Virus record (IMG/VR): IMGVR_UViG_3300045282_000133
Span: 1-29,744 of that record
Direction: 5' to 3' (one strand)
Origin: a virus
Length of the DNA: 29,744 nt
Of the stretch, positions 1 through 29,744 are shown one piece after another (the first letter of the stretch is position 1; each line of letters opens with the position of its first letter). The notes under the pieces are model-generated. The model saw only the letters and a list, made by a program, of their open reading frames with translations. It searched no databases and was not told the DNA's origin. The translations under genes and the position numbers were made by a program.

Positions 1-8
1 GTAGTTTT

Positions 9-347
9 TCAGCCGTAGTGCTCTGGCCAGTCCGCCAGCGGCACCGTCTGCCCGACCATCGCGTGCGTGCAGTCGCTCAGGAACTGGATAATGCCATCGG
101 TGACAAAGCTGTGGCAGCGGCGCTCTGTGTGCCATTCCTTGAATTCTTCTGCGGCGTTTGGCTTGGCATCCCAGGTCACCAGCACCGATGGTGTGAAAGT
201 TGGCAGTTCGACGTCGCCATTCCAAAACCAGCTACCAGGTCCAACAGTCTTGATCGTATGGGAGCAATTGCAGCCAGGGCAGAAAAACGACAGACCGCCC
301 TGGCCCTCATGAGCCCAATCCCGAAGTTTCTTAGAGAGCTGGCTCAT
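9..347 (-). CDS. DUF6527-like Cys/His-rich protein at the end of the lysis block
   Basis: A 112-residue protein with a pattern I associate with the DUF6527 family often seen in phages: an N-terminal CPGC cluster followed by a His (C23, C26, H30), a G-W-x-W-N-G core (about 37-44), an FTPS segment (51-54), then a CH pair (C78, H79), a FVTDG segment and DCTH (C93, H95). The spaced Cys and His residues suggest metal binding; no enzymatic function is established that I can name. The ATG overlaps the TGA stop of Rz (ATGA), so it is translationally coupled to the spanin genes and belongs to the same transcript. The stop lies at the window edge, and nothing can be said about what follows. The family assignment is from memory of the motif, so moderate confidence; that it is a real gene is nearly certain. 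Confidence 0.75.
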   Translation of the reverse strand: MSQLSKKLRDWAHEGQGGLSFFCPGCNCSHTIKTVGPGSWFWNGDVELPTFTPSVLVTWDAKPNAAEEFKEWHTERRCHSFVTDGIIQFLSDCTHAMVGQTVPLADWPEHYG

Positions 348-624
348 GGGGCGTTGCAGGTGGCGCGGGCTTCGTTGTATCGCTGCTGGAGGTCGTTGAA
401 ATCACGCACAAGTCCTGCACTGTCGGCAGCGATGCGGAAAATAGTTTGAGTAGTTCCTGGCAAGAGGTCGACTCGCGCTTCTCCCTCAGGTCCGGAGGCA
501 GCTCCGGCACCTGCGCCCGGGGCGGCACCAGGAAGCGAACTGCAGGTTGTTGCGGTACCGATGGACAGCCGCTCAATACGGGCAGCAGCAGCAGCATCGT
601 GAGCAGCGAGTTTCTTGTCAGCAT
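331..624 (-). CDS. Rz1: Rz1-like outer-membrane spanin lipoprotein, embedded in Rz
   Basis: A 97-residue protein read in a different frame inside the Rz gene. It starts with a hydrophobic signal (residues 4-17) ending in the lipobox LSGC with the lipidated Cys at position 20, then a Pro-rich stretch (PSVPQQP, VPP, VPELPP). This is the classic o-spanin layout: a lipoprotein held in the outer membrane that meets Rz in the periplasm and fuses the two membranes at the last step of lysis. The start is preceded by AGGAG seven bases upstream. The frame runs past the Rz stop by a few codons and overlaps the next gene. At 97 residues it is longer than lambda Rz1 (60), with an extra Ser/Thr-rich C-terminal part. 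Its presence indicates a Gram-negative host. Confidence 0.88.
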   Translation of the reverse strand: MLTRNSLLTMLLLLPVLSGCPSVPQQPAVRFLVPPRAQVPELPPDLREKRESTSCQELLKLFSASLPTVQDLCVISTTSSSDTTKPAPPATPHEPAL

Positions 625-901
625 TTTGTTTCTCCTTCAGTTTGTCTACGGACAGTGCGTCAAACTTGGCTTCGATCGCAGCCTTCTCGGCGTTAGCTTT
701 CGCAACGCCTTGGGCCATCAGGTTCTCGGCCGCGTCGGTAATTCCTTGCTCTCTCAGCTTCCATTCGCCGTTTGCCCGGTCATAGCCGCCCTTGTCCGCA
801 GTCTCCTGTAGGTTGTGCTTCCAGTGCTCGAAGCCGGCGTAGCCTCCGCCAAGCAGCACAGCAGCGATCAGGGCTTTTATTGCCCACAGTGGGATTGGCA
901 T
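344..901 (-). CDS. Rz: Rz-like inner-membrane spanin
   Basis: A 185-residue protein with one N-terminal signal-anchor helix (about residues 5-23, IKALIAAVLLGGGYAGF) followed by a charged alpha-helical periplasmic domain rich in Ala, Lys and Glu (about 30-115), an Ala/Gly/Pro-rich hinge and a second helix at the C-terminus. This is i-spanin architecture: inner membrane anchor plus periplasmic coiled coil that partners Rz1. The embedded Rz1 reading frame over its second half is strong supporting evidence. GGAG lies six bases upstream of the ATG. The start follows the holin-like stop by only a few bases, and the TGA overlaps the ATG of the DUF6527-like gene. Confidence 0.9.
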   Translation of the reverse strand: MPIPLWAIKALIAAVLLGGGYAGFEHWKHNLQETADKGGYDRANGEWKLREQGITDAAENLMAQGVAKANAEKAAIEAKFDALSVDKLKEKQNADKKLAAHDAAAAARIERLSIGTATTCSSLPGAAPGAGAGAASGPEGEARVDLLPGTTQTIFRIAADSAGLVRDFNDLQQRYNEARATCNAP

Positions 902-904
902 GAC

Positions 905-1273
905 TTACTCCTTCACAGGGTCCTGGGTGACAGTGGTCGACGTCATGCTGGTCACACTGGTCGAGGTGGGAATTTCTGCTTTGTTGAACACCACCTTGGC
1001 CACAAGTGGGATGACCCACATGCCGCCGTAGGTAGTGAAGTACCCCTCAGTCAGCTTGCCCTTAAGCTGGAGATCGATCACGATCCAGGTGGTCACGCCT
1101 AGAACAACCATGAATGCCAAAGCGATCTTGTCGACCTGACCATTCACCATGACCAAGTCCAGAGCGTTGAAGCTCACGTCGTGCCGGCGGTGCGCATGCC
1201 AGAATGAGATGATCACCATGACAAAGGCAAGGGCCAAAACAATCTGCATCACCAGGGGCAGGTCTATTCTCAC
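905..1273 (-). CDS. holin-like membrane protein
   Basis: A 122-residue membrane protein placed between endolysin and Rz, the usual holin position. I choose the GTG at 1273 because GGAGG lies four bases upstream and the GTG overlaps the TGA of the endolysin (GTGA), giving translational coupling; the first ATG (1249) has no ribosome site. Hydrophobic segments: about residues 7-25 (LVMQIVLALAFVMVIISFW), 53-71 (IALAFMVVLGVTTWIVIDL) and a shorter one near 84-98 (GMWVIPLVAKVVF), so two or three membrane passes. The C-terminal tail is Ser/Thr-rich and hydrophilic. A holin would form the lesions that release the endolysin to the periplasm. The assignment rests on position and topology; the two membrane proteins at 1896-2725 are rival candidates. 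Confidence 0.7.
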   Translation of the reverse strand: MRIDLPLVMQIVLALAFVMVIISFWHAHRRHDVSFNALDLVMVNGQVDKIALAFMVVLGVTTWIVIDLQLKGKLTEGYFTTYGGMWVIPLVAKVVFNKAEIPTSTSVTSMTSTTVTQDPVKE

Positions 1274-1887
1274 AGGACCTCCAGTGCAAGTTGGTACATC
1301 GCCAGTCTTTGCGGGTAGCCAATGGCATCGCCCACGGCCGCGGTCTTCTTTCCACGATTGACCATATCGCACACACCATCGAAATCTCCGGCAACCGCAT
1401 AAGCGCTGACCCGGTGCACCATCCAGAACCACCCGGCCGAGCGGCATGCACCGGTAGGTGTACGCAACCAGTCGCCAATCTGCGCGACAGGGATACCAAA
1501 ATACTCCGCGCAGGCGGCTTGGTTGTCGTGGAAAGTTAGCTGGATGGCGCCGGCGCCACGGAAGCGCCAGCCATCGCCGCTGGCCTCATCGCCATTACCA
1601 CCTCGGCTGGCATACACGCGGTTGGCGATGCGCTCAGGCTGGCGGGCGTAAGCCAGGGCCAGTTCGGCATTGAAGCGGGCAGGCCAGGTCGCCTGAAGGC
1701 CTGCCGCACCGTAATTGAGGTTCTCGCTAAACACCGTCAGCTGGGCAGACTCGTGGCCCAGAGTGGCGAGGAACGCCGCCTGGTCCTGCTTGGCGTCGAT
1801 GACGAACTCGGCCATCGCGCTATTCAGTAGGTCGAGAAATTGCCCCGGCGCGCGGGGCATTATTTTCTGGAACTGTTCTGCATTCAT
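1270..1887 (-). CDS. endolysin, glycoside hydrolase family 19 (chitinase-like)
   Basis: A 205-residue soluble murein hydrolase. The GH19 signature is clear: a GHES motif with catalytic Glu46, the second acidic site at Glu55 followed by NLNY, then ANRVYA, a GNGDEASGDGWRFRG stretch (about 97-111) and AIQLT. These are the hallmarks of phage GH19 lysozymes that cleave the beta-1,4 bond between N-acetylmuramic acid and N-acetylglucosamine. There is no signal peptide or membrane segment, so it should wait in the cytoplasm for a holin. AGGAG lies five bases upstream of the ATG. Length is typical for a single-domain GH19 endolysin with no separate cell-wall binding domain. Confidence 0.93.
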   Translation of the reverse strand: MNAEQFQKIMPRAPGQFLDLLNSAMAEFVIDAKQDQAAFLATLGHESAQLTVFSENLNYGAAGLQATWPARFNAELALAYARQPERIANRVYASRGGNGDEASGDGWRFRGAGAIQLTFHDNQAACAEYFGIPVAQIGDWLRTPTGACRSAGWFWMVHRVSAYAVAGDFDGVCDMVNRGKKTAAVGDAIGYPQRLAMYQLALEVL

Positions 1888-1895
1888 GCAGTCTC

Positions 1896-2315
1896 CTACG
1901 AGCTTTGGTGACGCCGTTCATTGCTGAGCACCATGTCCAGCCTCGCCATAATAGCATTGTTTGCTGCCATTGCTTCTTTCCGCATCTCATTTAAGTTGGC
2001 GGATATCTTGTCCATCTCTTCCTTGAGCCAATCGATCTCTCGGTCTTGCTTCATAGCCAACTCCCTTAGTCTCTCCTGGTAGTCGGAGTGGTGTTTGGCT
2101 ATTGTCCCATTAAAGTGGTCGCGGGCCTCTTTCAGTGCGTCCGACGAAGCTTTTTTAGCAAGTTCATCCGTGACCCTGATGGCGTCCGCCTGGTTCTTCA
2201 GCAGCTCCGTCTGGTGCTTGTTATACATCAGGAGCAGCAGCACGCCGATGACGCTGATGGCAGTGGTGAGAGCGTAAATCACGATCGCAGGCACTTCTTG
2301 GGTTACTGTCGGCAT
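1896..2315 (-). CDS. membrane-anchored coiled-coil protein in the lysis block
   Basis: A 139-residue protein with a single N-terminal hydrophobic helix (about residues 10-31, IVIYALTTAISVIGVLLLLMY) followed by more than 90 residues of charged heptad-like helix rich in Lys, Glu, Asp and Ala with no Pro. That means a bitopic membrane protein with a long coiled coil. Its start overlaps the end of the four-helix membrane protein upstream, and it ends just before the endolysin, so it is part of the lysis transcript. It has a weak ribosome site, which suggests coupled translation. It could be an antiholin, a pinholin-type partner or a membrane scaffold; I do not recognise the family. It is not the i-spanin, since Rz/Rz1 are present downstream. 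Confidence 0.72.
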   Translation of the reverse strand: MPTVTQEVPAIVIYALTTAISVIGVLLLLMYNKHQTELLKNQADAIRVTDELAKKASSDALKEARDHFNGTIAKHHSDYQERLRELAMKQDREIDWLKEEMDKISANLNEMRKEAMAANNAIMARLDMVLSNERRHQSS

Positions 2316-2725
2316 GATGTACTTTCTTGGGTAGGGTGGATTTTTGACCAGACGCTATCGGATAGAAGGAGGCAGGTGATCAGCTCGGCAGTTTCCAGGA
2401 TAGGGATGATGATACGGTAAGGGCCGACCCCGCTCTGTGGGCCAACAAACACACCGACAAGGTGCATCAAGGTCAGGAGCCCAGACCACAAGAGAATTGC
2501 GCTGGACGCGCGAGCACGCAGCAGGGATGCCGCTGCGGCAACTGCGAGCTCCACCAGAACGCATTTCATGTACCAGAGGGCTGGTGTGGCTTCATATGGA
2601 ACAGGCACAAAAATGCCGGCACCGACTGCAGCAGTCAATACCAGCATACGAAGATTCTTCCGGTTCAACCACAAGGCTGAACACAGCAGTACCGCGTAAG
2701 CGGTGCTCAGCCAGGCGTAGAACAT
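2303..2725 (-). CDS. polytopic membrane protein, candidate lysis accessory
   Basis: A 140-residue hydrophobic protein with about four membrane segments: residues 3-20, 27-44, 53-68 and 73-92, with a further amphipathic hydrophobic stretch near 105-122. Its ATG overlaps the TAA of a 27-residue peptide (TAATG), and its end overlaps the coiled-coil membrane protein, so it is the second gene in the lysis transcript. The function is unknown to me. It is larger and has more passes than most holins, so a holin role is possible but less likely than for the protein at 905-1273. Confidence 0.7.
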   Translation of the reverse strand: MFYAWLSTAYAVLLCSALWLNRKNLRMLVLTAAVGAGIFVPVPYEATPALWYMKCVLVELAVAAAASLLRARASSAILLWSGLLTLMHLVGVFVGPQSGVGPYRIIIPILETAELITCLLLSDSVWSKIHPTQESTSCRQ

Positions 2726-2808
2726 TACTTCTTGCCCTTCTTCGCGGGCACGTTCGCCTTCGGTTTTGGAGGCTCATTGCCGTTGCCGGCGGTCAGGAAT
2801 TCACACAT
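2725..2808 (-). CDS. 27-residue Lys-rich leader peptide of the lysis block
   Basis: A very short gene starting MCEFLTAGNG and ending in a basic stretch (KPKANVPAKKGKK). The support is threefold: GGAG six bases upstream of the ATG, a promoter about 40 bases upstream, and a TAA that overlaps the next ATG (TAATG). It is the first cistron of the lysis transcript. No domain can be expected at this length. It may act mainly to set the translation of the membrane protein that follows, or be a small basic protein binding membrane or nucleic acid; this is inference. Confidence 0.62.
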   Translation of the reverse strand: MCEFLTAGNGNEPPKPKANVPAKKGKK

Positions 2809-2844
2809 AGATTTCTCCGGAAAAGTTAAATTAACTACACCGGG

Positions 2845-2873
2845 ATTCTACTGGGAATTAACTTTCCATGCAA
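2845..2873 (-). promoter_or_regulatory. putative sigma70 promoter for the lysis block
   Basis: Read on the minus strand: TTGCAT, 17 bp, TAGAAT. The -10 box has five of six consensus bases and the -35 three of six. It lies just downstream of the fibre-gene terminator and about 40 bases before the 27-residue gene, so lysis can be transcribed independently of the tail genes. Confidence 0.5.
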
Positions 2874-2893
2874 ACAATACCCGCCGAAGCGGG
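2871..2893 (-). terminator. Rho-independent terminator after the fibre-assembly gene
   Basis: On the minus strand a five-pair GC stem (CCCGC/GCGGG) closed by a stable TTCG tetraloop, followed by TATTGTTTGC. It lies a few bases beyond the stop at 2900. The stem is short and the T-run broken, so termination may be partial. Confidence 0.55.
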
Positions 2894-2899
2894 CGATAT

Positions 2900-3436
2900 T
2901 CATACAGGTCGGACGGGGTCGGGCGGTATAAGCGACAAGGCCGCGTCTACGCTTGCCGGCGGCTGCATTGATCCGGCCTCGATTGCGGCAGCCACAGACT
3001 CGACATACTGCCACACCGCGCTGCGCCAGGCCCGGAGGGCTTCCCCCTCCGCCGCAAATTTGGCACAGGGATCACCGATGTAAGTGCAGGCGCTGACGAT
3101 ATTGTCATACCCCCAGCTGCGGGCGTAATTGTCCAGGTGGGCCTGGATAGCTGCGCCTTGCTCCAGTTTTTGGGCGCTTACATTTTGGGCGATAGTCGTA
3201 GAGTCGAGCGACACGATCTGCCACTGCTGCGTCCAGGTACCGTCAACTCTTATCGGCGGGAGTGGCAGGGAGGCTTGGGTCAGAGGGTTAAACGGCGGGG
3301 GGCCGACATCAACCCCGGATTCGATACCACAAAGAAGACGAGCGGCCTCGTCTACAAACCAGCCAGCTGGATACTGATTCTCTCCTACCACCTGGGGAAG
3401 GTTGATATCGAAAATTTTGCCTTCGAAAATAAACAT
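2900..3436 (-). CDS. tail fibre / fibre-assembly-like protein
   Basis: A 178-residue protein. I choose the second ATG (3436) because GAGG sits seven bases upstream, whereas the ATG at 3442 has GAGG only one base away. The N-terminal half (about 1-75) is a short beta-rich segment starting MFIFEGKIFDINLP. The C-terminal half has the pattern HLDNYARSWGYDNIVSACTY, then a PCAKFAAEGEAL and AWRSAVWQYV segment; this helical domain recurs at the C-terminus of phage tail fibre and fibre-assembly proteins. As the last gene of the tail set it may be a fibre chaperone or a small fibre subunit. It ends in a Pro-rich tail. Confidence 0.65.
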   Translation of the reverse strand: MFIFEGKIFDINLPQVVGENQYPAGWFVDEAARLLCGIESGVDVGPPPFNPLTQASLPLPPIRVDGTWTQQWQIVSLDSTTIAQNVSAQKLEQGAAIQAHLDNYARSWGYDNIVSACTYIGDPCAKFAAEGEALRAWRSAVWQYVESVAAAIEAGSMQPPASVDAALSLIPPDPVRPV

Positions 3437-3445
3437 GGTCATACC

Positions 3446-4498
3446 TCAGAAAAATGACGCAAAATTAGAATTGCCCGGGATGAACGTAATTCCAGTATTG
3501 CCGCTTACGTCTGTGGAGTTGCGTGCGTACCATGTGCTCGATGGCAAGGCATGAATGTCTTGGATTGTGCAGCGGTCCACGTAGATCGTTCCACCACCTG
3601 ACTTTGTAATTTGCGCGTTATTGCCAGCGGAGTCCGACGAAAGAGTAATCTGACCGCCCGTGCCATCGGCAGTTACTGAGGCCACAACACTGGCAGTTCC
3701 GTTTTGGAATTGCTGCACACGCCCAGCGTCGATTTTGAAATTACTAAAAGTGGCGCCACCGCCGATAATGCACGCGCCCGATCCGGTCGTAGCGTTCCAG
3801 AAGTTGGCGTACGTCTTTCCTTGTCCATTAAATGTTTTTGATCCTGATCCGGATCCTGTAAATTTAATTGTTGACGTGCCGGGTACGATCACTGTTCCTG
3901 CCGCAATTGCCCAGGGCGTACCACTCACTGCTGTAATGGTCCAGGTGCCAGAGCCCATGGTTAGTGTAGGAGAATTTATGGTGCTCAAATTATCAATGGT
4001 GGCATTGAAGTTATTTGCGTTAAACGATCCAGCGCCACCAAGAAAATTAATCAGCAGTTGCCCAGATACACTTAAGTTATTGGATAGAACCACGGCTACT
4101 GCGCTGCTGCCATCCGTGTTAGAAAACGAAGTAAATGTTGAGTTCCCGCCATTCACTGTCGATGTGCCTGTGCTAGTGTACTGGATATTGCAGGTCGCAT
4201 TGCTTCCTGTGAAATCTATATTGCCAGCGGTAATCTGCAAGGGAATCGTAGTATTGTTGAAGGTTAGGGCTGCGGCACCGTTAGTCGTAATGGACTTGCA
4301 AGGAATAAACCCTACAGCAAGGCCATCCGTAAATGCGATATTTCTCGCTGTACCCGAATTAGAGTCAAACACGACATCAGTGCTAGAATTGGGTGACACC
4401 CCATTGGAGGCGCCGCCGGATGTGTTTGACCACCCACTGCCTGACGAGCCGGTATTATTCCAGGTGGTGAGCGCCGAACGCGCAAACATCGTTGCCAT
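3446..4498 (-). CDS. beta-rich repetitive tail fibre / adhesin-like protein
   Basis: A 350-residue protein dominated by Gly, Ser, Thr and Asn, with short repeating beta-strand-like blocks (alternating polar/hydrophobic) and almost no charged residues. There are few Lys, Glu or Arg across residues 1-240. This composition resembles beta-helical or beta-solenoid adhesins and tail spikes. It starts MATMFARSALTTWNNTGSSG, with GAGG five bases upstream of the ATG. The DNA is visibly more AT-rich than its neighbours, which suggests a recently acquired host-recognition module. The probable role is receptor binding at the tail tip, inferred from position and composition; I recognise no catalytic motif. 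Confidence 0.65.
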   Translation of the reverse strand: MATMFARSALTTWNNTGSSGSGWSNTSGGASNGVSPNSSTDVVFDSNSGTARNIAFTDGLAVGFIPCKSITTNGAAALTFNNTTIPLQITAGNIDFTGSNATCNIQYTSTGTSTVNGGNSTFTSFSNTDGSSAVAVVLSNNLSVSGQLLINFLGGAGSFNANNFNATIDNLSTINSPTLTMGSGTWTITAVSGTPWAIAAGTVIVPGTSTIKFTGSGSGSKTFNGQGKTYANFWNATTGSGACIIGGGATFSNFKIDAGRVQQFQNGTASVVASVTADGTGGQITLSSDSAGNNAQITKSGGGTIYVDRCTIQDIHALPSSTWYARNSTDVSGNTGITFIPGNSNFASFF

Positions 4499-4507
4499 AG
4501 CAGCCTC

Positions 4508-5371
4508 TTAGAAATTGTTCAGCACAGCGATAAGGTCCCATTTCGAATCCACGCCGTTGTAGATAAACCCCACGTACAGAGTTTTGCTGGCCACTGTCGT
4601 AGTTGGCAGAGCGAGATCGGTGGATGCCCGGTAAATAGCGTTCCAGGCCAGCGCACGCGGTGTCGCATTGTCTTTGATCCGGTACATCAGGCTCTGCCCG
4701 TCTGAGGGGGAGCCTGTCGGCGCCGCGAAGGTGGGCGCCGCCGCCAGCGCAGTGATCGTGAACATATCGTCCGTCGCCGCATTCGGCGTCGGTGTCGCGC
4801 TCGATGTGATCGTGCTGACTCGACGCACAAGTGTTCCGGCCGTTCCGATATCGCCTGTGCGCGTGAACAGCAGGATCAGCGGGTCGTTATTCGAGAAAGG
4901 ATTTGATGAGCTGGCGGCCACTTCCACCACAGTGATATTGCGGTAACCAGAAGGGGAGGCCACCGCCGTGATGTTGAAGCAGATCCACTTTGTGCTGTCG
5001 GCCAGCTTCACCAGGCGGATCTGCCCCTTCACGGCGGACGTGGACTGCGTGAAGGTATCGAGCACGCCAGTGTAGGTAGTCGTGTCCGACCCAAGCAGAT
5101 CTGCGCGGATCGTGACAGCAGAGCTTTGTGTGGCGTTGTCCAGCCGCAGGAAGCCGTTCCCCGGGTCCGCGTCAGTGGTCGTCGTACTGAAGGTATAGGG
5201 AATAGCCATGGCCGTGCCGGCGGAGATAGATGCCAAGGCAGCTTGGAAAGCGATCAGCTCAGTATTATTCGTAGGAAGCCACGCGACAAGCAGTGCCATC
5301 GCAGCGTCGAAGTCCGTCTGGTTCATCGTCCGTACGGGCAGCGGTGATGGTGGTGGTGTCAGCGTGGTCAT
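4508..5371 (-). CDS. tail tip / fibre structural protein
   Basis: A 287-residue protein. The N-terminal part (about 1-60) is Pro- and Ala-rich and helical. The middle (60-190) is beta-rich. The C-terminal 80 residues carry a pattern I recognise from many phage tail proteins: AAPTFAAPTGSPSDGQSLMYRIKDN, then LAWNAIYRASTDLALPTTT and a final YVGFIYNGVDSKWDLIAVLNNF-like strand pair. A strong AGGAGGAG ribosome site precedes the ATG, which overlaps the TAA of the upstream gene (TAATG). It is likely a receptor-proximal fibre or tip subunit. Confidence 0.72.
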   Translation of the reverse strand: MTTLTPPPSPLPVRTMNQTDFDAAMALLVAWLPTNNTELIAFQAALASISAGTAMAIPYTFSTTTTDADPGNGFLRLDNATQSSAVTIRADLLGSDTTTYTGVLDTFTQSTSAVKGQIRLVKLADSTKWICFNITAVASPSGYRNITVVEVAASSSNPFSNNDPLILLFTRTGDIGTAGTLVRRVSTITSSATPTPNAATDDMFTITALAAAPTFAAPTGSPSDGQSLMYRIKDNATPRALAWNAIYRASTDLALPTTTVASKTLYVGFIYNGVDSKWDLIAVLNNF

Positions 5372-6762
5372 TAAACTCCTCCTTCGATTTGTAGCGACAT
5401 CTTACTCTCGGTCGGGTAAGAAATAATATTTTTAAAGCTGGAGAAGCGGCCGTAAATCATGGTCGACTCGTAGTCAGGGTGCCCGACCCACACCACATTC
5501 TTTTGCCGGTAGGCTGCGAGAATATTCTGCAGCGTGTCGATCACATCGTTCTTCAGGGTGACGTCGACATTCATCCGTTTCGAGTAACCGCGCTCAGTCG
5601 TGTTATTGGTGCCGTCCGCGTTAAACAACACAGTCGAATAATCCTTGATATCTGTCCCAAGCCCGTACTGGGATAGTCCGCCGTCCACCACCCGGCCGAT
5701 AGCGCACATTCCACACTTGGCCACGCCGCCGGTCTTCGTGATGGTCAGGACAAGCGTCGCATTGGCGTAAGGCGGCAGAGTCAGCGACGCCACCGCGGTC
5801 TTATGCGCGATCATGCCAAAGCTCCAGGTGAAAAAGCTGCTACCTGAAGTAGAGAGCACCAGGCTTTTCGTCTCGCTGTACACAAGGCCTTCAGTCAAGT
5901 CAGTCACCGTCCAGCTCACGCTATCCGCGTCAAGGCCTCCCAGGAATACGCCGAGGACCAGGTCGACAGGGGTGAATGTGACAACGATCGAATCCGCATT
6001 TTCCGTCTGTGTGCTGTTTGTGCTGTCGAACATCTTCCAGCGGTTGGTCGGGCCGTCATCAAGCCACTGCGCCGTGTTGATTGCCGGCTGCTTGCTGAAG
6101 TTGGCGATTGCTGTGGCTGTCGCCGTGTGCACGCCGGACTGCGATCCCGTGGTGACGATTGCAGTGCCTCCAGACGTGGCGGCCACATTGAACGTATTTG
6201 TCGCTGGCGACTTCACATAGTAAGTTGTGCCTGCCACAAGGCCTGTAGGTAGTGCGCCTGTGGTCGTGAACGAAATGGGATCGCCATCGGCTTTGCCGTG
6301 GGCCGTCCAGGTTACCACACAGGGCGAAGCAATCGTCATTGTCACGACCGCCCGGCTGCCAACCAGCGACTCGTAGACCTCGTGCACGCGCGCGGTGGCA
6401 GTGTGTGTGCCGGACTGCGATCCGGAAGTGTTGATCGCGCCACCGTTCGCTTTCAAAGCGAGCTTGAAAGTATCAACCGTGAGCGCGATCAGGTAGTATT
6501 CTTTGCCAGCAGTAAGCCCGAGAGGCAGAGCGCCGGAAGTCGTGAAGACGATCGGCGTGTTGGCAGCACGGCCGTGGGCCACCCAGGTAACCACGCAGGG
6601 TGTGGCCGCGGATATCGTGACCACGGAGGAAGCAGAGGTCTCCATGACCCGGTCACCCACGGCGTAGACCGCGGTACTCGACCAAGCCGAAGCATCCGTC
6701 TCCGCCACGCTGCTGGCGTTGAGCACGGTATTCTTGATAACCAGAGGGTCAATAATATCCAT
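5371..6762 (-). CDS. distal tail protein with two tandem inserted beta modules
   Basis: A 463-residue protein directly after the tape measure, the position of distal tail/tip proteins. A backbone can be followed (STAVYAVGDRVM near 29-40, HEVYESL near 127-133, GPTNRWKMFDSTNSTQT near 232-250), interrupted by two copies of a beta module of about 78 residues at 47-124 and 139-216. Each copy contains PCVVTW-x-AHG, FTT-x-GALP-x-GL and GSQSG-x-HTATA, with a spacing of exactly 92 residues. The C-terminal third resembles a structural tail domain. The ATG overlaps the TAA of the tape measure gene (TAATG) with no strong ribosome site, so translation is probably coupled. Specific lambda homology is not visible. 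Confidence 0.7.
   Translation of the reverse strand: MDIIDPLVIKNTVLNASSVAETDASAWSSTAVYAVGDRVMETSASSVVTISAATPCVVTWVAHGRAANTPIVFTTSGALPLGLTAGKEYYLIALTVDTFKLALKANGGAINTSGSQSGTHTATARVHEVYESLVGSRAVVTMTIASPCVVTWTAHGKADGDPISFTTTGALPTGLVAGTTYYVKSPATNTFNVAATSGGTAIVTTGSQSGVHTATATAIANFSKQPAINTAQWLDDGPTNRWKMFDSTNSTQTENADSIVVTFTPVDLVLGVFLGGLDADSVSWTVTDLTEGLVYSETKSLVLSTSGSSFFTWSFGMIAHKTAVASLTLPPYANATLVLTITKTGGVAKCGMCAIGRVVDGGLSQYGLGTDIKDYSTVLFNADGTNNTTERGYSKRMNVDVTLKNDVIDTLQNILAAYRQKNVVWVGHPDYESTMIYGRFSSFKNIISYPTESKMSLQIEGGV
6115..6348 (-). repeat. second copy of a 78-codon tail module repeat
   Basis: Encodes residues 139-216 of the distal tail protein. The protein motif order matches the copy at 6391-6624 with an offset of 276 bases. 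The DNA identity is strongest over the GSQSG-x-HTATA end, where both copies share GCCGGACTGCGATCC on the plus strand. Confidence 0.8.
6391..6624 (-). repeat. first copy of a 78-codon tail module repeat
   Basis: Encodes residues 47-124 of the distal tail protein; partner of 6115-6348. The two copies are diverged at DNA level but keep the same motif order, so the duplication is not brand new or was made by shuffling related modules. Confidence 0.8.
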
Positions 6763-9700
6763 TATGGCGTTACCGTGTGAAGGGCTTGTGTGCCTTTAGC
6801 CGAGGCGTCCAAGGTATCAGCCGTGTCTCTTGTGGATTTCGCAACAGCGTACAGATGCGCTTCGAGCATCGCATGCAGGGCGGCAATTCTAGCCTCAAGT
6901 GCTGCAGTATCGCCCGCCGGGCTGTTCAGCCTGGCCAGCAGCTTCCGGTTATCCGCTGCTGGGATTATAGCCTCTCCTTGGTGGATATTGGCAGTCATAT
7001 CGTAAGGGACGAAATTCGTTCCGACTGCGAACCCCTTGATCGAGGACGAAGTCGGATGCAGGCCGGCGTCAAACTGCCGCTGGGCTTCTATCCAGTATGC
7101 CTGTGAATGCCCAGTAATCAGTTGGAAGCCCTGGTCCAGGGTGTAATTGACCCCCAGCTTGGAGTCCGCATTCATAGACGCCTGTACCGTCTGCAGTTTC
7201 GCCTTGTAGTCGTTGACGCTGTCGAACGAATAAGCATCTCCGCCGAATCGAGCCGCTTCCAGCTGCGTCGGGAATGCCGACTGAGGCAGTGGCTTATTCG
7301 TAGGAGGCATCAGAGGCTTGGCCACCGCCACAGCATTGACCAGCTTATTGAGAGCCTCATTCATCGACAGGGTTGAATTATCGATCCCTTTCAGGTAGTC
7401 GACCTGCTGCTGGGCCTTGAGCAAAATATTGTCAAGCCGCGCCACGTCAGCCGTGTGCTGGGTAGCCAGGGCGTCGAGCTGGGTCTTGGCGTTCTCGTCC
7501 ATTGCGTCGATCGACTTATTGATCGCGTCAACAGTCATATCCGCCACAGTTACCTGGTGGCCAGCATTCGCCTTCAGCTCCGCAAGTGTTCCTGCCGTCA
7601 GTCCTTGGTCTCGTTTGAAGTCCGTGAACGAAGCGAACATGTCCTCGGACGGCTTGGTCACCGTCGACAGCGCTGTATCCAGGCCTTCGAAATTGACAAG
7701 TGAGCCGCCGGCGTTCGAGTGAGCAAGGGCCGCGCTCAGTACACCCTGCGCGTCGACGCGCGACATCTCGCGGACGCTAGTCAGCGTTGTCGACAGGCTG
7801 TCGAACACGGACCGGATGGCGTTTGCGGTATCCGAAGCGATCTTCAGTTGGTCCGATGCCGCCTTTTTAGCTGCATCATGCTGAGCGTTTATCAGCTTGA
7901 CCTGGTCGTCATATTGCGTCTGCAGCTCGGTTTTCTGGGCAGCCACCGACCGGGTGACGCCGGCCATGGCTGCGTCTACACCTGCCATGGCGTCGGTGAA
8001 TGCCTGCTTCGCTGCCGCCGCTGCAGCAGCTTTGGCAGCGGTTTCCGCTGCAGCAGCATCGGCCAACGCCTGATTATGAGCTTTGATCGCCTGCAGGTTA
8101 TCCCACAGGCTGCGGTTCGATTCGTACAGGGCATTGCGCTGCTTCTCGAGCAGCTGCGCCGCCGTCATCGTCAGCGTGTCGATCTCATCCTGAATGCCTC
8201 GACGCTGATCCGCAATCTTTTTCTCCGCGTCAGCGATCAGCTGCCACTGCGGTGCAAGTGCGATCAGTGCTGCGTAGAGATTCTGGCCTCCTGTCGTATT
8301 CAGGTCCTGGGCCAGCACCAGCTGCTTGTACTGATCTGCCGTCGTGGTGCCCGACTTACCAAGCTCCGTCATCCGGGCTTGAACCGAAGCGATCACCGGG
8401 TTGAGCTTCTCCGTGTCCGTCATGAAGCCGTCGAGGAACGCCTTGGTACCGCCTGTCAAGTTGTCCAGGCCGCCGGCCGCGGTGATCAGCGCCTCACTCG
8501 ATTTGGCAGCGTCCAAGCCGGTCGACGTCATGGTCTTGCCCAGCACGGCGAACACGTCGCGTACCTGCTGGACGTCATCTGCCACCCGGATCACGGTCTC
8601 AGCAAAACCTTCGCCCACTTTACGGAACTGGTCGAACTCAGGAAAGGCAGCCTGGGCCATCTGATCCATCGTCTTCGACAGGACCGCATTCAGCGCGTCG
8701 GTCAAGGCCGTACCCGTCAAGCCTTTGAGCGAGATCTTGGTGGTGTCGATCGTCAAACTGTCGAGAGCCTTTGTTACGGAATCAGCCCCCGTACCGAGGC
8801 CTGTGGCAGCGGCTTTGAGGGCTGCCTCCAGATTCGTAAAGATCATGCCGAACTGCTTTGACAGCTCGTCGTTCAGTCCCTGGACCTGGACGGAATTCGA
8901 TGTGCTTTTCGACAGACCAAAGAAGCTGGACTTGGTCGTATCCACCGAGGCGTACTGGTTGTAGCCCTGTCCAGCCTCGAGGTTTCGGATGCTGCCACCG
9001 AACTGCAGGCCAGAGTCGACGATGTTCTGCGTCGTCTTCCCCCAGATATTGTTCAGGAAAGATGACAACTTACTGCCGAGGCCTGGGCCGAAGGACGCAT
9101 TTGTTAGGGCGGTAGAGAAGCTGGACATCCCGTCAGTAGGGGCGCCCTTGTTGAGCTGGCCGGTGGCAATGCCAAAATTACTGCCTTCGGTCACCCCGGA
9201 AGTGCGCAACACCAGGTTTGTCAGGCCAGTCATTGACGCCTGGATAGCGCGCAGGGCGTTGAGCATGCCAGCGGTATGCACCAGGCCGACCGCCGAATTT
9301 TTTGAAATAATGTCGAGCGACTTATTGATCGAGTCGGACTTCGCCGACACGTCACCAAAAACACCGCCGGCGCCCTGCGTTTTCTGCACATCCGCAGCGG
9401 AGGTTCCACCGCCTCCCGCGCTACCGATACTGCCTACCACTTTGGCACCAATCGCGATCACAGCCGCAAGTGTTGCCGCGCCAGCGGCGAGGTTGAGCGG
9501 GAAGGGCATCGAAGCGATGGCCTTGACCACAGCAGTAACGCCCCAGGCGCTGGCTTCCGTGCCCGCCAGCGTGGTCGACGCCGCCGTACTAGCGGCTTCG
9601 CCAGTAACTTTGGCGGCGTTAAGCGCCACGTTGGCCGCTACCTCGCCTTCTTTGAAGAAGATCTTCTTTACCATAGCCTCGAGGGCCATCGCTACTTCGG

Positions 9701-12700
9701 CAATGCGGAAAGCTTTCTCGGCCAGGCCCAATACTTTATACCCCTTGGTGCCTTCGTTGAAGAACCCCTGGGCAGCACCGATCATGGTGGCGTAACTGTG
9801 CACCTGCGCCGCAGCCACATCTTTCGATGCCTGGATCTGCTTCTGAGCAAAGACAGCCGGATCCCCGCCGCGAGCGGCCTCGAGGTCCTCCTGGATCTGC
9901 TTCTCTTTCACACTGTAGGCGACACTGGCGGAAATCAGCTGGCCAAGGGCGGTGCCGCCCTTGCCGAAAGCGTCCGTCAGGGCGGTGCCAATGCTGCTAG
10001 CAACATCGACCCACAAGGTCCGCATTTTGACCGCGGCTTCTTCCAGTTTCTTCAGCTCAGCTGTAGCCTTCGTCTGGTCTTCAGCCCGACCGGAAACAGT
10101 GGCCAAGGCTTGCAGCTCCTTCTGCTTGGCAATGGCCTTTCCGATCCCAGCCTCATACAGCTTCTCGGCCGCAAGGGCATGGTCGAAGATCGACGACAGC
10201 CCAGCGCCGCCGGCAGACTTGTGCAGCTCCTGCTCAATGCTCAGGTTCAGTGCGGAGAATACCTCCGAAAATTCCTTCTCAGCTGCCTTCACCTTGTCAG
10301 CCGAAATCATCGTGCCCACCGAAGCTTCGAACTTTGCTTTCGCCTCCAGGGCTGCAGCCAGCACGCGGCCGGCAGACGCAATCTTTTTGGCGTCGTCCGA
10401 CACCCAAGCTCGCTCGAGCAGTGCCGACGAATCCTGGATCTCGAGGTTCAGTGCTTTGATCTTGTCCGCATTTTGCAGCGCATAAGCCTCAGCGAAGTCT
10501 CCACGCTTCTTCAGCTCCTCGACACGGGCCGCGGTACCCTCCTTGTCGATCTTGGCGACGTCCTCGCCCAGCTTGCGCTCGTACTCGGCATTCGCCTCAG
10601 CGATACTCTTGCGGGCGTCCAGTTCTTTGATCTTGGCTTTCACGACACTGTCGGCCCCGTTCTTTTTGGTAGCCTCCAGCGCTGCTTCCTGCTGCGCCTC
10701 GCGCACGGAAGCTTCACCTAACGCGACCTTCAGGTCACGAATACGGCCATAGGCGTCAACTGCCGAAATCGTGCCCTGCTTCAGAGCGCTCTGGATATCC
10801 TTCTCTGCGGTCTGGGCATCCTTTTTGGTAGCCTCCAGCACCAGGCGCAAACTGTCGAGCGCCGCTTTCAGCCGATCGGCGCCGGCCGCTGCGTCAGGTT
10901 TGATAAAATCAAGCTTATTATCTTTGACGAACTGCTGGAAATCCTTGACCTTGGCCGCCAGCTCACCGGTAACTGCCACCTGGCCGGCAGTCGCTTCCGC
11001 TTCCTTCTGGATATCGGCAAGCCGTGACTTGGCCTCGGCCGCAGCTGATGCCTTTACCTGGGACGGCGCATCCTCTAGTTTTTTGATCGCCTCGCGTACC
11101 GTCAGGCCCTCTTGCAGATTTGCTGTTCGCTTCACCTCAACCTGGTTGGCCATGCGAGCACGTTCGATCGACACGTCATTCTGGTCGAGTGTGGCCAGCT
11201 TCTGCTGGATAGCCAGGTCCTGCTGGTGCAGTTCGATGATCTGCCGGATGTTCTCCTGCAGCTTCTCTCCATCAAGCCCCGCCTGCTGTTTGACCAGCTC
11301 CTGCTGTTGCTGCGCAATAGCGCTCGAGCCGCTCAGCAGGCCTTGAGTCAGCGTCGAGGTGAAGACGCCCGGGGCGCTGCCGCCAGCCTTGATCTGCGCG
11401 TTCAGCAGCAACTCATCGTTGTTCTTCTTCAGCTCCGCCGTATGCTTTGCCAGCGCGTCGGTCATCTGCTCCGTGCGTGTGGTAGCCGACAGGGTCGCCT
11501 TCTCGCCAGCACTCACCGAGCTGTTCCACAGCTCATACGCGAGGGTGGCCACACCGATCACCAGGCTGATAGGTCCCAGAGCTGCCAGAAGGCCGCGAGA
11601 AGCCACAGCGGCCAAGCCCAGGCCTTCCGCCGCCGTCACGGAGCCGGCGCCTAGCAGGCCCGTCGAGACCGCTGCAGCCTTAGCCTCAATACCGAGTGCG
11701 GCTAAGGCAGTACCCTGCATGCCAGAAGCAACAGTCAATTCCGTCGTGGCCACTGTGGAAGCAGCCATCCGAACAGCAAGAATCTCCAAGCTGGTCGACA
11801 CGGTCGAGATGATCTTCAGCGCCGCGTACCCCAGCGCCAGGTATTTCAGGGCTTCGATATGGTCAAGTACCAGGTTTGTCAGCCGGGAGACAACCACAGC
11901 AAGGGCCGACAGGAAGTCCTGGACTCCCTTCGACTCTGCCAGATGGATCAGGCTGGCCTCGGCTTCCCGGATCAGTGGATTCGCTTCCTCGAAGGCTTTG
12001 ACAAAATCGCCTTGCACGGTGCTGGCCAACTGCTTGAACGAGCCTTCGACGGTGTCGATCTGCTTCAGGTACGCGTCAAAAGTCTTGCCGGCCGACTCGT
12101 CGACCGCCTTCATCAGCTCCAGAATTTCCTTACTGTCGCTGACGGCCTGCAGCGCTTTCGCAGCGCGCGGCCCGCCCAAGGGAGCAAAGATATCCGCGGC
12201 GTCGTGGTATTTGCTGACCGCCGTGTTGAACTCCGAAACAACCTGCAGCAGAGGCTTGATATTGTTGTTCGCGTCTTTGGCGTTAAAACCAATCTGCTTC
12301 AGAACTTCAGCCTGCTTTTTGCTAGGCTCGATCAGGGCCGTCAGCGCGGTCGACAGGGGGGCAACACTCAGGCCTTTCTCTGCCAGCGCGCCGGTGAGCA
12401 CCGCAGCGTCTTTCATGTTCCCGCCGAATTCGGCGAAAGTCGTCGAAGTCGTTTTCAGGTCGTTGGCCAGGGTCTTGACCGAGATGTTTGTCTTGGTCGA
12501 CACCGCGATCAGGACGTCGCTGACCTGGGCCACATCGGAAATTCCGAGGCCGAATGCCCGCAAGGATTCCACCGCGACTTCCGCGGCCTGAGCGACACTC
12601 AATTCCCCCAAGGCCGACAGCCGCAGCAGATCGGGCAGGGCCGACAGCGCCTGCTCCTGGTTCAGCCCTGCCTCAGACAGAGCGCGGATGCCCTTGGCAG

Positions 12701-13670
12701 CTTCCGTGATATTGGACAACGTGCCCGACGAGATACCGATAAACCGATCGAAATCGAGAGGCTTCACTTCGTCCGAGAACGACTTCAGGAACTGCAGGCT
12801 GTACTCGACCTCGGCGCCTTCAGTCGCAATCTTGTGCAGCGCTCCGGCAAGCGCTCCGCCCGCCAGAAGGGCGATCAGCTGGCCGTGGGCAAGTCCATAG
12901 AGACCGGCTTCATGGGCCGCGCCCCTGAACACGCCTTGGGCGTCACGCATCAGCGCATTCTGCTCAGCCTGGGCCAGCGAGCTGCGGGTCACCGCCGGTG
13001 CCAGCGCCTTGTGCGCAGCCTCCAGTGCTTTGGCCGCTTCCACCTGAGCCGCAATCGCGCCCAGGTCGGCGCCGGCGGCGGCCCCGCCGAACTTGGCTGC
13101 GGCGTTGCCTCCGAGGGAGGCGTAGATTTTAGCCTTTTCGGCGAACGCAGCCTGCTGAGCCAGGCTCGAGGTCAGGAATGCAGTATCGAGTACGCGCTGT
13201 TTCTCCAGGGCCGCTTCTCGGATCGTTGCCAGGTCTACCTGCTGCTTTTGCTCTTGGGCGCGCCGGCGCGCGGCGCGCGCGGCATCCTGGGCCTCGATCT
13301 TCTCGGCCGCGGCTTCGATGCTCGAGGCTTCCTTGGCCCGGATCGTGGCGAGCGCCACCTGCTGATTCTGTTCTTGGGCGCGCCGGCGATCGAAATTCTT
13401 TTGATCCATCGCCTCAATACGGGCGAGCGAAGACGATCGGTCTTGCTCGACTTTCGCATTGCTTTTTTGTGCGAGAGCTGCCATTTCGGTGAAGCCAGTC
13501 ACCATGGTAGCCTGCATATTGTTCATCATCTCGCCGAGCTTATCGAGAGATGTACTGCCACCCTTACCCAGTTTGTCGAGGGCGGTGCTGAAATTATCGA
13601 TTGCGGCCGTAAGCTTGTCTACGCCGTCTTTACCGCTCGCGCTTACCCCAACTTCGATTTCGTCGCTCAT
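6762..13670 (-). CDS. tail tape measure protein
   Basis: At 2302 residues the largest gene. The tape measure fills the tail tube, fixes its length and enters the host envelope at DNA injection. Order seen: an N-terminal charged coiled coil with two copies of RRRAQEQ-x-QQV-x-LATIR (about residues 94-150); a hydrophobic stretch near 250-280; a TP901-1-type tape measure core (about 310-500) with ALSEAGLNQEQAL and KGLSVAPLSTAL-type segments; hydrophobic patches near 610-720; long helical stretches; a hydrophobic segment with MPFPLNLAAGAATLAAV near 1390; and a C-terminal GTNFVPYDMTANIHQGEAIIPA motif (about 2212-2234) common to tape measure C-termini. No peptidase or transglycosylase motif was noticed. 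The ATG follows GGGAG by nine bases. At about 0.15 nm per residue the tail would be around 340 nm. Confidence 0.95.
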   Translation of the reverse strand: MSDEIEVGVSASGKDGVDKLTAAIDNFSTALDKLGKGGSTSLDKLGEMMNNMQATMVTGFTEMAALAQKSNAKVEQDRSSSLARIEAMDQKNFDRRRAQEQNQQVALATIRAKEASSIEAAAEKIEAQDAARAARRRAQEQKQQVDLATIREAALEKQRVLDTAFLTSSLAQQAAFAEKAKIYASLGGNAAAKFGGAAAGADLGAIAAQVEAAKALEAAHKALAPAVTRSSLAQAEQNALMRDAQGVFRGAAHEAGLYGLAHGQLIALLAGGALAGALHKIATEGAEVEYSLQFLKSFSDEVKPLDFDRFIGISSGTLSNITEAAKGIRALSEAGLNQEQALSALPDLLRLSALGELSVAQAAEVAVESLRAFGLGISDVAQVSDVLIAVSTKTNISVKTLANDLKTTSTTFAEFGGNMKDAAVLTGALAEKGLSVAPLSTALTALIEPSKKQAEVLKQIGFNAKDANNNIKPLLQVVSEFNTAVSKYHDAADIFAPLGGPRAAKALQAVSDSKEILELMKAVDESAGKTFDAYLKQIDTVEGSFKQLASTVQGDFVKAFEEANPLIREAEASLIHLAESKGVQDFLSALAVVVSRLTNLVLDHIEALKYLALGYAALKIISTVSTSLEILAVRMAASTVATTELTVASGMQGTALAALGIEAKAAAVSTGLLGAGSVTAAEGLGLAAVASRGLLAALGPISLVIGVATLAYELWNSSVSAGEKATLSATTRTEQMTDALAKHTAELKKNNDELLLNAQIKAGGSAPGVFTSTLTQGLLSGSSAIAQQQQELVKQQAGLDGEKLQENIRQIIELHQQDLAIQQKLATLDQNDVSIERARMANQVEVKRTANLQEGLTVREAIKKLEDAPSQVKASAAAEAKSRLADIQKEAEATAGQVAVTGELAAKVKDFQQFVKDNKLDFIKPDAAAGADRLKAALDSLRLVLEATKKDAQTAEKDIQSALKQGTISAVDAYGRIRDLKVALGEASVREAQQEAALEATKKNGADSVVKAKIKELDARKSIAEANAEYERKLGEDVAKIDKEGTAARVEELKKRGDFAEAYALQNADKIKALNLEIQDSSALLERAWVSDDAKKIASAGRVLAAALEAKAKFEASVGTMISADKVKAAEKEFSEVFSALNLSIEQELHKSAGGAGLSSIFDHALAAEKLYEAGIGKAIAKQKELQALATVSGRAEDQTKATAELKKLEEAAVKMRTLWVDVASSIGTALTDAFGKGGTALGQLISASVAYSVKEKQIQEDLEAARGGDPAVFAQKQIQASKDVAAAQVHSYATMIGAAQGFFNEGTKGYKVLGLAEKAFRIAEVAMALEAMVKKIFFKEGEVAANVALNAAKVTGEAASTAASTTLAGTEASAWGVTAVVKAIASMPFPLNLAAGAATLAAVIAIGAKVVGSIGSAGGGGTSAADVQKTQGAGGVFGDVSAKSDSINKSLDIISKNSAVGLVHTAGMLNALRAIQASMTGLTNLVLRTSGVTEGSNFGIATGQLNKGAPTDGMSSFSTALTNASFGPGLGSKLSSFLNNIWGKTTQNIVDSGLQFGGSIRNLEAGQGYNQYASVDTTKSSFFGLSKSTSNSVQVQGLNDELSKQFGMIFTNLEAALKAAATGLGTGADSVTKALDSLTIDTTKISLKGLTGTALTDALNAVLSKTMDQMAQAAFPEFDQFRKVGEGFAETVIRVADDVQQVRDVFAVLGKTMTSTGLDAAKSSEALITAAGGLDNLTGGTKAFLDGFMTDTEKLNPVIASVQARMTELGKSGTTTADQYKQLVLAQDLNTTGGQNLYAALIALAPQWQLIADAEKKIADQRRGIQDEIDTLTMTAAQLLEKQRNALYESNRSLWDNLQAIKAHNQALADAAAAETAAKAAAAAAAKQAFTDAMAGVDAAMAGVTRSVAAQKTELQTQYDDQVKLINAQHDAAKKAASDQLKIASDTANAIRSVFDSLSTTLTSVREMSRVDAQGVLSAALAHSNAGGSLVNFEGLDTALSTVTKPSEDMFASFTDFKRDQGLTAGTLAELKANAGHQVTVADMTVDAINKSIDAMDENAKTQLDALATQHTADVARLDNILLKAQQQVDYLKGIDNSTLSMNEALNKLVNAVAVAKPLMPPTNKPLPQSAFPTQLEAARFGGDAYSFDSVNDYKAKLQTVQASMNADSKLGVNYTLDQGFQLITGHSQAYWIEAQRQFDAGLHPTSSSIKGFAVGTNFVPYDMTANIHQGEAIIPAADNRKLLARLNSPAGDTAALEARIAALHAMLEAHLYAVAKSTRDTADTLDASAKGTQALHTVTP
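13220..13389 (-). repeat. direct repeat pair within the tape measure gene
   Basis: Two roughly 50-base copies (13220-13269 and 13340-13389), exactly 120 bases apart and in frame, encode the two RRRAQEQ-x-QQV-x-LATIR segments. The shared part includes TTGGGCGCGCCGGCG. A 40-residue period suits duplication of a coiled-coil unit. Confidence 0.8.
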
Positions 13671-13696
13671 GTGACAAGGCTCCCGGTAGATGGCGC

Positions 13697-13725
13697 ATTA
13701 TCTACTGGAAGCCTGTCTAACGCAA
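13697..13725 (-). promoter_or_regulatory. putative promoter before the tape measure gene
   Basis: Minus strand: TTGCGT, 17 bp, GATAAT (five of six at -10, three of six at -35), in the 56-base gap between the chaperone stop and the tape measure ATG. The weak -35 makes this tentative. Confidence 0.4.
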
Positions 13726-13726
13726 C

Positions 13727-14472
13727 TTACTTGGCCTGTTTCTTGCTTACACGCTCGAGGTAGGTGTTGTCCATCGCCGATACGTACCGGAAAATGCGAT
13801 CTCTTTGCTCTATCGATGTGATATAAAAAAGTTCACAATAATCTCGAATTACCGATATAGGGATGGGCAGAACACCTACGGCGCTCATGCCCCGGCTACC
13901 TGACATCTGCTGGAAGATGTTGTAATAGTAGATTTGCCGGGAATCAAGAGAAGGCCTTGAGCGAAGCGCTGGGGGGTCAGCCCCAAGCTTCTTCAGGCCG
14001 ATCAGGAACTCGACGTCGGCGCCCCATTGGAGGTGCCAGTCGAGATAACGGGCAAATTTTCTGCGTCCTCCGCCTCCACCGCTAGGCGGTAGTTCTTGAA
14101 GTTGTCGGACAGGGTGCCGACCAGCTTGCGAAATTCCGACAGGGCCAACAGCTTGGCTGCGTTCTCGACACTGTACGGCAGGTCGGCGCCTTGGTACTTG
14201 ACGTTGCCGGTCCAGCCCAGGAGGACCGACTTGGCCATCACGTCGATCATGATCTTGTCGGAGCAAGCTTGCGCAGCTTCGCGCGCGGCGTCGGTCGTCT
14301 TGTCGTCGAGGATTGCCTTGTTTGCCTCGTAGGCTGCGTTGAGCAGGCGGGCGTATTTTGGATTGCCGCTGCGGGCGATAAGGAAGGTTGCGTCGCCGCC
14401 GAACTCTTTGGTGAAGGGCTTGCCTTCAGCTTCTTGAGCAATATTGGTCGCGTACAGGTTAAAAATATCCAT
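13727..14472 (-). CDS. tail assembly chaperone G-T fusion made by -1 frameshift
   Basis: Joined product of 248 residues: residues 1-140 are shared with the shorter chaperone (start 14472). Ribosomes then slip back one base on AAATTTG at 14053-14059 and continue in the -1 frame from ARYLDWHLQW to the stop at 13727 (108 further residues). The -1 region reads as a proper protein (RDYCELFYITSIEQRDRIFRYV) but has no start codon of its own with a ribosome site; its open frame upstream of the slip site encodes Arg/Gly/Pro-rich nonsense typical of a shadow frame. This mirrors lambda gpG/gpGT: the G part coats the tape measure and the T part recruits tail tube protein. The position directly before the tape measure gene is diagnostic. 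Confidence 0.88.
14002..14472 (-). CDS. tail assembly chaperone (G-like, unshifted product)
   Basis: A 156-residue protein starting MDIFNLYATNIAQEAEGKPF, mostly helical, lying between the tail tube protein and the tape measure. I use the ATG at 14472, which lies about 24 bases after the predicted transcription start and has GGAG ten bases upstream; an upstream in-frame start at 14511 would lie upstream of that transcription start. The C-terminal end after the slip site (PVISTGTSNGAPTSSS) is low-complexity, as expected for the default terminator of a frameshift pair. Function by family: binds the tape measure protein and keeps it soluble before the tube polymerises. Confidence 0.87.
   Translation of the reverse strand: MDIFNLYATNIAQEAEGKPFTKEFGGDATFLIARSGNPKYARLLNAAYEANKAILDDKTTDAAREAAQACSDKIMIDVMAKSVLLGWTGNVKYQGADLPYSVENAAKLLALSEFRKLVGTLSDNFKNYRLAVEAEDAENLPVISTGTSNGAPTSSS
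14009..14044 (-). other. stem-loop downstream of the frameshift site
   Basis: On the minus strand CTCGAC (14044-14039) can pair with GTCGAG (14014-14009) across a 24-base loop that can form further GC pairs. It starts eight bases after the slippery heptamer, the spacing typical of stimulatory structures. Confidence 0.5.
14053..14059 (-). other. -1 ribosomal frameshift slippery heptamer
   Basis: Minus-strand A AAT TTG in the frame of the G-like gene, a canonical X XXY YYZ heptamer. A Shine-Dalgarno-like purine tract GGAGGCGGAGG ends seven bases upstream, which can stimulate -1 slippage as in dnaX, and a stem-loop follows eight bases downstream. Confidence 0.85.
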
Positions 14473-14501
14473 GGTGGACGGTCTCCGGTTGGTGAGCTTG
14501 C

Positions 14502-14530
14502 AGCATATCAAGCCTGTGCAGAATTGTCAA
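14502..14530 (-). promoter_or_regulatory. putative sigma70 promoter for tail chaperones and tape measure
   Basis: Minus strand: TTGACA, 17 bp, TATGCT. Perfect -35 box, optimal spacer, four of six at -10. It starts inside the T-run of the preceding terminator, so transcription is stopped and restarted here. The start codon at 14472 would have a leader of about 24 bases. Confidence 0.65.
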
Positions 14531-14557
14531 AAGAAAAGACCCGCAGTAAGCGGGTCT
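14531..14557 (-). terminator. second terminator downstream of the tail tube gene
   Basis: Perfect eight-pair stem AGACCCGC/GCGGGTCT (14537-14544 with 14550-14557), loop of five, followed on the minus strand by TTTTCTTTT. It stands in tandem with the terminator at 14633-14662. Confidence 0.8.
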
Positions 14558-14632
14558 CTAGTCGGCCACCAACTTCGCTTTCGCGGGCCTGAGTAAGCCA
14601 AGTGCTGGCATTTCTTGCAGCATACTCCCGAA

Positions 14633-14662
14633 ATAAAAAAGCCGCAACCCGAAGGTTGCGGC
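14633..14662 (-). terminator. strong Rho-independent terminator after the tail tube gene
   Basis: Perfect nine-pair stem GCCGCAACC/GGTTGCGGC with a four-base loop, followed on the minus strand by TTTTTTATT. It lies about 20 bases beyond the stop of the major tail protein and is the best terminator in the window. Confidence 0.93.
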
Positions 14663-14682
14663 AAAGTCCACCACCACGGTAA

Positions 14683-15900
14683 TTAAGGCAGGACGGCGAC
14701 GCCAAGCCGGTCGATGAGGACCGTTTTGCGCAGGCCGGCCACGGCATTATTGATGTCAGCATAGGCTTCCCACTGGAACGATGCGGTCAGGTCGGTATTC
14801 TTGCCGCCGGCCTCGACCTTCGCATTCGTCAGCATGACGCGTGGGAAGCAGAACACGTAGCCATTGCCGGCAGCGTCTTTGGTCGAGATCGTGATCGACG
14901 TGTAGGTATCGGTCAAGAACTTATCGTAGAGCGAGCCGTCCGAGAAGTACACGTCCAGATTGCCCTTGGCCATGAAGGTGCCGATACCGACACCAACCAG
15001 GCCCAGGTTACCGATCGCGTCCTGCGCACGCAGCGCGCTGTCGAGGTCCATCGACATCGACTTGATATAGGTCGAGACCAGGGGGATACCAGCTTCCCAC
15101 AGATTGCCGACGCCAGTCACGGCGTTCTGGATATCGAAAGCCAAGGAAGCGGTTGGGGCACCGGTAAAGGTAGTCGCACCGGAGCGTACCGACTTCTTAC
15201 CCAGAAAGCTGAAGGTGCCTTCCGTGTCCTGCGCCGAGGTGAAGGTCGTCGCGAACTTCGAAGGATACATGCCGGTCAGTGCGAAGAACTGAGTCACGTC
15301 GGCGTATTGCTTCTCGATCGTGAAGCTGGTCAGCGTGGTGCCGTTGCTGATACGCGACGATGCGACCGTGCACAGAGCAGTCGCCGTAGCGATCGAGCAA
15401 GGTGTGGAGGCGTCGAGCGTGATGACCGTGGACGTCGGGGCAACAGAAGCGGATACGCGCAGCCACAGGCCGTCATTGACGGTTGTCGGGGCGGTGAGGC
15501 GGAACCACTGGCCTTTTTGCAGGGCAGTAAAGATGCTTGCACCCGCGGTCGGAGCGGAAGCGGTGATCGTGGTGGCGGTGAAGTCCGCAGTAAAGGTCGC
15601 GCCGACACCGTTGACACCGAACACAACCCACGTCGTACGCATCACGGCGGCCAGCAGGCGGTCATACTCGCCGTACTGCATGTGCATCTTGATATCGCCG
15701 GCGGCCTGGGCATTCACAGTCGTGGTCGAAACCTGTTGAGCATCGGAGCGAATCTCCTTATCCGTCACCTTGGTCAGGTTGAAGGAGAGGGACTCGCCCG
15801 TCATACGCAAGTTCGCCGCGGTCGTGGCCGGCGTGACGCCAAAAGTGACTTCAGGGATATACGTTAGCTGCGCGCGGTCTGAGCTTCCGAGGATTGGCAT
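14683..15900 (-). CDS. major tail tube protein
   Basis: A 405-residue beta-rich protein starting MPILGSSDRAQLTYIPEVTFG, a typical opening of siphovirus tail tube proteins (an xxxYxxExTFG segment followed by TTAANLRMTGESLSFN). It continues with Thr/Ser/Ala-rich beta strands, a conserved-looking FYSDGSLYDKF-type segment late in the chain (DVYFSDGSLYDKFL, about 325-340) and a C-terminal strand with DLTASFQWEAY. It polymerises around the tape measure to form the tube. The gene has an extended -10 promoter upstream, GGAG eight bases before the ATG and two tandem terminators behind it, as expected for one of the two most highly made virion proteins. It is longer than lambda gpV, so an extra domain is likely in the middle (about 110-190). 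Confidence 0.88.
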   Translation of the reverse strand: MPILGSSDRAQLTYIPEVTFGVTPATTAANLRMTGESLSFNLTKVTDKEIRSDAQQVSTTTVNAQAAGDIKMHMQYGEYDRLLAAVMRTTWVVFGVNGVGATFTADFTATTITASAPTAGASIFTALQKGQWFRLTAPTTVNDGLWLRVSASVAPTSTVITLDASTPCSIATATALCTVASSRISNGTTLTSFTIEKQYADVTQFFALTGMYPSKFATTFTSAQDTEGTFSFLGKKSVRSGATTFTGAPTASLAFDIQNAVTGVGNLWEAGIPLVSTYIKSMSMDLDSALRAQDAIGNLGLVGVGIGTFMAKGNLDVYFSDGSLYDKFLTDTYTSITISTKDAAGNGYVFCFPRVMLTNAKVEAGGKNTDLTASFQWEAYADINNAVAGLRKTVLIDRLGVAVLP

Positions 15901-15927
15901 GATTTTTGCTCCAGGTTAATTTTCGTG

Positions 15928-15936
15928 AATATAGCA
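15928..15936 (-). promoter_or_regulatory. putative extended -10 promoter before the tail tube gene
   Basis: Minus strand TGCTATATT, an extended -10 (TGn plus five of six bases) about 28 bases before the ATG. No good -35 is seen at 17 bp. It would let the tail tube gene be transcribed separately from the neck genes. Confidence 0.4.
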
Positions 15937-15970
15937 GGAAAGTCTTGACATAGGTGATCAAGTTTGACCT

Positions 15971-16390
15971 TTATGTGCTGACTCTGTGAAAAAAGTAGTT
16001 CACGAGGATAGGAGCCCAGCGCCAGCCGGCGATCGGCTTCGCTTTGTATGCTCCGGCGGCGTGGCACCGAACCGTGCCAAGCACCTTCATGTCGAAGTAG
16101 GGAATGATGAAATCGATCAACTTATTCGGAATCACCGTCCCGGTGCCTTCTTTCGACACCACGTAAATAACGATCTGGCCGCGCTGCTTCACCAGAGGGT
16201 GCGCGGACATATCCGCCTGGTCCGACGTCAGCGGTGCAATTTCGATACTCAGGTAAGGGTTGCTCTGCGTCGATTGGTCGATCGTATCGCGGTCTTCTGC
16301 CTGGACGTTGAGAGTATAGTCGGACCAGGCGGCCTGAATAGCCGCCACTGTCGTCATTACATCAAGTCGTGCCTGTGTTTGCGCTCCCAC
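15971..16390 (-). CDS. tail terminator / tail completion protein
   Basis: A 139-residue protein immediately before the tail tube gene, the position of gpU-like tail terminators. It has an N-terminal helix containing the TVAAIQAAW segment and alternating strands (NPYLSIEIAP, GQIVIYVVS), the general fold order of that family. The GTG start at 16390 is chosen because GGGAG lies six bases upstream and it overlaps the TAG of the previous gene; the ATG at 16357 has only a weak site. The protein would cap the tube and join it to the neck. Sequence-level family recognition is limited. Confidence 0.65.
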   Translation of the reverse strand: MGAQTQARLDVMTTVAAIQAAWSDYTLNVQAEDRDTIDQSTQSNPYLSIEIAPLTSDQADMSAHPLVKQRGQIVIYVVSKEGTGTVIPNKLIDFIIPYFDMKVLGTVRCHAAGAYKAKPIAGWRWAPILVNYFFHRVST

Positions 16391-16866
16391 TATTTGCTCC
16401 CGTATTTCGCTTTGAGGTAGCTGCTGATACGCACGCCGCCGGGGATGATGTTTTCGGGCCGCAGATTTTGCGTGCCGCCGGCGCCGGTGACGGTCGTCGC
16501 CGTGAACTCGAGCGGAGTCTCGTTGACGAAGAACACCTTCTGCCGGAAATTGAATGGCACCCGGGCCGCCTGTTCACGCGCAAACGTGATGGCCTCTGGA
16601 TCACCTGCCTGATGTGGTTGCTGCGCAACAGCTACGCTGCCCTTGCCGGGCCAAGGTGTGAATGCTGCGCCGGCCTCTCCGCTCTCAGCCACGATGCGCC
16701 AATTGCTCGCATACTCGCCCGAGAACTGCGGGCTGACCAGCAGCACGTCTTCGAACATGCGGTACACCTGGGCACGGAAGGTGCGGTTGGTATTCGCCTC
16801 CACCTTCGCTCGAGCGCGCTGGAGGATGTTGCGATTCGCCGCGGCGTCGACGCGCAGCGAGATCAT
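16390..16866 (-). CDS. neck protein, HK97 gp10-like
   Basis: A 158-residue basic protein with an N-terminal helical part (RARAKVEANTNRTFRAQVYRMF), a VSPQFSGEYASNWRI segment (about 45-60) resembling the P-x-d-TG-x-L-x-x-S-W pattern of HK97 gp10/minor tail family, and a C-terminal end in GGVRISSYLKAKYG. Its ATG overlaps the TGA of the gene before (ATGA). It probably joins the head connector and the tail tube. Family assignment is by pattern and gene order. Confidence 0.68.
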   Translation of the reverse strand: MISLRVDAAANRNILQRARAKVEANTNRTFRAQVYRMFEDVLLVSPQFSGEYASNWRIVAESGEAGAAFTPWPGKGSVAVAQQPHQAGDPEAITFAREQAARVPFNFRQKVFFVNETPLEFTATTVTGAGGTQNLRPENIIPGGVRISSYLKAKYGSK

Positions 16867-17696
16867 GCAAGCCTCGCTGATAGAGCCCAGCTGTCTGCCT
16901 CATCGACTACCGACAAGGTTTTCCAGGGGCCGCCCAGCATCGTGAAGACGGCGCCCACCTTCGGTGTCAAGGCCGACTTAGCCACGAATACGGTGCGGTC
17001 GCCTGGCTTGCGGTCGGCCTCGGCCGCGGTGCGGAACTTGTAGAATTTTGCCTGGTCCGTCTGGATCACGGTTGTCGCCACGGAGACAGTACTCGGCAAG
17101 TCCGTCGTCAGGCTGATGCCTGCATTGCTGGTGAACGTGGCGGCCTGCAGCGCGTCGCTGTCGAACTGGTCGGTCTCGGCGATGTTGAAGCCTTCCACTG
17201 AGCGATAGCTGTTGCGCACGCGCAGCAGCATCGCGCCGTCCAGGAAGAACGAACCCTTGATGACCGCCTCATTCGGCGGGCAATAAATATTCCACATCGT
17301 GTCGAACTCAGCGTCCGTCACGGGATTCAGGTTGTCGCGGTAGTATTCCTTGTAGGCATGCATACTGGTGCCGGCGCTGGACAGGCAGGCCTGCGCCGGC
17401 GTCAGCAGCTTGATCAAGCCGGTAGAGCGCTTGAGCGAGTAGTTGCGGCGGATCACGGCGCCCTTGAAGCCATCAGGATTGCTGTCGCCCAGAAGCCACA
17501 CGTCGCCCAGGATCGAGACAGCGTGCCGGGCCGGCGAGGTCAGGCCGTCCTGGGCCGACAGGGTGTGGCGCCGAAAGGTGTCGCCCGAGACGTGCTCGGC
17601 CGGACTGAGCATCTGCCCCTTGAAAAGAAACGCACTCGTGTACGCATCGAGCACGCTGTCTTTGTCGAAATAGCGGGCGGCATTGACCAGCTTCAT
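16863..17696 (-). CDS. head-tail connector / neck structural protein
   Basis: A 277-residue protein between the small adaptor and the gp10-like gene, mixed alpha/beta: MKLVNAARYFDKDSVLDAYT at the start, then a strand-rich centre (GDVWLLGDSNPDGFKGAVIRR, about 63-83) and a C-terminal small beta domain (TVFVAKSALTPKVGAVFTMLGGPWKTLSVV). The C-terminal end, about residues 230-265, has the look of a head-closure fold (a short barrel that protects a strand-loop-strand), but I cannot name a family with certainty. It is coupled at both ends by ATGA overlaps. Confidence 0.65.
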   Translation of the reverse strand: MKLVNAARYFDKDSVLDAYTSAFLFKGQMLSPAEHVSGDTFRRHTLSAQDGLTSPARHAVSILGDVWLLGDSNPDGFKGAVIRRNYSLKRSTGLIKLLTPAQACLSSAGTSMHAYKEYYRDNLNPVTDAEFDTMWNIYCPPNEAVIKGSFFLDGAMLLRVRNSYRSVEGFNIAETDQFDSDALQAATFTSNAGISLTTDLPSTVSVATTVIQTDQAKFYKFRTAAEADRKPGDRTVFVAKSALTPKVGAVFTMLGGPWKTLSVVDEADSWALSARLA

Positions 17697-18181
17697 ACGC
17701 CTGTGACCGGATCAAATGCGATGCCGCTATTGATAGCGAAAATGCGGGCTACCGACGTCGCCACGGAAGCAGTCGGAAAGAGGATGGTGTAGACGCTGCG
17801 CACGCGCGGAATCAGGTAATCCAGGGTGCCTAGGATCTCCCCGCGCAAATCTGCGTAGGGATCCGTCACCCGACTCATCTGCGACTTGCTGTCCATCACC
17901 GTCTGCGGTGCGAACATGCGTACGCTGGTCAGCAGGAATTGCGCTACCTGGTAGGCCGCGCAAGACTGGACAAGTTCTTTGAAGCGCAGCTGGTCCGCGC
18001 TGGGCGATCCAGGCAACGCTGCGAAAGCTGCGACGATGCCTGGATTGATGTCCGCAAGTTTTTCCTGGAGCTGCACAGCGTAGATAGGGGCGAGGATGGT
18101 AGCGTCCTCGATCTCTTCTGTGGAGACACCCAGCACAGCACGGATGCTGTCAGTCGTGCAGTAATCGGTCAGAGTGATCAT
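17693..18181 (-). CDS. head-tail adaptor protein
   Basis: A 162-residue mainly helical protein (MITLTDYCTTDSIRAVLGVSTEEIED, then long helices), first of the tightly coupled neck set. The opening fits the small helical adaptor (HK97 gp6 / SPP1 gp15) group: a short segment predicting that DNA exits through a dodecameric ring below the portal. A strong AGGAG precedes the ATG. It also has an extended -10 promoter-like motif 20-30 bases upstream. Confidence 0.65.
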   Translation of the reverse strand: MITLTDYCTTDSIRAVLGVSTEEIEDATILAPIYAVQLQEKLADINPGIVAAFAALPGSPSADQLRFKELVQSCAAYQVAQFLLTSVRMFAPQTVMDSKSQMSRVTDPYADLRGEILGTLDYLIPRVRSVYTILFPTASVATSVARIFAINSGIAFDPVTGV

Positions 18182-18198
18182 GAAATCTCCTTTTTACG

Positions 18199-18207
18199 AT
18201 TATGGCA
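18199..18207 (-). promoter_or_regulatory. extended -10 motif before the adaptor gene
   Basis: Minus strand TGCCATAAT, identical to the extended -10 at 18557-18565. No -35 box is seen at the right distance. It lies 17 bases before the adaptor ATG, so a transcript would have a leader of only about ten bases. Confidence 0.35.
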
Positions 18208-18218
18208 CGACTCTTGCT

Positions 18219-18530
18219 TTATTTCTTGGACTTTTTCGCCGCTACATCTTCCTCAGCATACGTGGCGGCCTCTGCTGCTTCGGCGTCTTTGATTCGCTGC
18301 AGGGCTTCTTCAGCTGCTTGGGCTTCGGCTTCGCCAGCGGCGAGCGCTGCAAGTTCTTCCTTGGTCGGGCCGGTCGGAGCGCTGTTCGGATCATCGCACA
18401 GCTCGATGCAAGGTTGGCCCTTGGCCCATTCGGTGTGGATCGTGTGGACAGGTGTCATGGGCTCGAAGATAACGCCATCAGGACTTGGCAAGCGGTATTG
18501 CGCGGTGGAGCGCAGCCATACTGGGTTCAT
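18219..18530 (-). CDS. small acidic head/neck protein
   Basis: A 103-residue protein: residues 1-50 form a compact-looking N-terminal part (MNPVWLRSTAQYRLPSPDGV, then WAKGQPCIELCDDP), 55-95 an Ala/Glu-rich helix (coiled coil), ending in a Lys-rich tail (AAKKSKK). AGGAGG lies six bases upstream. The first gene of the neck module, transcribed from its own promoter. No family recognised. Similar small proteins with an acidic helix occur between capsid and connector genes in many siphoviruses, so a connector or assembly role is likely. Confidence 0.7.
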   Translation of the reverse strand: MNPVWLRSTAQYRLPSPDGVIFEPMTPVHTIHTEWAKGQPCIELCDDPNSAPTGPTKEELAALAAGEAEAQAAEEALQRIKDAEAAEAATYAEEDVAAKKSKK

Positions 18531-18556
18531 ACAGACCTCCTTTTAGGGTTTCGCGG

Positions 18557-18587
18557 ATTATGGCACAAATAGTGCTTGGGATGTCAA
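18557..18587 (-). promoter_or_regulatory. putative promoter for the neck module
   Basis: Minus strand: perfect TTGACA, 19 bp, extended -10 TGCCATAAT (CATAAT five of six). The long spacer is compensated by the TGn element. It interleaves with a plus-strand promoter (18576-18604), so both cannot be occupied by polymerase at once. Confidence 0.6.
18563..18575. promoter_or_regulatory. possible operator dyad between overlapping promoters
   Basis: GCAC, five bases, GTGC sits within the neck promoter spacer and directly next to the plus-strand -35. It is a candidate site for the ribbon-helix-helix protein encoded 50 bases away. The arms are short. Confidence 0.3.
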
Positions 18588-18604
18588 TTGGGTTGTGGTA
18601 AAGT
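18576..18604 (+). promoter_or_regulatory. putative promoter for the RHH / GIY-YIG cassette
   Basis: TTGGGA, 17 bp, TAAAGT (four of six in each box). It precedes the RHH ATG by 22 bases, with GGAGG in between, giving a leader of about 15 bases. It reads against the late transcript. Confidence 0.5.
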
Positions 18605-18625
18605 GTGGGCTTACTTGGAGGAATT

Positions 18626-18802
18626 ATGAAAAAATTTGACCCAACAAAATCTGAGGCATTCCTGAGCATGCGCATCCCGATGGAGCTACGTATGCAGCTG
18701 GAAGTGATCGCGAAGGCGGAGGACCGCACCGTGGCGTCTGTGGTGCGCCGCGCGCTGGAAGCCCAGCTGCTGGCGGAGAAGGGGATTCTCGATGCCTCTT
18801 AA
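18626..18802 (+). CDS. ribbon-helix-helix (Arc/CopG-like) DNA-binding protein
   Basis: A 58-residue protein. A beta strand SEAFLSMRIP (about 9-18) is followed by helix A (MELRMQLEVIAKAED) and helix B (VASVVRRALEAQLLA), the standard RHH order with a basic N-terminus. These proteins dimerise and read operator DNA with the paired strand. The ATG at 18626 has GGAGG four bases upstream; earlier in-frame starts lack one. The gene overlaps the GIY-YIG gene by 11 bases, so the two are translated together. It likely represses its own promoter and, because the promoters interleave, may also affect the neck genes (inference). Confidence 0.85.
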   Translation: MKKFDPTKSEAFLSMRIPMELRMQLEVIAKAEDRTVASVVRRALEAQLLAEKGILDAS

Positions 18803-19703
18803 CTGGATACCTCTGGCCGATTCGAAGTCTCTGCCGGCCGTCTGCGGCCTATACCTGATCCGCGGCCCGGCCGGCGAATACGTCGGGAAGTCGATCAACA
18901 TCCAAGCGCGCATGCGCGGGCACCGTCAGGCCAAGCAGGAATCCGGCCACCTGCACCGCGCGATCCGGAAGCATGGTATTGCCAAGTTCGAGGTCTGCGT
19001 CCTGATGACGGGCACCGAGGCAGAGACGTTGGCGGCCGAGATCGTGGAGATCGCCGCGCGCGGCACCTACGGCGACGGCGGCTACAACGCCACGCTGGGC
19101 GGCGAAGGGTCGTCGGGCACGGTGTGGACTTTGATGATGAAGGTGCGGAAGGGTAACCAAAGTCGGGCGAACTGGACAGATGAGCAGCGAGCTGCGCTGT
19201 CCGCCCGCCGAACCGGGCAGAAGCATTCAGAAGAGACGAAGCAGAAAATGCGGGAAGCTCGCTTGGCGAATAACCCGATGAAGGGCCGGAAGCATAGTCC
19301 GGAAACCCTGGCTAAACAGTCTGCAGCGACAACTGCAATCGGAAGAAAAATCTCACCAGAACAGAGGCTTGCTATGGCAGCAGGAAAAGTAGGAAAGAAG
19401 AATCGCCCGCAAACCGAACTCACCAAGCTCCGCCTGAGCTTGGTGAAAACGGGCGTACCAAAGCCTGCAGGCTATGCCGATAAGTACTCTAAGGGAGAGA
19501 GAAACCCTATGTACGGCAGAACCGGAGCAAAGAACCCGCTCTCGAAGCCCCTAGGCGTCTGGACGCCAGGCAGCATGACACCAATAACGTTCGAGAGTGC
19601 GACGGAAGCCTGCGCATGGGCAGGCTGCACGAATGGAACAATGACAGGCTACCTGCAGGGCAAATATAAGCCCAAAAGCGGCAACACTTTCGCTTACCTA
19701 TGA
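18792..19703 (+). CDS. GIY-YIG homing-type endonuclease with NUMOD3 repeats
   Basis: A 303-residue protein. The N-terminal GIY-YIG nuclease domain is plain: GLY (Y21), EYVGKS (Y30), Arg40 with His44 in NIQARMRGH, a Glu in EIVEIAARGTYG, and YNATLGGEG. It is followed by NUMOD3-type DNA-binding motifs (HSEETKQKMREA about 144-155, KHSPETLAKQS, ISPEQRLAMA) and a C-terminal segment (SATEACAWAGC, about 267-277) like the helix-turn-helix seen in such nucleases. These enzymes nick or cut a specific site and promote their own spread. It lies antisense to the late genes, free-standing and not within an intron. All catalytic residues I would look for are present. Confidence 0.92.
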   Translation: MPLNWIPLADSKSLPAVCGLYLIRGPAGEYVGKSINIQARMRGHRQAKQESGHLHRAIRKHGIAKFEVCVLMTGTEAETLAAEIVEIAARGTYGDGGYNATLGGEGSSGTVWTLMMKVRKGNQSRANWTDEQRAALSARRTGQKHSEETKQKMREARLANNPMKGRKHSPETLAKQSAATTAIGRKISPEQRLAMAAGKVGKKNRPQTELTKLRLSLVKTGVPKPAGYADKYSKGERNPMYGRTGAKNPLSKPLGVWTPGSMTPITFESATEACAWAGCTNGTMTGYLQGKYKPKSGNTFAYL

Positions 19704-19726
19704 AAAACGGCCCGTGAGGGCCGTTT
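19703..19726. terminator. bidirectional terminator between GIY-YIG and capsid genes
   Basis: Perfect nine-pair stem AAACGGCCC/GGGCCGTTT with loop GTGA. On the minus strand it is followed by TTTTTC and ends capsid transcription; on the plus strand it is followed by a weaker CATATTT and ends the nuclease transcript. The two genes converge on it. Confidence 0.88.
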
Positions 19727-19735
19727 CATATTTCG

Positions 19736-19750
19736 CCGAAGAATCTTCGG
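19736..19750. repeat. 15-base inverted repeat after the capsid gene
   Basis: CCGAAGAATCTTCGG, seven pairs about a single central base (or six pairs around a three-base loop). It lies between the capsid stop and the terminator and may protect the mRNA end or help termination. Confidence 0.6.
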
Positions 19751-19754
19751 TAAA

Positions 19755-20978
19755 TCAGCTGATCGTGAGTACATCGAACGGCTGAAGTGCGCTGTCCCCG
19801 AAGAAGCGAAAAACTTCTTCCGACCAGTTCAAAACCATAAGCTCTGAACGTCGACTGATGAATTGCTCGATCGCCGTGTACTCCGCCTCGGTGTTTTTGA
19901 CGCGCGAGATAGCTTGCGTCGCATCCAGAGCCCAGACCGTGTTGGCCGGAACAGGGCCGCCGGCGGTGGCGAAGTCAACCAGGAAGAATTTCACGTCCTG
20001 GGCGAAATCGCTGTTCTTCAGTGCTGCCTGGCTGTCGATGGTCGACAGGCGGTTGTCGTAAGCCGACAGGCCTGGACGTCCAGTGCGTGACTCGATGGCC
20101 AGGTAGGCATTCAGGTCGCCGATGACGTGCGTGATGCGACGCTGTTTGCGGTTGCGAGCCAGGAAGCTCATCCAGGCCTTATGGGTCAGGACGCCGCCGG
20201 TAGCTGCCGAGTCGAGCGAGTTCGACGTGACGGCCGAGACGGCACCAGTCACCATGTCGTTGTCGCCGGCGAACAGCGAGCTCAGGTAGTTGTAGACGCG
20301 CTGATCTTTCTCGACCTGCAGGTAGCGATTGATCGTGAAAGCCAAGGTGTCGATGGTCGACGCCTTCATGGCTTGCTGCGACATCTCGATACCCATACCG
20401 TAGGTCGGCAGACGACGGAACTTGTCGGTCGTGGTGATCTGCAGCACGGTCGGCACGTCAGCCAGCTGGGCAACGCGCTGATGCTTGGCCGACTGCGGGC
20501 CGCCGGTGCCGGAGTAACTGATGACTGGCTGTTCGAACACATCGCCGGCGATCGACAGCTCTTGGCAGACCATGTCGTCGAACAAGACAGTGTCGGTGAC
20601 ACGATCGACAGCGACTTGCGATTCGATATAGGCGATCAGAGCCGCAGGGAACAGCGTGCGCGACGCAGTGCCGAACGGTGTGCCGCGCTGTTCGGTATTG
20701 GTACCCGAAGCTGCGCTGAAGCCGCTCTTGTTGTTCAGGATGTCGGCCACCGAGGCGCCAACGATACCGAAAGGGTTGTCCGACGCCTTGGGCGCTGCAA
20801 CCAGGCCCTCGGATGCGCACAGCTGGGCAAACGCGGTACCGATTTTCGGGTCAGCGTCGGCGTGAATGCGGTTCAGGTACTGCGGGACGCTTTGTTTCGC
20901 GTCATGGGCAGCCTTGTACATATCAGCGGTGAGGCCGACATGCTGAATCACGCCATCAATGGTTTGGTAAAAAGACAT
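19755..20978 (-). CDS. major capsid protein
   Basis: A 407-residue protein in the canonical place after protease, scaffold and decoration genes. The HK97-like features are a long N-terminal helical region (about 1-90, with an Ala/Ser-rich stretch to about 110), an E-loop-like segment (SYSGTGGPQSAKHQRVAQLADVPTVLQ, about 156-182), a spine-helix region around 205-245 (MKASTIDTLAFTINRYLQVEKDQRV) and a P-domain/A-domain ending with WSEEVFRFFGDSALQPFDVLTIS. Good GGGAG upstream, and a strong terminator follows. The S49 protease nearby suggests maturation cleavage near the N-terminus. Abundant expression is likely. The fold assignment is by gene order and length. Confidence 0.87.
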   Translation of the reverse strand: MSFYQTIDGVIQHVGLTADMYKAAHDAKQSVPQYLNRIHADADPKIGTAFAQLCASEGLVAAPKASDNPFGIVGASVADILNNKSGFSAASGTNTEQRGTPFGTASRTLFPAALIAYIESQVAVDRVTDTVLFDDMVCQELSIAGDVFEQPVISYSGTGGPQSAKHQRVAQLADVPTVLQITTTDKFRRLPTYGMGIEMSQQAMKASTIDTLAFTINRYLQVEKDQRVYNYLSSLFAGDNDMVTGAVSAVTSNSLDSAATGGVLTHKAWMSFLARNRKQRRITHVIGDLNAYLAIESRTGRPGLSAYDNRLSTIDSQAALKNSDFAQDVKFFLVDFATAGGPVPANTVWALDATQAISRVKNTEAEYTAIEQFISRRSELMVLNWSEEVFRFFGDSALQPFDVLTIS

Positions 20979-20981
20979 GGC

Positions 20982-21530
20982 TTAGCTCCCGATGCGTTTG
21001 ATTACGATGGTGGTACCGACTGCACCCGTTCCAGCCGTGCCCAGGGACACGACCTTCCAGGAGTACAGTGCAGCAAGGACTTGGGCGCCAGCGGCCGTCA
21101 GTGAGGCAGGCACATCACCAGGCTGGACAGTCGCTTTGCAAACCTTCGGGTAAGCTGCCAGCGCAGTACCCTTGGCAGTGATCGTGCCGGCCACAACGAA
21201 GTCGCCCAGAGCAATCACGCCGGTGCCAGGCGTAGCCTGCAGGCCGTCTGCGGTCGCGAAGATCTTGCCTTCATCGATCGTACCGCCGATCGTCCAGCCA
21301 CCGGAGGTAGCCATCTCGACCGAGGTGATGACACCCATGATCGGATCGCCAGCTACGCACAGATCGTACTGACTCTCGCCAGCTTGTTTGACCAGTTTGC
21401 CGTCATCGAGACCGGGGTACATCGAACCGCCTGTACCTGGGACGCCAGCCGTCGCAATGGCGGAACCAAGGCGAACGGTCGTGACTTCTTCGGTGGCGCC
21501 GGTGGGTACAATAAAGTGAGCTTTGGACAT
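20982..21530 (-). CDS. head decoration protein
   Basis: A 182-residue, Gly/Ala/Thr/Val-rich beta protein (GLDDGKLVKQAGESQYDLCVAG, then VITSVE, DEGKIFATADG, GTGVIALGDFVVAGTITAKG). The short strands separated by Gly turns match the decoration/cement proteins that sit on the capsid surface and stabilise it; the order decoration gene then capsid gene is the usual one in siphoviruses. AGGA lies six bases upstream. It ends only a few bases before the capsid ATG, so the two are co-translated. Confidence 0.8.
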   Translation of the reverse strand: MSKAHFIVPTGATEEVTTVRLGSAIATAGVPGTGGSMYPGLDDGKLVKQAGESQYDLCVAGDPIMGVITSVEMATSGGWTIGGTIDEGKIFATADGLQATPGTGVIALGDFVVAGTITAKGTALAAYPKVCKATVQPGDVPASLTAAGAQVLAALYSWKVVSLGTAGTGAVGTTIVIKRIGS

Positions 21531-21539
21531 GACCGTTCC

Positions 21540-22121
21540 TTATTTGAGGTTGGAAGCTTGAACTGCGGCAGCAAACAACGGATCGACGTGAGTTTTCTTC
21601 TCGCCTGCGGCTGCTGCAACTGCCACACCTCCGATTTTGAATTTGGACTTGAAGATACCGTCCACCCGAGCATACTCAGCCGCGATATTGCCCGCGGTGA
21701 AGGTATCAGCCGCGGCGGACGAACCGCCGAGAGCGATATTCTTGTTCGACAGCGCCTCACGCACGATGGCCAGAAGGCCGTCTTGCGCTTCGGCCGCGGC
21801 CTTATAGGAAGCGGCTTCCACTTTGGCGGCCACCAGACTGGTCTGAGCTTCTGTCAGCTGGGCTGTCAGGTGAGCCACGACTGGGTTTGGCACGGAGGCG
21901 GCGGCCAGAGCGGCAGCCGTATCGGCGGCGACTTGCGCGGCGGTGGCAGCGGCTTCCGTAGCAGCGGCGGCTTCTGCCGCGAGACGGACCGTTTCGGCTT
22001 CTGCGGCTGCCGTAGCGGCCAACTGTTCGGGCGTAGGATCAACAACTGAAGCTGCAGCCATCACAGCTTCGGCTGATGCTCCTGCGGCGATAGCGGCCAG
22101 TTGTGCGGCTGTGAGAATCAT
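21540..22121 (-). CDS. Ala-rich putative capsid scaffold / assembly protein
   Basis: A 193-residue protein, more than a third Ala in its first half, with long uninterrupted helix (AATAAAEAETVRLAAEAAAA, about 35-54, and on to about 125). The C-terminal 70 residues are less repetitive and end in a basic-looking tail (FKSKFKIGGVAVAAAAGEKK). Coiled-coil Ala/Glu proteins between protease and capsid genes commonly act as scaffolds that guide prohead assembly and are then digested. It has its own promoter and a separate ribosome site (AGGA). No sequence family is recognised, so the role is inferred from position and composition. Confidence 0.68.
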   Translation of the reverse strand: MILTAAQLAAIAAGASAEAVMAAASVVDPTPEQLAATAAAEAETVRLAAEAAAATEAAATAAQVAADTAAALAAASVPNPVVAHLTAQLTEAQTSLVAAKVEAASYKAAAEAQDGLLAIVREALSNKNIALGGSSAAADTFTAGNIAAEYARVDGIFKSKFKIGGVAVAAAAGEKKTHVDPLFAAAVQASNLK

Positions 22122-22147
22122 AATAGGTCCTAGGTAAGTTTCGTGGA

Positions 22148-22176
22148 AGTATCTGGCATGGGAATTGCTTTGTCAA
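22148..22176 (-). promoter_or_regulatory. putative sigma70 promoter for scaffold, decoration and capsid genes
   Basis: Minus strand: perfect TTGACA, 17 bp, GATACT (four of six). It lies in the 62-base gap after the protease gene, about 20 bases upstream of the expected leader of the scaffold ATG. It would boost capsid expression above portal and protease. Confidence 0.62.
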
Positions 22177-22183
22177 TAAATTT

Positions 22184-22990
22184 CTACTTCAATTTGCGCG
22201 CCTGTGCCATGGCCTGGCCTTCTGTCTGAATTTTGTCCACCAAACCGGCAGTCATGGCCTTCTTCCCCAGGAAGACGCGACCCTGGCCGGCATTCGCTTT
22301 CAGGTCGGCCACCGGCGTGTCGCGCATCTTGGCGACCGAGTTCAAAAACATGCTCTCAAGGTCATCCACTTTCGACTGGTACTCTGCTTGCGCCAGCGCT
22401 GACAGCGGCTCATCCGGGCCGCCGATCATCTTGTAATCGCCCGATCGGATGATGGTTGTGTCGATGCCAGCATCGGTCATCATGCGCGCGCGCGAGCGGT
22501 GCGTCATCACAGCACCCAAGCTTCCAGCCTGGCCCATCGGATCCATCGAAATCTGTGTGGCGCCGGCGATCGACCAATAAGCAGCTGAACCGCCGACCGG
22601 ATCGATATGGGCGTAGATCGGCTTGACCTTGGCAAGTTGGGCGACCAGGTCAGCTACTGGCTGCACGCCGTTGACGCTGCCGCCACCGCTCGAGACTGGC
22701 ATGTAGATGGACTTGACTTCGGGATCCATGGCCATGGCCATCAAACCGTCAATGATGTCCTGGTAGCCCGTGATGCCGAACATCGACATCCAGCCGGCGC
22801 TGCCCGAAATGAGGGAACCGTTGATTGGCACGATGCCCAGGGCGCCGTCCTTTTGGTACGGGAGCGGCACATCCGGCATGCTGTAAGAGTCGGCTTTGAT
22901 GGCAGCCTCGGCAAGTGCCTTGACCGAGGCTCTTGCAGTCTCGACTGCAGCGTAGGAAGCGTCCGTGCCTGCCCAAAATTCATAGTCCAT
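22184..22990 (-). CDS. S49 family prohead protease
   Basis: A 268-residue protease of the SppA / phage lambda C-type S49 family. Catalytic Ser135 lies in GGSAAYW, and Lys187 in IRSGDYK, with a typical PSSGGG-type loop (MPVSSGGGSV, about 97-106) and a MGQAGSLGA segment (about 152-160). A C-terminal conserved block GQGRVFLGKKAMTAGLVD (about 226-243) is the family's end marker. It matures the prohead by cutting the scaffold and capsid N-termini. Start is three bases past the portal stop, so translation is coupled. It has no membrane segment, unlike cellular SppA. Confidence 0.92.
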   Translation of the reverse strand: MDYEFWAGTDASYAAVETARASVKALAEAAIKADSYSMPDVPLPYQKDGALGIVPINGSLISGSAGWMSMFGITGYQDIIDGLMAMAMDPEVKSIYMPVSSGGGSVNGVQPVADLVAQLAKVKPIYAHIDPVGGSAAYWSIAGATQISMDPMGQAGSLGAVMTHRSRARMMTDAGIDTTIIRSGDYKMIGGPDEPLSALAQAEYQSKVDDLESMFLNSVAKMRDTPVADLKANAGQGRVFLGKKAMTAGLVDKIQTEGQAMAQARKLK

Positions 22991-22992
22991 GA

Positions 22993-24543
22993 TCAGCTCT
23001 TCGGTTTGGTGGGTGTGGCCGGCTTGAGGGACTGGTTCAGTGCCCCCTGTTTATTGCCTGCGGCTGGATTGGCGCCATCGGCCGTCGTGAGAGGATTCTG
23101 CGCACCGCCGAACGCCGACGGCGCCTGGAAATTGGTGCCGGATAGCGGCGTGAAGCCGACCGGCGTCAGCTGGCCCGTCAGTTCGAGCGACGCTTCGTCG
23201 TCGGTCAAGAAGCCCAGGGAGAGCTGCTCGAGAATACGCGACTGCTTCATAGCGCAGAATGCCTCGGCTTCCACTTCCGGGCGCAAGCTGATCGGGTCGA
23301 ACTGGAAGTCCACCGTCACGTCCATGCCGAACAAGCGCACGGCAAGGGTGAAGGCTTTCGACAGGATCTCCTGCAGTTTGAGCCGGATCATGCCGTTTGC
23401 GGACAACATGAAAACCATCGTCTCGGTCGAGGCGACGTTTTGCGAGCCGGCTCCGTGGCCGAGGATCGAGGGCAGCACCTTGGAGCCCGTCGAGATCTTG
23501 GCATCGTAGATACCCTTGACGGTCTCAAAATCCTTGGCGTTGTCACCCGTGTCGTTGGTCACATACTGGATCGTGAAGAAGTCGAAGTGGACCATCGCCT
23601 CTTCAACGCCCATGCTGTTGACCACAGCCTGGATTGAGGCGATCGTCGAATTCAGGTAGGCGTTGAGCTCGTCGGTGTTGTTGAGCAGCTCGGCCGGCAG
23701 CCGATCCCGCAGTTTTTCCTCGTCGATGATAATGTCGTAGCGCGGGAAGACGTGCCGCTGGCAGATGCGGCGCATGTCGTCGAGGAAAGCAGAAGCGGCC
23801 AGCACAGGCTGGACGGCGCTCTCGACTGGGCTGATGGCGTATGGTGTCAGCAGGTCCTGGTCCAGCGCAGTATAGAAAAATGTGGGCTGATCGAGATCGA
23901 TGTAGGTGCCCGACAGGTACTGCTGAGGGAAAATTCCCTGAATATTCTTGTCCTCGCGCCAGATGACCTGGCTGACCGAGATCGGCTGAAACTTGTAGGG
24001 CATGCGGTTCTTGTCGAGCACCAGCTCCATCGCACAGCCGCCCTCGATAAAAATCTCTTTGCCCAGCGCTTCACACAATGACCGGAAGCTGGCCACCGAG
24101 CTAAAGCCTGAAGCGTAGTCCGGCATCAGGTCAATCTGCCGGATAATGCCCAAAGCAAGCTGTGTCGCTTCACGGTTGAACGTGCCGTCCATATTGCGCG
24201 CCACTGCCTTGTACTTCTCCGGAATGCCGACGCGCAAGTAGGCCGCCAGCGAGGCCGATAAGTCAGGGTTGAGCCTGGCCAACGTCCGGATGACGGCCGG
24301 CGTCGTCGCGCCGAGTCGTGAAGTTTCGGCGATCTTGGCGTTTGCCGCCCCGATGTCACGGCGTAGGAGCGGCGCAGCGATGAACGTCGTGGAGGGGAGA
24401 TAGCTGGGGTTTGAGATCTGCTTGTTCGCTACCTTGGGCGTCATGACGGTGGGCATGACGTCGCCGGTTGTGGCCGGCGCGAGCGACTGCGTACCCTTGG
24501 AGGCAGGTGTAGACTTGCTGAAGAAGGTAGGGAGCTTAAACAT
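22993..24543 (-). CDS. portal protein
   Basis: A 516-residue protein between terminase and protease genes. Recognisable features: a variable N-terminal tail, a helical start (RLNPDLSASLAAYLRVG, about 90-106), a region ISVSQVIWREDKNIQGIFPQQYLSG (about 177-201), a stem/crown type helical part (PVLAASAFLDDMRRICQRHVFPRYDIIID) and a C-terminal GFLTDDEASLELTG segment (about 446-459) common to portal proteins. The dodecamer forms the DNA channel at one head vertex. The ATG has no separate leader: a strong promoter sits just upstream so that the mRNA should begin at or near the ATG. Confidence 0.85.
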   Translation of the reverse strand: MFKLPTFFSKSTPASKGTQSLAPATTGDVMPTVMTPKVANKQISNPSYLPSTTFIAAPLLRRDIGAANAKIAETSRLGATTPAVIRTLARLNPDLSASLAAYLRVGIPEKYKAVARNMDGTFNREATQLALGIIRQIDLMPDYASGFSSVASFRSLCEALGKEIFIEGGCAMELVLDKNRMPYKFQPISVSQVIWREDKNIQGIFPQQYLSGTYIDLDQPTFFYTALDQDLLTPYAISPVESAVQPVLAASAFLDDMRRICQRHVFPRYDIIIDEEKLRDRLPAELLNNTDELNAYLNSTIASIQAVVNSMGVEEAMVHFDFFTIQYVTNDTGDNAKDFETVKGIYDAKISTGSKVLPSILGHGAGSQNVASTETMVFMLSANGMIRLKLQEILSKAFTLAVRLFGMDVTVDFQFDPISLRPEVEAEAFCAMKQSRILEQLSLGFLTDDEASLELTGQLTPVGFTPLSGTNFQAPSAFGGAQNPLTTADGANPAAGNKQGALNQSLKPATPTKPKS

Positions 24544-24549
24544 GGCCGG

Positions 24550-24578
24550 ATCATGGCACGCTTTGCTTCAGGTGTCAA
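24550..24578 (-). promoter_or_regulatory. putative leaderless-type promoter for portal and protease
   Basis: Minus strand: perfect TTGACA, 17 bp, CATGAT, with a TGn before the -10 (TGCCATGAT). Only six bases (CCGGCC) separate the -10 box from the portal ATG, so the transcription start should fall on or next to the ATG. Confidence 0.65.
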
Positions 24579-24597
24579 AGCAAGAAATGCGCCAGCC

Positions 24598-24625
24598 AGG
24601 AAATAAGGCCACGCGTCCGTGGCCT
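24598..24625 (-). terminator. terminator after the HNH gene
   Basis: Perfect eight-pair stem AGGCCACG/CGTGGCCT with a four-base loop, then TATTTCC on the minus strand. It starts seven bases past the HNH stop, isolating that gene from portal. The T-run is weak. Confidence 0.65.
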
Positions 24626-24631
24626 ATCTCA

Positions 24632-25129
24632 CTATAGGCGCCCGCAGGCTAAAGCGCAGTTGAGCACAAATTGAGGCTGAAGGCTAGAGTTTGTTGCTTT
24701 CGTGGGATGATTGAGGGTATGTTTCTTGGCGACAGGCCGGAATAATGTATTGTCGATATCGCCTCGAAGCCACCGACTTCTTACCGTAGCAGGGTTGATG
24801 CCGCTGAGTTCGGAAGCCTCAGCCATACTGATAAGGGATCCTTCGTAAATAACGTGAATGGTGTTGCGCTTGTTTCTGGTGTTCACCCTTAAAGTAACCC
24901 AACGGCAGTTGGATTTACAGTAATTTCCGTCATTGTCTTTTCGGTCTAATTGTGTGCGGGCGGGCATAGGCGACATGTCAGCACGAAAATTTTCAAACTC
25001 TAACCAGGAAGGATCGATAGTAATGCCACGTCCGCCGTAGTTCTTGTAAATAGCGTTTTCCGTGTGCAGGCATCTTTGCTTCATGCCGTACCAGGCGCAG
25101 TAAATAGGGTCAGACCAGCGGCTTTTCAT
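24632..25129 (-). CDS. free-standing HNH-type endonuclease with HTH tail
   Basis: A 165-residue protein. The first 85 residues follow a pattern common in phage HNH-type proteins: WYGMKQRC (about 13-20), Y-x-NYGGRGI, W-x-x-FENF-x-x-DM, then QLDRKDNDGNY and NCRWVT (about 60-78). The His of the classical HNH centre is replaced or shifted (QLDRKDNDG), as in this subfamily. A C-terminal helix-turn-helix-like part (MAEASELSGINPATVRSRWLRGD, about 101-123) is like those that give homing nucleases their site choice. It lies between terminase and portal, flanked by its own terminator; GAGG lies upstream of the ATG. Probably a mobile homing-type element; activity unproven. Confidence 0.8.
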   Translation of the reverse strand: MKSRWSDPIYCAWYGMKQRCLHTENAIYKNYGGRGITIDPSWLEFENFRADMSPMPARTQLDRKDNDGNYCKSNCRWVTLRVNTRNKRNTIHVIYEGSLISMAEASELSGINPATVRSRWLRGDIDNTLFRPVAKKHTLNHPTKATNSSLQPQFVLNCALACGRL

Positions 25130-25226
25130 TTGGAGTCCTCACGAAGGCACTAAGGAGAATCGGGAAATGAAGTAGTGATCTTCACTTTCGGCTGGCCGGC
25201 CTATCCCTGTGCGTACTGTACCACAA

Positions 25227-26924
25227 TCATGCTTGCTTCACCCGGAACGTCGTGAGCAAGGGCACCCCAGCGAAACTGATGCTTTTCGACGCAGCAGGCA
25301 TCAGGCGGCACGCCACATGCGCGTATCCCAGGGCGTGCATAAAGTGGTCGTTCCCTTCCTTCGATTTCTGCCACACGAACTGCAAGGCGTTGTTCCGAAA
25401 CTCCTCTTTTCGGCTCATATCGAGGCAATGTGCCACGAAAAGCTTGTCATCTGACGTGCTTTTGGCACTCCAGCGGATCAATTTCTTCTTAAACATGCCC
25501 ATAAGCTCGTCAAAATTGAGATTTCGCTGGATTCTGGCTTGATTTACAGGCAATTTGCCGTCTTTTAGGTCTTTTTCGACCATAAGTATGCTGTATGTCT
25601 GTAGTTTGGCGTTGTCATGGTACTGCCCGCCATATAGGTTCTTGTCCTTCTTTTGCATCTGGTGCACCTTGTCGGTCTCCGGGTATAAGTCGATCACCGT
25701 GATCAAGATGCGGTATCTTATCGACAGCTCACGCTTTCGCTTCTCCAAGTCGTCCAGGATGCAAGTCTCCCGGTGAGGCACGAGCAGCATGCCGGACTCC
25801 GTCAACCGCGCCACCACAAGGTAGCAGATCTGCCCGACGTCAATTCCCAGGTTGTGCATCTCGGTCGAGTCAAGGTCGCCTGCATGCTTCGTATTCTCGA
25901 GGTCTTCCTCGAGTAGCTGTGCATCGTTTTCGACCGCGGTCTCGCCCAGGGCCTGATTGCAGAACTCGGCCCAGCTGTACTTGGTGATCTCCTTGATCAG
26001 GCTGGGAATCGTGACGATATTGGGCACCGAGAAAGGTGTGACATAGTAGCCCTTCGGTGCGAAATTGTCGTCCGGGTTCTCGCATACCCATTGCCGGCGA
26101 TCGAACTGCAAGGAGGGCTCCTTGCCACACCGCGGGCAGACCATATAAGCCTCCTGCCAGCGAATATCGTCGATGTTGTACTTGGTGATTTCCTTGAACG
26201 GCCGGTCATAGTCCGGGATCACGATGTGGTTGTGGAAGCTCGGGACGAACTGGTGGTTGCAGTGGTTGCACTTGCACATGTGGCGCCAGCGCTTGGATCC
26301 GGCCATCTCCAGGGCGATGCCCACCTTGTTGGCTGTCGGCGTGCCGAACTTGCGGGTCAGCTTCCACTTCGAGTGCTTGATTCGTGACTGGTACTGGGCA
26401 AGGATTGCTGGGTCCGATCGGTCGACCTCATCGTGGATCAGCATGTCGGCCGGTACCGACAGGGCGGCCGTGGTTCCGTTGCATCCTCGCATATAGAGCA
26501 GGGACGTACCGATGCTCTTGATCTCGCTGTTATCGAGATTGGGGTCGATTGCGGTTTTTAGGTCAGGGCTGTCTGCGATGATCGGGTCGAGCCGGGTCTT
26601 GGCAAAGTTCGTGGCATCGCCCGAGAAGGGCATCGTCATGATGGTCGAGAAGTAGGGCATGATGCGCGTGCAGCTGATGCCATAGCGCGCCATCAATTCT
26701 GACAGCCCGACCTGTGCGCACTTCTGGACATTCAAGTCTTGGGCCGTGTCATTCGCGATATCCTTCTGAAACTCGTGGTCCTTCCAGGAAAAGCGCTCGC
26801 CTTTGAGGTAAGTCTTCTCGGCGATGTACTTCGCCACATCTTTCAGGTCATAGGTGTTGAACAGGGCCGCGTGCAGCCTGGCAAGGTGGGCCTTGACTTC
26901 CTTGTCTTTAGACTCCGCGATCAT
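25227..26924 (-). CDS. terminase large subunit, GpA type
   Basis: A 565-residue packaging motor ATPase and nuclease related to lambda gpA. A Walker A-like loop KCAQVGLSE is at residues 68-76 (a deviant form, as in gpA KGARVGYS), and Walker B MLIHDEVD at 161-168 with Asp165 and Glu166. A zinc-ribbon-like Cys pair set, C219-x2-C222 and C263-x2-C266, separates ATPase and nuclease. The nuclease domain carries acidic residues Asp362 (NLGIDVG) and Asp412 (VIDLYPE). It cuts concatemeric DNA and pumps it into the prohead through the portal. The ATG overlaps the TerS gene by 17 bases, with GGGGAG seven bases upstream. Confidence 0.93.
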   Translation of the reverse strand: MIAESKDKEVKAHLARLHAALFNTYDLKDVAKYIAEKTYLKGERFSWKDHEFQKDIANDTAQDLNVQKCAQVGLSELMARYGISCTRIMPYFSTIMTMPFSGDATNFAKTRLDPIIADSPDLKTAIDPNLDNSEIKSIGTSLLYMRGCNGTTAALSVPADMLIHDEVDRSDPAILAQYQSRIKHSKWKLTRKFGTPTANKVGIALEMAGSKRWRHMCKCNHCNHQFVPSFHNHIVIPDYDRPFKEITKYNIDDIRWQEAYMVCPRCGKEPSLQFDRRQWVCENPDDNFAPKGYYVTPFSVPNIVTIPSLIKEITKYSWAEFCNQALGETAVENDAQLLEEDLENTKHAGDLDSTEMHNLGIDVGQICYLVVARLTESGMLLVPHRETCILDDLEKRKRELSIRYRILITVIDLYPETDKVHQMQKKDKNLYGGQYHDNAKLQTYSILMVEKDLKDGKLPVNQARIQRNLNFDELMGMFKKKLIRWSAKSTSDDKLFVAHCLDMSRKEEFRNNALQFVWQKSKEGNDHFMHALGYAHVACRLMPAASKSISFAGVPLLTTFRVKQA

Positions 26925-27321
26925 TTAAGAACTCCCCATAGAGGTCAAAGAAAGTCTCCTGGGATTCCTTGGGTAGCTTTTCGAGCACTTTCAGAAAGGC
27001 GATTTCGAAACGCTTCAGGCGCTCGGCGCTGTACACGATGCCTTGCTCGACGATGATCTGGGACAGCATGCTTTTGACGGAGTTGAAGACCTGGGCTTTC
27101 TGGTTGGCCGGGCACGCGGCGTCGCGCATGGTTTCATCGAGCAGGACCTGGCCCTTTCGATAGTTCAGGCCGAGTTCTTCGGTCAGCTTTAGGTGCTTGA
27201 TCTCGACCTTGAGCTGAATGTCGATGCGCCGGCGCAGGTCGAGTAGGTCGTTGTCATTCATGCCCTCGAGAGGGTCGCCGGTCGACTTATTGCCCTGGGG
27301 TTTAAGGGAGAACTTTTCCAT
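26908..27321 (-). CDS. putative terminase small subunit
   Basis: A 137-residue helical protein directly before TerL and overlapping it, the standard place for TerS, which binds DNA at pac/cos and hands it to the motor. It starts MEKFSLKPQGNKSTGDPLEG, then a long charged helical core (LRRRIDIQLKVEIKHLKLTEEL, about 27-48) and C-terminal helices (FEIAFLKVLEKLPKESQETFF). I take the ATG at 27321 (AGG eight bases upstream); an upstream GTG (27348) lacks a ribosome site. No DNA-binding helix-turn-helix is obvious here; the preceding gene has two. The assignment rests mainly on position. Confidence 0.7.
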   Translation of the reverse strand: MEKFSLKPQGNKSTGDPLEGMNDNDLLDLRRRIDIQLKVEIKHLKLTEELGLNYRKGQVLLDETMRDAACPANQKAQVFNSVKSMLSQIIVEQGIVYSAERLKRFEIAFLKVLEKLPKESQETFFDLYGEFLNDRGV

Positions 27322-27598
27322 GTTTGTGCCTGTAGATGGTGCGTTCACTGCAGTTGGCGCGCTTGGCGGCCTCTTTGATCGAGAGCGTGTTGGCGACGCT
27401 GTCTCGGAAAATCTTACGAGTGGCGAGTAGGTCTTTCCTGGCCTTGCGCTCGTTGTTGGCCGGGTCTTTGACGATGATGCCTTTTAGCACTCGGCTGAGA
27501 TGCGCTTCGGAGACGCCCAGGACTTTGGCCACCGCACGGTTGGTGACTTTTCTTTTCTGCAGGTCGGCGAGATAGGGCCTGAGTCGGATCTTGAGCAT
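27302..27598 (-). CDS. small double helix-turn-helix DNA-binding protein
   Basis: A 98-residue basic protein with two HTH-like segments: NRAVAKVLGVSEAHLSRVLKG (about 20-40, Cro/cI or sporulation-like) and SIKEAAKRANCSERTIYRHK (about 73-92, homeodomain/resolvase-like). I take the ATG at 27598: a promoter with perfect -35 ends six bases before it, which makes a leaderless transcript likely, and the longer open frame upstream has no ribosome site and lies in the divergent control region. It is the first gene of the packaging unit and overlaps TerS. It could be the DNA-recognition part of the small terminase, or a regulator of the divergent promoter. Confidence 0.75.
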   Translation of the reverse strand: MLKIRLRPYLADLQKRKVTNRAVAKVLGVSEAHLSRVLKGIIVKDPANNERKARKDLLATRKIFRDSVANTLSIKEAAKRANCSERTIYRHKHGKVLP

Positions 27599-27604
27599 GG
27601 TGGC

Positions 27605-27633
27605 ATGGTACTTGCTAGTGACGAGGATGTCAA
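27605..27633 (-). promoter_or_regulatory. putative leaderless-type promoter of the packaging operon
   Basis: Minus strand: perfect TTGACA, 17 bp, TACCAT (four of six). Six bases (GCCACC) lie between the -10 box and the ATG, so transcription should start at the ATG itself, as in the cI transcript from lambda PRM. Confidence 0.68.
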
Positions 27634-27756
27634 AGTTTGCGGAGGTAGTTGCGGAGAGTTGCTTTGATGCAATGAAAAGTTTTGAGAAAAGTTGTAGATT
27701 TTTTGGGGGAGTGGACGCCGGCGGCCGGTCACCCTCCCAACAACAGTACACCCGTC

Positions 27757-27771
27757 ATAGGCAATGCCTAT
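27757..27771. promoter_or_regulatory. operator-like dyad in the divergent region
   Basis: ATAGGC, three bases, GCCTAT: a perfect six-pair inverted repeat about midway between the divergent promoters. A candidate site for a dimeric regulator. Confidence 0.45.
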
Positions 27772-27789
27772 CGAACCGACGATTTCGAT
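27770..27789. promoter_or_regulatory. second dyad, ATCGAA and TTCGAT arms
   Basis: ATCGAA, eight bases, TTCGAT, ending 14 bases before the -35 of the rightward promoter. The same hexamers recur in reverse order with the same eight-base spacing at 29682-29701. Confidence 0.4.
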
Positions 27790-27802
27790 CAAAATATAGC
27801 TG

Positions 27803-27831
27803 TTGCGGACAACGTAATTAAAGCGCATAAT
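27803..27831 (+). promoter_or_regulatory. putative rightward promoter for the 230-residue gene
   Basis: TTGCGG, 17 bp, CATAAT (five of six at -10, three of six at -35). It gives a leader of about 60 bases before the ATG at 27900. The whole 27599-27899 gap holds this promoter, the leftward one and two dyads; no gene is seen in it. Confidence 0.5.
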
Positions 27832-27899
27832 TTGTCCTGTAGTTTGTAACTCAGGCAACTAACCCGCACCCTGCCAGTGCCACCATATTGGAGTCCATC

Positions 27900-28592
27900 A
27901 TGATCATTGCCCCCACCAAAGCTACCCCCTCCCTCATTTCGTCCCTCGCCCGTTTCGTCATCGGTGACATCAGGGGCGGCGAATACGCAATCACTTTCCG
28001 CAAGGAAACGATCCGTGCCGCGCTGGAACAGATGTTCAAGGGCAACTATTCGCCCATCACCGAAGCCGCGACCCTGACCGATGGCAAGGCGAAGAAGGCC
28101 CGCGCCTACCATGCAGGCTTTGCTACGCTCGGCGTCATCGGCGCCGACACGAAGAAGATTGCGTATGTCGGCGCCCTCACCCTGCCGGAGAACAAGCCGG
28201 CACGTGATGCAATCGACAGCGCCACCCAGCACGCATGCGCAACGTTCTTTGCTGCCTTCGATATCGTCATGTCCGAAAAGGCAGCGCCGAAGGCCAAGAA
28301 AGAGGCAGCGCCTGCCCCTGCGCCTGATGCCAGCGCCACGCCCAACACGGTGGCCGACGACGAGCCTAGCCTTGACACGGTCGCCATGGGCGCCGCTGCT
28401 GTGGCCACCGTGCTGGCCATGATCCGCAATGGCGTGCTGTCGGCGGACCAGCTGGAAGCGATCGACGAAGCACTATCTGCTGTGGCAGTGCCTGCCTCCC
28501 TCGCCGACGATCTGAGCGACGACGTACAAACCATCCTCGCCGGCGCCCCGGTCGCCTCGTTCGCTGACCTGTCGGCCAGCCTGCAGCACTAA
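27900..28592 (+). CDS. unknown phage protein with Ala/Pro linker
   Basis: A 230-residue protein I do not recognise. I take the ATG at 27900, with GGAG six bases upstream; the TTG at 27888 overlaps that site. Residues 1-128 look like one folded mixed domain (a strand with EYAITFRKE near 27-35, then helices, ending TFFAAFDIVMSE). Residues 129-160 form an Ala/Pro/Lys linker, and the C-terminal 70 residues are acidic and helical (MGAAAVATVLAMIRNGVLSADQ, about 163-184, and DDLSDDVQTILAG). No membrane helix is certain. It is the first rightward gene, facing away from the late genes, so an early or replication-module role is possible. Three hairpins follow its stop. Confidence 0.75.
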   Translation: MIIAPTKATPSLISSLARFVIGDIRGGEYAITFRKETIRAALEQMFKGNYSPITEAATLTDGKAKKARAYHAGFATLGVIGADTKKIAYVGALTLPENKPARDAIDSATQHACATFFAAFDIVMSEKAAPKAKKEAAPAPAPDASATPNTVADDEPSLDTVAMGAAAVATVLAMIRNGVLSADQLEAIDEALSAVAVPASLADDLSDDVQTILAGAPVASFADLSASLQH

Positions 28593-28600
28593 TGCCGTCC

Positions 28601-28678
28601 GGTATGCGCCTTAGGGCGCATACCAGAATGCATTACCAGACGCGCCACATAACGCTGGCGCGCAGGGCGAACCGCCCT
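28601..28678 (+). other. three tandem perfect hairpins after the 230-residue gene
   Basis: Hairpin one: ten pairs, GGTATGCGCC (28601-28610) with GGCGCATACC (28615-28624). Hairpin two: seven pairs, CGCGCCA (28641-28647) with TGGCGCG (28656-28662). Hairpin three: six pairs, AGGGCG (28664-28669) with CGCCCT (28673-28678). None is followed by a T-run, so they are not standard intrinsic terminators in either direction. Confidence 0.7.
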
Positions 28679-28717
28679 TGCCATGCCCTTACCTGCCATG
28701 CGGGAACGGGCCGGGCA

Positions 28718-28729
28718 CGATCTTTAACA
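28718..28729 (+). promoter_or_regulatory. boxA-like antitermination element
   Basis: CGATCTTTAACA matches the ribosomal-operon boxA (TGCTCTTTAACA) over the core CTTTAACA. boxA RNA binds NusB/S10. No clear boxB hairpin with a GNRA loop was found right after it, so this is a partial signal. Confidence 0.35.
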
Positions 28730-28883
28730 AAACGATACCGAACCCGCGCCCGTTGAGAGACTGGCGTGCACCAGCAGGCGACGCCACCGGATACCGGGGG
28801 ACGTTGTCGGCCGTGTTGCGCGCCGGTGGAATACAGGAGGCGGCCGGTATCGTGTTCGCAAGGGCAATCGGCCTAGTAATCGA

Positions 28884-28912
28884 TTGCAATGCACGCCATG
28901 ACGAGACACAAT
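28884..28912 (+). promoter_or_regulatory. weak putative promoter within the non-coding stretch
   Basis: TTGCAA, 17 bp, CACAAT (four of six each). The -35 overlaps one arm of GCAATCG, ten bases, CGATTGC (28864-28887). If used, it would give a leader of almost 190 bases before the 49-residue gene. Confidence 0.3.
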
Positions 28913-29106
28913 AAAACACGAATCCGTAGCGAAAGCCGGTTTGACGTTTTGACCACGTTGTCATGTACGCCCTCCGGGGCCGATCCTGCATGTAAGCCAC
29001 CTTGACAAGGTGATAACGCCTTCTGCTGGGCGAGTACAGACAGATGAAAAACGAATAGGCATCGAGCCAGGCGCGCGCCGGCCTATTGGTTTTACAGGAG
29101 GATACC

Positions 29107-29256
29107 ATGACAATCGAAGGCCGCAAGGGCTGGAACAGCTTGGCTGTAATGTTTCCTGACGCTATCTATGCAGTCGGGTACGTCGGTTACGCCATCGTTT
29201 ATTTTGCAGGGAAAAGGGCTGCTGTCGTTTTCCTGACGGATATGTTAGTTTTGTGA
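29107..29256 (+). CDS. 49-residue small protein
   Basis: Starts MTIEGRKGWNSLAVMFPDAI and continues with an aromatic, hydrophobic stretch (AIYAVGYVGYAIVYFAG, about 19-35) and a second short hydrophobic end. AGGAGG sits six bases upstream of the ATG, one of the best ribosome sites in the window. It could be a small membrane-associated or DNA-mimic-free inhibitor type protein; I recognise no family and do not assign a function. It follows a long structured leader and is followed by a terminator-like hairpin. Confidence 0.68.
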   Translation: MTIEGRKGWNSLAVMFPDAIYAVGYVGYAIVYFAGKRAAVVFLTDMLVL

Positions 29257-29266
29257 AGGTTTGTGG

Positions 29267-29297
29267 CCGTTTAACAAAACGGAACTGTTTTTTATTT
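29267..29297 (+). terminator. terminator-like hairpin before the 120-residue gene
   Basis: CCGTTT, loop AACA, AAACGG (six pairs), then five bases and TTTTTTATTT. The offset T-run makes it a possibly inefficient terminator or attenuator between two small genes. Confidence 0.5.
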
Positions 29298-29309
29298 CTT
29301 GGAGGCAAT

Positions 29310-29672
29310 ATGAACAAGCAAATGGGTCCAGTTGTTACCGGCGAAAACGTCCTGCCTCCCCTCTCTGAATTCAAGGTCACGAGCCATCAAGCGTTGCTTG
29401 CATTTGGCAGTATGCCAGATACTGCACGCCTCGGGCCGCACCAATTCACCACGATTGCCACATACGGCAGCTACCAGATTGAAATCGATCCTGCGGCCCG
29501 TTACGGGCGCTACAAGCACGCCCTGTACGATCAGGGTGGCAGCCTGTACTTCTGCCCGAACGACGAAGGCAGCCTGGAGCTGGTCGATTTCGACGGCATG
29601 ATGTGCCTGCCTCGTGACGTGCGCCTTGGCTTGGTCAAGGCCGGCTTCGTCGTGGAAAACAACGATCTCTAG
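29310..29672 (+). CDS. unknown 120-residue phage protein
   Basis: Starts MNKQMGPVVTGENVLPPLSE; GGAGG lies four bases upstream of the ATG at 29310 (an earlier GTG frame start overlaps the previous stop and has no ribosome site). The middle has a Tyr-rich strand-like part (YGSYQIEIDPAARYGRYKHALY, residues about 52-73), then DQGGSLYFCPNDEGSLELVDFDG, and ends VKAGFVVENNDL. It looks like a compact alpha/beta domain with an acidic C-terminus. No family or catalytic motif is recognised. The palindrome and terminator that follow end its transcript. Confidence 0.75.
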   Translation: MNKQMGPVVTGENVLPPLSEFKVTSHQALLAFGSMPDTARLGPHQFTTIATYGSYQIEIDPAARYGRYKHALYDQGGSLYFCPNDEGSLELVDFDGMMCLPRDVRLGLVKAGFVVENNDL

Positions 29673-29681
29673 GCTGCACAA

Positions 29682-29701
29682 TTCGATTGTGCACAATCGA
29701 A
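29682..29701. promoter_or_regulatory. 20-bp perfect palindrome, operator-like
   Basis: Ten-base half TTCGATTGTG followed by its exact complement. The left part also pairs with TGCACAAT at 29675, giving an alternative hairpin (29675-29693). A perfect 20-bp dyad is typical of a dimeric regulator site; it lies just past the stop at 29672. Confidence 0.6.
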
Positions 29702-29712
29702 AGTTTGAAAAT

Positions 29713-29740
29713 AGCCCGCAAAATTTTTATTTTGCGGGCT
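29713..29740. terminator. terminator at the window end
   Basis: Perfect 12-pair stem AGCCCGCAAAAT/ATTTTGCGGGCT with loop TTTT. On the plus strand the T-rich part lies within the stem and GTTG follows; on the minus strand ATTTTC follows. It probably works in both directions. Confidence 0.75.
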
Positions 29741-29744
29741 GTTG

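Follow-up and report, generated by a model that had tools for sequence, protein, structure and literature searches.

A probable homing cassette carrying an RHH gene, set antisense at a capsid–neck terminator-promoter junction of an uncultivated phage

The phage T4 endonucleases SegA to SegG are free-standing and intergenic, occur sporadically, and home without an intron (PMC2988022). One of their genes, segD, codes for a free-standing GIY-YIG endonuclease between gene 23 (major capsid) and gene 24; no other homing endonuclease gene of T4 is antisense, and, as far as that review describes it, segD has no recognizable promoter of its own (PMC2988022). I-TevI, the intron-encoded GIY-YIG endonuclease of T4, represses its own transcription via its own DNA binding (PMC2988022). 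In the portions of the literature covered here (including PMC2988022, PMC10448857, and PMC10853773), no RHH partner of a homing endonuclease was found described.

The locus considered here lies in a window of 29,744 nucleotides, positions 1 to 29,744 of the IMG/VR virus record IMGVR_UViG_3300045282_000133. An earlier note, made from the letters alone, had described a mobile nuclease cassette of two plus-strand open reading frames (ORFs), RHH and GIY-YIG, antisense to the structural genes and placed between the capsid terminator and the neck promoter. Both ORFs are present, their coordinates bear out the position (Table 1), and the mobile-type reading gains support from relatives with and without a cassette at the site. 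Here, "neck" and "tail-protein" are positional labels, and the neck gene has no family match. The nuclease start overlaps the RHH-gene stop by 11 bases, and the nuclease ORF lies outside introns and inteins, in an intergenic position with both neighboring ORFs intact. A group I intron was rejected as the carrier of the cassette, as Rfam matched no intron family, group I included, in 17600-20100. The 80-aa gene that relatives such as L002 carry between their 103-aa and 162-aa genes (10607-10849 in L002) is absent from the corresponding interval of the window (18182-18218).

Table 1. Coordinates of the cassette and of the flanking features in the window.
Feature	Position	Strand	Details
RHH (Arc/CopG/Mnt-like) small DNA-binding protein gene	18626..18802	+	58 aa; phrog_3431 Arc-like repressor, E 4e-5
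GIY-YIG + NUMOD3 free-standing homing-type endonuclease gene	18792..19703	+	303 aa; phrog_314 homing endonuclease, E 3e-33
Major capsid protein gene, left neighbor of the cassette	19755..20978	-	phrog_3922, E 1e-28
103-aa gene downstream of the neck promoter	18219..18530	-	no family match
162-aa gene	17693..18181	-	own copy of the phage promoter motif at 18198-18208
Hairpin terminator after the capsid gene, GAAACGGCCC-TCAC-GGGCCGTTTT	19704..19727	.	abuts the nuclease stop codon
Neck promoter -35, TTGACA	18582..18587	-	promoter scoring, relatives
Neck promoter -10, CATAAT, preceded by TGTGC	18557..18562	-	resident phage promoter; relatives
Predicted cassette -35, TTGGGA, inside the neck-promoter spacer	18576..18581	+	promoter scoring
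Cassette extended -10, TGTGGTAAAGT	18594..18604	+	TGTGSTA present in 7/9 related cassettes
GCAC-N5-GTGC dyad	18563..18575	.	on the phage promoter motif; not above chance

Of the systems in the sources covered, T4 segD comes closest: like the window cassette, it is GIY-YIG, intergenic, next to a capsid gene, and antisense to its neighbors (PMC2988022). It differs in that an extended -10 element accompanies most of the cassettes described here, an RHH gene overlaps the nuclease gene in five cases, and all nine copies are antisense. The window-group nucleases also resemble SegA to SegG in their intergenic, sporadic occurrence; however, the seg genes other than segD share the orientation of their neighbors, and no RHH partner was found described for them in that review (PMC2988022). 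A free-standing GIY-YIG homing gene is thus a known entity, while the antisense orientation, the terminator-promoter setting, and the frequent RHH partner are uncommon and repeated. Our preferred explanation, which we hold to be probable, is that a free-standing RHH and GIY-YIG homing cassette occupies this terminator-promoter junction, has its own promoter and an RHH autorepressor, and has been spread by homing.

Judged from its sequence, the window gene is a free-standing GIY-YIG homing-type endonuclease. Its product exceeds the Pfam cut-offs for both GIY-YIG (24.1 bits; cut-off, 22.6) and NUMOD3 (50.9; cut-off, 20.4), and the closest solved catalytic domain is that of I-TevI. Residues Y21, Y30-V31-G32, R40, E83, and N99, which we take to be the catalytic positions of the GIY-YIG fold as in I-TevI and UvrC, are invariant across nine related nucleases. 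NUMOD3 is above the cut-off in three of these nine (the window, L003, and L005) and weak in three more (L002, the L126 neck copy, and L087), and thus several of them likely have a DNA-binding part of their own.

The RHH assignment is weak from the window ORF alone, which falls below the Pfam cut-off (Arc, E 0.0046), and convincing, on profile and model evidence, for the homologues as a group. A profile of five RHH homologues matches the solved RHH proteins ORF56 (E 1e-4) and Mnt, and the four other homologues are 28-45% identical to the window protein. In a structure model with a mean pLDDT of 77.6, the two helices are in place, and the best Foldseek matches of this model are RHH proteins, RHH antitoxins included, none of them significant (best E 0.096). 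In size, predicted helix layout, and profile match, the protein thus resembles the Arc, Mnt, and CopG repressors. In all five pairs, RHH comes first and its stop overlaps the nuclease start, an arrangement consistent with translational coupling and with restrained expression of the nuclease. Local autorepression is the probable role of the RHH protein.

Capsid searches returned 12 relatives, giving 13 records with the window; a portal search returned 71 loci, some of them on the same contigs, giving 72 sources with the window. All relatives are uncultivated contigs. A related nuclease is present in 6 of the 13 records, at the capsid|neck junction in the window, L002, and L003, upstream of the portal gene in L005, and between the tail-protein gene and the next gene in L087 and L091. 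The 72 sources hold nine matching nucleases in eight records, at three terminator-promoter junctions, and every one is antisense to the structural genes. L126 carries two different antisense nucleases, one at the neck junction linked to an RHH gene and one at the tail junction without RHH (20093-20815 and 14595-15522, respectively), and L068/L157, whose portal is only 41% identical, has an RHH-nuclease pair at the neck junction. Relatives without the cassette at this junction, which the earlier note had proposed to look for, were found in L004, L005, L006, and L087-L093. The capsid|neck gap was scored as complete in 39 of the 72 sources, or 35 distinct phages at 95% capsid identity, and five of these 35 have a nuclease in it; the 33 sources without a recognized capsid or neck gene lie outside this count. 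Taken together, the comparison shows that the cassette is absent from most relatives and always antisense where present, and that the terminator position and the neck promoter exist without it.

Even close relatives differ in occupancy: L002 carries the neck-junction cassette, and L004 and L005, with 90-91% capsid DNA identity, have none there. On the capsid tree, the five nuclease carriers do not cluster and need five separate changes, and the L109-L111 group is the partner of the window capsid (100/99). The nine nucleases come together on their own tree (93/95), where the tail-junction copies, that of L126 included, make up a single group (100/99) and the window nuclease is joined to that of L003 (95/95). 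This disagreement between the trees fits transfer between phages. At the tail-protein junction of the L003 phage, the short stretch L113 20170-20235 resembles, by eye, the two ends of the L087/L091 cassette joined without its middle and is likely a deletion scar. The tail-protein junction of the window (14460-14695, minus strand) is longer by about 100 bases than that of most relatives and holds a second hairpin, which may be the remnant of an older insertion. In L162, a 594-aa antisense protein (14907-16691, minus strand) with DUF723, restriction-nuclease-like, and CapR-like matches occupies the junction of the 103-aa and 162-aa genes; there, a gap of this kind holds a different type of nuclease.

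Among the 13 records, RHH genes occur only beside a nuclease (three of three: the window, L002, and L005); a fourth hit, with E 0.014 across 13 positions, was discounted as a chance match. An RHH gene kept without the nuclease and without overlapping promoters, which the earlier note had named as evidence against its proposal, was not found in these records of the phage group. RHH relatives without an adjacent GIY-YIG gene do occur in other viral contigs (L106 and L108). When 80 nuclease loci were searched with a profile of three RHH sequences, an upstream RHH gene appeared only at L008 (=L005), L009 (=L002), and L068, all members of the window's phage group, so that no pairing outside this group was found among these loci; two further hits (E 2.6 and 3.1) were set aside as far from the nuclease, and ten upstream ORFs picked from other nuclease loci gave no RHH match in Pfam. 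Because four of the nine related cassettes lack RHH, including that of L003, the nearest relative of the window nuclease, RHH is not essential to them.

Both promoters lie within the 95 bases from the RHH start to the start of the 103-aa gene, and they interleave as the earlier note had proposed, each predicted -35 falling in the spacer of the other. The neck promoter reads TTGACA-N19-CATAAT (spacer 19, minus strand), and the cassette promoter reads TTGGGA-N17-TAAAGT (spacer 17, plus strand). In shuffles of the same region, the neck score was reached in 0 of 500 and the cassette score in 3%; a stricter promoter scan picked up neither (spacer 19; 8/12 matches). The neck promoter is the phage's own, since cassette-free relatives keep it: its core, TTTCYRTGNCACAAT, is found with at most one mismatch in the gap of 8 of the 10 empty records (diverged in L006 and L092), and in all ten the neck gene starts within about 100 bases after the terminator. 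Over whole records, TTTCYRTGNCACAAT has 18 exact copies in 10 of the 13, upstream of the 103-aa and 162-aa genes, and L003 and L004 have a two-mismatch variant of the motif ahead of the portal gene. By contrast, no such promoter is seen in L174, the empty sister of L126. The window has exact copies of GTGCCATAATC ahead of the 162-aa and 103-aa genes (18198-18208 and 18556-18566, both minus strand); in relatives, the copy ahead of the 162-aa gene takes a more conserved form, AAGCAATTTCTGTGCCACAATA, and the phage promoter motif stands at terminator-promoter junctions. A search for the phage RNA polymerase family PF00940 matched none of 10 records and was uninformative, as the control gave no match either.

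On the cassette side, TGTGSTA, the start of the extended -10, recurs in seven of nine upstream regions (shuffles: mean 0.31, maximum 3) and is absent in L002 and L003. Because it accompanies cassettes with and without RHH, it appears to be part of a promoter, not a site for RHH. As full sigma-70 promoters, those of the L087, L091, and L068 cassettes score no better than shuffles (p 0.63, 0.46, and 0.15). In all nine cassettes, the two gene starts lie 95-121 bases apart, so the two promoters must crowd, and independent insertions repeatedly show the back-to-back arrangement. The two -35 boxes of L002, like those of L126, share five bases (TTGTCAA, readable both ways); the resident box of L004, which is close to L002 but empty, is TTGCCAC, and therefore the two-way box of L002 was not simply inherited.

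The terminator differs with occupancy too. Within the 13 records, the hairpin loop is TTCG at 9 of the 10 empty junctions (TGCG at the remaining one) and at none of the three filled ones; outside these records, the TTCG loop is also absent from filled L126 and L068 and from empty L174. Co-conversion or selection for two-way termination could account for this difference, and the capsid-gene terminator is possibly bidirectional.

The earlier note went further and proposed that the cassette could switch between its own expression and that of the neck genes; in the form considered here, RHH bound between the interleaved promoters would turn transcription from one to the other and give the phage a regulated checkpoint. 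The interleaving itself, the overlapping -35 boxes of L002 and L126, and the company that RHH keeps all speak for such a switch: RHH-bearing cassettes adjoin neck promoters (four) or a portal promoter (one), which carry a common motif in some relatives, and none of the three at the tail-junction promoter has RHH. However, 30 of the 35 distinct phages have no GIY-YIG nuclease in the gap at all, and similar back-to-back spacing occurs without RHH in L003, at the same site, and in the three other-junction cassettes without RHH (L087, L091, and the L126 tail copy). The dyad noted beside the promoters is present, yet a 4-base dyad with a loop of 5 arises in 21% of shuffles (P 0.21), and GCACTATTTGTGCCATAAT in the window falls on the phage promoter motif; because that motif is found in cassette-free relatives, the dyad is not a cassette feature, and it was rejected as an RHH operator. 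No inverted or direct repeat above shuffles was found in any of the five RHH-bearing upstream regions, where short diverged half-sites could escape, and inspection by eye suggested a TGTGG-N5-TGTGG repeat for the window and L005, which was dropped because the other RHH-bearing cassettes do not share it. The switch is thus not supported, its neck promoter and dyad region belong to the cassette-free phage, and we regard it as quite unlikely. A broader version would see RHH-nuclease cassettes as plug-in antisense homing elements, a class of their own adapted to terminator-promoter junctions, the resident -35 becoming a two-way promoter that makes nuclease and structural transcription mutually exclusive while RHH sets which fires; this version is speculative and rather unlikely.

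The overlap of the genes with RHH first in every pair, together with the RHH antitoxins among the fold matches, would also suit a toxin-antitoxin-like or targeted-cutting pair, in which RHH binds the nuclease or guides it to DNA; the four nucleases without an RHH partner and the NUMOD3 regions described above argue otherwise, and we consider such a pair highly improbable. That all nine nuclease frames are open, and that T4 nucleases are known for marker exclusion (PMC2988022), might instead suggest a gene retained because it is useful to the phage, e.g., by excluding competing phages through cutting of their DNA. We find this very unlikely, as the sporadic presence, the lack of clustering on the capsid tree, and the probable deletion scar in the L003 phage fit turnover rather than fixation.

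Under the preferred reading of a homing cassette with an RHH autorepressor, the cassette would spread into cassette-free relatives by double-strand-break repair during coinfection, and the phage would tolerate it because no gene is interrupted and the resident promoter is kept. Because the insertion is so compact, the cassette and neck promoters would come to overlap, with the consequence that only one polymerase at a time could occupy the pair. The RHH protein may bind near its own promoter and limit nuclease expression, by analogy with I-TevI, which shares the GIY-YIG catalytic domain; unlike that intron-located, self-repressing enzyme, the repressor here would be a separate protein, and no intron is involved. 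Any influence on the neck genes would then be a by-product of promoter crowding.

It is a standing question, raised in the T4 review (PMC2988022), how a selfish nuclease can persist and yet leave its phage unharmed. This phage group offers a natural series in which the junction is empty, holds a nuclease alone, or holds a nuclease with RHH, plus two other junctions. With such a series, the antisense position, the crowded -35 boxes, and the RHH partner can each be tested for cost and benefit.
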